64,000 nt of DNA from Halobacillus mangrovi. Its GTDB lineage: Bacteria > Bacillota > Bacilli > Bacillales > Halobacillaceae. A model generated the notes under the pieces. It did no database searches. It saw nothing but the letters and a program-made list of their open reading frames with translations, and was not told the origin of the DNA. Numbering within the stretch: position 1 is the first letter of the stretch; each line of letters opens with the position of its first letter. The stretch covers positions 3,698,501-3,762,500 of the forward strand of contig NZ_CP020772.1 in NCBI RefSeq assembly GCF_002097535.1. Direction: 5' to 3'. The position numbers and the translations under genes are program-made. Positions 1-64,000 of this stretch are shown piece by piece.

Positions 1-943
1 TCCCAAGAAGGTGCGCAGCCATTTCGGGTGCTACAGAATCTGGGGTGGCAACAGAGATGCCAAGCCCAGCTGCACTTACGCCTAGGAATGTCGCAATCGC
101 AAAAGGAATCGAAAACCATGCAATTCCTCCGTATATGTAAGCTCTAGAAGCGGCACTATCTTTACTGGCAATGGCTCTCTGCCAATACGCCTGGTCTACG
201 AATACGGCACCAAAATTTCCTATGATGTTGATCATTCCGAAGAAAAGACCCGGAACGGATGCCATCGTAAGCATGGAAGTAGATGCAGGCAGATTGCTCA
301 GTCCCTCGTATATGGGGTCAATTCCAAACTTGATATAAATCGTTGTAGCAAAAATAGCGAGAATGGCAAATATCATGACGGTATTGAAGTAATCGGCAAC
401 GAAGGAAGCTTTCAGTCCGCCGATCATGGTGTAAATCGTGAAGGTTAGAGGAATTAAAAAGGCAGCAACATAGATGTTCATTCCTGTCAGGGAGTTCAAA
501 GCAATCGCTCCGCCCAGGACAACCATAGCTGTCACTAAGATGTTGGTCATTAAAGCAAAACACATAATTAAGCGGTGATTCTTAACATCAAAGCGCTGGG
601 CGATAAATTCTAAGAAGGTATGAGCGTTTGGCGCCCGTTTTTTTAAATGAATCGCCACAATTGCAAATAGAAGTACTTGAATACACGCACCAGCGGCATA
701 CCAATAAGGACCGCTAATTCCATATTGATATCCTGTCGCTGATGACATCATCAAAGTCGCAGCCCATGTCCACGCTGCGATGATTGAAGCACTGGCTAAT
801 CCAACACCAACACTTCTCCCCGCTGTACTAAATTGCTCTGCTGTCATCGCTTGTTTTCTTCTCCGTTGCATCACAAAGGTAACTAAAGTAAAGAAAATTC
901 CGAAAACTAACAACAAGCCGTAACCAACGTAAGATGGTAACAT
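1..943 (-). CDS. Sodium:solute symporter (SSS family), C-terminus cut by window edge
   Basis: Membrane transporter that should couple sodium entry to uptake of a small solute. The start at 943 follows GGAGGATT and opens with MLPSYVGYG; about 314 codons are present and the rest lies beyond base 1. Several hydrophobic membrane segments are visible, and the run TWAATLMMSSATGYQYGISG with the following KKRAPNAHTFLEF is the pattern I associate with the urea-transporter-like (DUR3) branch of the SSS family. The substrate is a guess from this resemblance. It is transcribed leftward and separated from ectC by about 280 bases holding a palindrome and the ect terminator, so it is probably its own unit. 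Confidence 0.8.
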   Translation of the reverse strand, partial: MLPSYVGYGLLLVFGIFFTLVTFVMQRRRKQAMTAEQFSTAGRSVGVGLASASIIAAWTWAATLMMSSATGYQYGISGPYWYAAGACIQVLLFAIVAIHLKKRAPNAHTFLEFIAQRFDVKNHRLIMCFALMTNILVTAMVVLGGAIALNSLTGMNIYVAAFLIPLTFTIYTMIGGLKASFVADYFNTVMIFAILAIFATTIYIKFGIDPIYEGLSNLPASTSMLTMASVPGLFFGMINIIGNFGAVFVDQAYWQRAIASKDSAASRAYIYGGIAWFSIPFAIATFLGVSAAGLGISVATPDSVAPEMAAHLLG

Positions 944-1105
944 AAGAATCCTCCAATATTTTTAATATGCTGAATAATATAACATATTATGACAGATAAT
1001 CAACATAACATGTAAGGAAACCTAACATAAACACATATTGGTAAGCGTTACCAATTCACTAACAGCACCAGCACCGTATGATTAGAAATTTTTTTAAAAA
1101 ATTCT

Positions 1106-1138
1106 CCTCAGGTCATCCAGAATCTGGATGACCTGAGG
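1106..1138. repeat. Perfect 16-bp palindrome (hairpin) left of ectC
   Basis: Two arms of 16 bases (1106-1121 and 1123-1138, arm CCTCAGGTCATCCAGA) are exact inverted copies around a single central base. It lies left of the ect terminator and upstream of the symporter gene. The right arm extends into a 21-base sequence (1125-1145) that occurs again exactly at 19849-19869. It could be a bidirectional terminator, an operator or a small dispersed repeat; there is no T-run beside it, which argues against a simple terminator. Confidence 0.75.
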
Positions 1139-1177
1139 TGGTAATAGGTAATAAATAGAAATTTTACTCCTACAATC

Positions 1178-1216
1178 TAAAAAAAGAGCGCTTGGACATT
1201 TCTGTCCAAGCGCTCT
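1178..1216 (-). terminator. Terminator of ectABC
   Basis: A 14-bp stem (1185-1198 with 1203-1216, arm AGAGCGCTTGGACA) with a 4-base loop. On the minus strand it is followed by seven T residues, and it lies just after the ectC stop. Strong intrinsic terminator. Confidence 0.9.
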
Positions 1217-1226
1217 ACTTCTAATT

Positions 1227-1619
1227 TTATTTTGATTCCTCTGGCAGTTTATAGACACCATCTTCGTCGTGGATTTCATCGCCAACGAGAGCCGGATTGA
1301 ATACACATACGACGCGGAAATCTGTTTTCGCACGCAGGTAGTGCTTTTCATGGCCGTCCAGGCAGTACATCGTCCCTGGTTTGATTTCGTACTTCTTACC
1401 ATCATCAACCGTTTCGATTTCTGCTTCTCCCTCGATGCAATAAACGGCCTCGATATGGTTTTTATACCAAATGTACGTCTCTGTCCCAGCATAAAGGACA
1501 GTGTCGTGAAGACTGAACCCTACATGATCATCTTTTAATAGAAATCTTCTGCTTTTCCAATTGTCATCTTTTACTTCACGTTCTGTGTTAATGAGATCTT
1601 CCAATTTAATTACCTTCAT
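1227..1619 (-). CDS. ectC: L-ectoine synthase EctC
   Basis: Last enzyme of ectoine synthesis: closes N-gamma-acetyl-diaminobutyrate to the compatible solute ectoine in the cytoplasm. 130 residues, the usual size. The protein begins MKVIKLEDL and has the cupin-type core ([19 protein letters not shown], then [14 protein letters not shown] and HEKHYLRA) typical of EctC. The start codon overlaps the ectB stop in an ATGA junction at 1616-1619, so the two are translationally coupled. Third gene of ectABC, followed by a strong terminator. No ectD hydroxylase gene lies beside it in this window. Confidence 0.96.
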
Positions 1620-2896
1620 ACTTTTGCTTCCTCCTTACCTAATACAGCTTTAATGCTTTCTTCAATGATATCCAGACCTTTTACGATTGCTTCTTCTTCA
1701 ATAATTAGCGGCGGAAGCATCTTCAGAACTTCATCATCTGGACCAGAAGTTTCGATAATCAATCCTCTCTCAAAAGCTGCTTCTGCAATTTGGCCGGCTA
1801 ATCCTTCTTTCTTACTTGCGATTCCGAGCATCAACCCGCGGCCGCGCACTTCTGCTTCAAGTTCAGGATATTCTTCGACAAACTGATTTAAACGCTTTAG
1901 GAAAAGCTCACTTTTCTGCTCAATAGCTTCGCTGAACTCATCCGTCTTCCAATGATTCAAAGCTTCTGCTGCTGTAGCGAATGCCAGGTTGTTTCCACGG
2001 AACGTACCATTGTGTTCACCTGGTCCCCATTGATCGTATTCCGGCTTGATCAACGTGACCGCCATTGGCAGACCGCTTCCACTGATGGATTTGGACATAC
2101 AAATCACATCAGGTGAAATACCGGCTTTCTCAAAGCTGAAGAACGTACCTGTACGTCCGCAGCCCGCCTGCACATCGTCAACAATCAGCATAATGTCAAG
2201 ACGGCGGCACAACTCTTCCACTCTTTTCAGCCAATCAAAACTTGCCGCATTGATTCCACCTTCTCCCTGGACAGTCTCAAGGATGACAGCTGCCGGCAAA
2301 TCAATTCCGCTTCCGCCATCCTGAATCATTTTCTCAAGATAATCCAGGGAATCATAACCGTCCATATAGTCATCAAAAGGCATCGCAATGCTATAAGTAA
2401 GTGGAATACCTGCACCATGTCGCTTAAACGAATTACCCGTTACAGAAAGTGCCCCGATAGTCATTCCGTGAAAAGCGTTCGTAAACGTAATCACTTTTTC
2501 GCGGCCTGTTACTTTCCTTGCGATTTTAAGCGCACTCTCAACGGTATTCGTACCAGTAGGACCTGGAAACATCACTTTATAATCCATGTTTCTCGGTTTT
2601 AATATCACATCATTGAACTTTTGTAAAAACTCTGCACGTGCAGGGGTGGCCATATCGAGGCTGTGTAAGAGTCCGTCACTTTTTATATAATCAATCAATT
2701 TCTCTTGCATGGCATCATTGTTATGGCCATAGTTTAATGCTCCTGCTCCTGCAAAGAAATCGATATATGTGTTTCCTTCTCCATCCCACAATTGAGAACC
2801 TTTCGCTTTTTCAAAAATGGTTGGAAAGCTTCGGCTGTAACTGCGTACAGCTGATTCAAGATTTTCAAATACGCTCATGTCCATTTGGTTAGTCAT
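1616..2896 (-). CDS. ectB: Diaminobutyrate--2-oxoglutarate transaminase EctB
   Basis: First step of ectoine synthesis: transfers an amino group to aspartate-beta-semialdehyde, giving L-2,4-diaminobutyrate, with PLP as cofactor. 426 residues, full length for EctB. Class III aminotransferase landmarks are visible: [16 protein letters not shown] near residue 112, the cofactor Asp in [14 protein letters not shown], and the Schiff-base Lys in [13 protein letters not shown] near residue 270. The start at 2896 is preceded by an AGGAGGACC ribosome-binding site, 18 bases after the ectA stop. The 3' end overlaps ectC by 4 bases. Confidence 0.96.
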
Positions 2897-2914
2897 TTAG
2901 ATTAGGTCCTCCTA

Positions 2915-3424
2915 TTATTTTAGTGGTCCGATTCTGAATGTATTTTCTTGTTCATGATCGTTCTCATCACCCGGAAAATCATCTTCGCTGAAACACACAC
3001 TAATGTCACAAGGGACGTCTTTACTGTTTGCGTACCCTTTAAAAAGCTTTTGCGAAGGAATATTGGAAGGTGAAACAGTAGCTTCAATATACTTCACGTC
3101 ACGACAGAAGCGACGCTCCAATATATGATCGATCATTTTAGTCGCCAGACCTTGGCCTCTCTCTGATTTAGCGACAGCTACCTGCCAGATGAATAAAGTA
3201 TCCGGTGAAGATGGGTTTATAAAACCGGATATAAATCCAACTGTATCTTCTCCATCTTTCACTACTACTGAGGTTTCATTGAAATATTCACACCACAGCA
3301 AGTAGCTGTAGGAGGAATTCAAGTCGAGGATAGGGATATCCTCAATCAGCTCATAAGCCGATGCCCCATCCGATTTTTCTGGTTTGGAAAATTGATAGTT
3401 TACATTTTTGGCCGTTGTTTGGAT
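2915..3424 (-). CDS. ectA: Diaminobutyrate acetyltransferase EctA, probable ATC start codon
   Basis: GNAT-family enzyme that acetylates diaminobutyrate, the second step of ectoine synthesis. Landmarks are LDLNSSYSYLLWCEYF and the acetyl-CoA loop ERGQGLATKM. The first canonical start codon in frame is a TTG at 3320-3322, which would remove the conserved N-terminal strand and helix. The frame stays open further upstream, and its translation (XQTTAKNVNYQFSKPEKSDG, then AYELIEDIPI) looks like a normal EctA N-terminus. The only fitting start is ATC at 3422-3424, 5 bases after an AGGTG ribosome-binding site. From ATC the protein has 169 residues, typical for EctA. An in-frame TGA lies 5 codons before the ATC. 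A sequencing error of ATG to ATC is the alternative. Confidence 0.85.
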   Translation of the reverse strand: MQTTAKNVNYQFSKPEKSDGASAYELIEDIPILDLNSSYSYLLWCEYFNETSVVVKDGEDTVGFISGFINPSSPDTLFIWQVAVAKSERGQGLATKMIDHILERRFCRDVKYIEATVSPSNIPSQKLFKGYANSKDVPCDISVCFSEDDFPGDENDHEQENTFRIGPLK

Positions 3425-3472
3425 AAAATCACCTCAAGTTTTTTCTGAAATTTCTGGCAAGTGCACATTTAG

Positions 3473-3501
3473 ACATTAATAAAGCTACTCAATTTAGTCA
3501 A
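3473..3501 (-). promoter_or_regulatory. Candidate sigma-A promoter of ectABC
   Basis: On the minus strand TTGACT (3501-3496), a 17-base spacer and TAATGT (3478-3473). Just upstream (3502-3519) lies a short inverted repeat with arms CCGCT/AGCGG that could be an operator. The start of transcription would fall about 45 bases before the ectA ATC. Confidence 0.45.
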
Positions 3502-3660
3502 AGCCGCTTAACAGCGGTTTATGAAGCAAAGTCTTGAAAAACAGAAGTGAATGGTAATTTTTAGGGTGATTGCTTTAGTAAAGGCTGTTATAAGCGCATA
3601 TTCTCTACTTTTTATAAATGTCCCTATTAAAACTCCTATTACATGAAGGGTTTAGAACAT

Positions 3661-3688
3661 TTGAACTATTTTGTAAAAAGTTTATGAA
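3661..3688 (+). promoter_or_regulatory. Candidate promoter of the BCCT transporter gene
   Basis: TTGAAC at 3661, a 16-base spacer and TATGAA at 3683-3688 on the plus strand. It would give a leader of about 210 bases containing the terminator-like hairpin at 3760-3797. Confidence 0.35.
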
Positions 3689-3759
3689 TTAATAAAAACG
3701 GCCTATATGCGCTCGGGGCAATATTTCACCGGATTTCATGGTAAGACTTTTCACACACA

Positions 3760-3797
3760 AAAGAGACTGTCTTTCGCCAGAGACTCTCTTTTTTTGG
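3760..3797 (+). terminator. Terminator-like hairpin in the leader of the BCCT gene
   Basis: Stem AAAGAGA(CT)GTCT pairing with AGACTCTCTTT, two bulged bases, then a run of T residues to 3795. It lies 110 bases before the transporter start with no recognisable gene upstream on this strand. It may be a leader terminator (attenuator) or the end of an untranslated RNA. No known riboswitch consensus was recognised between 3690 and 3760. Confidence 0.55.
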
Positions 3798-3907
3798 AGC
3801 TCTTTCCGAACGCTTTTGTTTAGGCACCCATCCTATGGGTATAGGAATAGATGTAGAACAACAGTGAATTTTGTCTTTTGGATGGAATTCGCGGGAAGGA
3901 GAGTGGA

Positions 3908-5422
3908 ATGAAAAAGATCACTTCTGTATTTTGGATTACGTTAGCCATTACACTAGCTGCATCGTTTTGGGGTGCCCTTGCTCCAAAAAGTTTCGAGAGC
4001 ATTTCTGCTAATGTGAAGGGCTACATATCCGTTCATTTCGGCTGGTATTATCTATTAATTGTCACGTTGTTTGTCATTGTTTGTTTGTATTTAATCTTTA
4101 GCCCTTACGGAAAGATTAAACTTGGTAAACCTGATGATAAACCTGATTACAGTTATTCTACATGGTTTGCGATGCTCTTTAGCGCAGGCATGGGAATTGG
4201 ACTTGTGTTTTATGGGGCCGCCTCACCTATATCCCACTATATAAAAACCCCTCCCCTTGCTGAACCAGGAACAACAGAAGCCATCCGTGATTCAATGCGC
4301 ATCACTTTTTTCCATTACGGGGTTCACGCATGGGCCATTTACGCAATTGTTGCTTTAGTGCTTGCCTATTTTAAATTCAGGCACGGGAAACCTGGTTTAA
4401 TCAGCGCCACCTTAGAACCGGTTTTTGGTGACAAAATGAAAGGTGGCTGGGGAAAAGCTATTGACGTCATCGCCGTCTTCGCAACCATAGTCGGTGTTGC
4501 GACAACACTAGGGTTTGGTGCGGCTCAGATCAATGGAGGATTTACGTACTTACTAGGGATTGAGAAGCAGTTCTGGATCCAGCTTGTTATTATCGCTGTG
4601 GTAACAGTCCTATTTATGCTGTCCGCCTACACAGGACTTAGTAAAGGGATTAAATACTTAAGTAACGCAAATATGGCATTGGCAGCCATTCTTTTTTTCA
4701 CTATGCTGGCTATCGGTCCTACTGTCTATATCGCTAACACATTCACAGATACGTTGGGATCGTACATCCAGACGCTGCCTACGGAAAGTTTACGTCTGAA
4801 TCCTAATGATGCCGAAGAAAAGCAATGGATCATGGACTGGACGGTATTTTTCTGGGCATGGTGGATCGCCTGGGCTCCCTTTGTAGGAATCTTCATCGCC
4901 CGCGTGTCAAAAGGCCGCTCCATTAGAGAATTTTTATCCGGTGTTCTTCTTGTCCCTTCTGTTGTCAGCTTCCTATGGATGACAGCATTCGGAGCAACAG
5001 GGATTAAAACTCAGCAAAATGGTGCGGACATCGCAAGCCTTCCAGATGAACAAGCTTTATTTGGTGTTTTCGATCAGTTCCCTATGAGTGTCTTTTTGTC
5101 AATCGTAGCGATGATGCTTGTTGGAACATTCTTTATTACATCAGCTGACTCAGCGACTTTCGTACTTGGAATGCAGACGACAAACGGATCGCTGAACCCT
5201 CCTAAAACCGTGAAGTTTGCCTGGGGTGTTGCCCAATCCACAATTGCTGCTGTACTGCTATACACCGGCGGATTGACAGCCTTACAGAATGCGTTAATTT
5301 CTGCCGCCTTTCCGTTCTCGTTTATTATGCTGCTAATGGTGTTCTCCTTATTTAAGGCGCTGAACGCGGATAAACGTGCACTTGAGAAAGGTTATGATAA
5401 AACAGAGAATAAGTCTGCTTAA
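3908..5422 (+). CDS. BCCT family compatible-solute transporter
   Basis: Sodium-coupled uptake of quaternary-ammonium or related osmolytes (glycine betaine, choline, carnitine or DMSP type) across the cytoplasmic membrane. 504 residues with about 12 membrane segments. The family signature DWTVFFWAWWIAWAPF is present near residue 310, and the substrate loop reads MGIGLVFYGAASPISHY near residue 95 rather than the more common FWGVAEP, so the exact substrate is uncertain. The start at 3908 is chosen because GGAAGGAGAG precedes it; an upstream in-frame ATG at 3878 has no ribosome-binding site. It lies divergent from ectABC, which fits an osmoadaptation locus. Confidence 0.92.
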   Translation: MKKITSVFWITLAITLAASFWGALAPKSFESISANVKGYISVHFGWYYLLIVTLFVIVCLYLIFSPYGKIKLGKPDDKPDYSYSTWFAMLFSAGMGIGLVFYGAASPISHYIKTPPLAEPGTTEAIRDSMRITFFHYGVHAWAIYAIVALVLAYFKFRHGKPGLISATLEPVFGDKMKGGWGKAIDVIAVFATIVGVATTLGFGAAQINGGFTYLLGIEKQFWIQLVIIAVVTVLFMLSAYTGLSKGIKYLSNANMALAAILFFTMLAIGPTVYIANTFTDTLGSYIQTLPTESLRLNPNDAEEKQWIMDWTVFFWAWWIAWAPFVGIFIARVSKGRSIREFLSGVLLVPSVVSFLWMTAFGATGIKTQQNGADIASLPDEQALFGVFDQFPMSVFLSIVAMMLVGTFFITSADSATFVLGMQTTNGSLNPPKTVKFAWGVAQSTIAAVLLYTGGLTALQNALISAAFPFSFIMLLMVFSLFKALNADKRALEKGYDKTENKSA

Positions 5423-5429
5423 TATTAAA

Positions 5430-5472
5430 AGAACTCCCACTCTCAACTGGTAATTGAGAGCGGGAGTTTTAT
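5430..5472 (+). terminator. Terminator after the BCCT gene
   Basis: Arms AACTCCC-A-CTCTCAA and TTGAGAG-C-GGGAGTT with one internal mismatch, followed by TTTTATT. Eight bases after the stop codon. Confidence 0.85.
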
Positions 5473-5548
5473 TGTATCTAGTATTTATTTTAGAAAAACA
5501 CATTAAAGGGTACTATTATAAAAGTACTACTTTAAGGAAGTGATCCTA

Positions 5549-6091
5549 TTGACTATAGGTTGTCTGTTCATTCATGGATTTGGCGGAGCACCTTACGAGC
5601 TGGACCCCCTTTATGAAGAAATAAAAAAACATACCGACTGGATGTTGAAAATTCCTGTCCACCCGGGTCATGACGAAGGCGAGTCATTAAAAGAACGAGA
5701 ATACACAAAATGGGTGAACAGGACTGAAGAAGATTTAAAGGAATTAAAAGAGAGTTGTGACACCATTTATTTGATCGGTTATTCTATGGGTGGTGTAATG
5801 GCTGCTTATCTTTCAACACGACACAAAGTAGATAAACTTATTCTTTTAAGTACATCGGCTCATTATATCGATGTTTCCCAAATTGCCGAAGACATTTGGA
5901 ATATGGTTAAGGATGGATTACGAGGAAATTTAATGGAAAATGACCTATTCCAGAGGTATATCAGACGCATGGGATCTGCTCCTATGAGTGCTTCGATTAA
6001 GTTCCAAAATCTGGCAGACGAGTTTCGTCCTTATTTTGAAAAAGTCCAAACATATGGTCTGCCACGGGACCTGAACAAAGCGACCTCCTAA
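5549..6091 (+). CDS. Alpha/beta hydrolase (carboxylesterase-like), C-terminus missing
   Basis: Begins MTIGCLFIHGFGGAPYEL, with an oxyanion HGFGG motif (residues 9-13) and the nucleophile elbow GYSMGG (Ser79), as in Est30/YvaK-type esterases. The TTG at 5549 is preferred because AAGGAAG lies 8 bases upstream; a GTG at 5540 overlaps that site. Only 180 residues are encoded, whereas relatives have about 240. The part that should carry the catalytic Asp and His is absent, and no continuation was found in the other two frames after 6091. Probably a non-functional, truncated gene. Loss may have come from a deletion joining unrelated sequence. Confidence 0.7.
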   Translation: MTIGCLFIHGFGGAPYELDPLYEEIKKHTDWMLKIPVHPGHDEGESLKEREYTKWVNRTEEDLKELKESCDTIYLIGYSMGGVMAAYLSTRHKVDKLILLSTSAHYIDVSQIAEDIWNMVKDGLRGNLMENDLFQRYIRRMGSAPMSASIKFQNLADEFRPYFEKVQTYGLPRDLNKATS

Positions 6092-6151
6092 AGCTCTGTG
6101 GTGAATTTTTGGTGATGGAGAAGCTTACTGAACAATGATTATAGAGTAGGT

Positions 6152-6190
6152 AAGAAGCGGAAGCTATGTATTAGCCATCGCTTCTTCATA
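6152..6190 (+). terminator. Possible terminator after the truncated hydrolase
   Basis: Arms AAGAAGCG and CGCTTCTT separated by a 19-base loop that contains a further short stem. The T-run is weak. Confidence 0.4.
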
Positions 6191-6300
6191 TTAGGATTTT
6201 CTAGTTATCTAGGAAAATGATGTAAAATACCAATAATTTGTGTTTAATTATGGAAACCTTTAAATTATACTGAATGAAAGCGCTACTTGAAAGGATTGTG

Positions 6301-6732
6301 ATGAATAAAATGTTATACATATGGAATATAGAGAGAATCATAGATAGTATATTGAAAGAGAACAATTTAGATATTAACTATGAAATTAATAACAATTTGA
6401 AAGCTCCGATGAGTTTTAACGTATCGACAAATACGATCAGTTTTAATTATCTTCAAGTGAATGGTTATATGAGTAAAATAAGAATTAAAGAAACCGAAGA
6501 AAACTTGGTCAAAATCATTACTTATCATGAAATCGGCTATTATTTAACGTTTAAGAAACATAGACACGATTTAAGGACGCTTATGTATGGAGAGGATGAC
6601 GAAGTAACAGCACTGCAATCTGAGATCGAGACAAATGCGTGGGAATACGGCAGAAAATTGGTTCCGGAAGATTTACTTGACTCCTATGATCAAGTACGTG
6701 AAAGAGATAGCATGCTGTTGCAGGGGTTATAG
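6301..6732 (+). CDS. Small metallopeptidase-like protein with degenerate HEIGY motif
   Basis: 143 residues, function unknown. The central ITYHEIGYYLTFKKHRHDLRTL resembles the zinc helix HEIGH of ImmA/IrrE-type (M78-like) peptidases, but the second zinc His is Tyr80 (codon TAT, one base from CAT). The downstream helix EIETNAWEYGRKLVP has the Glu/Asn-rich pattern seen after the motif in that group. The start at 6301 is chosen for AAAGGATTGTG just upstream; an in-frame ATG at 6274 has none. No repressor or integrase gene lies next to it, so a mobile-element role is not supported. The zinc site is probably lost. Confidence 0.55.
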   Translation: MNKMLYIWNIERIIDSILKENNLDINYEINNNLKAPMSFNVSTNTISFNYLQVNGYMSKIRIKETEENLVKIITYHEIGYYLTFKKHRHDLRTLMYGEDDEVTALQSEIETNAWEYGRKLVPEDLLDSYDQVRERDSMLLQGL

Positions 6733-6737
6733 GACAT

Positions 6738-6780
6738 AAAAAAGAGAGCTGATCGTTTAATGTTTGATCAGCTCTCTTGC
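6738..6780 (-). terminator. Terminator between convergent genes
   Basis: Stem AAGAGAGCTGATC with GATCAGCTCTCTT. On the minus strand it is followed by six T residues, so it mainly ends the rhodanese transcript; it could also stop the plus-strand gene. Confidence 0.85.
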
Positions 6781-6807
6781 TTATTGGGATCTAAAGCCGA
6801 ATAGAGT

Positions 6808-7107
6808 CTATTTTGTGACTTTTCCATCCCATGCCTGCATGCCACCTTCCATTGTCTTCGCCTGATAACCTCGATCGTTTAACAAATCAGCTGCTTTATC
6901 CGCGCGCTTCCCAGAACCACACACTGTGATATACTCTGTATCTTTGTCGAGCTGATCTATCTTTTCTTCTACTTGGTCTAAAGGGATATGATGAGCGTTT
7001 GGAATCATTCCCTCTTCTACTTCATCCTGTGTTCTTACATCAATTATTTCTGTTTCAGCTTGATCTCTTCGTTCTTTCACTTCATTAGGGGCCACTTTTG
7101 ATGCCAT
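6808..7107 (-). CDS. Single-domain rhodanese-like protein
   Basis: 99-residue cytoplasmic rhodanese domain, likely a sulfurtransferase or persulfide carrier. IIDVRTQDEVEEGMIPNAHHIPL is the conserved entry, and the active-site loop is CGSGKR with Cys63. The start is supported by GAGGAGG 9 bases upstream. Its own terminator suggests a monocistronic unit. Substrate unknown; rhodanese domains of this length often handle cellular persulfide or selenide, but nothing nearby settles this. Confidence 0.88.
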   Translation of the reverse strand: MASKVAPNEVKERRDQAETEIIDVRTQDEVEEGMIPNAHHIPLDQVEEKIDQLDKDTEYITVCGSGKRADKAADLLNDRGYQAKTMEGGMQAWDGKVTK

Positions 7108-7255
7108 ACTTAAAACCTCCTCATTTTAATATCATATATTCACTATTACCCGATAAGGTATATCGAAAACATTGATTCTTATAGTAATAGGGGTTTTTAA
7201 ACTCAGGTATTCAATGTAAGGAGGATGCAACCAATCCTTAGTGAAAACAAGTTAT

Positions 7256-8716
7256 TTAAACCCAACGGGTAGTTAGAACTTTTTTCCGAGTATAAAACTC
7301 GAGCCCATCTTTCCCGTTGGCATGAAGATCCCCATAAAACGAATCTTTCCATCCTGAAAATGGGAAGAAGGCCATCGGGGCCGGCACTCCAATATTAACA
7401 CCAAGCATTCCCGCATCAATGGTTTCACGGAATTGTCTTACATTTCCTCCGTCTTTCGTAAATAGACAGGCCCCATTAGCAAACCTGGATTGGTTCGTTA
7501 GTTCAATCGCTTCATTTAAATTCTTTACTCGACTGATCGATAAAACTGGTGCAAAAATTTCATCCTGCCAAATCTTCATTTCTTTTGTTACGTTATCAAA
7601 AATTGTCGGGCCCACAAAATACCCTTCTCTTTGCGCTTCCTTATCATTACGGCCATCCCGAACAAGAGTTGCACCTTCCTTTTCACCTAATTCTATATAT
7701 TCGAGTGTACGTTCTTTATGGTTTTCACGAATAACAGGACCCAGGAAAACTCCTTCATCCAATCCGTTTCCTATTTTGATCTCGTTTGCTTTTTGAACAA
7801 GCTGCTCGATAAATGAATCAGCTACGGATTCTTCCACGGCCACCACAGAAGCAGCCATGCATCGCTCTCCGGCTGAACCGAATGCGGCATTAAGAATTTG
7901 AGTCGCAGCATTACCCAAGTTCGCATCTTCTAATACAATGGAGTGATTTTTCGCTCCTGCTAAGGCCTGGACTCGCTTTAAATTCTCCGTTCCACGTTGG
8001 TACACATATTTCGCTACCGGTTGAGATCCTACAAATGAAATAGCAGCTACATCTTTATGATCCAATAACCCGTTGACGACCTCATGAGCTCCATGAACGA
8101 TGTTAAACACACCTTTAGGTAAACCAGCTTCTTCAAAAAGTTCTGCCAGACGGTTAGCAAGTAACGGTGTTCGTTCAGATGGTTTTAATACAAAGGTATT
8201 GCCCGTCACGATTGCCATCGGGAACATCCAGGCTGGGACCATCATTGGAAAATTGAAAGGAGTTATTCCACCGACCACTCCAATGGGGTAACGATACACG
8301 CCGGACTCTAACCCATCTGCTATCGACGGAAGCTGGTCTCCCATCATCAAGGTTGGCGCCCCGGCAGCAAATTCTACATTTTCAATCCCCCGCTGGACTT
8401 CCCCTTGTGCCTCTTTAAAGCTTTTCCCATTCTCAATCGTAACGATTTCTGCCAGCTCATCCCAATGATCAACGAGCAGCTGTTGATACTTGAATAAAAT
8501 GCGTGCGCGTTTCGGTACAGGGACTTCTTTCCAAGTCTCGAAGGCTTCACTGGCAGCTTTTACCGCACGATCGACATCCTCCTCTGTGGATATCGGCACA
8601 TTTGCAATCACATCACCTGAGGCAGGATTGTAAACGGCTTCGGTTTTATCTGTCTCAGCATCTACCCATTCACCATCAATATAATTTAGAATCGTTTTTA
8701 CAGTTGTTTGTGTCAT
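7256..8716 (-). CDS. mmsA: Methylmalonate-semialdehyde dehydrogenase (CoA-acylating) type
   Basis: NAD-dependent aldehyde dehydrogenase that turns methylmalonate or malonate semialdehyde into propionyl- or acetyl-CoA. 486 residues, family length. The MmsA/IolA-specific block [16 protein letters not shown] precedes the catalytic Cys in [13 protein letters not shown] (near residue 288). The start at 8716 follows GAGGAGG; an in-frame codon 15 bases upstream (8731) would overlap that site. It lies 37 bases after the iron-ADH gene on the same strand, so both should form one transcript. No inositol or valine genes are nearby, which points to 3-hydroxypropionate/malonate-semialdehyde metabolism as one option. 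Confidence 0.88.
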
Positions 8717-8753
8717 TGTATTCCTCCTCATTTTTTCAAAAAATTGTATCGTG

Positions 8754-9950
8754 TTATCTCACTTTCCGTTCTAATGAAAAATCATAGTTATAGCAATCTC
8801 TATAGAGAGATTCAATTTCTAATTGAGTAGGCACTCTTGGGTTGTTGGTAGGGCTACCACTTTCTAAAGCATCACCTGCCATTTTACTGATAGCGCTTTC
8901 AAACACTTGTTTATCAATTCCCCATCTACTTAAATTAGGAATCTCTAATTTCAAGCACAATTTTTTAACAGAAGTTACGGCTAAGTCAGCTGCTTCTTCA
9001 TCCGAACACTCTTTCGCTTCTTCAGAAAAAATCCTTCCTAAGTCCGCTAATCGTTCTATCGATGATTCTTTACTAAACTCAAGTACAGCAGGTAATAGCA
9101 TTGCATTTGAATAACCATGAGGAACGTGAAATAGCGCGCCAATCGGCCGTGACATCCCGTGGACTAAACACACAGAAGAGTTGGAAAAAGCAATTCCACC
9201 TTGTAAGGCTCCAAGTGCCATCGCCTCTCTCGCTTTGACATTTTCCCCGTCTTCATAAGCTTTCTCAATGTTGTTTACGATCAACTCCATAGAAGATAAA
9301 GCAATTAAATCCGTCATAGGATGAGCCTGATTGGAAATATAAGCCTCTATGGCATGACTAAGCGCATCAATACCCGTAGCAGCGGTGACATGCTGAGGTG
9401 ACGTCAAACTCAAAATTGGATCGACAATAGCCGTTTCAGGCAAGAAGGCGGGTTGCTTAATCATCATTTTCACCTCATTTGAGGTATTGGTGATGATCGT
9501 GACATCTGTTGCTTCAGAACCTGTTCCCGCTGTGGTTGGAATCGCAATGTGCGGGATTGATAATTGATCAGCCACTTTTCTTCCACCCATATAATCTCCA
9601 ATATATCCTCTATTGGTTGCCAAAACGGTCACCGCTTTTCCCGTATCAATGCAGCTTCCCCCTCCAAGCGAAATAACTACGTCACAATTTTTGAGCATGA
9701 ATAATTCTAACGCTTCTTCTACATAAACATCTGTCGGCTCTGACTGTACTCCCAGGTAAACTTCGCACTCAACCTCTGCATTTTTTAGATACTCAACACC
9801 TTCTTCTACATAACCCAGACTTTCCATCACCTTATCGCTTATGATAAGAGCTTTCTTCCCCTTACTTGCGGCTTCTTCACCAACTTTTGTAAAGGCATGC
9901 CGTCCATAATTGAGCGTCTTAGGCATACGAAAAACAGAGTATGGGATCAT
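8754..9950 (-). CDS. Iron-containing alcohol dehydrogenase
   Basis: Group III alcohol dehydrogenase, 398 residues. The NAD-binding loop [12 protein letters not shown] is present, and the metal ligands are the Asp and His of [12 protein letters not shown] plus the two His of [17 protein letters not shown]. The ATG at 9950 gives [16 protein letters not shown], matching the family N-terminus; AAGGAGAGG lies 12 bases upstream. Cotranscription with the MmsA-type dehydrogenase suggests a primary alcohol or 3-hydroxy acid oxidised to the semialdehyde that MmsA consumes (compare the DddB/DddC pair of DMSP catabolism). The substrate is inference. Confidence 0.85.
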
Positions 9951-10162
9951 CTTCCATGACCTCTCCTTTCTTTTTCTACTCAAATCCTTAACCAACTCTT
10001 CCCATTACAAAAATTACCTTCTTTAATTAAGTTCCCTTCGACTAAAGAAGACAGATTCCTTCATAAGATCCAATTGAATAATCAAAATGAGAATTTTTTA
10101 CCGTTTTATATAGAATTTTGTCCCTTACACAAAATATAACTATTAAAAGGTTTTGTAGGGTT

Positions 10163-10330
10163 ATGATCAAAGTCGCCCAGTTACTTGTAAAGTGTTTAGA
10201 AGACGAAGGAGTCTCATCTATTTCAGGTATGCCGGAAGAAGAGAACATCGACCTTTTAGAATTTTTATTGCGTTCCTTAAAGGTAAGCTTGGATTATCAT
10301 AAAAGCTACGTGGATAAAGCTCCCAATTAG
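10163..10330 (+). pseudogene. N-terminal remnant of an acetolactate-synthase-like TPP enzyme
   Basis: 55 codons starting at ATG 10163. The first 35 residues (QLLVKCLEDEGV, then GMPEEENIDLLEFL) match the beginning of catabolic acetolactate-synthase-like TPP enzymes, where the usual block is FGIPGEEN with the catalytic Glu. After about residue 37 the similarity stops and a TAG follows, 500 residues short. The end overlaps the stop of the ykoC-like gene by 4 bases. It lies divergent from the iron-ADH operon, so it is likely the leftover of a gene once acting in the same pathway. Confidence 0.6.
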
Positions 10331-11124
10331 CCTTCATAACGAACATCAATGATTGAAAAATACGGAAAATGAACAGATGTAAAATAAGCTATTGAAATGA
10401 TTACGGCTAAATAAAGCAGAAAGATGACATCAAACTTAGAAAACCCTATCTTGTAGAAGAACGTCCGCTTGTTATGATTAGAAAAACGTTTGGCTTCCAT
10501 AGCCACCGCAATCCGATAAGCTCGTCTTATACTCTGGGAAAGAAGAGGAATCGAATAAGATTTTAGTTTATGATAAAAACCTCTAATCCCTTTTTTATTC
10601 TGAACTCCCCGAACCTCCAAAGCATAATGTAGGGTCTGCATCTCTTCAATCATCAATGGAATCAGCCTGATCGCTGCCATAAAGCTATAAGCATACTTCG
10701 GTTTCATCTTTACCTGCTGCATCAAGGAATAAAATAAATACACCGGTCTAGTAGTCAGCGCAAACACCACTCCTAAAATCGCAAAAATAATGCCTCGAAA
10801 ACCTAAATGTAACCCTCTGAAGAAACTTTCTTCGGTAATGTGCACCAACCCCCATTTGATCCAGGTGATCTCTCCTTTTCCAAAGAAAATCATCGAGGTG
10901 GATGAAGTAAGAAAGATCAAGAGGAATGGGATGGATATATAGAATAGCCGCTTCCATGGCTGGCCAGTAAAAAATAGATAAAGAATGAGAATTCCGACCA
11001 AATAATTGAGCAGAAAGTTTGGGTTATGAACCATTAATAGATGAAGGAATAGCAAGATAATGATAAGTAATTTAACACTTGGATTGATTTTGTGAAGCCA
11101 CGTTTCTTTATAATATATGTCCAT
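10327..11124 (-). CDS. ykoC: ECF transporter T component, YkoC-like
   Basis: Transmembrane coupling subunit of an energy-coupling-factor transporter. 265 residues with about five membrane helices. The two cytoplasmic coupling-helix motifs read ALEVRG and AMEAKRF, as in EcfT proteins, and would contact the two ATPase halves of the preceding gene. The start overlaps the ykoD stop by 17 bases. Last gene of tenA-ykoE-ykoD-ykoC. Confidence 0.88.
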   Translation of the reverse strand: MDIYYKETWLHKINPSVKLLIIILLFLHLLMVHNPNFLLNYLVGILILYLFFTGQPWKRLFYISIPFLLIFLTSSTSMIFFGKGEITWIKWGLVHITEESFFRGLHLGFRGIIFAILGVVFALTTRPVYLFYSLMQQVKMKPKYAYSFMAAIRLIPLMIEEMQTLHYALEVRGVQNKKGIRGFYHKLKSYSIPLLSQSIRRAYRIAVAMEAKRFSNHNKRTFFYKIGFSKFDVIFLLYLAVIISIAYFTSVHFPYFSIIDVRYEG

Positions 11125-12604
11125 AGCGTAAGTTGGCCTCCCTTATGGAATTACCAGGTTGTGCGCTATTTATATATTCAGATGAGGACATTTCCTTAGT
11201 GAGTTCACCATTCTCAACTAGCCAGACTTTATTCGCGAAGTGTTCCACAATATTTAAGTCATGCGTTACCATAATGATTGTATTTCCTTGAGCTCTTAAC
11301 TCTTCTAGGTGCTCTAAAATTGCAAATGTGTTTTTCGCATCCTGGCCAAATGTAGGTTCATCCAACAGGATAATCGGCTGTTCTCTAACAATTGACGCAG
11401 CTACGCTCAACCTTCTCTTCTGTCCCATAGATAACTGATAAGGATGGGTTTGTTTGTGTTTGTCCAAATGATAAACTCCCAGGAGCTCGTCCACTCGTTC
11501 TGAAATTTTCTCCTTCTCCCATTTCTCTAATTGAAGGCTGAAAGCTGCCTCCTCATATACTGAATTTGTTACGAATTGTAATTCTGGGTTTTGAAATACG
11601 AAGGCAGCATAGTCAGTAAAATTATTAATCTTTTTGTGATTAAGCCCAAGGACACGGTAGGTACCCTTTGTTTTAATCAATTTCATCAAGGCGAGTAATA
11701 GGGTGCTTTTTCCTGCCCCGTTCTCACCAAGAACGGTGATCCATTCCCCTTGCTTGGCATTTGCCTCTTTCACCCTGAGTGTTTCGGCTTTTCCTCGATA
11801 AGCAGAAAATCCAGATAAATGGATGACAGCTGTCTCGTCATTTATTTTATCTTGATGGAAAGCTCGAGGCTTTTGTTGAACATAATCCTCCCACACACCG
11901 GGATACCATATTCCTTGTTCCTTAAGTAAGCCCTTATGGTGGTTAAAAATCTCCTTTGATCCATCAGCTATAACTTCTCCGTTCTCATCCAGGAGAATGA
12001 CCCGATCAACAAAGTCAGCAACCTTTTCAATTTTATGTTCAACAATTACGAGCGTTTTGTTTTGACCTACGTTTTTGATGGTCTCCCATACTTGCTTGGT
12101 TCCATCTGGGTCGAGCATCGCTGTCGGTTCATCTAAAAATAATACTTCCGGCTCTAAAGCAAGTACTGATGCGATAGCTAATCGCTGCTTCATGCCGCCG
12201 GATAACGCTTGAATTCTTGTATGAATGTCTTCAAATTCTAAGCCAACTTGACTCAAATAAAGTCTAATATAATCTTCCATTTTTTCTCGCGGAATCTGAA
12301 GATTTTCAAGGACAAACGCTATTTCCTCATCTACATAAGGCATACAAAATTGTGAATCAGGGTCTTGGAATAAGAATCCCCAGGAATAGGGACATATTAG
12401 ATGATCTGCTTTCATCGGTACATCCACTGCCTTAGGAATGAGCCCTGATAAGACTTGTAAAAGCGTTGACTTTCCTGAACCAGATGGTCCTATGATCAAT
12501 ACCTTTTCTCCCTTGTTAATAGAAAGGGAGAAATCCTTGAACAACAAGGACTCCACTCCTGGGAATTTCAAACGCACATTGTTCATACTAGTTATCGTTG
12601 TCAT
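11108..12604 (-). CDS. ykoD: ECF transporter fused double ATPase, YkoD-like
   Basis: Powers uptake of a thiamine-related pyrimidine through the ECF complex. 498 residues containing two ABC ATPase domains. Domain 1 has Walker A GPSGSGKST (near 40), signature LSGGMKQRLA and Walker B VLFLDEPTAMLD. Domain 2 has Walker A GENGAGKST (near 295), a divergent signature LSMGQKRRLS and Walker B IILLDEPTFGQD. The fused arrangement is that of YkoD in Bacillus subtilis. GGAGGAATT precedes the ATG. Its position between ykoE and ykoC fits. Confidence 0.92.
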   Translation of the reverse strand: MTTITSMNNVRLKFPGVESLLFKDFSLSINKGEKVLIIGPSGSGKSTLLQVLSGLIPKAVDVPMKADHLICPYSWGFLFQDPDSQFCMPYVDEEIAFVLENLQIPREKMEDYIRLYLSQVGLEFEDIHTRIQALSGGMKQRLAIASVLALEPEVLFLDEPTAMLDPDGTKQVWETIKNVGQNKTLVIVEHKIEKVADFVDRVILLDENGEVIADGSKEIFNHHKGLLKEQGIWYPGVWEDYVQQKPRAFHQDKINDETAVIHLSGFSAYRGKAETLRVKEANAKQGEWITVLGENGAGKSTLLLALMKLIKTKGTYRVLGLNHKKINNFTDYAAFVFQNPELQFVTNSVYEEAAFSLQLEKWEKEKISERVDELLGVYHLDKHKQTHPYQLSMGQKRRLSVAASIVREQPIILLDEPTFGQDAKNTFAILEHLEELRAQGNTIIMVTHDLNIVEHFANKVWLVENGELTKEMSSSEYINSAQPGNSIREANLRYGHIL

Positions 12605-12618
12605 AAGAATTCCTCCTG

Positions 12619-13197
12619 CTAGCCTAACGCTTTGTAATCTTCTTTAGAAGCTGGACGTACAAGACTCGTGACGCCAGTTCTTTCTAACGCTTGAACAATG
12701 AGGTAAGCAAAGATGCCGGATATTAAAACGGCTCCTATTAATCTAGCTCCAAACATGATAAGCAGATTCCAAATTGCCAAATCAGCAATGTATCCATAAA
12801 AATAGTCAATTCCAATAGAAGCTAACGCAGAAGCTACCCCTGCTAAAGACGCAGCGAGCATATCAAATCGTTTATACCTGAAAGCAGCAAAAATGAGTTC
12901 AGCAGCAAGACCCTGTCCTAAACCAAAAATCAGTGTGGCTACTCCCCATTCACCGCCGAAAATAAATTCACCCTGGGCAGCAGCAACTTCTGCCAATAAA
13001 GCTACTCCTGGCTTTCTGATAATAAGGTAAGCGACAATTGCTGCAATGAACCACATGCCATAAATCAGCTGCTCCACGTGTAGCCCTAATGTAGAAATCA
13101 CACCATACAATGGACCCCAAAGTTTATAAATCACTCCAAATATCAATGCGATGATGATCGTTACTAAAATATCTGTTAATTTCAATCCTTTTTCCAT
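12619..13197 (-). CDS. ykoE: ECF transporter substrate-binding S component, YkoE-like
   Basis: Integral membrane substrate-specificity subunit, thought in this family to recognise hydroxymethylpyrimidine or thiamine. 192 residues with six or so hydrophobic helices, including EVAAAQGEFIFGGEWGVATL and FGLGQGLAAELIFA, the conserved YkoE core. It sits directly after tenA (31 bases) and 14 bases before ykoD, and lies in a TPP-riboswitch region, which supports a thiamine-precursor substrate. Confidence 0.9.
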   Translation of the reverse strand: MEKGLKLTDILVTIIIALIFGVIYKLWGPLYGVISTLGLHVEQLIYGMWFIAAIVAYLIIRKPGVALLAEVAAAQGEFIFGGEWGVATLIFGLGQGLAAELIFAAFRYKRFDMLAASLAGVASALASIGIDYFYGYIADLAIWNLLIMFGARLIGAVLISGIFAYLIVQALERTGVTSLVRPASKEDYKALG

Positions 13198-13228
13198 TGC
13201 TTCTAGTCTCCTTTTCCTATAGATAGTT

Positions 13229-13915
13229 TCAACCGTCTAATAGATTAGATTTGTTCAGCCACATCTTCTTCTGATCGGCCATCTCCCAAAAAAGATATTC
13301 CAGTTTACTCGTATGAATAAATATTTCTTCCAGGTATGCTTTCTCATGTTCCGGCTTATCAACTGCAAGACGGTCCATCAGGTTTTTCATATTTTCAGCA
13401 AGCTTTGTGAACTCATCGGATGCGTACATAGTAATCCAATCCCCGTATCTTTCATGTTCACTTGCTCCCTCTTTTTGATTCAAATCCAGTCCTATGAAAT
13501 TGTAGCTCCATGTACAGGCAAGCACGCAGGCAACAACTTCTGCATCTGAACCTTGATGAGCCTTGTTTAGCATATAGCTTGTATAGGCTAGTGTTGTGGC
13601 GGAAGGGTCTGTGTTTTCTAACTGTGCTCGGCTGATTCCTAGTTTCTTCGCATAAGTTCGATGAAGTTCCATTTCCTCATTTAAAGTAGAGTGCAGTAAA
13701 TCAGCAAATTGGGTCATCGTTTCTAGTGTGGTTGCTTTCACACTTCCTAGAGCAAATACACGTGCGTAGTCAATTAAATATAAATAGTCTTGTTCTATGA
13801 AAAACTTGAATTTATCTAGCTCCAAACTGCCTTCGCCTATCCCTTTAACAAAAGGATGTTCAAGGTAAGCCTCCCAAATAGGTTTGGCCTTTTCATAGAG
13901 TCGATCTGTAAACAT
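13229..13915 (-). CDS. tenA: Aminopyrimidine aminohydrolase / thiaminase II TenA
   Basis: Hydrolyses aminomethyl-aminopyrimidine from degraded thiamine to hydroxymethylpyrimidine, feeding salvage. 228 residues. FFIEQDYLYLIDYARVFALGS is the conserved TenA helix with its Asp, the active-site Cys lies in VLACTWSYNFIG (near residue 135), and the late Glu is in EYLFWEMA. AAAGGATGAAGCGCC precedes the ATG. First gene of the salvage operon; in B. subtilis tenA instead heads the thi operon, which here starts with tenI. Confidence 0.93.
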   Translation of the reverse strand: MFTDRLYEKAKPIWEAYLEHPFVKGIGEGSLELDKFKFFIEQDYLYLIDYARVFALGSVKATTLETMTQFADLLHSTLNEEMELHRTYAKKLGISRAQLENTDPSATTLAYTSYMLNKAHQGSDAEVVACVLACTWSYNFIGLDLNQKEGASEHERYGDWITMYASDEFTKLAENMKNLMDRLAVDKPEHEKAYLEEIFIHTSKLEYLFWEMADQKKMWLNKSNLLDG

Positions 13916-14040
13916 GGCGCTTCATCCTTTCTTGTTAATCAACATAAAATATATACCTGCATGAATTCATCCCACTATATAGCAGTATTCTGGAAGATTC
14001 GATTCCGAGATGTCATGGGTTTGATTTGTAATAGTGTTAG

Positions 14041-14130
14041 GGATGGCTGGAAAATAACTCGCTTTCCTGTGGGGGAACTGCCGAGCCTCGGTCCATCTCC
14101 CACGGGAGTCTCGTCATTTTCCAGCCATCC
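14041..14130 (-). repeat. Bacillaceae-type palindromic intergenic repeat, copy 1
   Basis: Perfect 15-bp terminal inverted repeat (14041-14055 and 14116-14130, arm GGATGGCTGGAAAAT) closing a 60-base GC-rich interior. Read on the minus strand the interior contains GAGACTCC and GGAAAGCGAG, both of which also occur in copy 2 on the plus strand. It forms a long hairpin and lies between tenA and its riboswitch. No coding potential. Confidence 0.8.
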
Positions 14131-14329
14131 CAGCTATAATTAATCTCTCAAACCCACCTAGTTTTAGTATTAGAGTGAGGCTAATTGAATTTCTATGAAG
14201 AAAGATCTTGAAATCCATTTCAGTCCTATTCTGGCAGGATAAACGAATATATTTCCATAGTGAATCATCTGTATTCAGTGGACTGTTTCTACTTTTGCAT
14301 ACGTTTCCGTTCCGCCAAAAAATAGCAAG

Positions 14330-14448
14330 GTGAGAGGGGAAATGGTGAGACTCCTGCGGGAATGGTATGGCTGGCAAGACCCCACAGATTGGCAAACCGA
14401 GGAGACTTGCCGTCATCCCCGCGGAAAGCGAGCCATTTCCCCTCTCAC
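14330..14448 (+). repeat. Bacillaceae-type palindromic intergenic repeat, copy 2
   Basis: Perfect 16-bp terminal inverted repeat (14330-14345 and 14433-14448, arm GTGAGAGGGGAAATGG). The interior carries GAGACTCCTGCGGGA, CAAGACCCC, ACCGAGGAG and GCGGAAAGCGAG. I recognise this as a class of GC-rich intergenic repeat seen in many Bacillaceae, but cannot name it. The longer minus-strand reading frame across it (14114-14485) is a repeat artefact. The flanks 14131-14329 may belong to the same unit. Confidence 0.8.
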
Positions 14449-14605
14449 TTTTCCTGGTACTAGAAAACGGAAACAATCTCACCAAAGTAAATAGTCATCT
14501 TGAAACTGAGTCTTAAGGATTAGGAGGCTTTATTGGAAGAACGGTATTTTCTTGTTTAACTAAATGTGACCTAATCACCACGATGATAGGTAACAGAGAA
14601 TCCAA

Positions 14606-14644
14606 CTAAAAAAGCCCGCTCCTTAAGGAAGGAGCGAGCTTGAA
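14606..14644 (-). terminator. Expression-platform terminator of TPP riboswitch 1
   Basis: On the minus strand, a GCTCGCTCCTT / AAGGAGCGGGC hairpin followed by a run of T residues, about 45 bases after the riboswitch aptamer. The aptamer end GGAAGTGAAGCGAG can pair with CTCGCTCCTTCC of the hairpin, a plausible antiterminator. Confidence 0.85.
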
Positions 14645-14687
14645 GTTTGAAAATCTATGATTATACGAAACTATAACCGATAACTCG

Positions 14688-14777
14688 CTTCACTTCCCTA
14701 CGCTAGTATGAGCTAGATCAGGTTATAAGGGTCAAAGCTCTGCGCTTCTCTCAGTCAAGTCATGACTCCCCTAGTGA
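14688..14777 (-). ncRNA. TPP riboswitch 1 (THI element)
   Basis: On the minus strand the aptamer reads ACTAGGGGAGT, CTGAGAG, GACCCTT, AACCTGATCTAG and CATACTAGCGTAGGGAAGTG, in the order of the thi-box consensus (CUGAGA; ACCUGAUCUGG; GCGUAGGGA). It is followed by a terminator. The next gene on this strand is tenA, about 690 bases beyond the terminator, with two large repeats between. The aptamer begins only 32 bases after the stop of the aldo/keto reductase gene. Confidence 0.95.
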
Positions 14778-14808
14778 AGTTCTCATATATAATTGTTAAT
14801 CAAGCCTT

Positions 14809-15726
14809 TTATGGTAAATCATTCCCTGCCGCACGATATAGCTCATACCATTCTTGTCTAGATAGCTCGATGTCAGACGCTTTTACAATATCTTGCAAAC
14901 GTCCCTTGTTCATAGTGCCGACTACTGGCTGAATATGCGCAGGATGACGTAATATCCATGCAGTAGCAATCGCTGAATCCGTCACACCTTTTTTCTCTGC
15001 TAGTTCTTGCAGTTTGGCATTCACTTCAGGGAACGCTTCATTTCCAATGAACGGACCTTCGATCATGCCATGCTGGAACGGAGACCAGGCCTGGATGGAA
15101 ATATCATTCAAGCGGCAATATTCAATCACGTTACTGTCTCGCACAATGGCAGGATCATTTTGCATATTTACATTGAACCCAGCATCAATCATCGGCGTAT
15201 GTACGAGACTCAATTGCAGCTGATTAATGATCAAATCATCTTTAAGATATTTGCTTAACAATTCCATTTGCATCGGGTTCTGGTTACTTACACCAAAATA
15301 ACGAACCTTCCCGCTTTCTTTTAACTCCGTAAATGCTTCTGCTACTTCTTCCGGCTCCATGAGGGCATCTGGTCGGTGCAGCAGAAGTGTATCTACGTAA
15401 TCCGTTTTCAATCGGCGCAGGCTGCCTTCGACGGACTCTAAAATATGATCTTTGGAGAAATCAAAAAAGCCTTTACGAATTCCGCATTTGGTCTGCAGTT
15501 TCATTTTCTCTCGAACGTCATCGTTCATCCCGATCGCATCAGCGAATACTTCTTCTGACTCACCGCCGCCATATATGTCAGCGTGGTCGAACAAATCAAC
15601 ACCGCAATCCAACGCATTTTCGATAACTTCAGCTGCGTCTTTTTTACTGAGTTCGTTCATCCGCATACAACCTAATGAAATTTCGCCAACTTCTAATTCA
15701 CTGTTTCCTAACTTAATCTTTTTCAA
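14809..15726 (-). CDS. Aldo/keto reductase
   Basis: NADPH-dependent carbonyl reductase of the AKR superfamily (YdhF-like), TIM barrel, 305 residues. The catalytic tetrad can be seen: Asp and Tyr in FDHADIYGGGESE, Lys in LQTKCGIRKG, His in LLLHRPDALMEP. The TTG at 15726 is chosen because AGAGG lies 8 bases upstream; the GTG at 15735 is inside that site. It follows thiF by about 80 bases on the same strand and could be read from the thi operon. No role in thiamine metabolism is known to me. Confidence 0.88.
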   Translation of the reverse strand: MKKIKLGNSELEVGEISLGCMRMNELSKKDAAEVIENALDCGVDLFDHADIYGGGESEEVFADAIGMNDDVREKMKLQTKCGIRKGFFDFSKDHILESVEGSLRRLKTDYVDTLLLHRPDALMEPEEVAEAFTELKESGKVRYFGVSNQNPMQMELLSKYLKDDLIINQLQLSLVHTPMIDAGFNVNMQNDPAIVRDSNVIEYCRLNDISIQAWSPFQHGMIEGPFIGNEAFPEVNAKLQELAEKKGVTDSAIATAWILRHPAHIQPVVGTMNKGRLQDIVKASDIELSRQEWYELYRAAGNDLP

Positions 15727-15808
15727 GATAGCCACCTCTTTTCTGTTAATGATTTTATCCTATCATTTTGAGGTGAGAATAGTAATTGATACAGCTTCTG
15801 GAAAATTG

Positions 15809-16822
15809 TTAAGCTCCTACATAACGTTCATAAAGTTTTTTAGCCTCACCAGCATCATTAATTCCATGAATCAAGGTTCTTCCATCTTTGAAAACGACAA
15901 ACCTGATTCCTTCAATTTCAAAGATAAGCAGCTCCTGATTCTCTTTCACTTTGCTTGTTACAGAAACAATCCGCCTGCGCAATTGTGAAAGGGAACTTAT
16001 CCCTCCCTCTGGTCTGACTTGCACAGTGTCCCTTCCACAAAGTACAGCCGTCTTCATGCCTTTTTCTTTTTGCAAATAAGGGAATGTGGCATTTACAGAG
16101 CATGAAGGACATTCTGGATTTAACAGCTTCGTTACGTTGATGGAAGAGTGGTCCCCTTTCCAGACGTCAAAATAAACCAGCTCTGCTGACATTTCATGCC
16201 CTGTCAGGTGCTTTAAGCACTCTGTCGTTTGGTATGAGGCAGCAAGCTGCACTGCAGGACCAATGATTCCAACCGTATCGCATGTTTCACCTTCATGAGG
16301 CAGATGTTCTATCAGACACTCTAAACAGGGAGTCTTTCCAGGTCTTATAGGGAGGGCCACCCCATGGCTCTGAACGCAGCCTCCATACACCCAGGGGACC
16401 CCCGTTTTGGCGGCAGCATCGTTGATGATGAACCGAGTAGAAAAGTTATCTGTCCCATCCACAACGATGTCTGCAGATTTGACTAATGCCACAGCATTTT
16501 CAGGGATGAATTCCTCTGCGATTCCGTTAACATCAATCTCAGAATTGATCTTTTTTAAACGATATTCCGCCGCTTTAGCTTTTGAAAGGACTTCCATAGC
16601 ATCTTCCTCTGTATAGAGGTGCTGGCGGCTCAAGTTACTCCATTCGATATAGTCGCGGTCAATGATGGTGATTTTTCCAATACCTGCTCTAGCCAGCATT
16701 TCTGCATTTGCACTTCCCAAAGCTCCAGCACCAACGATAAGCACATGTTTGGTAGAAAGAAGCGCTTGACCCTCTTTTCCAATTGGAGTAAAAAGTTCTT
16801 GGCGTGAATAACGGTCTGGCAT
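15809..16822 (-). CDS. thiF: ThiF-type adenylyltransferase
   Basis: Adenylates the C-terminal glycine of ThiS so it can accept sulfur for thiazole synthesis. 337 residues. The nucleotide-binding GAGALGSANAEMLARAG is near residue 32, the zinc site is built from CLEC and CPSC pairs, and the sulfur-handling Cys is in GETCDTVGIIGPA. About 80 extra residues after the second CxxC pair form a small C-terminal domain that is not a rhodanese by motif. The start overlaps the thiG stop (TAATG-type junction at 16822). Last of tenI-thiO-thiS-thiG-thiF. Confidence 0.93.
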   Translation of the reverse strand: MPDRYSRQELFTPIGKEGQALLSTKHVLIVGAGALGSANAEMLARAGIGKITIIDRDYIEWSNLSRQHLYTEEDAMEVLSKAKAAEYRLKKINSEIDVNGIAEEFIPENAVALVKSADIVVDGTDNFSTRFIINDAAAKTGVPWVYGGCVQSHGVALPIRPGKTPCLECLIEHLPHEGETCDTVGIIGPAVQLAASYQTTECLKHLTGHEMSAELVYFDVWKGDHSSINVTKLLNPECPSCSVNATFPYLQKEKGMKTAVLCGRDTVQVRPEGGISSLSQLRRRIVSVTSKVKENQELLIFEIEGIRFVVFKDGRTLIHGINDAGEAKKLYERYVGA

Positions 16823-17586
16823 TAGTCGACCATTCCGCTCTCAGGACTACTTTTCACAGCATATTCCTTCATCGGTATTCTTCCTGCTTCGAAGCCAAGA
16901 CGTCCGGCTTGAACGGCAAGCTTCATCGCTTCGGCCATTTTCACGGGATCCTTAGCCCCTGCTACTGCAGTATTAAGCAGAACACCGTCTGCTCCAAGTT
17001 CCATAGCCAAAACCGAATCCTTTGGGGATCCTATTCCAGCGTCAACTATGACGGGGATGTCTGATTGTTCAATGATCAGCTTTAAATTAGAGGGGTTAAT
17101 GATTCCCTGCCCAGACCCTATAGGGGAAGCTCCTGGCATGACTGCGTGAACACCTTTCTCCTCCAATCGTTTTGCTAACACGACATCATCCGACGTATAA
17201 GCTAAAACAGTGAATCCTTCTTCTAAAAGTTGTTCGCAGGCTTTCATTGTTTCGAATGGATCTGGCAGCAAGGTTTGATCGCACCCAATGACTTCAACCT
17301 TAATCATGTCACAAATACCGGATGCTTGAGCTAGTCTTGCTATTCGCACTGCCTCATCTGCTGTTTTCGCTCCTGCCGTATTAGGAAGCAAGGAATAGTT
17401 CTCAAAATCAAGATTCTCCAGCATACTTGGCTCATCAGCATTTGAAAGATCCATTCGTCTTACAGCAAACGTCAAAATCTCTGTTTCAGATGCTTTCACT
17501 GCATCCCTTTGGATATCGAAGCTTGGGTATTTTCCCGTCCCTAACATCAAACGTGAATGAAATTCTTTATCTCCAATTTTTAACAT
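16822..17586 (-). CDS. thiG: Thiazole synthase ThiG
   Basis: Condenses deoxyxylulose-5-phosphate, dehydroglycine and ThiS-thiocarboxylate to the thiazole phosphate. 254 residues, TIM barrel. Conserved blocks are [14 protein letters not shown], the Schiff-base Lys region [22 protein letters not shown] and [25 protein letters not shown]. Three bases separate it from thiS. Confidence 0.97.
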
Positions 17587-17589
17587 GGA

Positions 17590-17793
17590 TTATCCTCCTC
17601 CTACAAAATGAACAATTTCTACCTTATCTCCATCTGCAAGCCTGGTGTTCTCATAGCTGTCTTTTTTTAAGATCTCCCGGTTGTGCTCGACAACGGAAAA
17701 CCTTTTTCTAACGTTAAAACACTCAAGCAAATCGGCGACTGACGTTTCATTCTCTGACAAATCTATCGTTCTTCCATTTACAATAACGTTCAT
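17590..17793 (-). CDS. thiS: Sulfur carrier protein ThiS
   Basis: Ubiquitin-fold carrier of 67 residues whose C-terminus, VEIVHFVGGG, ends in the Gly-Gly adenylated by ThiF. Its start overlaps the thiO stop in an ATGA junction at 17790-17793, so it is coupled to thiO. Confidence 0.96.
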   Translation of the reverse strand: MNVIVNGRTIDLSENETSVADLLECFNVRKRFSVVEHNREILKKDSYENTRLADGDKVEIVHFVGGG

Positions 17794-18911
17794 AACGTGA
17801 CCCTCCTTTCATGAGTTGCAAGTCGCCCGGGGGATAGCATTTCTTTTTCAGGATAGGGAACTTCATTTTCTACTATAAAATCTCTGATCATCTGTCCAGT
17901 TACTGGAGCAAGCAAGATTCCATTGCGGTAATGCCCTGTAGCAAAATAGAGACCTGAAAGATTCGGATGTTCACCGATAATCGGCAAGTCATCTACGGAA
18001 CCTGGTCTAATTCCTGACCAGCATGCCTGAAAAGGTTCATCCGCCAATCCTGGGAGAACAGCAAATACGTCATTCATTAACCTTGCTAATCCGCCGCCGG
18101 TTGTTGTGGTGCTCCTGTCTCTCGGAATCGAAGTGGCTCCTATGACGTAACGACCATCCAGTTTAGGCACAAGGTAAAAATTACGGAAGAACAATGTTTC
18201 TTTGAAATACTGCCTGGCAGGAAACAAAGAAAAACATTCTCCTTTCGTAGGGACTATCGGATTTTCAAGCCCAGTCGCTTCAAACCAGCGCCCACTGTCA
18301 GCTCCTGAAGACACAACTACTGTCTCAGCTATAAGAGTTCCTGTTTCAAGCTGTACCTGATACCCTTCATTCACCTTTTCGATCCCAAGTACAGTATTGT
18401 TTTCTATTAGTCTACCTCCATAAAAAAGTGCAGCTCTCTTGAACGCCTCACACGTATTAGCAGGCTCAACATGACCATCTTCTTTCATAAACAGTGCCCC
18501 GCCTGTTTTCTTAATATAGGGGTAGCGATGATTCATTTCCTCTGCCGTAATCCAATCTAAGTCAGGAAATTCTTCCTTTTTGGCAGCCAGTTCTCTTTCA
18601 TGTTCTGAGTCCACAGAAATTTCAATCATTCCATATTCAGAAAGACCAATATCAATTGATGTGAGGTTTCGCAGCTCTTTCGATAATTCCTTATATAAGT
18701 TCCGACTTGTCTCGCAAAGCTTATGAAATACACTCGCCTGTTTATTTTCCGTATGAACACCGAGCATACCAGCCGCTGCTCTTGTGGCTTTACTTCCACT
18801 GGATGACTTTTCAACGACTACTGTTGAAACGCCACTTTTATTCAGGTAGTAGGATATCGAATGACCAATAATCCCTCCCCCGATGATGAGAGTTTCAACG
18901 CGATCGGTCAT
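17790..18911 (-). CDS. thiO: Glycine oxidase ThiO
   Basis: FAD-dependent oxidase that makes dehydroglycine for ThiG. 373 residues. The dinucleotide motif IIGGGIIGHSISYYL opens the protein, ATRAAAGMLG follows, and the C-terminal FAD motif is GLYFATGHYRNGILLAPVTG. The start lies inside the end of tenI (17-base overlap). Presence of ThiO implies aerobic thiazole synthesis rather than the ThiH route. Confidence 0.94.
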   Translation of the reverse strand: MTDRVETLIIGGGIIGHSISYYLNKSGVSTVVVEKSSSGSKATRAAAGMLGVHTENKQASVFHKLCETSRNLYKELSKELRNLTSIDIGLSEYGMIEISVDSEHERELAAKKEEFPDLDWITAEEMNHRYPYIKKTGGALFMKEDGHVEPANTCEAFKRAALFYGGRLIENNTVLGIEKVNEGYQVQLETGTLIAETVVVSSGADSGRWFEATGLENPIVPTKGECFSLFPARQYFKETLFFRNFYLVPKLDGRYVIGATSIPRDRSTTTTGGGLARLMNDVFAVLPGLADEPFQACWSGIRPGSVDDLPIIGEHPNLSGLYFATGHYRNGILLAPVTGQMIRDFIVENEVPYPEKEMLSPGRLATHERRVTL

Positions 18912-19506
18912 AAACCAAAGCCTCCTTTTTATATTTTTTCACAGCTTGAAGTGGATTCTTTTCACCGAAGACACCTGACATCACCGCTACACCTGTTGCG
19001 CCAGCTTTTGCTACCTCTTTCATATGGTGACTATGAATGCCCCCAATCGCTAGGACAGGAATGCTAAGTGAAGAAGTCATCTTTTGAAGCAGTTCCAATC
19101 CTCGTGGAGCCACACCTTTTTTACTATTGGTGGAATAGATATGTCCAAATATCACATAATCAGCCCCATCCTTCTCAACTTGATGAGCAGACTCCAGAGA
19201 ATGAACAGAAACCCCGAGAGTTATATGTGGAAAAGTACGTCTAACTTCTCTGAGAGAATAGCCTTTTTCCGGCAAGTGAAGGTTTCGAATCCCTGTGTCT
19301 TTTACAAGAGAATAATGCCTATGAACATACAGCTTTTCTTTTGGAAGCCCACATTCTATCAAACGATTCACGAGAGAGAGGTAGTCCGGAAGCGCTTTTT
19401 GTTTTTCTCTCAGAATGACACCATCAACATAAGGCGAGATCAGAAGAATCTTAGGTACCAGCTTATCTTCTTCCTTTTTTCCATCGGTTACAGCAATTAG
19501 TTTCAA
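18895..19506 (-). CDS. tenI: Thiazole tautomerase TenI (ThiE-like)
   Basis: Aromatises the thiazole tautomer released by ThiG; ThiE-like TIM barrel of 203 residues. It begins LKLIAVTDGKKEED and has VHSLESAHQVEKDGADYVIFGHIY and VLAIGGIHSHHMKEVAKAGATGVAVMSG. TTG at 19506 is chosen because AAAGGAAG stands 8 bases upstream; a more upstream TTG (19536) lies in the terminator hairpin. First gene of the thiazole operon. A true ThiE function cannot be excluded, but gene order matches tenI-thiO-thiS-thiG-thiF of B. subtilis. Confidence 0.88.
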   Translation of the reverse strand: MKLIAVTDGKKEEDKLVPKILLISPYVDGVILREKQKALPDYLSLVNRLIECGLPKEKLYVHRHYSLVKDTGIRNLHLPEKGYSLREVRRTFPHITLGVSVHSLESAHQVEKDGADYVIFGHIYSTNSKKGVAPRGLELLQKMTSSLSIPVLAIGGIHSHHMKEVAKAGATGVAVMSGVFGEKNPLQAVKKYKKEALVYDRSR

Positions 19507-19534
19507 CCCAAACACTTCCTTTATTTTTGAGCAC

Positions 19535-19567
19535 AAAAAATGCCACTCTCCCGGAGGAAAGTGGCAT
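19535..19567 (-). terminator. Expression-platform terminator of TPP riboswitch 2
   Basis: Hairpin ATGCCACT...AGTGGCAT with an inner CTCC/GGAG pair and six T residues on the minus strand, just before tenI. Twelve bases of its first arm (CACTTTCCTCCG, 19563-19552) are exactly complementary to the aptamer 3' end (19620-19609), forming an antiterminator. Confidence 0.92.
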
Positions 19568-19603
19568 GACTTATAGAATACACGTCACGTGTCTAAAGCT
19601 TAT

Positions 19604-19700
19604 TTCGTCACTTTCCTCCGCTGGTTTAAACCAGTTCAGGTTCAAAGAGTCTCAAAGTTAAACTTTGATCTCAGCCCTTAACAAGGGCACCCCTAGTGAA
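19604..19700 (-). ncRNA. TPP riboswitch 2 (THI element)
   Basis: On the minus strand: CACTAGGGGTGCCC, GGGCTGAGATC, a variable stem (CAAAGTTTAACTTTG), GAGACTCTTTGAACCTGAA, CTGGTTTAAACCAG and GCGGAGGAAAGTG. These match the thi-box consensus CUGAGA ... ACCUGA ... with the P1 closing pair CACTAG/AGTG. It controls tenI-thiOSGF. A weak candidate promoter (TAGACG, 17 bases, TAGAGT) lies upstream, with the -10 at 19728-19733. Confidence 0.95.
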
Positions 19701-19848
19701 TGAACTATTCAATTGGCATTTGACTTCACTCTACAATAGATTTAGTTTTTCGTCTACACAATTTCTGGAAATGTTTAGGATTAGGACCAATAGACCACAA
19801 CTTATCCATTATCTCGATGATAAAGGGACTAGTATATATTCCAATTTA

Positions 19849-19869
19849 TGGATGACCTGAGGTGGTAAT
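19849..19869 (+). repeat. Second copy of the 21-base sequence found at 1125-1145
   Basis: Identical for 21 bases (core GGATGACCTGAGGTGGTAAT) to the right arm of the palindrome near ectC. Here the left arm is missing. Both copies lie just downstream of the 3' end of a minus-strand gene. Confidence 0.8.
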
Positions 19870-19890
19870 TAATGGATCTATTCTGTTTAT

Positions 19891-22281
19891 TTATTTGGTA
19901 AAAATCGCGTTGGAGAACAGGCGGAATAAGTAATCGGTATGGTCTCGGAACCCTGCTTCAAGTCCGATTAATGTTACGTCTTGATCTTTTTCATTTACGA
20001 TTACAGGCTGTCCCTGTGCTCCTTCACGGTTTTCCCAGTGTCCAGCAACAAAGAAAACATCCGTGTTGTCTAAGGAGGCGTGGACGTTTACCGATTCAAC
20101 GTTTGTGTACCATACGGGTTGATAGACAAAACCATAATCAGTGGACTCATATCCAGAAGTTAGTGGTGATGGACTATAGTCAACTCTTACGATTCCATTG
20201 CTGTTAGAACCGGCTGTATTAACGGTCACCTCTGTTAAGCCAAGCTGTTTCGTTGCTTCAGATCCACCAGTTCCTACAGCAATATATTTGCCGCCATCTT
20301 CTACAAAGGATTGGATATTTTGTTTAAATGCTTTATATTGGCTCTCATCTTCAAGCCCGAATTCCTCATTCGCAGTAGAATTGTTATAAGAAATCATGCG
20401 GGACGTTCCGCTGAAGAAGAAAACATCTGTATCCCGGAGCCCTTCTGCTGCAAGCTGCCGTGGTGTTATCTCTTCAACATCAAACCCTAATCGTTGCAGA
20501 GCAGCCAATGTGCCTGCATGCGATTGTGATTTGTAGATGCCGCCATCTTTGAGGACGGTCACTTTTTGAGCATCCAGTGTTTCACCCTTCACCACGTCTT
20601 CAGTCTTCACAGTAATGCCCGACTTCTCAACCAGTTTTCTCAATTCAGGGGTTTCCTTCGCATTCACGTAGAAATGATCTTTCCCTTTTTTTACATCAAA
20701 CCCTTGATCTATCAGTGTATTGACGAGATTGACTGCTTTCACAGAAGAATTGGGAATTACATACGGGCCATCACCGACCAAGTCACCGTCCGTAGTTACC
20801 TTCTTAACATCATGCACTTTCACGTTAAACGAGCTATCGGCATCGACTTCGATCGCTTCAAATCCCCATAATTCAGGTAAATTCCAAGCCGAAATATCAT
20901 ACATAGCCGGTGTAATATCGGTAATATCTTCACCATCCCATAACATCGTGTTTGCAAGTCCTGCTTTTGCCTGGCTCATATCCACGATGTAAGTTCCAGC
21001 AGGATAGTTCACCCCATCATAAGTGAAATCTTTTTTAGAGGAAGAGACTTGAATATCGTTGAACTCAAGATGTTCTACCGCTTTTTCTGTTGCTGTCGGA
21101 TCCTCTTTATCTACAGGTAAAATATAGGCTTTTGGAAAGAAGCCTTCTGTATGATACGGATGGTCAAATTGAATGCCTCGTTTAAATACCTCAATCTGAT
21201 CTTTGATCATTTCTTCTTTGTTTTGGTTAGAAAATTCAAGTGCTCCCATGACGGCATCATAATGCCATTTCACGCCATCCCAATCATTGGTTGGCGCTTC
21301 AAGCGTATAGCCGTATGCACCGTGGTACATCGCATACATCGGAGTAAAAATTGGCGGGTAATCATCCCAGCCAGCTGTATCATCACGCTGAGGGATATAG
21401 GTGCCTTTCATGGATTGATAGTCAACATTTGACGTATTGTCGTACTCACTGCGGTGATCCACAATATTTCCTTCCATGGCCTTTGCCTGGTCCATTGCCC
21501 AATTCGAGAATAGATCATATTCATAGTTAGGGTTATGCGGTGGTGTACATGGTTCAATTAAGCCAGGGTTGTCAGGTCCCCCGTAGCCTTTCACATAACC
21601 ATGTAAGTCAAGGAAGACCATTGGATTCCATTCTTTAATTAGATCTACTGTATGTCTTGTTTCAACTTGGGATTGTGTAATAAAATCACGGTTTAAATCA
21701 AAACCATTGCTGTTAAATCGAGTCGCATCAATGCGACCGTCAGGGTTGGCAACTACATTGAAAATTAAGATGTGATTTTCAAGCAGTTCTTTTGTTTTCT
21801 CATCTTCCGCTGTCACGAATCTCTCAATCAATTGTAACGCAGCGTCAGAACCTACGAATTCTGTACCGTGAATGGATGCGTTAATCATTACAGGCACTTT
21901 AAAATCCGGATGTTTCTCGATAAATTTATCAGCCTTTTCAGGGTTCTTAAACATTTTCTTTCTTAATGATTTTTGATAGCCATACTTCCCTTTCTCCGTG
22001 GGATCAGAAATCGTTACTACATAAAGATCATTTCCTGCAGAAGATTTTGCAGGTGTTTCTACTGTGATTCGATTACTTCTTTCATCAATCTCTCTAAGCT
22101 TGTCATCCACTTTCGAATACTTCACAAAATCATAGTTTTCACTATTAAATAGACTCCCATCTTCTTCGTCCAACGTTTCATTTACGTTGACGTTATGCCA
22201 TTTCGGCGAATCTGCTGAAGCCGTTATCGGCACAGCAAACAACCCGAGGGCCGCTATTCCAGCAATAAGTTGCTTCTTCAT
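19891..22281 (-). CDS. Secreted M14-family zinc carboxypeptidase
   Basis: 796-residue exported peptidase. A signal peptide (MKKQLIAGIAALGLFAVPI, cleavage near TASA-D) is followed by an M14 domain with the zinc pair HGTE (near residue 135) and the third ligand in FLDLHGYVKGYGG, substrate Arg in NSNGFDLNRDF and the catalytic Glu in GYTLEAPTNDWDGV. The C-terminal 250 residues resemble a class-I glutamine-amidotransferase/DJ-1-like fold without a clear nucleophile (EDGGKYIAVGTGGSEATKQLG). GGAGG stands before the ATG. Likely helps scavenge peptides outside the cell. Confidence 0.9.
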   Translation of the reverse strand: MKKQLIAGIAALGLFAVPITASADSPKWHNVNVNETLDEEDGSLFNSENYDFVKYSKVDDKLREIDERSNRITVETPAKSSAGNDLYVVTISDPTEKGKYGYQKSLRKKMFKNPEKADKFIEKHPDFKVPVMINASIHGTEFVGSDAALQLIERFVTAEDEKTKELLENHILIFNVVANPDGRIDATRFNSNGFDLNRDFITQSQVETRHTVDLIKEWNPMVFLDLHGYVKGYGGPDNPGLIEPCTPPHNPNYEYDLFSNWAMDQAKAMEGNIVDHRSEYDNTSNVDYQSMKGTYIPQRDDTAGWDDYPPIFTPMYAMYHGAYGYTLEAPTNDWDGVKWHYDAVMGALEFSNQNKEEMIKDQIEVFKRGIQFDHPYHTEGFFPKAYILPVDKEDPTATEKAVEHLEFNDIQVSSSKKDFTYDGVNYPAGTYIVDMSQAKAGLANTMLWDGEDITDITPAMYDISAWNLPELWGFEAIEVDADSSFNVKVHDVKKVTTDGDLVGDGPYVIPNSSVKAVNLVNTLIDQGFDVKKGKDHFYVNAKETPELRKLVEKSGITVKTEDVVKGETLDAQKVTVLKDGGIYKSQSHAGTLAALQRLGFDVEEITPRQLAAEGLRDTDVFFFSGTSRMISYNNSTANEEFGLEDESQYKAFKQNIQSFVEDGGKYIAVGTGGSEATKQLGLTEVTVNTAGSNSNGIVRVDYSPSPLTSGYESTDYGFVYQPVWYTNVESVNVHASLDNTDVFFVAGHWENREGAQGQPVIVNEKDQDVTLIGLEAGFRDHTDYLFRLFSNAIFTK

Positions 22282-22471
22282 TATGTACCTCCTATGTGCT
22301 ATTAGACTTAATTACTAGTTTATACCAATTGTTACAATAGTTGTATACTTAGATCATCCTGATTTCCGCTAGTTCTTCTGCACCAGGAGTTCCAGCCTTC
22401 CCTTTAGATTAAATAGACTTTAATAAAAGTAAAAAGAGCAAAACATTAAGCCTGTCAGTACAATCTAAATT

Positions 22472-22519
22472 GAATAAGAAAGCGCGATTGCCAATTCAGG
22501 TAATCGCGCTTTCTTATTC
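22472..22519 (-). terminator. Long near-perfect hairpin at the end of the PD-(D/E)XK-like gene
   Basis: Two 21-base arms (22472-22492 and 22499-22519) pair with a single G-U wobble around a 6-base loop; the right arm covers the stop codon. On the minus strand there is no long T-run after it, so termination would be by the strength of the stem. It is unusually long for a terminator. Confidence 0.6.
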
Positions 22520-23069
22520 AATATAATACACTCTCAATTTCTGCTTTCAATCTACTATAGTTTACTGGATGACAAAATTTATTAATAGTTGAAAGAGAAA
22601 TAGTCTTCTGTTCTGTAAAATGTTCATTGAGATAAGAAGTTGAAACAACATAAAAATCCCAGCGTTTCACATCAAGAACATCGTAATTCGATTTGTCTTG
22701 ATCTGTGTAAACGCAAAAGATATAACAATCCGAATTTCGTTTCGATTCAGAGCTCATTAAACCTGTGGCAGTATCCCATGCTCTTGCTTTAGGTATGTTA
22801 AAAACAATTTTAGACGGTTGCCTTTGCTTCCAAGATTGAATATAAGCAGAAGACTTAACCTCTATAAGGTTTTCAATATATACAAAGTCAGCCTTATCCC
22901 ATTCAATCCGGGGGTCACTTGTTAACCCTAAAGCATACCCAACCAAAAACTCTGCTAAAATTCCTCGATTTGTATTACTTAATAAATCTGAATATGCCCA
23001 ACGCCAAAATTCCTCCACTGTAGTTTCCGTGCCCTTTATTTGTATTCCTTTAGATATCTTTGAGTTCAA
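22518..23069 (-). CDS. Orphan PD-(D/E)XK nuclease-like protein
   Basis: 183 residues, function not established. The arrangement of Glu40 in GILAEFLVGYALGL, acidic residues in EWDKADFVYIEN (58-61) and the pair Glu70-Lys72 in LIEVKSSAYIQSW fits the E...D...ExK core of a PD-(D/E)XK endonuclease fold. Similar stand-alone proteins occur in many bacteria, sometimes near restriction or phage genes; here both neighbours are peptidases. TTG at 23069 with GGGAG 7 bases upstream is the start. Single gene with its own terminator. It may be a solitary restriction-like or housekeeping nuclease. Confidence 0.55.
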   Translation of the reverse strand: MNSKISKGIQIKGTETTVEEFWRWAYSDLLSNTNRGILAEFLVGYALGLTSDPRIEWDKADFVYIENLIEVKSSAYIQSWKQRQPSKIVFNIPKARAWDTATGLMSSESKRNSDCYIFCVYTDQDKSNYDVLDVKRWDFYVVSTSYLNEHFTEQKTISLSTINKFCHPVNYSRLKAEIESVLY

Positions 23070-23160
23070 ACTATTACTCCCATAATTTTAATTGGTTGCT
23101 TCTAATTACTACTGACTTAAACTATTCTTTTAATATGTAGATAACCTTTTTCAGAAGTTC

Positions 23161-23198
23161 AAAACAGGGGGACTGCTAGTAAGCAGTCCCCCTGTTTT
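23161..23198 (-). terminator. Perfect 17-bp hairpin after the superoxide dismutase remnant
   Basis: Arms AAAACAGGGGGACTGCT and its exact reverse complement, 4-base loop. It is the original terminator of the decayed gene that precedes it on the minus strand. Confidence 0.8.
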
Positions 23199-23202
23199 AG
23201 AC

Positions 23203-23362
23203 TTAAAACTTCTTCCATTTCACTTGTTTCGCTCCTTTGTAACGGTCCTCAACACACTCCAGTTGACCACATTCCACCAGTTATCCACGTATTTCTCTCT
23301 ATTATTTTCATACTGCAAATAGTACGCATGCTCCCAAACATCGAGCGGCAGCAATGGAATCA
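23203..23362 (-). pseudogene. C-terminal remnant of an Fe/Mn superoxide dismutase
   Basis: Reverse-strand translation reads [20 protein letters not shown] followed by [15 protein letters not shown], the signature C-terminal half of iron/manganese superoxide dismutases including the metal-ligand pair DVWEH. A one-base frameshift after NVVNW is needed to continue into [16 protein letters not shown] and the stop at 23203-23205. Everything upstream of 23362 is unrelated, so about three quarters of the gene is gone. The transcription terminator is still in place. Confidence 0.85.
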
Positions 23363-23484
23363 CGTCTCATTGACTTAAGTTTTGATGTTTCTCTGCCTGT
23401 AAAATTTCCAGACGATGAGATGAGGTACACCTTCTTGTAATATAAAAAAGATCTCCGCTTGAAAGGAGATCAGTTGTAATTCTA

Positions 23485-24450
23485 TTATTTAGAAGTACTC
23501 GTTTTGTTCATGAACTTCAGCAAATCCGTGAGCAATGTACTAAACGTCGATAAGTGCTCCTGAACCCGGTCAGGATACTCTTCCTCAATAAACTCTAGCG
23601 TATCATTTTCCGTATGCCATATACCTCCATGTTCTACTGTTTGTTGATAGCCATCCAGATCGCCAATTTCCCAATTTGTTGCTTCCAAATATCCATAAGG
23701 AATGCCTTTCGATTTAAACGGAGCATGATCACTCCAATCCCCTGTTGTACCCGCTGGATAATGAGGGTTGAGACCTGGATTGGTTTCTACATCTAACTTC
23801 TTCTTATCGGCAATAGCTAACGCCTGGTCGCGAATGAATCCATCTTCTCCGGCATTTCCATACACATACATTTGATCTCCTACAGCCAGGCTGTCTAAGT
23901 TAATCATGCCTATGGTGTTTTCAATCTCTTCTTCTGACATATGATTTGTATAGTATTTAGAACCTTGTAACCCTACTTCTTCTGCTCCGAATGCAATAAA
24001 TACAATAGAATATGGAGTCTTAATATTCTTTAAAACTTCTGCCGTTTCTAGTAGGACCCCTACACCTGAAGCATTATCATCTACTCCGAGTCCGGCAGAA
24101 ACGGAATCATAGTGAGCCCCTACAATAATCTGTTTGGTAGATTTGCCTTCTTTATAAGCAACTACATTGGATGAAGATTTTGTAGAGGAATAATCAAACT
24201 CCTGAACTTCTGTGTCCAAACCGACTCGGTCAAACTGTCCCTCGATATACTCGGCTGCTTTTCTTTCATTTTCTGACCCTGCGATTCTTGAACCAATGTC
24301 ATAAGCTAAATACTCCATATGCTTATAAGCCATGGCTCCATCTTTATGAGCGAGTGATGGGTCATATGTAACAGGATTCGCAGAAGCATTGCCGACGATT
24401 GTAAGCATTCCAAAGATTAGTGTAAATAGCATAACTGAAATTTTTTTCAT
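23485..24450 (-). CDS. Secreted M28-family aminopeptidase
   Basis: 321 residues with a signal peptide (MKKISVMLFTLIFGMLTIVG, cleavage near ASA-N). Di-zinc site: HYDSVSAGLGVDDNASG, EE in AFGAEEVGLQGS, Asp in INLDSLAVG and His in WSDHAPFKSKG. This is the YwaD-type catalytic domain, but it lacks the inserted PA domain of the 450-residue relatives. The start at 24450 is preferred since AAAGGGG precedes it; the frame opens 6 codons earlier. Probably releases N-terminal amino acids from peptides outside the cell. Confidence 0.9.
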   Translation of the reverse strand: MKKISVMLFTLIFGMLTIVGNASANPVTYDPSLAHKDGAMAYKHMEYLAYDIGSRIAGSENERKAAEYIEGQFDRVGLDTEVQEFDYSSTKSSSNVVAYKEGKSTKQIIVGAHYDSVSAGLGVDDNASGVGVLLETAEVLKNIKTPYSIVFIAFGAEEVGLQGSKYYTNHMSEEEIENTIGMINLDSLAVGDQMYVYGNAGEDGFIRDQALAIADKKKLDVETNPGLNPHYPAGTTGDWSDHAPFKSKGIPYGYLEATNWEIGDLDGYQQTVEHGGIWHTENDTLEFIEEEYPDRVQEHLSTFSTLLTDLLKFMNKTSTSK

Positions 24451-24683
24451 TCCATTTTCCCCTTTCATAATTTGGTTTTATTTGTAATATTTTAATAGAT
24501 TATGTAAGTAAAATGAACGGATTCGACAAAATGAACAAAAATAAGCGAAAAATAGAGAGAGAATTAGCTTCTATTTGACTTCAAAGGAATTTAATCTTTA
24601 ATAAAAGATGTTAGAAAAAATGTTTCACTCATACATTAAATGGAAATATGTACCGTGAAATTCATTTTAGGAGGGAGTACCAT

Positions 24684-25226
24684 ATGGACATTCGAGAATT
24701 GCTAGACGAGAAAAGGGCCGTATTTGAACTGGAAAATGACATTCAGCATAACACCCAGGAAGTATTTGACCTCATCAAAGATTTCACCAACCAACTGTGT
24801 GCTGGCCAGCAAGACGCCATCCTCAACATGGAAGGGAACACCATCTCAGTCGCTGCCTACAACAGTATGTTAGGAGTAACCAAATTAGAGGACGTTTCAA
24901 TTCTGCGCGATCCTGATCTGATCTCGGAATCAGGAGTAGAAGCTTTGAAGGAAACGACAAACTGGAAAAAAGTTGCTCTTCAAGAAGGAAGAAGTGAGTA
25001 TATCACAGGCCTGATTGTCTTCCAATCTAAACATGAGTCACTTGGAATTGAACAAGAAATCGGTCGTCTTTACGTGAACAAGGACAAAACAGTGACCTTT
25101 AAAGGACTAGTCGGCGGCAATCGGATCGAAGTTATCGAGTCGAATGAGATCGATTCCCGCTTACCGGAGATTCTACAATCTACTTTGGAAGATGCATTCT
25201 TTGAAGGGTGCACGTACTGGGAATAA
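24684..25226 (+). CDS. Hypothetical protein, 180 residues
   Basis: Not recognised. An acidic, soluble protein with no membrane segment or signal peptide. It starts MDIRELLDEKRAVFELEND behind a clear TTAGGAGGGAG ribosome-binding site; an in-frame ATG at 24648 has none. The N-terminal 45 residues are predicted helical, and the rest alternates strands and helices (ITGLIVFQSKHESLGIEQEIGRLYVNK). It is monocistronic, with its own terminator. Confidence 0.8.
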   Translation: MDIRELLDEKRAVFELENDIQHNTQEVFDLIKDFTNQLCAGQQDAILNMEGNTISVAAYNSMLGVTKLEDVSILRDPDLISESGVEALKETTNWKKVALQEGRSEYITGLIVFQSKHESLGIEQEIGRLYVNKDKTVTFKGLVGGNRIEVIESNEIDSRLPEILQSTLEDAFFEGCTYWE

Positions 25227-25281
25227 ACCCTTCTAATCAGCAAATGATCGACTCAGTAGGTACAATTGTTTTAAAAGGAAT

Positions 25282-25318
25282 AAGGCCCCTCTTCCAATCG
25301 GATTAGGGGCTTTTTTTA
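25282..25318 (+). terminator. Terminator after the hypothetical gene
   Basis: GCCCCT/AGGGGC stem with seven T residues. Confidence 0.85.
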
Positions 25319-25442
25319 ATGATTATTGCTATTTTCTTTTTCCAAAACCTTAGATAATTTTCACCTCCATGGTTACATTCCTATAACCTGAGGGTAAAAA
25401 TCCTCTATACACGTGTTCAATTACGGAAGAAGGAGATGGATC

Positions 25443-26237
25443 ATGATGTCCCACAATAATAAGTTAGAAGGAAAAGTAGCTTTAGTGACTGGAGGCGGCT
25501 CAGGAATGGGGAAAGCATCAGCCATTCAGCTTGCTAAAGAAGGAGCAAAGGTTGCGGTTATAGACATTAAAGAAGAAGACGCACAGGAAACGAAGAAAGA
25601 AATCAAGTCTATTGGTGGAGAGGCATTTATTATTGAAGCTGATGTTTCTAAAGAGGAAGAAATTCAACAATGTTACAAGCAGCTCATCGACCACTTCGGA
25701 AGATTAGATATTATTTTTGCCAATGCGGGCATTAATGGGAAAATCACCCCGATTGAAGATATGGCTGTAGAAGATTGGGACAACACTTTGGAAACCAATT
25801 TAAGAAGCACTTTCTTAACTGTGAAACATTCGATTCCCTATATGAAAAAAGAAGGTGGCAGCATTATTATTACAAGCTCCGTAAACGGAAATCGCGTCTT
25901 CTCCAACTTCGGGTTTTCTGCCTACAGCTCATCGAAGGCCGGACAGATGGCTTTTGGTAAAATGGCTGCTCTGGAATTAGCGCGGTATCAAATTAGGGTT
26001 AACATTATCTGCCCTGGTGCCATTCAAACAAGTATCGATGAAAATACACACCCTGAGGAGGGGGCACTTGAAAAAATTAAAATTCCTGTAGAGTATCCCG
26101 AGGGAAATCAGCCTTTGCAAAACCGGCCAGGACGTCCTGAAGAGGTGGCTGATCTTATTGTATTCCTGGCTTCTGATTCTTCAAGGCACATTACAGGAAC
26201 AGAATTGTATATTGATGGAGCCGGCTCCTTGCTTTAA
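25443..26237 (+). CDS. Short-chain dehydrogenase/reductase
   Basis: NAD(P)-dependent classical SDR of 264 residues, substrate unknown. TGGGSGMGKASA at the N-terminus binds the cofactor, Asp in VAVIDIKEED suggests NAD preference, NAG is in IIFANAGING, and the catalytic Ser and YxxxK are in IIITSSVNGN and YSSSKAG. GAAGGAGAT lies 5 bases before ATG 25443; a second ATG follows directly at 25446. Monocistronic, ended by a hairpin shared with the convergent TspO-like gene. Confidence 0.9.
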   Translation: MMSHNNKLEGKVALVTGGGSGMGKASAIQLAKEGAKVAVIDIKEEDAQETKKEIKSIGGEAFIIEADVSKEEEIQQCYKQLIDHFGRLDIIFANAGINGKITPIEDMAVEDWDNTLETNLRSTFLTVKHSIPYMKKEGGSIIITSSVNGNRVFSNFGFSAYSSSKAGQMAFGKMAALELARYQIRVNIICPGAIQTSIDENTHPEEGALEKIKIPVEYPEGNQPLQNRPGRPEEVADLIVFLASDSSRHITGTELYIDGAGSLL

Positions 26238-26245
26238 ACAAATCT

Positions 26246-26279
26246 AAAGCCCCTTTCCAAATGAATGGAAAAGGGCTTC
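26246..26279. terminator. Bidirectional terminator between SDR and TspO-like genes
   Basis: AAGCCCCTTTCCA pairing with TGGAAAAGGGCTT, one mismatch, in the 43-base gap between two convergent genes. Confidence 0.75.
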
Positions 26280-26280
26280 A

Positions 26281-27009
26281 TTATCTTCTTTGCTTAAACG
26301 CAAAGATCACAGTTATGACCAGGAGAATCGCTGCTAAGATGTAAGCAGAGTACACCACAAGCGGTACATCAGCATCCTGATTTTTTACCCCTATTCCAAT
26401 GAAAGCCCAGACAAACACTAATGGGTACACCCAGTCCTTTTGAGTGTTCATAAATATAAGAGCCAGAAAGGTTGCTACGATTAACAGCAAGAACGTCCAA
26501 ATTGAGGCAGAAATCCCAAAGCCATCCCAGCCAATGTAGGTCAGATAGTAACTTATGTTGGCAATCGTAGCGACGCTGATCCACCCTAGATAAACGGAAA
26601 ATGGCAGGATATCGAAAAAAGAAGCATTTGCGGCCTTCAATTTTACATATAGACGAATAAGAGTGATGAGTAAGAGAAGCATTACAATAACTGAAAGACC
26701 AAAGAATTCATAGTGCCACATGAAAATCCAAAGGGTGTTTAAGATAGAACTTAAAACAAATAGACCGCTGGTGGTTTGGTAAACAGGCAGGTTCCTGCGA
26801 CTTGCAGGGAATTGACGAATGACCCAAACACCTAAGAGGATATAAATTAATCCCCAAATACTGAAGACATACCCAGCTGGTGTGAATAGCACATTCAGCT
26901 TGTTTGAAATCTCACCGGTGGTCTGACCATTTAAGGGTAACACATTAGCGAGTCCATTCACGGTTATCACGAGAAGATAAGCGATCAGGTTCATGATGAA
27001 TTTGCCCAT
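26281..27009 (-). CDS. TspO/MBR-related membrane protein
   Basis: 242 residues, about six to seven membrane helices. The block FTPAGYVFSIWGLIYILLG and the tryptophan-rich segments SILNTLWIFMWHYEFFG and VYLGWISVATIANISYYL match the TspO/MBR (tryptophan-rich sensory protein) superfamily, though it is longer than the 150-residue bacterial TspO core. Ligand unknown (tetrapyrroles in the family). GGAGGGAAGGG precedes the ATG. Single gene. Confidence 0.75.
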   Translation of the reverse strand: MGKFIMNLIAYLLVITVNGLANVLPLNGQTTGEISNKLNVLFTPAGYVFSIWGLIYILLGVWVIRQFPASRRNLPVYQTTSGLFVLSSILNTLWIFMWHYEFFGLSVIVMLLLLITLIRLYVKLKAANASFFDILPFSVYLGWISVATIANISYYLTYIGWDGFGISASIWTFLLLIVATFLALIFMNTQKDWVYPLVFVWAFIGIGVKNQDADVPLVVYSAYILAAILLVITVIFAFKQRR

Positions 27010-27096
27010 TTAAACCCTTCCCTCCGAAAAATGACTATGATACATAGTATTCCTTCTTCCCCTTGAATAAAACGTCATTCTTTACCTTTGAGCATA

Positions 27097-27137
27097 TAAA
27101 AACCTCTCCATGGTAAGTATCAAAGGAGAGGTTTTAA
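27097..27137 (-). terminator. Terminator of the D-hydroxyacid dehydrogenase gene
   Basis: AAAACCTCTCC pairing with GGAGAGGTTTT around a 15-base loop; four T residues on the minus strand. Confidence 0.8.
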
Positions 27138-27168
27138 AGCGTTTTTTACCAGCTTAATCTATTTAATT

Positions 27169-28119
27169 CTATACTACACAGAGAGAAGGGAGTCCATTAA
27201 GTACTTTTGTCACTTCTTTTGCTACTAAAACTGAGGTCCTTACCTGCGATTCTTCTGTAAGCCCTGCAATGTGTGGAGTAATAACCACATTCGAATGAGA
27301 GAGTAAAGGGTGATCTTTATCTAATGGTTCCACTTCAAATACATCAAGATAGGCACCCGCTATGCGACCTTTACTTATAGCTTTTTCCAAATCTGATTCA
27401 TTGACGATTCCTCCTCGTGATGTATTAATTACATATGCCTTTGATTTCATCACTTGGAAAGCTTCAGAATCAATTAAAGAAACTGTCGATGGAGTCAATG
27501 GCACATGGACGGATATGAAATCAGACATGGCCAACACTTCATCCAGTGACGATTTTGTCTTAACTCCTGTTTCTGCAACCACGTGGTCATACTCAGTAAT
27601 AAATGGATCAAATCCGACTACATCCATTCCGAATGCATGCGCTCGTTTAGCTACTCGGTGAGCGATCTCCCCGAGTCCAACTAGGCCTAATGTTTTTCCG
27701 TACACCTCTCCTCCTGTATGCATTTTTCTGTCCCATCTTCCTTTACGTACATCTTCATTCGCATCGTCCAGAGATCGATTTGAGCTGAGGACAGCGCTCA
27801 TCACATATTCAGCGACCGAAGTGGCATTAGCATTTTTGGCATATACAACTTGTATACCTTTTTTCTTCGCAGCTTCTACCTCAATATTGTCGAGACCCAC
27901 ACCAAGACGACCAATGACTTTTAGTTTGGAACCGGCTTGTAAAAGTTCTTCGTCAACCTGGGTTAGATTACGTATAATCAAAGCGTCCACTTCTTTTACC
28001 TTTGCCAATAATTTGGGTCTATCTTGTACAAGCTGATCGTCATATTCGATTTCATATCCTTGCCGTTCTAGTACGTCCAATCCTTCTTGCCAAATAACTT
28101 CACTAATTAATATTTTCAT
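27169..28119 (-). CDS. D-2-hydroxyacid dehydrogenase (phosphoglycerate dehydrogenase-like)
   Basis: NAD-dependent oxidoreductase of 316 residues. The Rossmann loop is LGLVGLGEIAHRVAKRA, the catalytic Arg is in INTSRGGIVNE, the Glu in LDVFEVEPL and the His in TPHIAGLTEE. It lacks the C-terminal ACT domain of the full-length SerA, so the role in serine synthesis is doubtful; a short SerA-like or 2-ketoacid reductase is equally possible. AAAGGGGAGG precedes the ATG. Single gene. Confidence 0.88.
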   Translation of the reverse strand: MKILISEVIWQEGLDVLERQGYEIEYDDQLVQDRPKLLAKVKEVDALIIRNLTQVDEELLQAGSKLKVIGRLGVGLDNIEVEAAKKKGIQVVYAKNANATSVAEYVMSAVLSSNRSLDDANEDVRKGRWDRKMHTGGEVYGKTLGLVGLGEIAHRVAKRAHAFGMDVVGFDPFITEYDHVVAETGVKTKSSLDEVLAMSDFISVHVPLTPSTVSLIDSEAFQVMKSKAYVINTSRGGIVNESDLEKAISKGRIAGAYLDVFEVEPLDKDHPLLSHSNVVITPHIAGLTEESQVRTSVLVAKEVTKVLNGLPSLCVV

Positions 28120-28239
28120 TTGTGCCTCCCCTTTAGATTATTTAAACTTCTTTACCTATTTTCAATTTCTTATATTAAAACACCTTTCTGTAAAATTTAA
28201 AATGAAGAGATAGAATTACTGTGACTATACATGTATGTA

Positions 28240-28272
28240 CAAAGGCGCTTCTTTAGGAAATAAGCACCTTTA
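28240..28272 (-). terminator. Possible terminator of the AprX-like gene
   Basis: AAAGGCGCTT pairing with AAGCACCTTT (one G-U pair), 11-base loop, weak T-run. Confidence 0.4.
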
Positions 28273-28279
28273 ACTGACT

Positions 28280-29608
28280 TTAATTGTTATGAATTATGCT
28301 GGCCTCTACAGCCTTCTCAGCATCCAAATAACCTGCTCCTTGAATATTTGCCGGCAGCCCCATATCCACCGCTCCATTGATTAACTTCTGCTTAACTTGA
28401 TCGGGGGTATATTCTGGGTGTGCATGAAGAATGAGAGCTGCGACACCAGCACAGATCGGAGTAGACATCGACGTACCCGATAAACTGAAATAATTCGTTT
28501 CAATTCGATTTGCTTTTGTTGTCTTGTCGAGGAAAGATCCGGGGGACCTTAAAGAAATTACATTCACTCCTGGAGCAACTAAATCCGGTTTGATCACACC
28601 TCCACAAGCTGGACCTCGACTTGAGAATGAGGCGATCTCTTTATCGCCTTGACCTGCCGTAGCACCATCATCCAGTGCACCAACAGTCACAACCTTTGGA
28701 CTGATCCCAGGGGTGGCAATCGTTCGTTCATCAGGACCTGAATTACCAGCTGCTACACAAACGAAGATCCCACTACTCCATGCTCGCTCAACAATTTGCA
28801 CTAGAGGATCATTGCAGTCTGAGTCATCAGGCGCAGCACCTAATGACAAAGAAATCACGTCAATGTGATGTTCTTCTTTATGGTCGATACACCATTGAAT
28901 TCCTGCCATAACCGTAGAGAGTGAACCCGATCCAGCTTGGTTCAACACTTTAACCCCAATCACACCTGCTTCTGAAGCCGGGCCGCGATATTGAAAGTCG
29001 GAGGAAAATCCGTTTCCAGCAGCGTCGCCAGCACAGTGGGTTCCATGTCCATTATCGTCATAAGGATCTTCACGGTTATGAACGATATCCTTAAAAGCAA
29101 CGATTCGGTTATTCGGCTGGGTAAGATCTTCATGCGGATACAAGCCTGTATCGACAACAGCAATATTTACTCCTTTTCCAGTCAGGTCGAGCTCATTTAA
29201 TTTATGAGAACGTTCGGATGGAGAAGAAACATCTACCAATGCTCTCACTTCACGGTCATAATAAATCTTTCGTATGTGACATTCATTTGTTAAAAGCTTT
29301 TCGATTCCAGATGCCGTTAGGGTTCCAGAGCAACACCCTGCCCCAGGAAGTTGTTGATTAATCTTGCATTTTCTTTCCTTATCAATTAGAGACTCAATTT
29401 TATTCATGCCGGAATAGATCTCGTCGCCTTTAAATTCAATGATAACTGGGAACGTTTTATATTTCACCAAGTACTTTTCCAGTAAACTGTGCAAAAAACA
29501 AGGGATCCGACGCATTGGTTTGTATAAATGGACCAGCCTTGTCCGCAGTTCTTTATCCAACCGATCACTATGATCTTTAGTTAGCTGGATTATAGAGAAT
29601 CCTAGCAT
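28280..29608 (-). CDS. aprX: Subtilisin-like serine protease, AprX type
   Basis: 442 residues, the same length as AprX of B. subtilis. The catalytic triad is visible: Asp in IAVVDTGLYPHED, His in NGHGTHCAGDAAG, Ser in LSGTSMSTPICAG. About 130 residues precede the catalytic domain, with no signal peptide, so the enzyme is expected inside the cell or released by lysis. An unusual GAGCCSG stretch stands near residue 90. GAGGTGGTAGA precedes the ATG. Single gene. Confidence 0.92.
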   Translation of the reverse strand: MLGFSIIQLTKDHSDRLDKELRTRLVHLYKPMRRIPCFLHSLLEKYLVKYKTFPVIIEFKGDEIYSGMNKIESLIDKERKCKINQQLPGAGCCSGTLTASGIEKLLTNECHIRKIYYDREVRALVDVSSPSERSHKLNELDLTGKGVNIAVVDTGLYPHEDLTQPNNRIVAFKDIVHNREDPYDDNGHGTHCAGDAAGNGFSSDFQYRGPASEAGVIGVKVLNQAGSGSLSTVMAGIQWCIDHKEEHHIDVISLSLGAAPDDSDCNDPLVQIVERAWSSGIFVCVAAGNSGPDERTIATPGISPKVVTVGALDDGATAGQGDKEIASFSSRGPACGGVIKPDLVAPGVNVISLRSPGSFLDKTTKANRIETNYFSLSGTSMSTPICAGVAALILHAHPEYTPDQVKQKLINGAVDMGLPANIQGAGYLDAEKAVEASIIHNN

Positions 29609-29744
29609 TCTACCACCTCTTTATTTGTAATAATCTATTTTATGAATAGAGAATAAAGAGATGTCGGCGCTTGTACGGCAGCCTCAAAGAATAGGCTTCA
29701 TAGAGAGTACAGCATGTCGATTACTAGGTAAAAGCAAATAAAAG

Positions 29745-29784
29745 CAAAAAACCTCTCACTGCCTACCAGGCAAATGAGAGGTTG
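29745..29784 (-). terminator. Terminator of the biotinyl-like gene
   Basis: AACCTCTCAcTGCC and GGCAaATGAGAGGTT arms in the 190-base gap before the AprX gene, with T residues on the minus strand. Confidence 0.75.
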
Positions 29785-29799
29785 TAAGAGGCTATTTGG

Positions 29800-30054
29800 T
29801 TAGTCGCTTCCCGTAATTTGCAGATCATCCCTCACAATCGTTAACGCTGAAAACGGTGTAACAGACTGACCTGGAGCCACTTCCATAGAAACGATGTCTC
29901 CGCTGATTCCAACCGATACTTCAATCTGTTTTTTATCTTGGGTCTCAATTAATAGCAGCGTCTCCCATTCATACACATAAGCCGAGGGTTCTACGAACAC
30001 TTCTTTAATGCTCCCGTAACAAGGACTGTAAATGGTTTGGAAAACTTCCTTCAT
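29800..30054 (-). CDS. Small biotinyl/lipoyl-like domain protein without the attachment lysine
   Basis: 84 residues resembling one biotinyl/lipoyl barrel: YSPCYGSIKEVFVEPSAYVY, then ETLLLIETQDKKQIEV, then SGDIVSMEVAPGQSVTPFS. At the turn where carriers have EAMKM, this protein has ETQDK, so covalent cofactor attachment looks lost. The start at 30054 is chosen for AAGGAGGAG upstream; codons to 30093 have none. Function unknown. Single gene with a terminator. Confidence 0.65.
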   Translation of the reverse strand: MKEVFQTIYSPCYGSIKEVFVEPSAYVYEWETLLLIETQDKKQIEVSVGISGDIVSMEVAPGQSVTPFSALTIVRDDLQITGSD

Positions 30055-30234
30055 CCTTATTTCTCCTCCTTGATTATGGTTACAACATAACAACTATTTA
30101 CTGGATCTAAAGAGCTCTCTTCTCAAAGTAAACTCCAATAGCTCCATGCTTGTTTATTAGTTTTATGCTGCCTCATATTTTAATAGACCTGCTTTTCCCA
30201 ATCTTTACACTCAACCTGATAAAAACGCTGGAAC

Positions 30235-31452
30235 CTATGCTGGCTTCACATTTGATAATACATTCGATATCTTCTCGATCGCCCATTCAAGATCTTCTTC
30301 ACTGATCACTAGTGGAGGGGCAAAACGGATGACAGTTTCGTGCGTTTCCTTGCAAAGCAGCCCCTCTTCTTTCAGCTTTTCACAATAAGGACGAGCTGGT
30401 TCACTTAGTTCAACGCCGACAAACAATCCTTTTCCTCGCACTTCCTTAATAGCCGGATTATCAATTTCTTTTAAACGATCTTGGAAATACTGGCCGAGTT
30501 TTAATGATCGCTCTGCTAATTTCTCCTCTTCAATAACTTCTAATGAAGCAATAGAAACAGCACAGGCTAATGGATTTCCGCCAAATGTCGATCCGTGAGA
30601 GCCTGGGGTGAATACACCCAGCACTCCTTGATCGGCAGCAACACAGGAGATCGGCATCACACCTCCACCTAATGCTTTACCAAGGATATACATATCAGGC
30701 TTCACATCTTCCCAATCGCAAGCAAACATTTTTCCAGAACGTCCAAGACCCGACTGAATTTCATCGGCTACAAAAAGAACATTCTCTTTCTTACACACAT
30801 CGTAAGCTTCCTTTAAGAATCCTTCCGGCGGAATAACGATCCCTGCTTCTCCCTGGATCGGCTCAAGCAAGAATCCTGCGGTATTTGGTGTAATGGCTTG
30901 TTTTAAAGCTTCCAGATCTCCATAAGGAATCAATTTAATCCCAGGCAACCCCGGCCCGAAGTTGCGTTTGTTCTCTTCATCCGATGAGAGGGACACCGCG
31001 GTCATCGTTCTTCCGTGAAAATTCCCTTCACAGGCGATGATTTCCGCTTTTCCTTCCGGGATACCCTTTTTGTCATACGCCCAGCGTCGGATGGTCTTAA
31101 TTGCCGTTTCTACCGCTTCCGCTCCAGTATTCATGGGAAGCACCATATCTTTTCCGGTCAATTCAGAAACCTTTTTATAAAAAGGAGCCAGCTGATCATT
31201 GTGGAAAGCACGGGAGGTTAACGTCACGCGATCCGCCTGTTTTTTTAAAGCTTCAATAAGCTTCGGGTGTCTATGCCCCTGATTGACTGCCGAGTAGGCA
31301 CTCAGCATATCCATATATCGATTGCCCTCAGGATCTTTGACCCAGACGCCTTCTGCCTCTGAGATGACAATCGGGAGCGGATGGTAATTTTTCGCTCCAT
31401 AACGTTCGGTCTGATCCATAATGCTTTTGGAATGCACAGTTGTGGTGTTCAT
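30235..31452 (-). CDS. rocD: Ornithine aminotransferase RocD
   Basis: PLP enzyme converting ornithine and 2-oxoglutarate to glutamate semialdehyde and glutamate in arginine catabolism. 405 residues. [13 protein letters not shown] and [12 protein letters not shown] are family blocks, the cofactor Asp is in [15 protein letters not shown], and the Lys is in [13 protein letters not shown] (near residue 257). GGAGGAATATAG precedes the ATG. It is read divergently from a rocR-type activator through a sigma-54 promoter. Unlike the B. subtilis rocDEF operon, no rocE or rocF follows. Confidence 0.94.
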
Positions 31453-31516
31453 CTATATTCCTCCTAGTCATAGAGCGGGGCTGCTAAACCCGCTCCTGTT
31501 CTTCACCTTTCTATAC

Positions 31517-31534
31517 CGCAAATTCCATGCCAAC
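31517..31534 (-). promoter_or_regulatory. Sigma-54 (SigL) promoter of rocD
   Basis: On the minus strand TTGGCATGGAATTTGCGG: the invariant GG of the -24 element and GC of the -12 element are correctly spaced (TGGCATG-N4-TTGC). About 65 bases upstream of the rocD ATG. Confidence 0.85.
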
Positions 31535-31583
31535 TTTTTAAACATTGATATGGAGGGATTCTCATTTTTAACAGGGCAGGGAA

Positions 31584-31634
31584 ATGCAAAATAAATTGTC
31601 ACCCTCACCACAAATATGCCAAATAATTTTGCAT
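31584..31634. promoter_or_regulatory. Two RocR-like activator binding palindromes
   Basis: Box 1 at 31584-31599 (ATGCAAAATAAATTGT) and box 2 at 31616-31634 (ATGCCAAATAATTTTGCAT) lie 50-120 bases upstream of the sigma-54 promoter. Box 2 is a good palindrome of the TGCAAAA/TTTTGCA type that RocR recognises in B. subtilis. They also lie next to the regulator's own start, allowing autoregulation. Confidence 0.7.
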
Positions 31635-31688
31635 CATTCATTTTTCTTCTATAGAATATAGATACTTACGTTGAACGGAGTGGATGTT

Positions 31689-33080
31689 GTGAGGAAAACT
31701 ACGGATGTTTCTTCAATCATAAAACGGAATGAACTCTATGAAAAAATCTTGAATGAATTAGACCTTGGCATTCATGTGATTGATGAGAACGGAAAAACGA
31801 TCGTCTATAACAAAAAAATGATGGAAATCGAGTCGATGACAGGCGAAGAAGTGCTCGACAAAGACTTGCTGGAGGTCTTTCAATTCGAAGAAAACCAACG
31901 GAGCACCCTTGTCCAGGCTTTAAGGAGGGGGCAAACGTCTAAGAATATCAAACAAACCTACTTCAATAATAAAGGAAAAGAAATTACGACCATTAATGAC
32001 TCCTATCCAATCTTGGAAAATGGAAAAGTAACAGGTGCTATTGAAATTACAAAAGATGTCACAAGGCTTGAGCAAGTCATTAAAGAGAACGTGTTGAAAA
32101 AGAAAAACACGAAGTTTACGTTTGATCAGATCATTGGAAAGAGTTCACTGATCCAAGACGTAATTGAAGAGGCAAAAAAAGCGACACGCACCTCCTCTTC
32201 TGTGCTGATCGTTGGTGAAACCGGAACAGGAAAAGAATTATTTGCCCAGAGCATACATAATGGGAGCTCACGGTCATCGGCCCCATTTATTTCTCAAAAC
32301 TGTGCTGCAATTCCAGACAGCTTAATGGAAAGCTTATTATTTGGAACAAAGAAAGGGGCTTTCACAGGGGCTGTCGACAGACCAGGATTATTTGAACAGG
32401 CCGAGGGCGGTACCTTATTGCTCGATGAAATCAACTCGTTAGACACTAAGCTTCAAGCGAAACTTCTTCGAGCCATTCAGGAACGAAACATCCGCAGGGT
32501 TGGTGATACGAAGGATAAGAAGGTTGATGTGAGAATCATTGCGACGATTAACGAGGACCCCGTAGACGCGGTTGCGGAGCAGCGTTTAAGAAAAGATTTG
32601 TATTACCGTCTTAGCGTTGTGACGTTATTTATTCCACCCCTCCGCGAGCGTATGGAAGATCTCTTTTCTCTAGCTCACAGCTTTATCGCTAAGTATAATG
32701 ATTTATTTCAGATGAATGTAAAAGCCATCCATGAGGACGCCATGCACCTGCTTCATCAACATACGTGGCCCGGTAACGTAAGGGAGTTGGAACATACGAT
32801 TGAGGGAACGATGAATCTGATCACCAATAAAGAAGCGATTACGATCGATAGCCTCCCTGCTCGACTCCGAAAGATGTATCCAGATCATCAGCCATTGCAA
32901 AATAAGAAGCCGGTCGAAAATCGTGCAGCACGAACATTAAAAGAAAAAATGAGCGAAACAGAAAAACTATATATTCAGCAAACACTACAGGAGAACAATC
33001 ACAACGTTTCCCGTACTGCAAAAATTCTTGGCATCAGCCGGCAGAGTCTTCAGTATCGATTACGAAAATATGATATGTAA
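31689..33080 (+). CDS. rocR: RocR-type sigma-54-dependent activator
   Basis: 463-residue enhancer-binding protein (RocR of B. subtilis has 461). An N-terminal PAS-like sensor domain covers about residues 20-130 (LDLGIHVIDENGKTIVYNKK). The AAA+ domain has GETGTGKE (Walker A), the sigma-54 contact loop GAFTGAVDRPG, LLLDEINSL and the R-finger region VRELEHTIEG. A Fis-type helix-turn-helix ends the protein (NNHNVSRTAKILGISRQSLQ). The GTG at 31689 lies 8 bases after GGAG and is preferred to the TTG at 31671. It probably senses ornithine or citrulline and activates rocD. Confidence 0.92.
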   Translation: MRKTTDVSSIIKRNELYEKILNELDLGIHVIDENGKTIVYNKKMMEIESMTGEEVLDKDLLEVFQFEENQRSTLVQALRRGQTSKNIKQTYFNNKGKEITTINDSYPILENGKVTGAIEITKDVTRLEQVIKENVLKKKNTKFTFDQIIGKSSLIQDVIEEAKKATRTSSSVLIVGETGTGKELFAQSIHNGSSRSSAPFISQNCAAIPDSLMESLLFGTKKGAFTGAVDRPGLFEQAEGGTLLLDEINSLDTKLQAKLLRAIQERNIRRVGDTKDKKVDVRIIATINEDPVDAVAEQRLRKDLYYRLSVVTLFIPPLRERMEDLFSLAHSFIAKYNDLFQMNVKAIHEDAMHLLHQHTWPGNVRELEHTIEGTMNLITNKEAITIDSLPARLRKMYPDHQPLQNKKPVENRAARTLKEKMSETEKLYIQQTLQENNHNVSRTAKILGISRQSLQYRLRKYDM

Positions 33081-33081
33081 A

Positions 33082-33124
33082 AAAACAACGGTCCCGTTCT
33101 TCATTTAATGAACGGGACTTATCT
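33082..33124. terminator. Terminator between rocR and the serine hydrolase gene
   Basis: GTCCCGTTC/GAACGGGAC hairpin in the gap between convergent genes, with an A-run on the left and TTATCT on the right. Confidence 0.75.
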
Positions 33125-33132
33125 ATGTATCC

Positions 33133-33924
33133 TTATTTTGTAGCGTTTTCTTTCTTCATGAATTTTATAATACTGCGCCCAATATCAGTGATCGCTCTTC
33201 TTCCAGCTTCCTCATCATTTAACTCACTTAGTAAAACGGCCGCATATACCGTTTCATTCCTATATTTAAAAATCCCCACATCATGTTGTATTCCTGGCAG
33301 CATACCAGGTTTATTGGCGGTTAATATATCTTCATTTTTATTGTAAGCAGGGAGACCTGATGTAAACTGCTGCTCCCTCAGTATGTTATAGATGGTCTTA
33401 CGGGATCTTTCATTCACAAAGTTTCCACCCTCAATTTCTGAAAGGAATGCCACCATATCACGTGCAGAGGTCATATTGTCTACCCCTGCACCCCGTGCTC
33501 GGAAATCCATAAAGTAGAGATTCAATCGAGTATTCGTGCATCCCAGCTGCTCACAAAGATGATTGATATTGGAGAAACCAAGTCTAGTGATCAATAGGTT
33601 TGAAGCCGTATTATCGGAAACGACGATCATCAGTTTCATCAGATCCAAAATGGATAAAGATAGCTCGTTCTCAAGGAGCTTAAGAACTCCATCTCCCCCA
33701 GTCTTTAAATCAGGTGTAACCTGGACCTTCTCTTTCAAATCCAAATCTCCATTTTCCGCTTGTCTAAATGCCTCCATAATAATCGGAATCTTGATCGTGC
33801 TGGCTGCTGTCGTTCGTTCAGAACCGTTAATGGCTATAGCAGCTTTCTTATTCTCGATTACAACGCTCACTCTCCCTTTTACACTTGCCACTATGTGTTC
33901 GACTTCCCTCTGTAAAGCGTCCAT
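33133..33924 (-). CDS. Class A beta-lactamase-like serine hydrolase
   Basis: 263 residues with the penicillin-interacting serine fold: SxxK motif STIK (Ser42-Lys45), SDN loop in MIVVSDNTASN, and NKPG where KTG is expected. There is no obvious signal peptide or lipobox, unlike secreted lactamases, and the omega-loop ExxLN is not evident. This is the pattern of the widespread Bacillaceae serine hydrolases of unknown substrate. AAGGAG precedes the ATG. Resistance activity should not be assumed. Confidence 0.78.
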   Translation of the reverse strand: MDALQREVEHIVASVKGRVSVVIENKKAAIAINGSERTTAASTIKIPIIMEAFRQAENGDLDLKEKVQVTPDLKTGGDGVLKLLENELSLSILDLMKLMIVVSDNTASNLLITRLGFSNINHLCEQLGCTNTRLNLYFMDFRARGAGVDNMTSARDMVAFLSEIEGGNFVNERSRKTIYNILREQQFTSGLPAYNKNEDILTANKPGMLPGIQHDVGIFKYRNETVYAAVLLSELNDEEAGRRAITDIGRSIIKFMKKENATK

Positions 33925-34002
33925 CCCATCCGCTCCTTTTCTTTTCTTGTATCCATTATAAAGACTTCAGGGACACTGGAGTCTGCTTTTTGTTTATGAT
34001 TC

Positions 34003-34032
34003 GAGTAATTCAATTCCCTAATGCGCATAATA
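34003..34032 (+). promoter_or_regulatory. Candidate sigma-G promoter of gerXA-XB-XC
   Basis: GAGTA at 34003-34007 (consensus GHATR), an 18-base spacer and CATAATA at 34026-34032 (consensus CATWMTA). Transcription would begin about 20 bases before the gerXA start, consistent with forespore expression. Confidence 0.6.
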
Positions 34033-34060
34033 CAAAGAACGCATAAAGGGTGTGAGTGAT

Positions 34061-35449
34061 ATGAAAGAAACCAACTATCCCCTTGTTGATAACCTGGTAA
34101 AAATGATTGAGGGGAACGACAAGGTAACCGTTAAATCTGTCACCGTACAAAACAAGCCCATTTACATCATTTATATCAAAACCATTGCAGACGTGGATCA
34201 CATTCGAGAATTCATTTTAAAGCCGCTACTCGATATGAAAGCGAAGTCCAAACCATCGATCGTGGAAAACCTTCCATTGAACGATTTGGCGAAGATTGAG
34301 CAATCCGATCAAATCTTGAAGAAAATTTTTAATGGATTCACCTTAATCATAGAAGATGCTGATATTTACGCGGTGAACACGTCTAAGTTCTCCCTCCGTT
34401 CTGTGCAAGAGCCTGTCACGGAGGTTACTTTGCGTGGGGCACGAGATGGTTTCATTGAGTCTTTGGAAAAGAACATCTCTCTGCTTCGTATGCATTTGCG
34501 TACGAATGACCTCACCTTTCAGGAATTTACCATTGGGCAAAAAGCATTCACTAATGTATCCGTTGCCTATTTAGAGGGTGCCGCGAACCCTGAGCTTATT
34601 AAAGAAGTGGTTAAACGCGTCGATAACATTGATACAGATTACATACCCGATGGTGGCATCATTGAACAACTGATCGAAAAGAACAGCAACTCACTTTTTC
34701 CTGAAGTGCATGAAACAGAACGCCCGACGAAGGTAGCTAATGCACTGATCGAAGGTCGTGTCGCCATTTTTATAGATGGGTCCCCTTCCGTCCTAATTGC
34801 ACCCGCGACCTTGAATTCGTTGTTCCACTCTACTGATGACTATAACTTCAAATGGATTCCAGCTTCTTTCATTCGGCTGCTCCGTTACTTTGCTGCCTTT
34901 ATCTCAGTCATGCTACCAGCGATGTATATATCTTTGATTTCATTCCACCAGGGATTGATTCCGACCGACCTGGCTTTTTCTATCTCTAAGACAAGGGAAG
35001 GTGTGCCAATTCCGTCATTCATGGAGGCATTATTGATGGAAATTACAATCGAAGTTTTGCGTGAAGCGGGGGTTCGTTTACCAAAACCAATCGGTCCAGC
35101 AGTCAGTATTGTCGGTGCGATTGTTCTTGGAGAAGCAGCTGTAACGGCAGGGATCGTTAGTCCATTAATGGTCATTGTCGTCGCTTTCGCAGCGATTTGT
35201 TCCTTTACAGTCGCAGATTATGGGTTGAGCCTGGCATTAAGAACGTTACGTTTTTTTATGTTACTCTCTGCTGCCTTTTTAGGCATTTACGGACTTCTCT
35301 TGGCATCATTCATCGTCAGCATACACTTAATTCGTCTGAAGAGCTTTTCAACTCCCTATTTAGAACCTTTTGCACCTTACTTCCACAAACGCTGGAAGGA
35401 TTCACTCATCCGATACAAGTTTAATAAGAGAGGTGGTCAGAGTGAGTGA
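34061..35449 (+). CDS. Spore germinant receptor subunit A (GerXA)
   Basis: Inner-membrane germinant receptor subunit of the GerA family. 462 residues. The soluble N-terminal half carries VEGAANPELIKEVVKRVDNI-like conserved text (here YLEGAANPELIKEV), and the C-terminal half has about five membrane helices with ISLISFHQGLIPTDL and PIGPAVSIVGAIVLGEAAV. The ATG at 34061 lies 8 bases after AAAGGGTG; an upstream GTG at 34052 is too close to it. First gene of a three-gene operon. Confidence 0.93.
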   Translation: MKETNYPLVDNLVKMIEGNDKVTVKSVTVQNKPIYIIYIKTIADVDHIREFILKPLLDMKAKSKPSIVENLPLNDLAKIEQSDQILKKIFNGFTLIIEDADIYAVNTSKFSLRSVQEPVTEVTLRGARDGFIESLEKNISLLRMHLRTNDLTFQEFTIGQKAFTNVSVAYLEGAANPELIKEVVKRVDNIDTDYIPDGGIIEQLIEKNSNSLFPEVHETERPTKVANALIEGRVAIFIDGSPSVLIAPATLNSLFHSTDDYNFKWIPASFIRLLRYFAAFISVMLPAMYISLISFHQGLIPTDLAFSISKTREGVPIPSFMEALLMEITIEVLREAGVRLPKPIGPAVSIVGAIVLGEAAVTAGIVSPLMVIVVAFAAICSFTVADYGLSLALRTLRFFMLLSAAFLGIYGLLLASFIVSIHLIRLKSFSTPYLEPFAPYFHKRWKDSLIRYKFNKRGGQSE

Positions 35450-36539
35450 TCTCAAACAATTATCAGGATTACAACTTATCGTCGTCTTCATATCTGCAAT
35501 GATCGGTGTAGGTATCATCATTATGCCCCGCTCCCTTGCAGATGCAGTGGATGCTCCAGATTTGTGGTTAAGTATCATTTGGGGCTTTCTTTTGATTGGA
35601 CTTTTTTCAATGATTATCGTCCAATTGGTTAGTCGTTACCCTGGGCAAACATTCTTTGAGATATCAACGATCATTACAGGTAAATATATAGGATTTTTAT
35701 TAAACGTGTGTTATATCCTCTATACGCTAATCGTTTCTGCTTACATTCTTAGAGTCACTAGCGGGATTATTAAAAATCATTTATTGGATACCACCCCTCT
35801 TTCTGTAGTCATCGGTGGTTTCTTGATAGTCAGCACATATTTGATTACGAACGGAGCAGGTGATATCGTACGTTTTTTTCAGCTTTATTTCCCAGTCATG
35901 ATGTTCATGTTTATCGCTTTGTGTCTGTTAAGTCTGAAGGATGTTGATATCAATAACTTACGGCCGGTGTTTGGCGAAGGTATCATGCCAACTTTCCAAG
36001 GCATAAAGATTACCTTTTTCTCCTTTCTTGGATTTGAATTTCTGTTGATTTTCTCGAAAGTGTTAGGCAAAAGGAGCCCCAATAAACTCAGGGCAGGTAT
36101 GTGGATAAGCCTTGGACTCACTGCCATAATATACATTGTCTTCCACGCCCTCTCGTTAGGGATTCTTGGACTGGAAGAATTGAAGCAGATCACTTTTCCG
36201 ACCGTCGAGATGGCGAAAAGCATTGAATTCCAGGGCTTCTTTTTCGAGAGATTTGAAATCCTTTTTTTAGTCGGGTGGCTCATAACTGCCTTTACGTCAT
36301 TCTCTGCGTACTACTATGCAATGTGGACTGGCGTTAGACAAACGTTTCGCACCAAATCCAAGCTGTTCGTTTGGATGGTAGCCGCCTTTATATTTGGGGC
36401 GGCCCTATATCCCACTGGAATGACAGAGGTCTTTCAGTATTCGAGGTTGATCAATTATGCTTCGGCCATTGCAATCATCCTTTTCCCTGCTCTTCTTTTG
36501 TTGATTTCTTTAATCAGGAGACAGTCCTATGCCAAATAA
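35442..36539 (+). CDS. Spore germinant receptor subunit B (GerXB)
   Basis: Membrane subunit of the receptor, related to amino-acid permeases, thought to bind the germinant. 365 residues, about ten helices. The GTG at 35442 gives VSDLKQLSGLQLIVVF and follows AGAGAGGTGG; it overlaps the gerXA stop by 8 bases. Middle gene of the operon. Confidence 0.92.
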   Translation: MSDLKQLSGLQLIVVFISAMIGVGIIIMPRSLADAVDAPDLWLSIIWGFLLIGLFSMIIVQLVSRYPGQTFFEISTIITGKYIGFLLNVCYILYTLIVSAYILRVTSGIIKNHLLDTTPLSVVIGGFLIVSTYLITNGAGDIVRFFQLYFPVMMFMFIALCLLSLKDVDINNLRPVFGEGIMPTFQGIKITFFSFLGFEFLLIFSKVLGKRSPNKLRAGMWISLGLTAIIYIVFHALSLGILGLEELKQITFPTVEMAKSIEFQGFFFERFEILFLVGWLITAFTSFSAYYYAMWTGVRQTFRTKSKLFVWMVAAFIFGAALYPTGMTEVFQYSRLINYASAIAIILFPALLLLISLIRRQSYAK

Positions 36540-37668
36540 AGTCATTATAAGTGTTTTTTCATTACTATTATTGACAGGATGCTGGGACAGCAAGGAAATT
36601 GAGGATATCGGAGTTATTTTAGCTATTGGTTTAGACACTGGTGAGAAAGAAAACGAGGTAACCATGACAAATCAATACGTCGACCCAGGAAAAATCCCTA
36701 GTTTACAAGGAGGAGAACCTGGAGGAAAACCATTCCAGAATCTCACTGTATCAGGGACCACTTTTTTAGAAATCATTCGAGATAACTCTTTTGAAAGCAA
36801 CCGGCCTCCAAATTATACTCATTTGAAATCAATCGTCTTATCTTCAAGCCTTCTTAAACGTGAAAGGGCAGATGAAGTTATTGACCTTTTTGTAAGAGAC
36901 CATGAATTCAGAAGAACGACACCGGTATTCATTACTAAAGAGAGAGTGAGAGATGTCCTGGATATCGAACCAACGAAGGAACTTTTTCCAGCGATTCAAA
37001 TTAAAGATCTCAATGAAAATTCTTTTAAGAATCTTTACATTCCAGAGCAATTACAGATTGGGGACATGTCTAAATACATTTCTCAAGAACAAAGTTTCCT
37101 TATACCGGGAATGAAAATTGAAGAATATCTCATCAAATCGGATGGTGCGGGAATTATATCCAAGGAGAACTTTCAATTTGTCGGCTGGCTAGAAAAAGAG
37201 GACATAGCTGGGGTCCGATTCATTTTAAATGATCTGGATGGAGGCTATATCAACTTGACCAAAAAGGAAATTTCCGATGGTCCCGTTTCCCTCGAAGTCA
37301 AAGGAGGATCTACAACCTACAATCCGACTATCACAGGTGAGAGCATAATGATGGAGTTCAATGTCAGAGTGAATGTTTCTTTAGCTGAAGACTGGGGAAA
37401 TAAAAGGGATCATTTCAAAAAAGGCTGGAAAAAAGAAGTGGAAAAAGCTTCGAATGACCAAATCGAACAAGCGGTACAAACCGTCCTTACTAAAGCCCAG
37501 CAAGAATACAAAACAGACTTCCTCAACCTATCCAACTGGGTAAGGATCCACCAGCCGGATTACTGGAAAAAGAACGAAAAACGCTGGGACAACATTTTTC
37601 CTGAGATGCAGACAAAAATCAATGTCAAAACCAAAATCACAGACTTTGGTACTCAAAACTTAAAATAA
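36529..37668 (+). CDS. Spore germinant receptor lipoprotein (GerXC)
   Basis: Lipoprotein subunit of the germinant receptor. 379 residues. The signal peptide ends in the lipobox LLTGC (Cys18), and the family-defining CWDSKEIEDIG follows. The start overlaps gerXB by 11 bases. A terminator at 37687-37726 closes the operon. Confidence 0.94.
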   Translation: MPNKVIISVFSLLLLTGCWDSKEIEDIGVILAIGLDTGEKENEVTMTNQYVDPGKIPSLQGGEPGGKPFQNLTVSGTTFLEIIRDNSFESNRPPNYTHLKSIVLSSSLLKRERADEVIDLFVRDHEFRRTTPVFITKERVRDVLDIEPTKELFPAIQIKDLNENSFKNLYIPEQLQIGDMSKYISQEQSFLIPGMKIEEYLIKSDGAGIISKENFQFVGWLEKEDIAGVRFILNDLDGGYINLTKKEISDGPVSLEVKGGSTTYNPTITGESIMMEFNVRVNVSLAEDWGNKRDHFKKGWKKEVEKASNDQIEQAVQTVLTKAQQEYKTDFLNLSNWVRIHQPDYWKKNEKRWDNIFPEMQTKINVKTKITDFGTQNLK

Positions 37669-37686
37669 TATTACGGAAAATAATTT

Positions 37687-37726
37687 TAAAGACTACTCTC
37701 TTTTTTAAAAAGAAAGTAGTCTTTTC
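37687..37726 (+). terminator. Terminator of gerXA-XB-XC
   Basis: AAAGACTACT pairing with AGTAGTCTTT, followed by TTCC. Confidence 0.75.
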
Positions 37727-37813
37727 CATTTGATGACCTAAAGATGAGCTTTGTTTATCCGGCTATCATACGTTTATGATCATTTACAAAATATGTAGGG
37801 TAAGGACTTTATC

Positions 37814-38347
37814 TTAGCTATTATCCAATATCGTTATTTTCCTGTTACCACTAATTACGCTTCTCAAGCGTCGATCTTCTTTTCTTGCTCTCCATATAAT
37901 ATGTGAAAAGTTTTCAGGGGTAAAGTGGTACTGATCGATCAAGTATTGTTCAAATTCTTCGTGATCCACCTGGTTATTATGTTCCTTCGCATAGTTAATC
38001 AGGATCCTAGTCAGTTCTTTATAACTCATCCTTTTTGACTTATCAGCTGAAAATGCTTCTGGATCGGTTGGAAGCACATATTCATTTCTTAATGCTTCCG
38101 ACGATTGGTTAGCCGTTTCCTCTATGACAATGTCTGTGGGAATTTCAGGGTTCAGTTCTTCTGTCTCCGATAATGTTGTGATGATGGTGGAGGGATCAAT
38201 GTTCTCTCTTTTCCCTTCTATACGCTCCAGGCGGCTTATTAGTTCATGCTGTTCCTCTGTAAGCTGCTTAATCATTTCACGAAGATGCTTTTTCTCCTCT
38301 TGTATATCCTCTAATCTCATACCTATCGCGTTTCTTAAAGTGAACAT
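37814..38347 (-). CDS. Rok-like winged-helix protein
   Basis: 177 residues. N-terminal 45 residues form a strong coiled coil (MFTLRNAIGMRLEDIQEEKK, then LTEEQHELISRLERIEG) like the start of Rok, the B. subtilis repressor of competence and silencer of AT-rich foreign DNA (MFNEREALRLRLEQL). A low-complexity acidic linker (residues 50-105) leads to a basic C-terminal domain of about 70 residues that could be the winged helix. GGAGG precedes the ATG. Single gene. A transcriptional regulator of another coiled-coil class is the alternative. Confidence 0.55.
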   Translation of the reverse strand: MFTLRNAIGMRLEDIQEEKKHLREMIKQLTEEQHELISRLERIEGKRENIDPSTIITTLSETEELNPEIPTDIVIEETANQSSEALRNEYVLPTDPEAFSADKSKRMSYKELTRILINYAKEHNNQVDHEEFEQYLIDQYHFTPENFSHIIWRARKEDRRLRSVISGNRKITILDNS

Positions 38348-38535
38348 AGAAGGAGAGCCTCCTTTAGTTAGTAATCGTTATAAAATATAATAGCACATAA
38401 AAAAGGAGAGGGATTGGAATACGTGCCAGTTATTTAAAATTGATAAAAAAGTTGTTGATATTCTTAGACAAAACCTAGTAAACAGGACTTAATCTTTCTT
38501 AAAAATCAGATAGGAAGTTAGGCACTTTTTCATTT

Positions 38536-38568
38536 GAAAAAAGCGTTCTTAAAAAGAAACGCTTTTTA
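38536..38568 (-). terminator. Terminator of the VanW gene
   Basis: AAAAAGCGTT(CTT) pairing with (AAG)AAACGCTTTTT, directly after the stop on the minus strand. Confidence 0.8.
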
Positions 38569-38570
38569 GA

Positions 38571-39494
38571 TTACTCATAATGATCAGTTTCCCTATCACT
38601 TTCTTCAGGGAGCTTCTTGCTGGCATCAGGAATGCTCTGTGGATCATAATTGATCACTTCGGAAGAATATACCATCACACTCATCTGTCCCCCAGTTACT
38701 TTTGAGCGAATTAACAATGGCTGATTGTATTGATTTTCAAACGTAAAATCAGGCCCATACCAACTCACTGTCGCATCTCGTCCTGGCGGAACATAAGGCA
38801 CTTGTTTACTGTGAGAATAGCGTTCCACAATTTTCACGCCGGCCTTATCAACAGAATTAAACAACGTAGAAGAAACCTGACAAATTCCTCCGCCAATTCC
38901 CTCCGTCACTTCCCCCTTCACAATCACAGGGGCATTTTTATATCCCTTCTCTTTCGTCCTTTTACCAACGACTTTATTAAAAGAAAAAACTTCCCCAGGG
39001 AAAACCACATGACTATCGATGGCTTCTGAAGCAAGTCGGATATTATGGGACCGTTCTTTATTGTTCGAATTAAAGTATGTCACATAATGACCAATCTGCT
39101 GAGTGCGGATATTTGCAATCAGTTCACTATCTACTTTAGGAGTAATGGTAAGTTTTGGAACGTCCATGGCACCCTTCTTCTGACCAAAGAGATACCGATA
39201 AAATTTTTCTTTGAACTTCTTATGATGTACTTTGTATCCATTTTGTCCAGGTATAATTTCACCTGACTCGCCTATTTTTGCATTTACGGGCTCCTGACTG
39301 ATTTCTTGATCCAAATGTTCAATGAGTTCCTCTGTTTTAGGCTGATCCATAAAGGGCTTACCGATGAATTCCAACATAAAGTCCTTACGATTAACCTTAA
39401 TGATTTCCTCACCATCATTGGTTATGGATAATTGTCCTGGTTGGATAAGGGGTTGTGCTAAGAGTAAACCTAAAGATAAAATGATCATTTTCAT
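38571..39494 (-). CDS. VanW family protein
   Basis: 307 residues. The VanW domain is clear in the middle (GEVFSFNKVVGKRTKEKGY, GGGICQVSSTLFNSVDKAGV, ERYSHSKQVPYVPPGRDATV). A short N-terminal hydrophobic stretch (MKMIILSLGLLLAQPLI) suggests export, giving an extracytoplasmic protein. The biochemical role of VanW proteins is unknown; no other van genes are present, so this is not a resistance cluster. GGAGGAG precedes the ATG. Confidence 0.88.
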   Translation of the reverse strand: MKMIILSLGLLLAQPLIQPGQLSITNDGEEIIKVNRKDFMLEFIGKPFMDQPKTEELIEHLDQEISQEPVNAKIGESGEIIPGQNGYKVHHKKFKEKFYRYLFGQKKGAMDVPKLTITPKVDSELIANIRTQQIGHYVTYFNSNNKERSHNIRLASEAIDSHVVFPGEVFSFNKVVGKRTKEKGYKNAPVIVKGEVTEGIGGGICQVSSTLFNSVDKAGVKIVERYSHSKQVPYVPPGRDATVSWYGPDFTFENQYNQPLLIRSKVTGGQMSVMVYSSEVINYDPQSIPDASKKLPEESDRETDHYE

Positions 39495-39599
39495 AACGGA
39501 CTCCTCCTACAGGTAGTATGAGTAGAAGGCTTTCGAATCATGTGAACAACTTTTAAAGGACTATGTGACATGGCGAAGCCGTAAAGATGAGGAATAACT

Positions 39600-39639
39600 T
39601 AAAAAGATGACCTCATCCTATTCTGAGGTCATCTTTTAC
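39600..39639 (-). terminator. Terminator of the prs-like gene
   Basis: AAAAGATGACCTCA pairing with TGAGGTCATCTTTT, 8-base loop. Confidence 0.85.
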
Positions 39640-39683
39640 CTATTGTCATTATTCTTTGTTTTTTTCTAAATACCGGTCTTCGG

Positions 39684-40628
39684 TTAATCAAACAATTCAC
39701 TTACCGAATGTTCGGTTTGCACTCGTAACAACGCATCCGCTAATAGAGGAGCAACAGACAGTGAGGTTATCTTTTCATTTTGCTTTTCTTCTGGTAAGAA
39801 AATAGAATTTGTGATCACTAATTCCTTAATCGGTGATTCGTTAATCTTGCTAACTGCAGGATCAGATAAAACCGCATGGGTCCCGCAGGCATAGATATCA
39901 TTCACTCCATTTTCCAAGAGTGCTTCGGCTGCCTGTGTAACTGTTTCCGCCGTGTCTATCATGTCATCTACAATAATGGCGTTCTTACCTTCAATCGATC
40001 CAACAACGTTTTTAACCTCAGCCATATTCGGTTCAGGTCTTCTTTTATCAACAAAAGCAATGGGTGCATCAAGGATATTCGCCATTCTTCTCGCACGTCT
40101 TAGTCCACTTGTATCTGGAGCAACCACAACGACGTCTTCGATATCCTTTTTCTTATAATACTCTGCTAAAATAGGCACCCCAAGCAGTTGATCAACAGGA
40201 ACATTAAAGAACCCTTGAATTTGCGGGGCATGAAGATCTAAGGTGAGGACTCTGGAGATTCCTGCCTTTTCCAGTAAATTTGCGATCAATTTTGCAGTAA
40301 TCGGTTCACGAGCACGTGCCTTTCGATCCTGACGGGCATATCCATAATAAGGAATCACGACATTGATTGTTTTTGCTGATGCTCTCTTCATCGCATCAAT
40401 CATAATCAATAGCTCCATCAGGTGCTCATTTACAGGCTGAGAAGTAGATTGAATTAAGTAAACATCATGTCCACGAACACTTTCTTCAATATTAATCTGT
40501 ACTTCTCCATCGCTAAAACGGATAACCGAGCTTTTTCCTAAAGGTGTCTCTAAGATCTCAGAGATTTCTTGGGCCAGGGGTTCATTTGAATTTAAAGTGA
40601 ATAACTTCATTTTAGATTTTGAGCTCAT
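39684..40628 (-). CDS. prs: Ribose-phosphate pyrophosphokinase paralogue
   Basis: Makes PRPP from ribose-5-phosphate and ATP. 314 residues. Catalytic segments are kept: [27 protein letters not shown] and DKRRPEPN. It differs from the canonical Firmicutes enzyme: PDHGGVTRARK is [11 protein letters not shown], and the phosphate-binding loop DTAGT is DTAET. The normal prs lies between glmU and ctc in this group, and neither is here, so this is likely a second copy. It may still be active. GGAGAGATC precedes the ATG; single gene. Confidence 0.85.
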
Positions 40629-40740
40629 ATTGATCTCTCCTATATTAAAAAATGTTGTGTATGTAGATTCCCTTCTTCGGTAAATATATTTACATTATTA
40701 TAACATAAGGTCTGATTATATTTTTAAATGGTACGCCTAT

Positions 40741-40780
40741 AAAAAAAGACAATTTGCCTTAGTGGCAAATTGTCTTTATA
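40741..40780 (-). terminator. Terminator of the NAD(P)-binding protein gene
   Basis: AAAGACAATTTGCC with GGCAAATTGTCTTT, with a T-run on the minus strand. Confidence 0.88.
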
Positions 40781-40789
40781 TAGCATTCC

Positions 40790-41440
40790 TTAAAGTGACT
40801 GGATGGCATCTTGAACAGATTTGTCCCCGGCTACTACCTGAAACTCTTTTCCGATCGTAGTTTGATCCTCTAAGCTGGCCAAGATCACACGAGCTACGTC
40901 CTCTCGCGGAATTTCTCCTCTTTCTACTGTAGAGGCTGCTTCTACTTGCCCCGTTCCATCCTCATTATTCAACCGGCCCGGGTGGATAATCGTATAGTCC
41001 AGATCCGTATCTCTTAACCAAACATCTGCATAATGCTTTGCCACAACATAAGGGGCGAAAGATTCAGGCGCTGATTGAATCGCTTCACGTGTCGTATCAA
41101 ATGAACTAATCATAACATAACGATTCACCCCTGCAGCTTTTGATGCCTCAATGGTTTTCACAGCACCATCCAAATCAATCATCACCGTTTTATCAGGGCC
41201 GGTGTGAGGTCCAGAGCCTGCGGTGAATACGACCGCATCCACACCCTCGGTAGCTTTGGCGATGGTCTCGATATCGTCTTCCAAATCCACCACTACTGTT
41301 TCTGCTCCTAATTCCTTAAAAAAGGAAGCTTGCTCCTCTTTACGGATCATTGCCTTAGCTTCTACATTTTCACTCTCTTGAATAAAGGTTACAAGGTGTT
41401 TTCCGATTTGACCGTTTGCTCCAACAACTAGAACTTTCAA
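40790..41440 (-). CDS. NAD(P)-binding atypical SDR (YhfK/NmrA-like)
   Basis: 216 residues with the Rossmann loop LVVGANGQIGKHLVTF. It has ISSFDTTREA and YVVAKHYADVWLRDTDLDYTI, which place it with YhfK-like sugar-epimerase/NmrA relatives; substrate unknown. The start is TTG at 41440, with AAAGG about 9 bases upstream. Single gene. Confidence 0.85.
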   Translation of the reverse strand: MKVLVVGANGQIGKHLVTFIQESENVEAKAMIRKEEQASFFKELGAETVVVDLEDDIETIAKATEGVDAVVFTAGSGPHTGPDKTVMIDLDGAVKTIEASKAAGVNRYVMISSFDTTREAIQSAPESFAPYVVAKHYADVWLRDTDLDYTIIHPGRLNNEDGTGQVEAASTVERGEIPREDVARVILASLEDQTTIGKEFQVVAGDKSVQDAIQSL

Positions 41441-41599
41441 CTTCTACACCCTTTCTTTTGAGTAAGCTACATATTTCTATTCGCAAAATTACTATACCCT
41501 TTTTTGCAGTAACTTTAACAAAGCTCTACCTAAGAGGTGCATCTTAACGACTTTTATACAATTGTTGTTGGAAGTTTTGTATCCTTGATAAATTTTTCA

Positions 41600-42940
41600 T
41601 CATCTAACGACCAAATCATTTTTCACTTCCAAAATTGACTCTTCTAATTTAGTGAGCAGTTCATCGATCTGACCCTCATTTATGATTAACGGCGGGGCAA
41701 AGCAGATAATGTCGATCCCTTCATAAGTAACTGCTCTACAAATCACTCCACGCTCATGTAAGGCTTCAATAACTCTTGGGGCAACCTTCAAGTCTTGTGG
41801 GAATTTTTCATTCGTTTCTGAGTTTTTCACGAGCTCGACTGCACCCAAAAGCCCTACAGCACGTACATCACCTACAATATTGATTTCATCTTTAAGTTTT
41901 TTAAATCCTTTTAGGAGTTTCTTGCCCATACGATGAGAGTGATCGACAAGCCCTTCAGATTCAATGATATCGAGGTTTTTTAAGGCTACGGCTGCAGCTG
42001 TTGGGTGTCCGCTGTAGGTAAACCCATGAAATAACGTTCCTTTGGATTTCAATTTGAATACCTCATGAATCGCGTCTGATACGAGCACGCCTCCAAGCGG
42101 GGCATACCCACTTGTTACGCCTTTCGCAAACGTAATCATGTCGGGAACCGTGTTCCAATTTTCAATGCCAAACATTCTCCCTGTCCTGCCGAATCCTGTG
42201 ATCACTTCATCCGCTACAAATAAGATTCCGTATTCGTCACACAAGTTTCTTATTTCTTTAAAATAACCCTCAGGCGGTATTAATACCCCTCCAGCCCCTT
42301 GAACGGGCTCAGCTATGAAAGCACCTACAGTTTCTGGACCTTCTGCTTCAATTTTTTCACGTAAAGCAGAGATTGCACTTTCCGTATTGCTTCTATAGGT
42401 GGACGCCGCATGAGAGAAGCCCTCGATCGTTGTCCCTGCCATATCCCAGAACTCAGGGATACCCGTAGCGCTTGTAGACGCGGCTGCTACCCCATGGTAA
42501 GACCGCTTCAAAGCAATGATCTTTCTCCGGTTCGGCCGGTTTTGAATTCGCCAGTAATGATGGACGAGCTTAATCGCTGTATCATTCGATTCAGACCCGC
42601 CTGAAGTAAAGAAAACGGCATTTAAATTTTCCGGCGCTAAGGAAGCGATCTTCTCAGCCAGTTTTATCCCGGGTTTGTGACTAAATGTAGAAAAAGCAGA
42701 GCTAAAGGCTAATGTTTTCATTTGCTCAGCAGCTGCAATCGCTAATTCCTCTCGGCCATGACCAATGTGGACATTCCATAAGGAGGACATGGCATCCATG
42801 TACGTTTTCCCATGTATGTCCTTAAGGTAAATGCCTTCCCCACTCTCCATAATCACCTTTGGCCCCTTCTCTTGCTGTTGCTGAATTGAAGAGGTTGGAT
42901 GTATAAAGTGTTTTTTATCTAACTCGCACCATTCATTCAT
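41600..42940 (-). CDS. Class III omega-aminotransferase
   Basis: PLP-dependent transaminase, 446 residues, close in pattern to taurine- or beta-alanine-pyruvate transaminases: N-terminal DKKHFIHPTSS, MDAMSSLWNVHIGHG, FFTSGGSESNDTAIK, LFVADEVITGFGRTG, and the Lys in ITFAKGVTSGYAPLGG. Last gene of the cluster amidohydrolase - sodium symporter - M20 deacylase - aminotransferase, 60 bases after the M20 gene. It probably removes the amino group freed by the M20 enzyme. Substrate unknown. Confidence 0.88.
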   Translation of the reverse strand: MNEWCELDKKHFIHPTSSIQQQQEKGPKVIMESGEGIYLKDIHGKTYMDAMSSLWNVHIGHGREELAIAAAEQMKTLAFSSAFSTFSHKPGIKLAEKIASLAPENLNAVFFTSGGSESNDTAIKLVHHYWRIQNRPNRRKIIALKRSYHGVAAASTSATGIPEFWDMAGTTIEGFSHAASTYRSNTESAISALREKIEAEGPETVGAFIAEPVQGAGGVLIPPEGYFKEIRNLCDEYGILFVADEVITGFGRTGRMFGIENWNTVPDMITFAKGVTSGYAPLGGVLVSDAIHEVFKLKSKGTLFHGFTYSGHPTAAAVALKNLDIIESEGLVDHSHRMGKKLLKGFKKLKDEINIVGDVRAVGLLGAVELVKNSETNEKFPQDLKVAPRVIEALHERGVICRAVTYEGIDIICFAPPLIINEGQIDELLTKLEESILEVKNDLVVR

Positions 42941-43000
42941 TTAATACCCTCCATTCCCTTTCACTTTCTATTCTACTTTCTTTTTCCTGACACTTGCCCT

Positions 43001-44266
43001 TTATTGTTCCACCCCACACCATAGGATTAATGTTTCCGCAATAATAGCAGCTGTATCAAACATGTGGTTGAGATCAATGTATTCATTTGGATAATGAGCC
43101 ATGTTCGTCTCCCCTGGGCCAAAGACCACGACTGGAATATCTGCCAGCTGGGTCAGCAGTCCGCCATCTGTTCCCCAGGGAGAGGCTTCGATTTGGGGTG
43201 CTTTCCCTTTGTAATTTTCATAAGCCTGACGAATGGTTTTCATAAAATCATGGTCTTCGTCAATTTCCCCAGGAAGCCAGCGTGCACCAAACCACTCCAC
43301 TTTGACAGGGGCTTTCGCAAACCACTCATCTATTTCACTTAACTTAGCTAAATGATTTTCAAATTCTTTTTTAGCTTTTTCAATTGATTCGCCAGGGGCA
43401 ATGCCCATCCGCCCTTCAAGAACTACTTGATCAGGCACAGAAGATGGCCAGTTTCCTCCCTCAATCCGTCCAATATTTATAGGGATGGGGATTGGATTGC
43501 TTTTATACAAAGGATCCGTTACCCCCTCATTCCGTTCCTTTTCCAAGAAAAGAATTTGTTCATACACCACATTTGATTTTGCAATGGCACTAACCCCTTT
43601 ATAGCGCGTCCCGCCATGTGCAGACTTTCCATGTATGAAGACTCTAAACCAAATCGAACCTTGCTGTTTAGGAAACATACGCATATTCGTCGGCTCAGGA
43701 ATTAACGCTGCATCTGCACGGTATCCGCGCTCGATAGCCGCCAATGTGCCAGAACCGCCGCTTTCTTCTTCTACAACACTTTGGTATAGGATGTCCCCTT
43801 TTAATTGAATGCCGCTTGCTTTTATAGCCTCAATGGCGACAAGAGAAGCGAGGTTGCCGCCTTTCATATCGGTAGCCCCACGTCCAAACAACTGATCACC
43901 CTTTACCGTTCCAGAAAAAGGTTCATCCTCCCATTGCTCCAAATCTCCTTCTGGCACAACATCCACATGACCATTCAGAATAATGGACCTCCCGTTTCCC
44001 GAACCCTTTAGTGTTCCTACAACATTTTCACTTCCTTCAAAATCATTACGAGAAGCGCAGAAGGCTTCATGTTTGGATAACATGTCATAATCTAGTTGCC
44101 ATTTGTCTACTTGAAGTCCTAGCTGCTCTAAACGATCTGCGATCAGGTTTTGGATACCTCGTTCATTTCCAGCAGTGCTTGGCTGCTGCACCATCTCCTG
44201 TAACAGTGTCGTATAGTCATTTCGGTGGTTTTCAATGTATTGACGGACTGTTTCTATGTATTCCAT
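43001..44266 (-). CDS. M20-family deacylase (ArgE/DapE-like)
   Basis: 421-residue di-zinc amidohydrolase. Metal ligands: His/Asp in LNGHVDVVPEG, Asp in FGRGATDMKGG, the Glu pair in VEEESGGSG, His in TNMAHYPNE. Acts on N-acyl amino acids or similar compounds. AAAGGAGGG precedes the ATG. A 10-bp palindrome lies in its upstream region. With the following aminotransferase it forms a two-step deacylation and transamination route. Confidence 0.88.
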   Translation of the reverse strand: MEYIETVRQYIENHRNDYTTLLQEMVQQPSTAGNERGIQNLIADRLEQLGLQVDKWQLDYDMLSKHEAFCASRNDFEGSENVVGTLKGSGNGRSIILNGHVDVVPEGDLEQWEDEPFSGTVKGDQLFGRGATDMKGGNLASLVAIEAIKASGIQLKGDILYQSVVEEESGGSGTLAAIERGYRADAALIPEPTNMRMFPKQQGSIWFRVFIHGKSAHGGTRYKGVSAIAKSNVVYEQILFLEKERNEGVTDPLYKSNPIPIPINIGRIEGGNWPSSVPDQVVLEGRMGIAPGESIEKAKKEFENHLAKLSEIDEWFAKAPVKVEWFGARWLPGEIDEDHDFMKTIRQAYENYKGKAPQIEASPWGTDGGLLTQLADIPVVVFGPGETNMAHYPNEYIDLNHMFDTAAIIAETLILWCGVEQ

Positions 44267-44303
44267 CCCAATCCCTCCTTTACTTTAATAGCATTTTAAC
44301 TTT

Positions 44304-44350
44304 AAAAAAGAAAATCCGACGTTTTCGATACATTCACACGAAAACGTCAG
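44304..44350 (-). terminator. Hairpin between symporter and M20 genes
   Basis: Arms GACGTTTTCG and CGAAAACGTC (44318-44327, 44339-44348); on the minus strand TTTTCTTTTTT follows. It probably ends the amidohydrolase-symporter transcript partially, 110 bases after the symporter stop. Confidence 0.65.
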
Positions 44351-44462
44351 TTAAAAGTTAGTTTTTCCTCTCTTTATACCTGTGAAGCTCTTAATAAATA
44401 TCTTGGGCTCACACGCTCACTTATTCTTATTTTCATCAAATTTAGTTACTGACCATCACTCT

Positions 44463-45905
44463 CTAAACAGTTTTCTTTAATTCCTCAAACATTACATGAC
44501 TTTCTTGTTTGGTAAGCAGAGTCACCACTAAAAGGGTAATGATTGAAACAGGTAACCCGATAAATACAGGGTGAAGACCAAATGGGTGACCGGCAATTTG
44601 CCAAAACACAGAAATGGCTAAACCGGTCCACATAGACGCAATTCCTGCTGTTTTGGTCACTCGATTCCAAAATAGTCCAAACAATACAGGCGCTAACAGC
44701 CCTGAAACTAACATCGCACTTCCTGTAATCCAAAGCGTCACCAACTGAGGAATATAAAGAGCTAAAAGTGCTGAAATAATCGATACGATTACAACAGAAC
44801 CACGACTATAAGTGAGCATTTTCTTGTCACTAACGTCTCCCACTCTTGGTTTAATAATGTCATTGACGATCGAGGAAGCTGCCGCTAAAAAGAAAGAGTC
44901 AGCACATGAAATGACCGTCGCTAACAGAGCGATGAGCATCACTATGACCATTGGGAATGGTAAAACGGCCCCAATCACTTCGTAATAAATAAGAGATGGA
45001 TCAATGTCCGTCATTTGTAAACCAAATCTGCTTAGAACTCCAATGACGATAATAATTGCAGCGGTCAAAAACCCTAGAACAATCGCACTCCAAAAGCCTG
45101 TTTTAGCCGTTTTAAGATCTTTCGCAGCCCAGAACCGCTGCCATAGATCCTGTCTCACAAACTGGTAGGCTCCAATAGTGAGCAAATAAACGAAGAATTC
45201 ACCCGGGCTGATATTAAATACGCTCAGCATGTTTCCGCCACCTGTACCTTGAGCTCGATCCGCGATTGCACCCCAGTCTCCAGACATAGACAGAACAACA
45301 ACAAACAAGATAAAAATCCCAACTGTCTGGATAGTCCCATGGATTGCATCCTGTAGAAGAACGGATTTGAGACCGCCAAAATACGTTTTCAATGTAAGCA
45401 GGGCCCAGCCAATGAGTATGCCGGTAGTGATGCTGATTCCGGCTGTTAGATTGAGGATTGTGGCAATGGCTACAAATTGCATTCCCGTAATTGCACAGTA
45501 GGCAACCAGGATACTAATGACAGTCGGAACTCTTGCCCCTTCCCCATATCGCATAGCGGTAAAGTCTCCAAGGGTGACCATGTTATATTTTTCACCCAGT
45601 AATCTGATTCGCTTCAGTAAGAATATAGCTATCACAATCGAGGTCAAAGTAAAACCAATGGCCAGCCATTGTTGACCCATACCAAATCGATAACCATTTG
45701 TCATATATCCTAGTAAAATGGATCCCCCGATTGCTGTTCCTACGAAGGTTAGAATGAGAGGCATCAGCTTACTTGAACGCCCTGCAACGTTATAATCCTC
45801 GTAGGTTTTAACACTTCGGTTCATATATAAGGATAGACCGAACAAAAAGATAAAATAGACTACCACTATGGAAATTAGAATGAGTTGCTGCTGGTCACTA
45901 AACAT
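44463..45905 (-). CDS. Sodium:solute symporter (SSS family)
   Basis: 480 residues with about 13 membrane helices. LSLYMNRSVKTYEDYNVAGRSS and LPLILTFVGTAIGGSILLGY-type text (here MPLILTFVGTAIGGS) are family features; SCADSFFLAAASSIVNDI is the conserved sodium-site helix. The ATG at 45905 is chosen for CGGGAGGG upstream; it overlaps the amidohydrolase gene by 8 bases. The substrate is likely an amino or acylamino compound processed by the neighbouring enzymes. Confidence 0.9.
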   Translation of the reverse strand: MFSDQQQLILISIVVVYFIFLFGLSLYMNRSVKTYEDYNVAGRSSKLMPLILTFVGTAIGGSILLGYMTNGYRFGMGQQWLAIGFTLTSIVIAIFLLKRIRLLGEKYNMVTLGDFTAMRYGEGARVPTVISILVAYCAITGMQFVAIATILNLTAGISITTGILIGWALLTLKTYFGGLKSVLLQDAIHGTIQTVGIFILFVVVLSMSGDWGAIADRAQGTGGGNMLSVFNISPGEFFVYLLTIGAYQFVRQDLWQRFWAAKDLKTAKTGFWSAIVLGFLTAAIIIVIGVLSRFGLQMTDIDPSLIYYEVIGAVLPFPMVIVMLIALLATVISCADSFFLAAASSIVNDIIKPRVGDVSDKKMLTYSRGSVVIVSIISALLALYIPQLVTLWITGSAMLVSGLLAPVLFGLFWNRVTKTAGIASMWTGLAISVFWQIAGHPFGLHPVFIGLPVSIITLLVVTLLTKQESHVMFEELKKTV

Positions 45906-47547
45906 TATTTTTCCCTCCCGTATATTCGTAGAGATGTGAGTCGGATTCACTGTAAATCAATTCTCCATCTAAGAATGTTTGTAAAACTTTCATATCTACT
46001 ATTTTTTCAACCTCTAGATCAAGAGGGTTATCGGATACAATCATCAAATCTGCTTTTGCACCTGGTTTAATGATTCCGAGTGACTCTTCTTCAAAAGAAC
46101 TATAAGCCGCATCTGTCGTATAAGCTTTCAACGCTTCCCAAACCGATATCCTCTGATTCTCACCAAGAACTTGTCCACTCGATGTTTTTCTCGTCACCGC
46201 ACCGTATATGCCCAGCCAAGGATTGGCATCATTAATGGGAAGATCTGAATTTCCAAGAGCGACGACCCCAAACTCCTTGAATGATCGATGAGGAAAACTG
46301 TTTGCCATTCGATCTTTTCCTAACTTATCAAAATAATTGTCTCCAATATGGTAAAGAAATCCGACAGAAGAGGCAGCCAACAACTTTAACTCTTTCATGT
46401 GTTGGAGATGATCAACCGTCGGCATCACACAATGTTCAATTCGGTTTCTCATCGAAGTCACATCTGTCATTTCATTGATCTTTAAGAAAGCATCGATCGC
46501 CGTATCAATTGCTCTGTCTCCAATAGCATGAATCGCAATGCGCAGCCCAGATTGGATTCCTTTTTCCATTAATGGGTAGATCTCATCAACATCGTTATAG
46601 AGAATCCCCGTTTCCTCTGTTCCTGCATAAGGTTGTGAAACAGCTGCGGTTCTTCCACCTACACTGCCATCCAGCATGAACTTTAAGCCCTGAATTTTAA
46701 GCATGTCGTTACCGAAACCACTTCTGAGTCCTACCGTTAATACTTCGTTATATGTACCTTCAAAACCATTTTGGTCAATCGCCCACATCCATGGCCTAAT
46801 TCTGACCTTTAATTCTTCCTTTTCTTGCAGCACCTGGTATAGCTGCAAATCATTCGTTTGTGTAGACATATCATGAACCGTGGTAATTCCCCATTTGGCA
46901 AACTGCTTTTGGGCAAGTTCCATGCCTTTGACCATGTCCTCTAAGTCATATTTAGGAGTTGCTAGTAACCCTTGAGCTTTTTCCTGCATCAGCCCTGTCA
47001 ATTTTCCGCTTTTATCCTTTTCAATATTGCCTCCTTTAGGGTTTGGAGTATCCTCGGATATCCCACTCAACTCTAAAGCTTTTGAATTCGCAACAGCCAT
47101 ATGCGCACAGGTGCGCTTCAAAACGACAGGGTGATGAGGAGCCATTTCGTCTAGTTCCCACCGTGTAGGATTACGCTTCTCCGCTAGTTTGCTGTCATCC
47201 CATCCCCAACCAATAATCCATTGTCCTTCAGGAGTGTGGGATACTTGCTCTCTTACCTTTTCTAACAGCACCTTGATCGACGGTGTCGTATCAGGCTTGC
47301 AATCTACTTCCAGTAACGATAATCCATAAATAGAAGGATGGATATGACTTTCAATAAAACTAGGCATGAGCGTTTTTCTATCTAAGTCAATTACTTTGGT
47401 AGAGCTCCCTTCCCAAGTTAAGGCTTTGTCTTCCTCTCCTACGTACAAAACCGTCCTATCTTTCACAACTACGGCTCTTGCTTTGGGAAAGTGATCATCC
47501 ATCGTCAGGACAATACCATTGATAAAGATCAAATCTGCCCCTGTCAC
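45898..47547 (-). CDS. Amidohydrolase, YtcJ-like
   Basis: 549-residue metal-dependent hydrolase. The first metal pair is HIHPSIYG, the middle reads GWGWDDSKLAEKRNPTRWELD, later ligands are in IAIHAIGDRAIDTA and RIEHCVMP, and the final Asp in VALGNSDLPI. This is the YtcJ/Amidohydro_3 pattern. GTG at 47547 follows AAGGAGGAG; the upstream ATG at 47565 overlaps that site. It probably releases amine or acid from an amide. First gene of the cluster, behind a promoter and leader terminator. Confidence 0.88.
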   Translation of the reverse strand: MTGADLIFINGIVLTMDDHFPKARAVVVKDRTVLYVGEEDKALTWEGSSTKVIDLDRKTLMPSFIESHIHPSIYGLSLLEVDCKPDTTPSIKVLLEKVREQVSHTPEGQWIIGWGWDDSKLAEKRNPTRWELDEMAPHHPVVLKRTCAHMAVANSKALELSGISEDTPNPKGGNIEKDKSGKLTGLMQEKAQGLLATPKYDLEDMVKGMELAQKQFAKWGITTVHDMSTQTNDLQLYQVLQEKEELKVRIRPWMWAIDQNGFEGTYNEVLTVGLRSGFGNDMLKIQGLKFMLDGSVGGRTAAVSQPYAGTEETGILYNDVDEIYPLMEKGIQSGLRIAIHAIGDRAIDTAIDAFLKINEMTDVTSMRNRIEHCVMPTVDHLQHMKELKLLAASSVGFLYHIGDNYFDKLGKDRMANSFPHRSFKEFGVVALGNSDLPINDANPWLGIYGAVTRKTSSGQVLGENQRISVWEALKAYTTDAAYSSFEEESLGIIKPGAKADLMIVSDNPLDLEVEKIVDMKVLQTFLDGELIYSESDSHLYEYTGGKNNV

Positions 47548-47705
47548 ACCTATCTCCTCCTTCATCTGTTCATGTAGCCCTTTCGGATGTGCATCTTTTA
47601 TGTAAGTTCCGCTACTGCGTAAGCTGAAAAAATATTTGAATGTACGCTTCGTATTGGCGGAAGTATTAATAGAAGTGATTTAACCCTCTTTTGTGTCTAC
47701 TGGTA

Positions 47706-47775
47706 ATAAAAAAACCAGAAATATGCACAGCACAAGCTGCAAAAGCATACTCGTCCTGTTCATATAACTGGTTTC
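47706..47775 (-). terminator. Leader terminator upstream of the amidohydrolase cluster
   Basis: On the minus strand AAACCAGTTATATG pairs with CATATTTCTGGTTT and is followed by seven T residues, 160 bases before the amidohydrolase GTG. An inner GC-rich stem (GCAGCTTG/TGTGC region) sits in the loop. It lies between a strong promoter and the gene, so it is most easily explained as attenuation. Confidence 0.75.
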
Positions 47776-47819
47776 CTATCTAGCGAATTGCTCTACCTTT
47801 TCACAGTAGAGTCAAGTAG

Positions 47820-47838
47820 ATTTGACAGTTATTTGACA
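47820..47838. repeat. Two direct copies of ATTTGACA in the leader
   Basis: Octamer at 47820-47827 and again at 47831-47838, 11 bases apart (one helical turn). Located just after the transcription start predicted for the amidohydrolase promoter. May be a regulator binding site. Confidence 0.55.
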
Positions 47839-47858
47839 AATTTTTAATTGTTGCAATT

Positions 47859-47887
47859 ATTCTACCAATAATCAGAACAGCGGTCAA
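47859..47887 (-). promoter_or_regulatory. Sigma-A promoter of the amidohydrolase cluster
   Basis: On the minus strand TTGACC (47887-47882), exactly 17 bases, TAGAAT (47864-47859). Transcription would start near 47852, giving a leader of about 300 bases with the terminator at 47706-47775. Confidence 0.7.
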
Positions 47888-47966
47888 TTAATATTCGGAA
47901 AATTCTAATTATACACGCTGATTGGCTGTACTTTTTGTTTATTTCACATATTTTCAACTAATATGG

Positions 47967-48012
47967 TTGACTTTTTATGGCTTAATCTATATATTTTGCA
48001 TTAAGGAAACTT
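47967..48012 (+). promoter_or_regulatory. Promoter of the manganese ABC operon with MntR-like box 1
   Basis: TTGACT (47967-47972), 17 bases, TATATT (47990-47995). The MntR-like box TTTTGCATTAAGGAAACTT overlaps the -10 and start site (47994-48012) and resembles the operators of mntA and mntH in B. subtilis. Binding there should block transcription when manganese is high. Confidence 0.75.
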
Positions 48013-48087
48013 TTTCGGTGATCAACAATTTGTCAACTTTTTCGGTTAAGGCCCATATAGTGAAACAGGAAATTTTTTTACCCTGAA

Positions 48088-48106
48088 AGTTGGTTTAAGG
48101 AAAATT
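48088..48106 (+). promoter_or_regulatory. Second MntR-like box in the leader
   Basis: AGTTGGTTTAAGGAAAATT shares the core TTTAAGGAAAA with the first box and sits about 90 bases before the first gene. Confidence 0.5.
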
Positions 48107-48197
48107 ATATGTTCTTTTCAAATTTTCATGTAATCAAGCCAAATACATGAATAAGACCTAATTAGATGATTGAGGTTTCTATAAAGGAGGATGAATC

Positions 48198-48938
48198 ATG
48201 AATCATAACGCTATCTCCATTAAAGATCTGCATGTTTCCTACTATGGAAACGAAGCAGTGAAAGGTGTGAGTTTATCTGTCGAACCCGGCAACCTGGTTG
48301 GAATCATCGGGCCCAACGGTGCTGGAAAATCAACGTTTTTAAAAGCAATGCTGAATCTTATTCCGAGGGATAAAGGTGATGTCAAAGTACTAGGTAAAAC
48401 CGTTAAAGAAGTACGAAAAAAGATTGCCTATGTGCCCCAGCGAAATGATATTGACTGGGATTTTCCTATTACAGTATTGGATGCTGTTCTTCTAGGTACT
48501 TATCCTAGCCTAAAACTGTTCAGACGACCTAAGAAAAGTGACAAAGAATGGGCAATGGAATGTCTTAAGCGCGTTGGTATGGAGGACTTCAGCAAAAGAC
48601 AAATCGGTCAACTGTCAGGCGGCCAACAGCAGCGTGTCTTTCTCGCCCGTGCCCTGGCACAGAACGCTGAATTATTTTTCCTTGATGAACCTTTTGTCGG
48701 GGTGGATGTTTCTAGTGAAGAAACGATTGTCAAAATCTTAAAAGAACTGTGCTGGCAAGGAAAGACGGTCATTGTTGTACACCACGACTTAAGTAAAGCA
48801 AATGATTACTTTAATCAGCTTATCTTGTTGAACAAAGAGCTGATCAGCTACGGAGCGGTCAGTGAAGTATTCCAAACCGATATCATCGAAAGAGCTTATA
48901 AAGGACAGTTTGCTTTTATGAAAGAGATGGGAGTGTAG
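48198..48938 (+). CDS. mntB: Manganese/zinc-type ABC transporter ATPase
   Basis: ATP-binding subunit, 246 residues. Walker A GPNGAGKST, signature LSGGQQQRVFLARAL, Walker B LFFLDEPFVGVD, and the H-loop VVHHD. AAAGGAGGATG precedes the ATG. It belongs to the metal-chelate (TroB/MntB) subgroup. Overlap and spacing show an operon: only 3 bases to the permease gene. Confidence 0.9.
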   Translation: MNHNAISIKDLHVSYYGNEAVKGVSLSVEPGNLVGIIGPNGAGKSTFLKAMLNLIPRDKGDVKVLGKTVKEVRKKIAYVPQRNDIDWDFPITVLDAVLLGTYPSLKLFRRPKKSDKEWAMECLKRVGMEDFSKRQIGQLSGGQQQRVFLARALAQNAELFFLDEPFVGVDVSSEETIVKILKELCWQGKTVIVVHHDLSKANDYFNQLILLNKELISYGAVSEVFQTDIIERAYKGQFAFMKEMGV

Positions 48939-48941
48939 ATT

Positions 48942-49799
48942 ATGGCTTTTATTGAAGCAGTTATGCAGTATGGATTTTTACAGAAAGCGTTATTAACCTC
49001 CGTTATGGTAGGGATCATCTGTGGAGTCATCGGCTGTTTTATTATCCTCAGAGGAATGGCACTTATGGGAGATGCGATTTCTCATGCGGTATTACCCGGA
49101 GTCGCTATTTCGTATATGCTCGGCATTAACTTTTTCTTCGGTGCTGTTTTCAGTGGTGTCCTGACAGCTATTGCGATAGGATTTGTCAGTCAAAACAGTC
49201 GGATCAAACACGATACATCCATAGGGATTATGTTCACAGCAGCCTTCGCGGCGGGGATCATTATCATAACGATGCTGAAAAGCAGTACGGATTTATACCA
49301 TATTCTTTTTGGTAACGTTCTGGCGGTTCGATCATCGGATATGTGGATTACTCTAGGAATCGGTCTATTTGTTCTAGCAGCTGTCTACCTCTTTTATAAA
49401 GAACTACTGGTTACATCATTTGATGAAACGATGGGCGCTGCTTACGGTTTGCCTGTCCGTTTGATCCACTATTTCCTAATGACTTTGTTGACAATGGTGA
49501 CGGTCGCTTCCCTGCAAACCGTTGGAATTGTATTGGTTGTAGCAATGCTCATCACTCCAGCTGCTGCTGCCTACCTTTTAACTGATCGTTTGTGGATCAT
49601 GATCTTTCTTGCAGCAGGAATCGGAGTCATTTCCTCCGTTGTCGGCCTATACTTTAGTTTTACTTACAATCTGGCTTCTGGAGCAACGATCGTTATTTCA
49701 GCTACGGCCATATTCGTTCTCATTTTCCTATTCTCTCCGAAGCACGGATTGCTATGGAAAATGTTAAAAGTCAGAAAGAAAAGAGCTTCACTTATTTAA
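48942..49799 (+). CDS. mntC: Manganese/zinc-type ABC transporter permease
   Basis: 285 residues, about eight membrane helices. IILRGMALMGDAISHAVLPG is the conserved metal-permease helix. This is the ABC-3 family. Only one permease gene is present, whereas B. subtilis mnt has two (mntC and mntD), so a homodimer is likely. Confidence 0.9.
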   Translation: MAFIEAVMQYGFLQKALLTSVMVGIICGVIGCFIILRGMALMGDAISHAVLPGVAISYMLGINFFFGAVFSGVLTAIAIGFVSQNSRIKHDTSIGIMFTAAFAAGIIIITMLKSSTDLYHILFGNVLAVRSSDMWITLGIGLFVLAAVYLFYKELLVTSFDETMGAAYGLPVRLIHYFLMTLLTMVTVASLQTVGIVLVVAMLITPAAAAYLLTDRLWIMIFLAAGIGVISSVVGLYFSFTYNLASGATIVISATAIFVLIFLFSPKHGLLWKMLKVRKKRASLI

Positions 49800-49835
49800 T
49801 TTTAAATTGATCATATATTTTAGGAGGACAATCGA

Positions 49836-50774
49836 ATGAAGAAATTTTTACTTTTAGCAACAACTCTTTTTACCCTTATGATGTTAGCCGCTTGCGGTGG
49901 GCAAGAAGCTAACGGAAATTCCCAAGAGGATGATGGAAAAGTTCAAGTCGTTACCACCTACTCCATTGTTTACGACATCGTAAAAAATGTGGGCGGAGAT
50001 TTAGTCAATATCCATAGCTTGGCGCCAATCGGATCGAACCCGCACGAATATGATCCACTACCGGAAGATGTACAAAAAACAACCGATGCGGACGCTGTTT
50101 TCTATAACGGCTTAAATCTTGAGGCAGGTAATTCATGGTTTAACAAACTAATGGAAACGGCCGGAAAAGATGGTGAGGATGCTCCTGTTTTCCTAATGAG
50201 TGAAGGAGTCGAAGCAATGTATTTAACTTCAAAAGGTAATGAAGGAGAAGAGGACCCTCACGCCTGGCTAGATATCCGTAACGGCATTAAATATGCGGAA
50301 AACGCTAGAGATGGACTGATCAAAGTAGATCCTGAAAACAAAGAAGTGTATGAAGAAAATGCCGAGAAGTATATTGAGAAACTACAAAAATTGCATGACA
50401 AAGCTGTAAAGCAATTCAAAGAAATTCCTGAAGAAAAACGTGTACTTGTGACAAGTGAAGGAGCTTTCAAATACTTCAGTGACGCCTATGGATTCCAGGC
50501 CGAATACATCTGGGAAATTAACCAGGAAAATCAGGGAACTCCAAATCAAATCACGAGAATTGTTGATATCATTAATGAAAAAGAACTGACAGGTCTATTT
50601 TTAGAAACGAGTATTGATGCACGAAGCATGGAAGCTGTCTCTGCAGAAACGGATGTCCCTATTAGAGGGAAAGTGTTTACAGATTCTCTAGCCGAGCCAG
50701 GGGAAGACGGAGATACGTACATTGACATGATGGAATGGAATATTAAGACGATTAAAGATGGATTAAGCAAGTAA
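49836..50774 (+). CDS. mntA: Metal-binding lipoprotein of the ABC transporter
   Basis: 312-residue solute-binding protein of the cluster A-I type. The lipobox is LAACGG (Cys20). Metal-site residues are visible: His in GSNPHEYDP, His in DPHAWLDIRNG, Glu in VTSEGAFKYF and Asp in GKVFTDSLAEPG. AGGAGGACAATCG precedes the ATG. Manganese rather than zinc is inferred from the MntR-like boxes, and there is no His-rich loop of the kind typical for zinc-binding proteins. Confidence 0.9.
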   Translation: MKKFLLLATTLFTLMMLAACGGQEANGNSQEDDGKVQVVTTYSIVYDIVKNVGGDLVNIHSLAPIGSNPHEYDPLPEDVQKTTDADAVFYNGLNLEAGNSWFNKLMETAGKDGEDAPVFLMSEGVEAMYLTSKGNEGEEDPHAWLDIRNGIKYAENARDGLIKVDPENKEVYEENAEKYIEKLQKLHDKAVKQFKEIPEEKRVLVTSEGAFKYFSDAYGFQAEYIWEINQENQGTPNQITRIVDIINEKELTGLFLETSIDARSMEAVSAETDVPIRGKVFTDSLAEPGEDGDTYIDMMEWNIKTIKDGLSK

Positions 50775-50777
50775 ACG

Positions 50778-50825
50778 CAAAAAGCTGCCAAAATCAGATT
50801 AAACTGGTCTTGGCAGCTCTTTTTG
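50778..50825. terminator. Terminator between the metal operon and the monooxygenase gene
   Basis: AGCTGCCAA pairing with TTGGCAGCT plus a long inner stem, followed by TTTTTG. Convergent genes. Confidence 0.85.
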
Positions 50826-50829
50826 TCTC

Positions 50830-52449
50830 CTAGCTTAAGAATCGCTTTAATTTTGTCATTGTCTGTTCAGGTTCTGAAGACATGGCATGAAAGGCTACGT
50901 GACCATCAGGACGAATGAGGAGAGTACTCCCTTTTTCCATGCCCAGCTTCTTCTCCAGATGTCTGTGCACATCGTAAATAATTGGAAGTTCTTTTCCTTT
51001 GGTCAGAACCGTCCCTCCTTTTGCGACAAGGAAGATCTTCAGAAGATCAGGGTAGTTCTCCCGGGCCATTCTTGAAAAAGTATAGGCATGATTAATAAGA
51101 GCATCGTCCTGGGCATCGATATAGATAAAGCAAATGTACCCATGCCTGCGAATCAATGGATACACACTTTTGTCGTTGGTTCCATCAAAGAATAAGAGAT
51201 GGTCAGGGACACGCTTTCCTGATTGAATTGCTTCTTTCGATAGAGAAGAATCTAGTAACTCCTTATTACGGGACGTATCTTCATATTCGTTATAAATATG
51301 AGATAGGTGGTGAGCAATCTTTTTTTGAACCCAATCTTGGGTTAACGCCGCCTTCCCTGTCCAGTTCCGTACTTTCCCTTGTGCGCCTTGTAAATCAATG
51401 ATCTTAAGCATCCGGGCGGTTTCTTTGAGTACATCCATTCCGATTGGAGATCGCTCAAAATGATAACTGTCCAAAAAGGAGTCATTCGCATGACCCTTAA
51501 GCACCGCATCCAGCTTCCATCCAAGGTTTGCCGCATCCTCGAGTCCAAGGTTCATCCCCTGTCCACCAATAGGATTGTGGATGTGAGCTGCATCCCCAAT
51601 GAAAAACACGCGGCCTTTTCGGTAATTGGGCACCTGTCTATGAGCTGTGCCAAAGTACGAAAGCCATTTAGGGTTTTTAACTTGATAAGGTTCGGACAAA
51701 ATCGTGTTCAGACTTTCTTGTAATTCATCAAGAGTCAGTTCATCTTTGTGAGGGAGGCCCTGTTTGGCACGATCCAGCCCCACGACACGGTAACTGCCGT
51801 CTTTGTATGGGAAAAAGGCAACGGCCCCCCGATCGTTCAGATGCATGTTAATATAAATCTCGTTTAATGATGGAACGTCGACATCTCCTAAGAAAAATGT
51901 ATACCCTTCATCCTCTCCTTCAAAGGTAACGTCCAAATCCTGGCGAACCTTACTATGTGCCCCATCGCACGCTAACAAGTACTTGGCAAAATACTTCTTA
52001 AGCTCCCCGTCATGCATAGCATTGACATACACACCTCTGTCCGCTTCTATCACTTCCACAACTTCATGCTTCCGGCTGACCTCTCCCCCTAAAGCAGATA
52101 AATGCTCCTCTAATATCTTCTCCGTTTCACTTTGAGGAATGATGAGGAGATATGGATATCTGCTTTCAATATGATACAGCTCTACCAAAGATGGATTTTC
52201 TCCACCTAAATGCAGTTTGGAACCGGGACCCGGATAGCCTCGTCTCAAAAACGATTGATGAACACCTAAGAGTTCAAACATTTCAAGTGTTCTTGCCTGG
52301 ATTCCAAGTGCTTTCGAAAGCTCAGAAGGTCCCGTTCTTTTCTCTAAACAGAGATAATCCACGTCTCTTTTCTGTAACTCATTGGCTGCCATAAGCCCTG
52401 CTGGTCCTGCTCCAATGATCAGTACATCGGTTTCAATTACGGAAGTCAA
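50830..52449 (-). CDS. FAD-dependent aromatic monooxygenase (PheA/TfdB-like)
   Basis: 539 residues. The FAD fingerprint LIIGAGPAGLMAANELQ starts the protein, the GD motif is FIGDAAHIHNPIGGQGMNLG, and residues after about 400 resemble the thioredoxin-like C-terminal domain of phenol-hydroxylase-type enzymes. Substrate unknown; no ring-cleavage genes are near. TTG at 52449 is the start, with AAAGGGG 9 bases upstream. Confidence 0.87.
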   Translation of the reverse strand: MTSVIETDVLIIGAGPAGLMAANELQKRDVDYLCLEKRTGPSELSKALGIQARTLEMFELLGVHQSFLRRGYPGPGSKLHLGGENPSLVELYHIESRYPYLLIIPQSETEKILEEHLSALGGEVSRKHEVVEVIEADRGVYVNAMHDGELKKYFAKYLLACDGAHSKVRQDLDVTFEGEDEGYTFFLGDVDVPSLNEIYINMHLNDRGAVAFFPYKDGSYRVVGLDRAKQGLPHKDELTLDELQESLNTILSEPYQVKNPKWLSYFGTAHRQVPNYRKGRVFFIGDAAHIHNPIGGQGMNLGLEDAANLGWKLDAVLKGHANDSFLDSYHFERSPIGMDVLKETARMLKIIDLQGAQGKVRNWTGKAALTQDWVQKKIAHHLSHIYNEYEDTSRNKELLDSSLSKEAIQSGKRVPDHLLFFDGTNDKSVYPLIRRHGYICFIYIDAQDDALINHAYTFSRMARENYPDLLKIFLVAKGGTVLTKGKELPIIYDVHRHLEKKLGMEKGSTLLIRPDGHVAFHAMSSEPEQTMTKLKRFLS

Positions 52450-52464
52450 ATAAATGTGCCCCTT

Positions 52465-52632
52465 TCATCCGCTAATGATCGCCTCATTTAATTTAGCGGT
52501 TACGTACCGATTGCCATTCCTGAAATTCTTCCCGATTAGAAACCACTGACCGCTTGCAGGAACCAGGTCAGTAGGTTGAGTCTTGTTTAATTTAACCGTA
52601 AGAGTTGTTCCATGCTCTTCATTTAGAAAGTA
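52465..52632 (-). pseudogene. Possible gene remnant before the monooxygenase
   Basis: A 55-codon frame without ATG, GTG or TTG near its beginning, reading EEHGTTLTVKLNKTQ, LVPASGQWFLIGKNF and NRYVTAKLNEAIISG. Its stop lies 15 bases before the monooxygenase start, as in an operon. I do not recognise the protein. It could be the 3' end of a decayed gene or noise. Confidence 0.3.
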
Positions 52633-52804
52633 TCATAATACGATACCCGTTATTGCCCTTATCATGTCCCCGTGAACATATTCAAAAATAGATTTATATA
52701 GAGTTCGTCTGCCTTAAACTAAACCTTTACTCTATCTTAAAAAAACTCATTCTTCTAGATGACAGGGTTCAACAATAATTTTACAGAATTTTCAAAATTC
52801 ATTG

Positions 52805-52832
52805 TTGACGGTAATCTTCATTTACCTATATA
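52805..52832 (+). promoter_or_regulatory. Candidate promoter of the amidase gene
   Basis: TTGACG (52805-52810), 16 bases, TATATA (52827-52832). About 180 bases before the start; the leader has no recognisable element. Confidence 0.5.
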
Positions 52833-53011
52833 TTTAAATTGGAAAAGTATTCTAGTGATTAGCCCTCTTGAAATGGCTTCTCCTATTAAGTAGACTCCTC
52901 AGATCTCCACATAAATCACACATCAAGGTTTTACTACTAAGATCCATTTTTTGTCCTGTTGAAAGCTTTGTAGAGAAAAAGTAAATCGATCATCTTCAAG
53001 GAGGAATTGGA

Positions 53012-54538
53012 ATGACGGTAAGAAAACCTACGATTGAACAGTTATTGGAAATCGCTGAGAGTTTTAACATGAACATGACGACAGAGGATCTAAAGACCTA
53101 CCAACAGTTAATGGACGGACCCATCCAGTCTTACAATCGATTAAGTCAATTAGTTGAACCAACACTCCCTGTCAAGTACCCTAGAACACCTGGATATCGC
53201 CCATCCCCTGAAGAAAATGAATACAATGCCTGGTACTGGAAAACATCGATCAAGGGAAATGCTTCTGGAAAGTTAGCAGGCAAAAAAATCGTCTTAAAAG
53301 ATAATATCAGTCTTTCAGGAGTTCCAATGATGAACGGATCATCCATGCTGGAAGGATTTGTGCCAGATGAAGACGCGACCATTGTAACAAGGATTCTGGA
53401 TGAGGGTGGTGAAATTGTTGGAAAAGCAGTCTGTGAGGACTTTTGTCTTTCAGGTGGGAGTCACACTTCAGCCACTGGACCGGTTTTAAACCCACATGAT
53501 CCCAGACGTTCAACAGGCGGATCCTCTAGCGGAAGTGCTGCACTCGTTGCTGCGGGAGAAGTAGATATGGCCATTGGAGGGGATCAAGGAGGCTCGATTC
53601 GAATGCCGAGCTCATGGTGCGGAGTATATGGATTAAAACCTACGTTTGGACTGGTTCCTTACACGGGAATTTTTCCAATCGAACAAACCATTGATCATAC
53701 AGGTCCCATCGCTAGAAGTGTTGAAGATGTCGCCTTATTACTTGAAGTTATCGCAGGACCGGACAACCTTGATCCAAGACAATCAGGGTTAGAACCAAAA
53801 CCATACTCTGAAGCACTGAAAGGGAATGCTCAAGGTCTTAAGATTGGTGTTTTAACCGAAGGATTTAACTGGGAAGGACTTTCTGAAGAAGATGTAGATC
53901 TCTTCGTTAACCAAGCCGCTCAATCCTTAACAGATGCCGGGGCAACGGTTGAAGAAGTTTCTATCCCTATGCATCGTGACGGAATTCATATTTGGAATGT
54001 TGTAGGCACAGAAGGATTAACGTCCAGCATGGTCAAAGAAAACGGAATGGGCACCAATTGGAAGGGGCATTATAGCACAAGGCTTCTAGATGCATATGGA
54101 AAAGCGAAAAAGACAAAGGCCGATGAATTTTCCGAAACTGTAAAAATGACGGTTTTACTCGGTGAGTATATGCAAAATCACTATAATGGGAAGTATTACG
54201 CGATCGCCCAAAACCTTGTTAGAAAATTAAAAGCTGCTTATGATGAGGCACTGGAAACGTATGATATTCTTGTCCTGCCAACTACTCCAATGAAACCGAC
54301 AAAAATTCCTTCACCTGATGCGCAAAAGGATGAAGTTATTATGCGTGCCCTCGAGAAGATTCCAAACACTGCACCATTTAATTTAACAGGACACCCGGCG
54401 ATGAACGTCCCTTGTGGAAAATCGGAAGGGCTGCCTGTCGGAATGATGCTCGTCGGCCGAATAGGAGAAGATGAGACTGTATTGCAAGCCGCTCACGCCT
54501 ATCAAGCGACTCATGAACGGGTTTCAGTCACTTCATAG
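53012..54538 (+). CDS. Amidase (amidase-signature family)
   Basis: 508 residues hydrolysing a carboxamide, substrate unknown. The triad is Lys in KIVLKDNISLSG, cis-Ser and Ser in RSTGGSSSGSAALVAAG and GGDQGGSIRMPSSWCG. The N-terminal 90 residues are an alpha-helical extension as in AmdA-like amidases. AAGGAGGAATTGGA precedes the ATG. Single gene. Confidence 0.9.
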   Translation: MTVRKPTIEQLLEIAESFNMNMTTEDLKTYQQLMDGPIQSYNRLSQLVEPTLPVKYPRTPGYRPSPEENEYNAWYWKTSIKGNASGKLAGKKIVLKDNISLSGVPMMNGSSMLEGFVPDEDATIVTRILDEGGEIVGKAVCEDFCLSGGSHTSATGPVLNPHDPRRSTGGSSSGSAALVAAGEVDMAIGGDQGGSIRMPSSWCGVYGLKPTFGLVPYTGIFPIEQTIDHTGPIARSVEDVALLLEVIAGPDNLDPRQSGLEPKPYSEALKGNAQGLKIGVLTEGFNWEGLSEEDVDLFVNQAAQSLTDAGATVEEVSIPMHRDGIHIWNVVGTEGLTSSMVKENGMGTNWKGHYSTRLLDAYGKAKKTKADEFSETVKMTVLLGEYMQNHYNGKYYAIAQNLVRKLKAAYDEALETYDILVLPTTPMKPTKIPSPDAQKDEVIMRALEKIPNTAPFNLTGHPAMNVPCGKSEGLPVGMMLVGRIGEDETVLQAAHAYQATHERVSVTS

Positions 54539-54547
54539 CTAGCCATT

Positions 54548-54598
54548 GGAAAGGGGTTGGAGCTATATTTTTTCATTTAGCTCCAACCCCTTTTAAAA
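54548..54598. terminator. Terminator between amidase and phosphofructokinase-like genes
   Basis: AAAGGGGTTGGAGCT with AGCTCCAACCCCTTT, 14-base loop, flanked by A- and T-rich tracts on both sides. Confidence 0.9.
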
Positions 54599-54631
54599 AT
54601 GGAATATATCTTTTTCTTTTCCTTCAACTCT

Positions 54632-55594
54632 TTATGATGACAATCTTCCGGACAAATAATACATTCTTTCATCGATCCGAGGCTCTTGCGAGAAGATCTC
54701 ATCGAAGTCAAAGTTCACAGGCTGATTATTTTTAATCCCTACTAATTTTCCTGTTTCATTATTCATCAGTAAGTCTATCGCATACGCCCCTAATCGACTA
54801 GCTAAAACTCGATCCCTTGCTGTAGGCGCTCCCCCTCGCTGCGTATGCCCTAGCACAGTCACTCGTGATTCGATTCCTGCCTCTTCTTTCAATTTGGCGT
54901 TGAGATCGATTCCAGACACACTTCCTTCTGCTACGACAATAATGCTGTATCTATTTCCGCTCCCCCTTTTTATCTGTTCAACAATACTCTCTACATCCTC
55001 TTTCTTTTCAGGAATGACTATACTTTCAGCCCCACCAGCTAGTCCAGAGTATAGAGCTAAATTCCCTGTATCCTTCCCAGCAACTTCAACGATCGATGTT
55101 TTTTCATGCGATGAAGCTGTATCACGAATGCGATCAATGTAATCAATGACCGTGTTTAAAGCTGTGTCAAAACCTATTGTTTCCTCTATACCTGGGATAT
55201 CATTGTCAATCGTGGCAGGAATGCCGATACACGGAAAGCCTCTACTGGCTAAAGATTGGGTTACATGTAACGCATCTCTTCCCCCAATGACAATAAGAGC
55301 GTCTATTTTTAACTTTTTCAGGTTTTCAATGGCTTTTTTTTGGCCTGCCTCTTTAGAGATTTCTTCAGTTATGTAAGATTGCAGTACGGTCCCTCCTCGC
55401 TGCAGGATAGAACCTACAGACGCCGCATCCAACTTCTCAGCAGATTCGTTTAACAATCCCTGGAATCCATATTTAACCCCAACCATCTCTATATCATGAT
55501 ATAAGCCTGATCTTACAACAGCACGTATAGCTGCATTCATTCCTGGAGCGTCTTCTCCGCTTGTTAAGACACCAATTCTATTCATTGCATTCAC
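54632..55594 (-). CDS. 6-phosphofructokinase paralogue with altered ATP site
   Basis: 320-residue protein of the PfkA fold, but not the canonical enzyme. Residues given with the Bacillus numbering (subtract 3 from this protein): Gly11 is Glu14, Arg72 is Ile75, Cys73 is Thr76, and the GGDGS loop with Asp103 is GGRDA (Arg106). MGR is AGK. Retained are the TIDNDIPG catalytic Asp127, Glu222, Arg243, His249 and Arg252 of the sugar-phosphate site. The start is GTG at 55594 (AAGGA 6 bases upstream) or ATG at 55585. It stands alone, away from accDA and pyk. Probably a non-catalytic or differently reacting paralogue. Confidence 0.85.
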   Translation of the reverse strand: MNAMNRIGVLTSGEDAPGMNAAIRAVVRSGLYHDIEMVGVKYGFQGLLNESAEKLDAASVGSILQRGGTVLQSYITEEISKEAGQKKAIENLKKLKIDALIVIGGRDALHVTQSLASRGFPCIGIPATIDNDIPGIEETIGFDTALNTVIDYIDRIRDTASSHEKTSIVEVAGKDTGNLALYSGLAGGAESIVIPEKKEDVESIVEQIKRGSGNRYSIIVVAEGSVSGIDLNAKLKEEAGIESRVTVLGHTQRGGAPTARDRVLASRLGAYAIDLLMNNETGKLVGIKNNQPVNFDFDEIFSQEPRIDERMYYLSGRLSS

Positions 55595-55762
55595 TCTCTT
55601 TCCTTTACCACATCGTTGATAGCTATTCTATACTTTATTCGCTCCTCCAACAAGAGTAGCCCTGATAGAAAAAGGGCTAATTAACCTCTCCCGTTAGTGA
55701 AGTCGAAAGAAAAAAATCCATGACCATATTCTACTAATCAGATGAAGAACAACTTAAAAGAC

Positions 55763-55788
55763 TACCTCCTTACTAGTAGGAAGTAGGA
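55763..55788. repeat. Imperfect palindrome in the pfk-nfo gap
   Basis: CTAC-C-TCCTTACTAGTAGGA-A-GTAG, one mismatch. The 290-base gap (55595-55884) has no gene or other signal that I can see. Confidence 0.45.
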
Positions 55789-55884
55789 TGTCTCTCACGT
55801 TCTTTACAGTTACTATACGAACTCCAATTCACGTACTTATTTCATTGGCCAAGCTCAGTTATCGGCAAAACAAATGGCTTTTAG

Positions 55885-56718
55885 CTATCCCCACCTCTTT
55901 TGCAATTGTTGAATTTCTTTTTCATGGGAGACTTTTTCTTTTGGAGTTTCTAAAATAAATGGGATATTTTCTATTAGGCTTGATTCCATTACCTGAGAAA
56001 ATTGTTCTTCCTTTATATAGCCAGCATTAAAAATATTCGCATGCCTGTCTTTTCCACTGCCTGTGTCGTATTTAGAATTGTTGAGATGGAAAACGACTAA
56101 ATGCTCAAAGTAACCTAGTTCTACGCCTTTATGTAATAATTGCTTCCAATTATCCCCGTTCCATAGCCCGCTTGCAAATGCATGGCACGTATCAAGGCAG
56201 TAACCGATCTTTTCTGGATAGTCACATAATTTCCGGAGTTGCACGAGTTCTTCCAAAGTTGTCCCCATCGTTCCCGGCTTTCCCGCCATATTTTCCAGTA
56301 GGATCTTACAGTTCCCCTCCCACTGACTGAGCACGTAATTCAGTATCTCTAACATTAATCGATAACTGGCAAGTGGATCATCCCTGAATATATTTTTCCC
56401 AAAATGGACTACTACCCCAAGGGAACCGCAGGCTTCAGCAATTTCTAGATCGCTCAAAAGAGAATCGATGACTTGCTCTTTTTTCTTATCATCAGCGGGA
56501 GTTAACGTTGTAGGGTACGGCGTATGGGCTACAGATACGATCCCCTTTTCCGTACAGTATTCCTTGCACATATTCGCATCCTCTTTATCAAACGATTTGA
56601 CCGATAAACTCCTTGGATTCTTCGGAAAGTATTGAAACGCACCAGCGTTAAGAGAGGCTGCTTGTTTTGCCGCTCCTAAATAACCGTCTTTAATCGACAC
56701 ATGGCTGCCAAAAATCAT
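55885..56718 (-). CDS. nfo: Endonuclease IV-like apurinic endonuclease
   Basis: 277-residue TIM-barrel enzyme that cuts DNA at abasic sites. Metal ligands of the Nfo family are visible: GSHVS, VAHTPY, VVHFGK, LLENMAG, YCLDTCHAFASG, VFHLNNSK, DRHANI, and LETPKE. The loops VHFGK and ENMAG differ from the common HPGS and ETTAGQG, but the ligands are all kept. GGAGGGTC precedes the ATG. Single gene next to spore genes; a spore DNA-repair role (as in B. subtilis Nfo) is plausible. Confidence 0.9.
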   Translation of the reverse strand: MIFGSHVSIKDGYLGAAKQAASLNAGAFQYFPKNPRSLSVKSFDKEDANMCKEYCTEKGIVSVAHTPYPTTLTPADDKKKEQVIDSLLSDLEIAEACGSLGVVVHFGKNIFRDDPLASYRLMLEILNYVLSQWEGNCKILLENMAGKPGTMGTTLEELVQLRKLCDYPEKIGYCLDTCHAFASGLWNGDNWKQLLHKGVELGYFEHLVVFHLNNSKYDTGSGKDRHANIFNAGYIKEEQFSQVMESSLIENIPFILETPKEKVSHEKEIQQLQKRWG

Positions 56719-56880
56719 TTAGACCCTCCTGTCCTCGTACTTTGAAGGTAATATTTTGTTAGTTTATCCATAATGTATATAGTCATTAGTTATAAATATG
56801 GAAGCAAAGTGGTGTTGGAGGATATTATGGAAGCATTTTTGCTGGCTTTTTTCATACAATCTCTTTAGAGGTGATGATCA

Positions 56881-57321
56881 GTGCCAAGAGTAAAATATAC
56901 GGAAAAAGATGTTGCTTTAATGGCAAGAATGATGAGGGCTGAAGCAGAAGGCGAAGGAAAATTAGGGATGCTTATGGTCGGCAATGTTATTGTAAATCGG
57001 CGAAAAGCGGATTGTTTAGATTTTAAAGGTTTAACATCAATACGAGATGTTATTTTTCAAGTTCAAGGAGGGAACTTTTCTTTTGAGGCCGTACAAAAAG
57101 GGAACGTCTTTTATAACCGTGCAAGAAGTGCGGAAAAAAGATTAGCCAGACAAAATTTAAACTACTGGAGACAACATCCGTCCAAGTATGCGCTTTGGTA
57201 TTTTAACCCGTATGGTCAATGTCCATCTACATGGTACGGTCAGCCATTTACCGGACAATTTAAAGAGCATTGTTATTACGAACCACAGGGTGGCACGTGC
57301 CCTGGGGCTTATCGATGGTAA
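56881..57321 (+). CDS. cwlJ: Spore cortex-lytic enzyme CwlJ-like (SleB/CwlJ family)
   Basis: 146-residue cell-wall hydrolase of the CwlJ type (B. subtilis CwlJ has 142). MMRAEAEGEGKLGMLMVGNVIVNR holds the catalytic Glu, and PYGQCPSTWYGQPFTGQFKEHCYY is the C-terminal core. No signal peptide, as for CwlJ. GTG at 56881 with GAGGTGA upstream. CATACAAT at 56855-56862 could be a sigma-E -10, but the -35 is not clear. The usual partner gerQ is not adjacent. Confidence 0.9.
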   Translation: MPRVKYTEKDVALMARMMRAEAEGEGKLGMLMVGNVIVNRRKADCLDFKGLTSIRDVIFQVQGGNFSFEAVQKGNVFYNRARSAEKRLARQNLNYWRQHPSKYALWYFNPYGQCPSTWYGQPFTGQFKEHCYYEPQGGTCPGAYRW

Positions 57322-57349
57322 AGAAAAGGGAACGGAGCATTTGGAGTAG

Positions 57350-57411
57350 AAAAAACAGATCCAAGACATAAAGAAGATCGCCCATTCTTATGTCATGAGA
57401 TCTGTTTTTTT
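57350..57411. terminator. Bidirectional terminator after cwlJ
   Basis: AAAAAACAGATC pairing with GATCTGTTTTTT, plus an inner stem (GACATAAAGAA/TTCTTATGTC). Confidence 0.85.
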
Positions 57412-57440
57412 ATATGATGATATTTTCTCGATCCACTGTC

Positions 57441-57941
57441 TTATCCTCTATATTTAATCGTTAATCCTTTTAAGAAATTTCTAGCGTATTGATCCCCAAA
57501 CTGTTTGTAATTTTTGTGCCCTTCTTTTCTTAATAACGCACTTACTTCCCCTTTCGTTATCTTAACGCCTGCTTCACCTAGAATATCGATAATATCCTCA
57601 CTGGTTAACTTTAATGCGATTTTCACTTTTTTTAACATGACGTTATTCACACTGGATTGATTCTTAATTGAACGGTCCGGTTTATTCGGCTGACCAGGTT
57701 TTGGTTCTTGGGGGCCTCGTTCAAACGTGATGAAGCCATTTAAAAAGGACTCTAACGTGCTGTTTGTGCATTTCAAATGCTCTTCACTGTCCTCATCTTC
57801 AAAGTCATCTGATCGGGTAAGCAGCTTTGACAATTCTTCTCTTGTTAGATCTACGCCGCCGAGTTTAAAAATTTCGATCATATCTTGATCTTTGATATCC
57901 AGGGCGTATCTTAATCTAATTAATATATCATTATTATCCAT
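57441..57941 (-). CDS. YehS-like (DUF1456) protein
   Basis: 166 residues, function unknown. Two related helical repeats: residues 1-50 (NNDILIRLRYALDIKDQDMI, LGGVDLTREELSKLL) and 100-150 (VMLKKVKIALKLTSEDIIDI, EAGVKITKGEVSALLRKE), separated by a polar, proline-rich linker. This two-repeat form is that of DUF1456/YehS. GGAGG precedes the ATG. Confidence 0.85.
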   Translation of the reverse strand: MDNNDILIRLRYALDIKDQDMIEIFKLGGVDLTREELSKLLTRSDDFEDEDSEEHLKCTNSTLESFLNGFITFERGPQEPKPGQPNKPDRSIKNQSSVNNVMLKKVKIALKLTSEDIIDILGEAGVKITKGEVSALLRKEGHKNYKQFGDQYARNFLKGLTIKYRG

Positions 57942-58306
57942 ATATGAACCTCCAATAATAGTACATTACAGTGAAAAAAACGAGACTGAGTCTTTCCGTC
58001 GATTTTATAGCTTTTCCACTTTCTACTGCGCTTCATTCTTGTATGCTTGTAATTTTAAATATAAATGTAAAGCTGGAGAGTGAAAGTGCCTCTTTTTTCA
58101 AAGTTTCTTTTCAAAATCGATTTTGATTTTATTATCTTAAACCAGAGAGTTCGTGACCTTCACGTTGTGATTTTCACCAAACCAATGACAGTTATTTTAT
58201 CCTTTATTAGTCATAACAGCAAGAGCACAGTTCTTTCTTCTCCTATTACTAACGAACAACGAGCATAAAACGTTTGAATCCTTACGTTTCCTTAGAGGAA
58301 AAAAGT
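57942..58306. other. Gap without recognisable gene
   Basis: About 365 bases, T-rich. Only short frames lacking ribosome-binding sites. I see no RNA element or clear promoter. Confidence 0.6.
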
Positions 58307-58361
58307 AGGATTTGAATATGAAAAGTATAGGATTTGAATATGAAAAGTATAGGATTTATCC
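58307..58361 (+). repeat. Short tandem repeat upstream of the lipoprotein gene
   Basis: The unit AGTATAGGATTTGAATATGAAA (22 bases, given here broken as AGTATAGGATTT and GAATATGAAA) appears about 2.5 times; the first copy has AGTAGG in place of AGTATAGG. It ends 50 bases before the start codon. Confidence 0.85.
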
Positions 58362-58413
58362 TTAGGGTGAAACCATTTACCTAGACAGGTAACACCTAGG
58401 AGGACTTTTTGCT

Positions 58414-59019
58414 TTGAATCGAACGTTCTTACGGTTCGTAGTTATAGCTTCAGTCGTACTTTTAGTTGCTGGATGTTCAGATTCGTCTTCTGACACCTCT
58501 GATGGCGGTGGAGAAGAATCCTCTTCCGTTACTTCCGAAGAGGATGAAGGTGCTGTTTCGAAAGACAAAGAAACCATCCTCACTTATTTGGAAAATGAAT
58601 TCACAGGGCCGACGAAAGAGTTAAGCCAAGCTTACGAGAAATTTTATGCAGATGGATCCAACCGTGACCGTTCAGTATTAAAGTCGTATATTGACGACCG
58701 TTATAAACCTCTTGTTGCTAAAGGGGATTACCCGGAATTTGTAAATGTAGGTCATGCTCTTGAATGGCTAGGAATGGCACAGCGATATGGGTATGAACTG
58801 AAACCAGCAGATATCCAAATTGCAAAAGATCAGATTGAAAAGAACGATGCTTCCACTTACACCTTCCACGTTAGAGTGGAATACAGCAAAGAAGGAAAAA
58901 CTGACAGCGCTATGGTTACAGGAAACATTCACTTGAATAAGAATAACCGAATTTCTTTAATTGGAAATGTCAATGATAGCGATTTAAGGTCAGGTATGCT
59001 GGCATCTGTTGAAAACTAA
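58414..59019 (+). CDS. Putative lipoprotein of unknown function
   Basis: 201 residues. Signal peptide MNRTFLRFVVIASVVLLVAG with lipobox VAGC (Cys21), then a Ser/Asp/Glu linker (residues 22-50) and a folded domain of about 150 residues. Expected on the outer face of the membrane. The TTG at 58414 has AGGAGG 10 bases upstream. Tandem repeats precede it. No family recognised. Confidence 0.82.
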   Translation: MNRTFLRFVVIASVVLLVAGCSDSSSDTSDGGGEESSSVTSEEDEGAVSKDKETILTYLENEFTGPTKELSQAYEKFYADGSNRDRSVLKSYIDDRYKPLVAKGDYPEFVNVGHALEWLGMAQRYGYELKPADIQIAKDQIEKNDASTYTFHVRVEYSKEGKTDSAMVTGNIHLNKNNRISLIGNVNDSDLRSGMLASVEN

Positions 59020-59063
59020 TAGGAGTTAAATGCTCAGGCGAACCTTAAGCCCTACTTTTTAGA

Positions 59064-59103
59064 GGAGAGGTCAATCCATTGGCGAGGGTTGACCTCTTTT
59101 GTT
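59064..59103 (+). terminator. Terminator after the lipoprotein gene
   Basis: AGAGGTCAA with TTGACCTCT, followed by TTTTG. Confidence 0.85.
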
Positions 59104-59167
59104 TATTAGGAAAGGGTGTGGACTCAGTTACAAAAATGGACGCAGAGGAAAAAGGAAACTATACCTT

Positions 59168-61303
59168 TCAAGTTTTCTTATTAAAATCAAATTTAATCTT
59201 ATAATCTTGATCGAGCATTAACGCCGTACTAAACGTTTTCTTTCCCTTAAATCCTTTTAACACCTTCGTACGCTTCTTCTCGCATAACGTTTTAATCATG
59301 TTCTTCGACAGCGTTTTTCCGGCTAATCGCTTCGGAAAACTCACTTTACATCCTTCTGTATAAGCCGAGCACCCATAAAATTTGTACCGATCCATAATCA
59401 CGCCCGTCGGACAGGCGGGACACTTGGCGATCGGGTCGTTCCAGCTTTTTTTCTCACCAGTACTGCGAACTTGAACGTTTTGAATCGATTCAGGCATTTC
59501 TTTAATGAGCTTATCAATAAACTGATGGGTCTGTTTGATAAACATTTGCTTAGACCCTTCTCCATTGCCGATTTTCTTTAGATACGATTCCCATTTGGCC
59601 GTCATGGACGGGCTTGATAAAAGCGTACCTTCAATCGCTTCACAGAGCATAATCCCTTTGTCTGTAATCGACACAATATTTTTCTTCACTTCTATATAGT
59701 TTTGCGTTTTAATGGTTTCAATAATACTCGAACGGGTGGCTTCTGTGCCAAGTCCCTCTACTTCTTTTAGGATTTCCACATCTTCTTCATCATCCACGAG
59801 CTTCCCGCACGTTTTCATCATGGTGATCAGCTGCCCTTCCGTATACGGCTTCGGCGGCTGCGTCATGCTTTCCTTAATATGAAGCTTTGCGCCAACCTCT
59901 TCGCCATTTTGGACTTCTGGCAGGAAGGCTTCTTTTTCCTGCTTAGCTTTAGACGGCTTTGGAAACAGCTCTTTCCAGCCTCGGTCAACTTCTCGTTTCC
60001 CCGTGGACTTAAACGGTAAGTCGTGAACATGTGTGTAAATCGTTGTTTCTTCATACACGTAGTCTCTGTGGAACATGGCAAGCGTCGTAGCGAGTACTTC
60101 TCTATAAATATTTTGTTCATCCCGGCTCAGCCCATTCAGCTTCTTCTCACTTGGCACCGATTTTGTTGGAATAATTGCGTAGTGTTCCTGGACTTTACTG
60201 TTGTTCACATACCGCTTATTCGGTTTTAAGGATACCGGTGTAAAAGAAACGTTCATCGATTGCTGGTACTGATTTAAATTTTTTACTAAGTAGGCGAACT
60301 CATTTTCTGTTATAAAATTACAGTCTGTCCTCGGATAGGAAACCAAACGCTTTTCATAGAGTTTTTGCATTGTCTTCAAAACTTGTGAAGGCGTGTATTT
60401 CCAACGTCTGTTCGCCACGCTCTGCAAGGTGGACAGTGAATGCAGCTTCGGTGACTTCATGTGCTTTGTCTTTTTATCAACTTTTTGAACAATTCCACGT
60501 AAGGGTTCATTTTCCTTCAATCCATGTTGATCCATCAATGCTTGTACTTTCGCTTTATCTTTATCCTTAATCTTCGCAAGTCCTTTATAGGAACCCTTTT
60601 CCGCTTGGAACAAGCCTTCAATCTGATAAAAAGGCTCTGAGACGAAGTTTTCAATTTCTTTGTGACGCTGGTAGATTAAATACACAGTCGGAGACTGCAC
60701 CCGTCCAATTGACAAGTGATTGTTGAACCCTTTTTTCTGCAAATGGAGCGTAAACAAACGGCTCGCATTGATCCCTACCATCCAATCACTGATTTGACGA
60801 GCTTTCGCTTCATCAAACATCTTGAGGTCCTTGTCGTTGCTTTGTAAATGATTAAATCCTTTACGCACTTCATCTTTCTCGAGAGAATTGATCCACAACC
60901 GTTGAACAGGTTTTCCTTTTACACCCGTTAAACGGAGAATACTATAGAAAATATTCGAGCCTTCGCGATCGACATCAGCCGCATTCACGATTACGTCCGC
61001 TTGCTGAAACAGCTTCTTCACCGCCTGAAACTGCTCCCACTTCCCTTTTGAAACTTTCTCAAGGAACCGATCCGGCACAATCGGAAGCTGTTCAAGCTTC
61101 CACCGCTTCCACTCGGGTTTATAGTCATGAGGTTCTTTTAATTCAACCAGATGGCCGACTCCCCATGTAATTGTCGCTCCATCCGGAAAAGTTTCATCTG
61201 GCTTTAGTTGAATATACGTTTTTGTTTTTTCCTGAATCGTAAAAGCCTCTGCATAAGCTTTTGCCTGAGAGGGTTTTTCGGCTAAGATGACCACCCTTGT
61301 CAT
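59168..61303 (-). CDS. topB: DNA topoisomerase III
   Basis: Type IA topoisomerase, 711 residues. The TOPRIM domain opens with VVILAEKPSQAKAYAEAF and contains VNAADVDREGSNIF, the active-site Tyr is in KRLVSYPRTDCNFI (near residue 310), and a C-terminal zinc-ribbon-like CPACPTGVIMDRYKFYGCS follows. ATG 61303 after GGGAGTGGAGAGACC is chosen over the frame opening at 61333. Housekeeping or accessory TopB; no conjugative genes nearby. Confidence 0.95.
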   Translation of the reverse strand: MTRVVILAEKPSQAKAYAEAFTIQEKTKTYIQLKPDETFPDGATITWGVGHLVELKEPHDYKPEWKRWKLEQLPIVPDRFLEKVSKGKWEQFQAVKKLFQQADVIVNAADVDREGSNIFYSILRLTGVKGKPVQRLWINSLEKDEVRKGFNHLQSNDKDLKMFDEAKARQISDWMVGINASRLFTLHLQKKGFNNHLSIGRVQSPTVYLIYQRHKEIENFVSEPFYQIEGLFQAEKGSYKGLAKIKDKDKAKVQALMDQHGLKENEPLRGIVQKVDKKTKHMKSPKLHSLSTLQSVANRRWKYTPSQVLKTMQKLYEKRLVSYPRTDCNFITENEFAYLVKNLNQYQQSMNVSFTPVSLKPNKRYVNNSKVQEHYAIIPTKSVPSEKKLNGLSRDEQNIYREVLATTLAMFHRDYVYEETTIYTHVHDLPFKSTGKREVDRGWKELFPKPSKAKQEKEAFLPEVQNGEEVGAKLHIKESMTQPPKPYTEGQLITMMKTCGKLVDDEEDVEILKEVEGLGTEATRSSIIETIKTQNYIEVKKNIVSITDKGIMLCEAIEGTLLSSPSMTAKWESYLKKIGNGEGSKQMFIKQTHQFIDKLIKEMPESIQNVQVRSTGEKKSWNDPIAKCPACPTGVIMDRYKFYGCSAYTEGCKVSFPKRLAGKTLSKNMIKTLCEKKRTKVLKGFKGKKTFSTALMLDQDYKIKFDFNKKT

Positions 61304-61401
61304 GGTCTCTCCACTCCCTTCAATAGACCCCAAGAGTACTATGAGATGAATAGGAAAGCAAGAGTAGAAGGAGAACTAGACTGGGATTCTTCTATTCATT
61401 A

Positions 61402-61450
61402 GAAAAACACCTCCAATTGTCATCCGCAGGATAACAATGAAGGTGCTTAT
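61402..61450 (-). terminator. Terminator of the 2OG-oxygenase gene
   Basis: CACCTTCATTGTTATCC pairing with GGATGACAATTGGAGGTG (imperfect), followed by five T residues on the minus strand. Confidence 0.75.
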
Positions 61451-61493
61451 AAAGTATTTCTCTATCCAACTCATGGCTTTTACATATTCGACC

Positions 61494-62129
61494 TTATCTG
61501 TACTGTTTTCTCCGCACCCACATCGTCGCTGCCCACTTTTCTCCAGCAGTAACCGGGGAACCGCCGTGAAGCGTCCGTTCATTTATCGCAGGATCCGAAT
61601 AAAAATATTCAAAATACACGCCCATACCTTTATGAGGTGAGACAGATAGATTCATATGAGGAAAATAGGTTTCCCCTCCCTCTTCGACATCGTTCAAGTA
61701 AAGAACAAGAGTGCTGATCCTTGGGTTGTTCGTTGCTTTGACTTTTGATTTAAAATAATCGTAATGGGCTTTATATTCCTGGCCTTGTTTATAATTCAGG
61801 ATGTGAATTCCTTCTCCATGCTCTACGGGTACATTCATGATTTGCGCAAGTCGCTTTTCAATCCTCGTCGTAATATCGTCCTCTGGCAGGAATGTACTGC
61901 TGCTTGTCCGAATATCGCTCACTTCATGCCGTGATCCGATTTTCGACCGGTTCAAACGGTCTTTGGAAAGACAAATCAGCTCCTCACATTCTGCATCACT
62001 TACGACATTTCCTAAAATAGCAATCTTAGGATCTTCCATTTTAGCGATAATCGCGATCTCACGGTCTTCCGCCATAATCTTGTTTCCCGTGTGATCGAAA
62101 ATTGAACCTTCTTTCACTTGCATGGTCAC
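61494..62129 (-). CDS. 2-oxoglutarate/Fe(II) oxygenase, prolyl-4-hydroxylase-like
   Basis: 211 residues. The double-stranded beta-helix ligands are His and Asp in KAHYDYF and His in TLHGGSPVTAGEKW, with Lys of GEKW binding 2-oxoglutarate. FLPEDDITTRIEKRL and ILNYKQGQEY are P4H-family blocks. Similar enzymes occur in Bacillus anthracis. Its protein substrate is unknown. GTG at 62129 follows AGAGG; the ATG two codons on is less well placed. Confidence 0.9.
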   Translation of the reverse strand: MTMQVKEGSIFDHTGNKIMAEDREIAIIAKMEDPKIAILGNVVSDAECEELICLSKDRLNRSKIGSRHEVSDIRTSSSTFLPEDDITTRIEKRLAQIMNVPVEHGEGIHILNYKQGQEYKAHYDYFKSKVKATNNPRISTLVLYLNDVEEGGETYFPHMNLSVSPHKGMGVYFEYFYSDPAINERTLHGGSPVTAGEKWAATMWVRRKQYR

Positions 62130-62314
62130 TTTTTCATCAACCTCTTCTTATTTGATAAAACGCTTTTAAAAACAACATTCTAGTTTTATAGGTTATGATA
62201 GCATCATACCATCTTCTTACAATTTATTCTTTAATTTTCATAAAAATACCAAAAGTGTTCACAAATAAAGATAGAATCTCTTAATGGTTAGGTTGATAGT
62301 TTTACATTTCAGCA

Positions 62315-62356
62315 ATAAAAACCTGCCCCTTCCACATTCAGAGGGGCAGGCTTTAA
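62315..62356 (-). terminator. Terminator of the AlaX gene
   Basis: AACCTGCCCCT with AGGGGCAGGCTT, with an AAAA run giving TTTT on the minus strand. Confidence 0.88.
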
Positions 62357-62387
62357 ACTTCATCTATAGGAAACTTCTTTTAAAAAA

Positions 62388-63572
62388 CTACAAATGCTTG
62401 CTCACTCGATTAGCGAAAGCAGCTCCGTCAATCAAATTTTTGCCGCCCCCCTGAACAAAGTTAGGTTTGCCTCCTCCTTTTCCTTCGATCAGTGGCATCG
62501 TTTGTTTAGCAACCTCATTCATATTTCGGTCCACATCTGCTCCACGGGCAAGCACAAATTGCAGTTGACCTTCCTGTTCGCTGACTAGGATAAGATAAGC
62601 ATTGGGCGCATGTTCGATGATTGCTTTTCCCAATGACTGAAGCGTCTTGATTGGACGACCCTTAAAGACGCGCTGAATCACTTTGTCCCCTTCTGTGCTA
62701 GAAATGATCTCACGAGCTTCATACTGCAGTAATTCTTCTTCAAGCTCAGCAATTTTCTTATCTTTTTCCTTGCTGGCTTTGATCAATTGATCCACTTCTT
62801 CTACAAGCTGCTCTTCCGGCCTTGGAACAAGCTGCTTCATTTCGGTCAGAATTTGGTGTTTCTGTCCGAGCTTATCCAGAACCCGGTAACCACAGGCAAA
62901 CTCCAGACGTACTTGTTTCTTGCTTTTCGTCCAACCTAGAAGCTTTGCAGCCATGACCTCGCCAGTGGACGGAGGGTGTGTTCCTCCGCATCCGTTGTAA
63001 TCAACCTCTGGAATCATGACAAGGCGGACATCCCCTTCAACAGCAAGTGGTTTTCGAAGAGGATACTCGTTCGCTTCTTCAACGGTCATCCACTTTGTCT
63101 TTACAGGATAATTGGCTCGAATAATTTCATTGACCCGTTCCTCAGCCTTTCGCAAAAGATCTTCAGAAAGTTGTTCCGTATCTAAATCAATCGTCACTAC
63201 TTCTTTACCTAAGTGGAAGCTCGTCGTAGGAATGTCGTATTGGTCATCAAAAACAGCTGAAATGATGTGCTGGCCACAATGCTGCTGCATATGATCAACG
63301 CGTCGGTCTTGATCAATGAATCCGTGTAATTCTCCCGTACCTTCTGGAAGTTCCTCCTTTGTATAATGGCGCACTTCGTCTTCGACTTCTTCGACATCGA
63401 CCACTTCGATGTCATTTAATTTGCCGGTGTCATGAGGCTGCCCGCCACCCGTCGGATAAAATGCAGTCTCTTCCAACACCACATAAGGCCCGCGTTCATC
63501 TTGATCTATTTTTATAACTTTAGAATTGAATTCTATTCTATAAGGGTCTTCGTAAAATAGCTTTCTCGTCAT
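62388..63572 (-). CDS. Alanyl-tRNA editing protein AlaX (long form)
   Basis: 394 residues that hydrolyse mischarged Ser-tRNA(Ala) or Gly-tRNA(Ala). The editing zinc site is seen: HMQQHCGQHIISAVF and CGGTHPPSTGEV. A coiled coil (about 245-280) and a DHHA1 domain (GGGKPNFVQGGGKN) follow, making the AlaX-L type. GGAGGAACGTACT precedes the ATG. Single gene. Confidence 0.92.
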   Translation of the reverse strand: MTRKLFYEDPYRIEFNSKVIKIDQDERGPYVVLEETAFYPTGGGQPHDTGKLNDIEVVDVEEVEDEVRHYTKEELPEGTGELHGFIDQDRRVDHMQQHCGQHIISAVFDDQYDIPTTSFHLGKEVVTIDLDTEQLSEDLLRKAEERVNEIIRANYPVKTKWMTVEEANEYPLRKPLAVEGDVRLVMIPEVDYNGCGGTHPPSTGEVMAAKLLGWTKSKKQVRLEFACGYRVLDKLGQKHQILTEMKQLVPRPEEQLVEEVDQLIKASKEKDKKIAELEEELLQYEAREIISSTEGDKVIQRVFKGRPIKTLQSLGKAIIEHAPNAYLILVSEQEGQLQFVLARGADVDRNMNEVAKQTMPLIEGKGGGKPNFVQGGGKNLIDGAAFANRVSKHL

Positions 63573-63824
63573 AGTACGTTCCTCCTCTGTTTTCCTAAGG
63601 GTATCGTAACATGTTTCTTTTCATGCAAGGCTATTGAGTGGAGACTGCCTTACCGAATGGGCCGTTTTCAGTAAAAAGATCCTACTTCATAGGAAGCAGT
63701 GAACTGACGCTATGACCTCTGCCTCTTGGCTGTGGTAATAGCTTAAAAACATGATAGAGACTAAAAGTGTTCTCCGTTCAATAGGATAAAGGAGGGACTT
63801 CATCTGCAAAAAGGAGGAATGCTT

Positions 63825-64000
63825 ATGTTGGAAAAGTTTGTGGATCGACTTCCCATTATGGAGACTATTCTTCCAAAAGCGCATGTACATCGTATCCCTT
63901 TTTATGAAGTAACGATGAGGGAAACATACGAGAAACTGCATCGAGATCTCCCTCCAACCAAGATCTGGGGATATAATGGGCACTATCCAGGCCCTACATT
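63825..64000 (+). CDS. cotA: CotA-like spore-coat laccase, 3' end beyond window
   Basis: 58 codons: MLEKFVDRLPIMETILPKAH and FYEVTMRETYEKLHRDLPPT, WGYNGHYPGPT match the start of the multicopper oxidase CotA (B. subtilis MTLEKFVDALPIPDTLKP, YYEVTMEECTHQLHRDLPPT). ATG 63825 lies 8 bases after AAGGAGG; an ATG at 63819 is too close to it. The copper sites are outside the window. The 250 bases upstream (63573-63824) show no clear sigma-K promoter. Confidence 0.9.
   Translation, partial: MLEKFVDRLPIMETILPKAHVHRIPFYEVTMRETYEKLHRDLPPTKIWGYNGHYPGPT

Follow-up and report, generated by a model that had tools for sequence, protein, structure and literature searches.

Bacterial PfkA is an allosteric homotetramer. 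As described in excerpts of PMC12203962, the C-terminal half of eukaryotic PFK has lost its ATP pocket, and its F6P pocket has turned into an effector site for a sugar bisphosphate. The C-terminal halves of the mammalian muscle and platelet PFK chains (PDB) carry the motifs GGFEA and PATVSNN. The same excerpts distinguish ATP-dependent PFKs, which carry GGDG, from PPi-dependent PFKs, which carry GGDD and PKTIDXD; in the PPi enzymes the second Asp of GGDD sits where the ATP alpha-phosphate would, and a larger residue replaces the glycine of the adenine site (PMC12203962). In plants, PFP-alpha is described as a PFK paralog with a regulatory role in an enzyme whose beta subunit is the catalytic one (PMC3653104). 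GlgD is described as an inactive paralog beside active GlgC that modulates ADP-glucose pyrophosphorylase as part of a mixed tetramer; G. stearothermophilus is one of the species concerned (PMC9093745). The open-licence PMC literature examined gave no account of a PFK pseudoenzyme in bacteria, nor of the Halobacillus gene treated here. The reading we favor for this gene, with a probability of about 0.5, is that a duplicated pfkA lost its ATP/Mg site and was kept as a sugar-phosphate-binding regulatory pseudoenzyme, most likely in mixed tetramers with PfkA.

The window, a 64,000-nucleotide stretch of the Halobacillus mangrovi genome, contains a PFK-like gene on the minus strand (54632..55594; PF00365 338.3 bits), with an amidase gene converging on it from one side and a deoxyribonuclease IV gene on the other. 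A preliminary description had called this gene intact, with a ribosome-binding site and a terminator, and the reading frame indeed ran exactly from 54632 to 55594 with no interruption across all 320 amino acids from a GTG start, or 317 amino acids from an internal ATG at 55585. The ribosome-binding-site-like sequence AAAGGAAAG precedes the GTG (55598..55606, minus strand) and was assigned from the sequence and the upstream regions of relatives. It is plausible as the ribosome-binding site of the gene, as an in-frame start codon 9 bases 5' of the ATG was present in the paralog genes of 17 of 24 relatives and was usually preceded by a GAAAG-type motif. The terminator held up only in part: a strong hairpin between the two convergent genes (54550..54593, without strand assignment; -32.2 kcal/mol, z -5.85) is possibly a terminator shared by the amidase and PFK-like genes, but its U-run was short on the PFK strand and it was not among the entries of the terminator scan of the window. 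That scan found one terminator-like hairpin, against 0.9 expected by chance, at 55762-55786 (minus strand), 5' of the PFK-like gene and 3' of the deoxyribonuclease IV gene. Elsewhere in the window, a FAD-binding monooxygenase-type protein (50830-52449, minus strand) scored above the cut-off of Pfam FAD_binding_3 and below the cut-off in all 25 NCBIfam models shown.

Residues were numbered as in G. stearothermophilus PFK. Where that enzyme has G11, R72, C73, F76, K77, D103, G104, S105 and G108, the window protein has E11, I72, T73, I76, S77, R103, D104, A105 and V108. By sequence comparison, the codons of residues 11 (Gly in PfkA, Glu here) and 72 (Arg in PfkA, Ile here) were placed at 55553..55555 and 55370..55372, and residues 101-105, which read GGRDA in place of the nucleotide/Mg motif GGDGS, at 55271..55285, all on the minus strand. 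We take G11 and R72 to be donor-site residues of ATP-dependent PfkA and D103 to be the Mg ligand, and the position lists for the ATP, F6P and effector sites used below follow in part the PFK structural literature. The replacement of ATP/Mg residues (Gly11, Arg72 and the Asp103 region) claimed beforehand was borne out by E11, I72, R103 and D104. The claimed loss of Cys73 is correct as a reading (T73) but counts for little, since normal PfkAs have either C or S at position 73, which is no strict marker. Alignment error had been raised as a possible undoing of these assignments and was examined; because the window protein and the G. stearothermophilus PFK chain could be aligned from end to end, and no gap occurred up to residue 209, the residue changes are not alignment errors.

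The catalytic loop TIDND, which had been described as kept, was unchanged from T125 through I126, D127 and N128 to D129 (55199..55213, minus strand, by sequence comparison). For the sugar-phosphate residues, also described as largely kept, the statement stood for E222, R243, H249 and R252 but not for R162K (codon at 55100..55102, minus strand, by sequence comparison), M169A and R171K. Two residues were missing from the effector loop at 211-212, which also carried K213N. The assignment of D127 as the general base and the roles of E161 and R162 are taken from the excerpts of PMC12203962, in which Arg162 of PfkA extends to the neighboring subunit and takes part in the R/T switch. The protein showed PFK domain homology and is predicted to adopt the PFK fold; it retains most residues of the F6P site and many of the effector site. 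Instead of the GGDG donor motif, G11 and R72 of ATP-dependent PfkA, it has GGRD, E11 and I72. A normal ATP-dependent PFK that merely tolerates odd residues is very improbable: public sources do name relatives, where they name them, as 6-phosphofructokinase, some with the addition ATP-dependent, and the cut-off of PRK03202 was passed (388 against 253), but the donor-site positions were changed together, and the score against TIGR02482 (PFKA_ATP equivalog / NF002872) was 364.1 bits, below the cut-off of 371.35, while the pfkA of the same genome reached 460.5. As an ATP-dependent PFK, the paralog is very probably dead, judging from these residues.

A search for a second pfkA and a phylogeny with canonical PfkA had been suggested as checks. 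The canonical pfkA lies in the same 4.14-Mb contig (C1:1690476-1691429) and is the only other PfkA-type gene there; the genes beside it are presumably accD, accA and pyk, named by eye. The variant formed one clade: in the 72-row tree, a single branch with 100/100 support separated its 27 paralogs from all other rows. These 27 rows comprise 24 genomes and the sequences P0033, P0013 and P0003, which are not in the 24-genome codon sets; counts given over 23 genomes leave out the very divergent G012. P0033 branched outside the other 26 members, and the branches of G012 and of G001/G010/G019 were fast. In whole-genome searches, 21 of the 22 genomes sampled from the genus had the paralog, the exception being G006; elsewhere in the family, 3 of 22 genomes had it. 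Each of the 24 paralog-bearing genomes also encoded a PfkA with canonical donor residues. Since it is absent from G006, a member of the same genus, the paralog is not required in every genus member. Among 397 genomes drawn from the order, hits outside the family (E up to 1e-112) never exceeded 60% identity, and all 33 matches in plasmid records were below 60% identity.

The closest named homologs of the window protein, among the best 120 of 8000 scored homologs, were from Halobacillus (H. mangrovi, 87% identity). Within the best 120 of the 8000, 39 lacked D103 and 81 had it. All 81 also had G104, G108, D127 and R162, and there is therefore no gradient in that list, while position 104 was D or E in 38 of the 39 lacking D103 and K in one. 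Second PFK copies in G045, G051 and G060 had a normal donor site. Three further PFKs stood out. A second PFK in G048, from another family of the same order (L067), had GGEG (E103), K162 and an unaltered TIDND and is possibly an independent donor-site change. A PFK from an Actinomycetota MAG (L008, JAQVHC010000008.1) had N103 (GGNG) with G11, R72, G104 and TIDND in place, and a third, distant PFK in G009 (L063), 31% identical to G. stearothermophilus PFK, carried GGDG and PMTIDND.

Across the clade, R72 was lost in 26 of 27 members and G11 in 23 of 27, and A occupied position 105 in 16 of 23. Position 162 was K in 26 of 27 and R in P0033. E222, R243, R21 and E187 were kept in all 27, R25 in 26, R154 and R252 in 25 and H249 in 23; R171 and H249 were changed on the G001/G010/G019 branch, H249 and R252 in G012, and R252 in G021. 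At the effector site, D59 was lost in 27 of 27; over 23 genomes, G212 was kept in a fraction of 0.04 and H215 not at all. For comparison, the 167 sites that showed no variation among 32 canonical rows were used, of which 138 were other, non-site positions, over the 23 paralog genomes. ATP-site positions were kept in 11% of paralog cells as compared with 74% at the 138 other invariant sites (p=4e-5), while the F6P/catalytic (76%) and effector (67%) positions were no different from the 74% at other invariant sites in the 23 genomes. On this comparison, the ATP site is specifically dismantled, because so much less of it was kept than of other invariant sites, and the F6P and effector sites are eroded at the background rate. 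Against random draws from all sites, clade entropy was high at the ATP positions (above a fraction of 0.9985 of draws) and mildly low at the F6P (0.055) and effector (0.12) positions; the signals at the F6P and effector positions both vanished once PfkA-invariant sites were the control. Special protection of the F6P site would be too strong a claim.

Of the three readings offered in the preliminary description, the regulatory pseudoenzyme and the sugar-phosphate sensor survive as candidates, and an enzyme with another donor is disfavored. A kinase or phosphotransferase using PPi, polyphosphate or acetyl phosphate, or acting on another substrate, would be consistent with the TIDND loop of the window protein, and G104 was replaced in all 27 members, by E (20) or D (7), and G108 likewise, by V, T, I, A or M, as in the PPi-PFKs of PMC12203962, whose adenine-site glycine we equate with position 108. 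The larger residue at 108 should crowd the adenine. However, D103 was replaced in all 27 by R (13), K (11), I (2) or L (1), whereas the PPi enzymes carry GGDD (PMC12203962), so the D or E at 104 never follows a D at 103. Position 124 was A in 21 of 23 and S in 2 of 23, leaving no PKTIDXD lysine, and the general base D127, present in the window protein, was lost in 8 of 27 members through at least four separate changes, with D129 lost in 5. The window protein scored 85.9 with the PPi-PFK model TIGR02477, far short of its cut-off of 587.95. Use of PPi is unlikely because both D103 and the PKTIDXD lysine are absent, and activity with any other donor or substrate is improbable overall.

The 24 paralogs gave an omega of 0.108 under a codon model as compared with 0.020 for pfkA in the same 24 genomes. 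Of 276 pairs, 21 had a dS below 1.5 in both genes, and in these the median pairwise omega was 0.081 for the paralog and 0.014 for pfkA. Internal stops were found in none of the 24 paralog genes. By these measures the paralog is maintained by purifying selection, less tightly than pfkA, which agrees with the selection previously considered probable. A relaxed or decaying duplicate without function is very improbable on the same figures: an omega roughly 5-fold that of pfkA, the fast branches of G012 and G001/G010/G019 and the absence from G006 would fit decay, but the 24 genes without a stop, the low omega values, the carriage by nearly all genomes of the genus and the K at position 162 without drift would not.

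A partner for the paralog was sought by rate covariation, gene neighborhood and regulatory sites. The partial rank correlation between the branch lengths of paralog and PfkA was 0.17 (p 0.31; 40 branches, 23 genomes) and thus showed no specific covariation over the average of other genes. Five neighbors of pfkA served as controls, over 23 genomes with G021 left out, where pyk was not found; we take these, named by eye, to be malic enzyme, a FadR-like regulator, accD, accA and pyk. The FadR-like neighbor covaried with the paralog (r 0.32, p 0.04). No conserved operon partner was found, the widest neighbor cluster, the paralog aside, spanning 12 of 24 genomes, and the 300 bases upstream held no match to a CcpA cre site with fewer than 2 mismatches; one site with 2 mismatches was common to six close relatives. 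PfkA is therefore only a candidate partner of the paralog, and a stand-alone sensor is a serious rival.

Such a sensor would form homotetramers, bind sugar phosphates and act on a target besides PfkA, such as a transcription factor, kinase or transporter, and we regard it as doubtful. The lack of PfkA-specific covariation and of a common operon partner would suit it. A sister genus also had the paralog, in 2 of its 11 genomes (L041 and L042 in G031 and G034); on the paralog tree these two grouped with Halobacillus copies different from those that the control-gene tree would lead one to expect. This discordance may reflect transfer between genera, so that the gene may pass from one lineage to another whose PfkA differs; such a transfer, if real, would fit a portable, independent function more easily. 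Against a stand-alone homotetramer, the stretches 241-250 (identity 0.88) and 151-160 (0.80), which we assume to be subunit contacts, were among the strongest PfkA-like stretches of the paralog, and mixing with PfkA looks hard to avoid.

The sequences show an intact gene beside a normal pfkA, a clade-wide donor-site change, repeated loss of D127 and purifying selection. That the paralog is a sugar-phosphate-binding regulator is rather likely, and that it acts through PfkA is conceivable, at somewhat less than even odds. After duplication of pfkA, the ATP and Mg site would have been lost in an ancestor of Halobacillus. The paralog would still bind a sugar phosphate (F6P or FBP), perhaps also an ADP/PEP effector, would switch between R- and T-like states and, as its most likely mode, would join PfkA in mixed tetramers. 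There K162 and R243 of the paralog could reach the F6P site of the neighboring subunit and tune cooperativity, much as the dead C-terminal half does in animal and fungal PFK; we assume that R243 extends into that site. K162 and R243 would complete the site of PfkA in a mixed tetramer and hold the paralog's own ligand in a homotetramer. Several observations speak against this reading: the unspecific covariation with PfkA, the lack of a common operon partner or recurring strong cre site, an F6P site preserved no better than other PfkA-invariant positions, the partly altered effector site, the changes at R171, H249 and R252 in some members, and the absence from G006.

A selected, apparently dead paralog across the genus would imply that a second gene may have a part in controlling glycolysis in these bacteria. 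It would also repeat, in a bacterial lineage, the change by which animal and fungal PFK acquired a regulatory half. If the reading of a regulatory pseudoenzyme in mixed tetramers is true, a bacterial PFK would be regulated by a separate dead subunit. Natural intermediates exist, for example P0033, with D103 lost and R162 kept. The label 6-phosphofructokinase, often with ATP-dependent, is probably wrong for the 39 homologs lacking D103 among the best 120 listed.

In comparison with PfkA of G. stearothermophilus and B. subtilis, the window protein is 54 to 56% identical over its full length and shares the fold and most F6P-site residues, but it has lost the ATP/Mg site, carries R162K and misses the equivalog cut-off. 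With GlgD of the Firmicutes it shares the standing of an apparently inactive paralog found together with an active one (24 of 24 genomes), although GlgD belongs to an unrelated enzyme family and its mixed tetramer is established, where that of the paralog is only presumed. Plant PFP-alpha is likewise a regulatory paralog within the PFK family, but it is of the PPi type, eukaryotic and part of a heterotetramer, and the complex proposed here is putative. The C-terminal half of animal and fungal PFK-1 is also a PFK fold with a lost ATP pocket, and its GGFEA and PATVSNN resemble the GG[RK][DE]A and PATI[DEYN] of the clade; the GGxEA-type donor motif appears in the window protein as GGRDA, with D or E at 104 throughout the clade and A at 105 in most members. 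The paralog differs in being a single free-standing bacterial reading frame of 320 amino acids, not a half fused behind an active one, and in that its clade was seen only in Halobacillus-like genomes. Sugar-(bis)phosphate binding belongs to an effector site in the eukaryotic half and is putative in the paralog, where E222, R243, R252 and H249 are kept in all or most clade members; the eukaryotic ligand F2,6BP is, to our knowledge, not known from bacteria. We tentatively suggest, at rather less than even odds, that the paralog is a pseudo-subunit of bacterial PFK, encoded by a gene of its own, which evolved independently along the same route as the eukaryotic regulatory half, its ATP site dismantled, its sugar-phosphate site kept for an effector and its mixed tetramers with PfkA regulated. 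The best parallel of the clade is the C-terminal half of animal PFK: the GG[RK][DE]A of the clade, followed in some members by loss of D127 and D129, is a change of that kind in a bacterial protein that stands alone.
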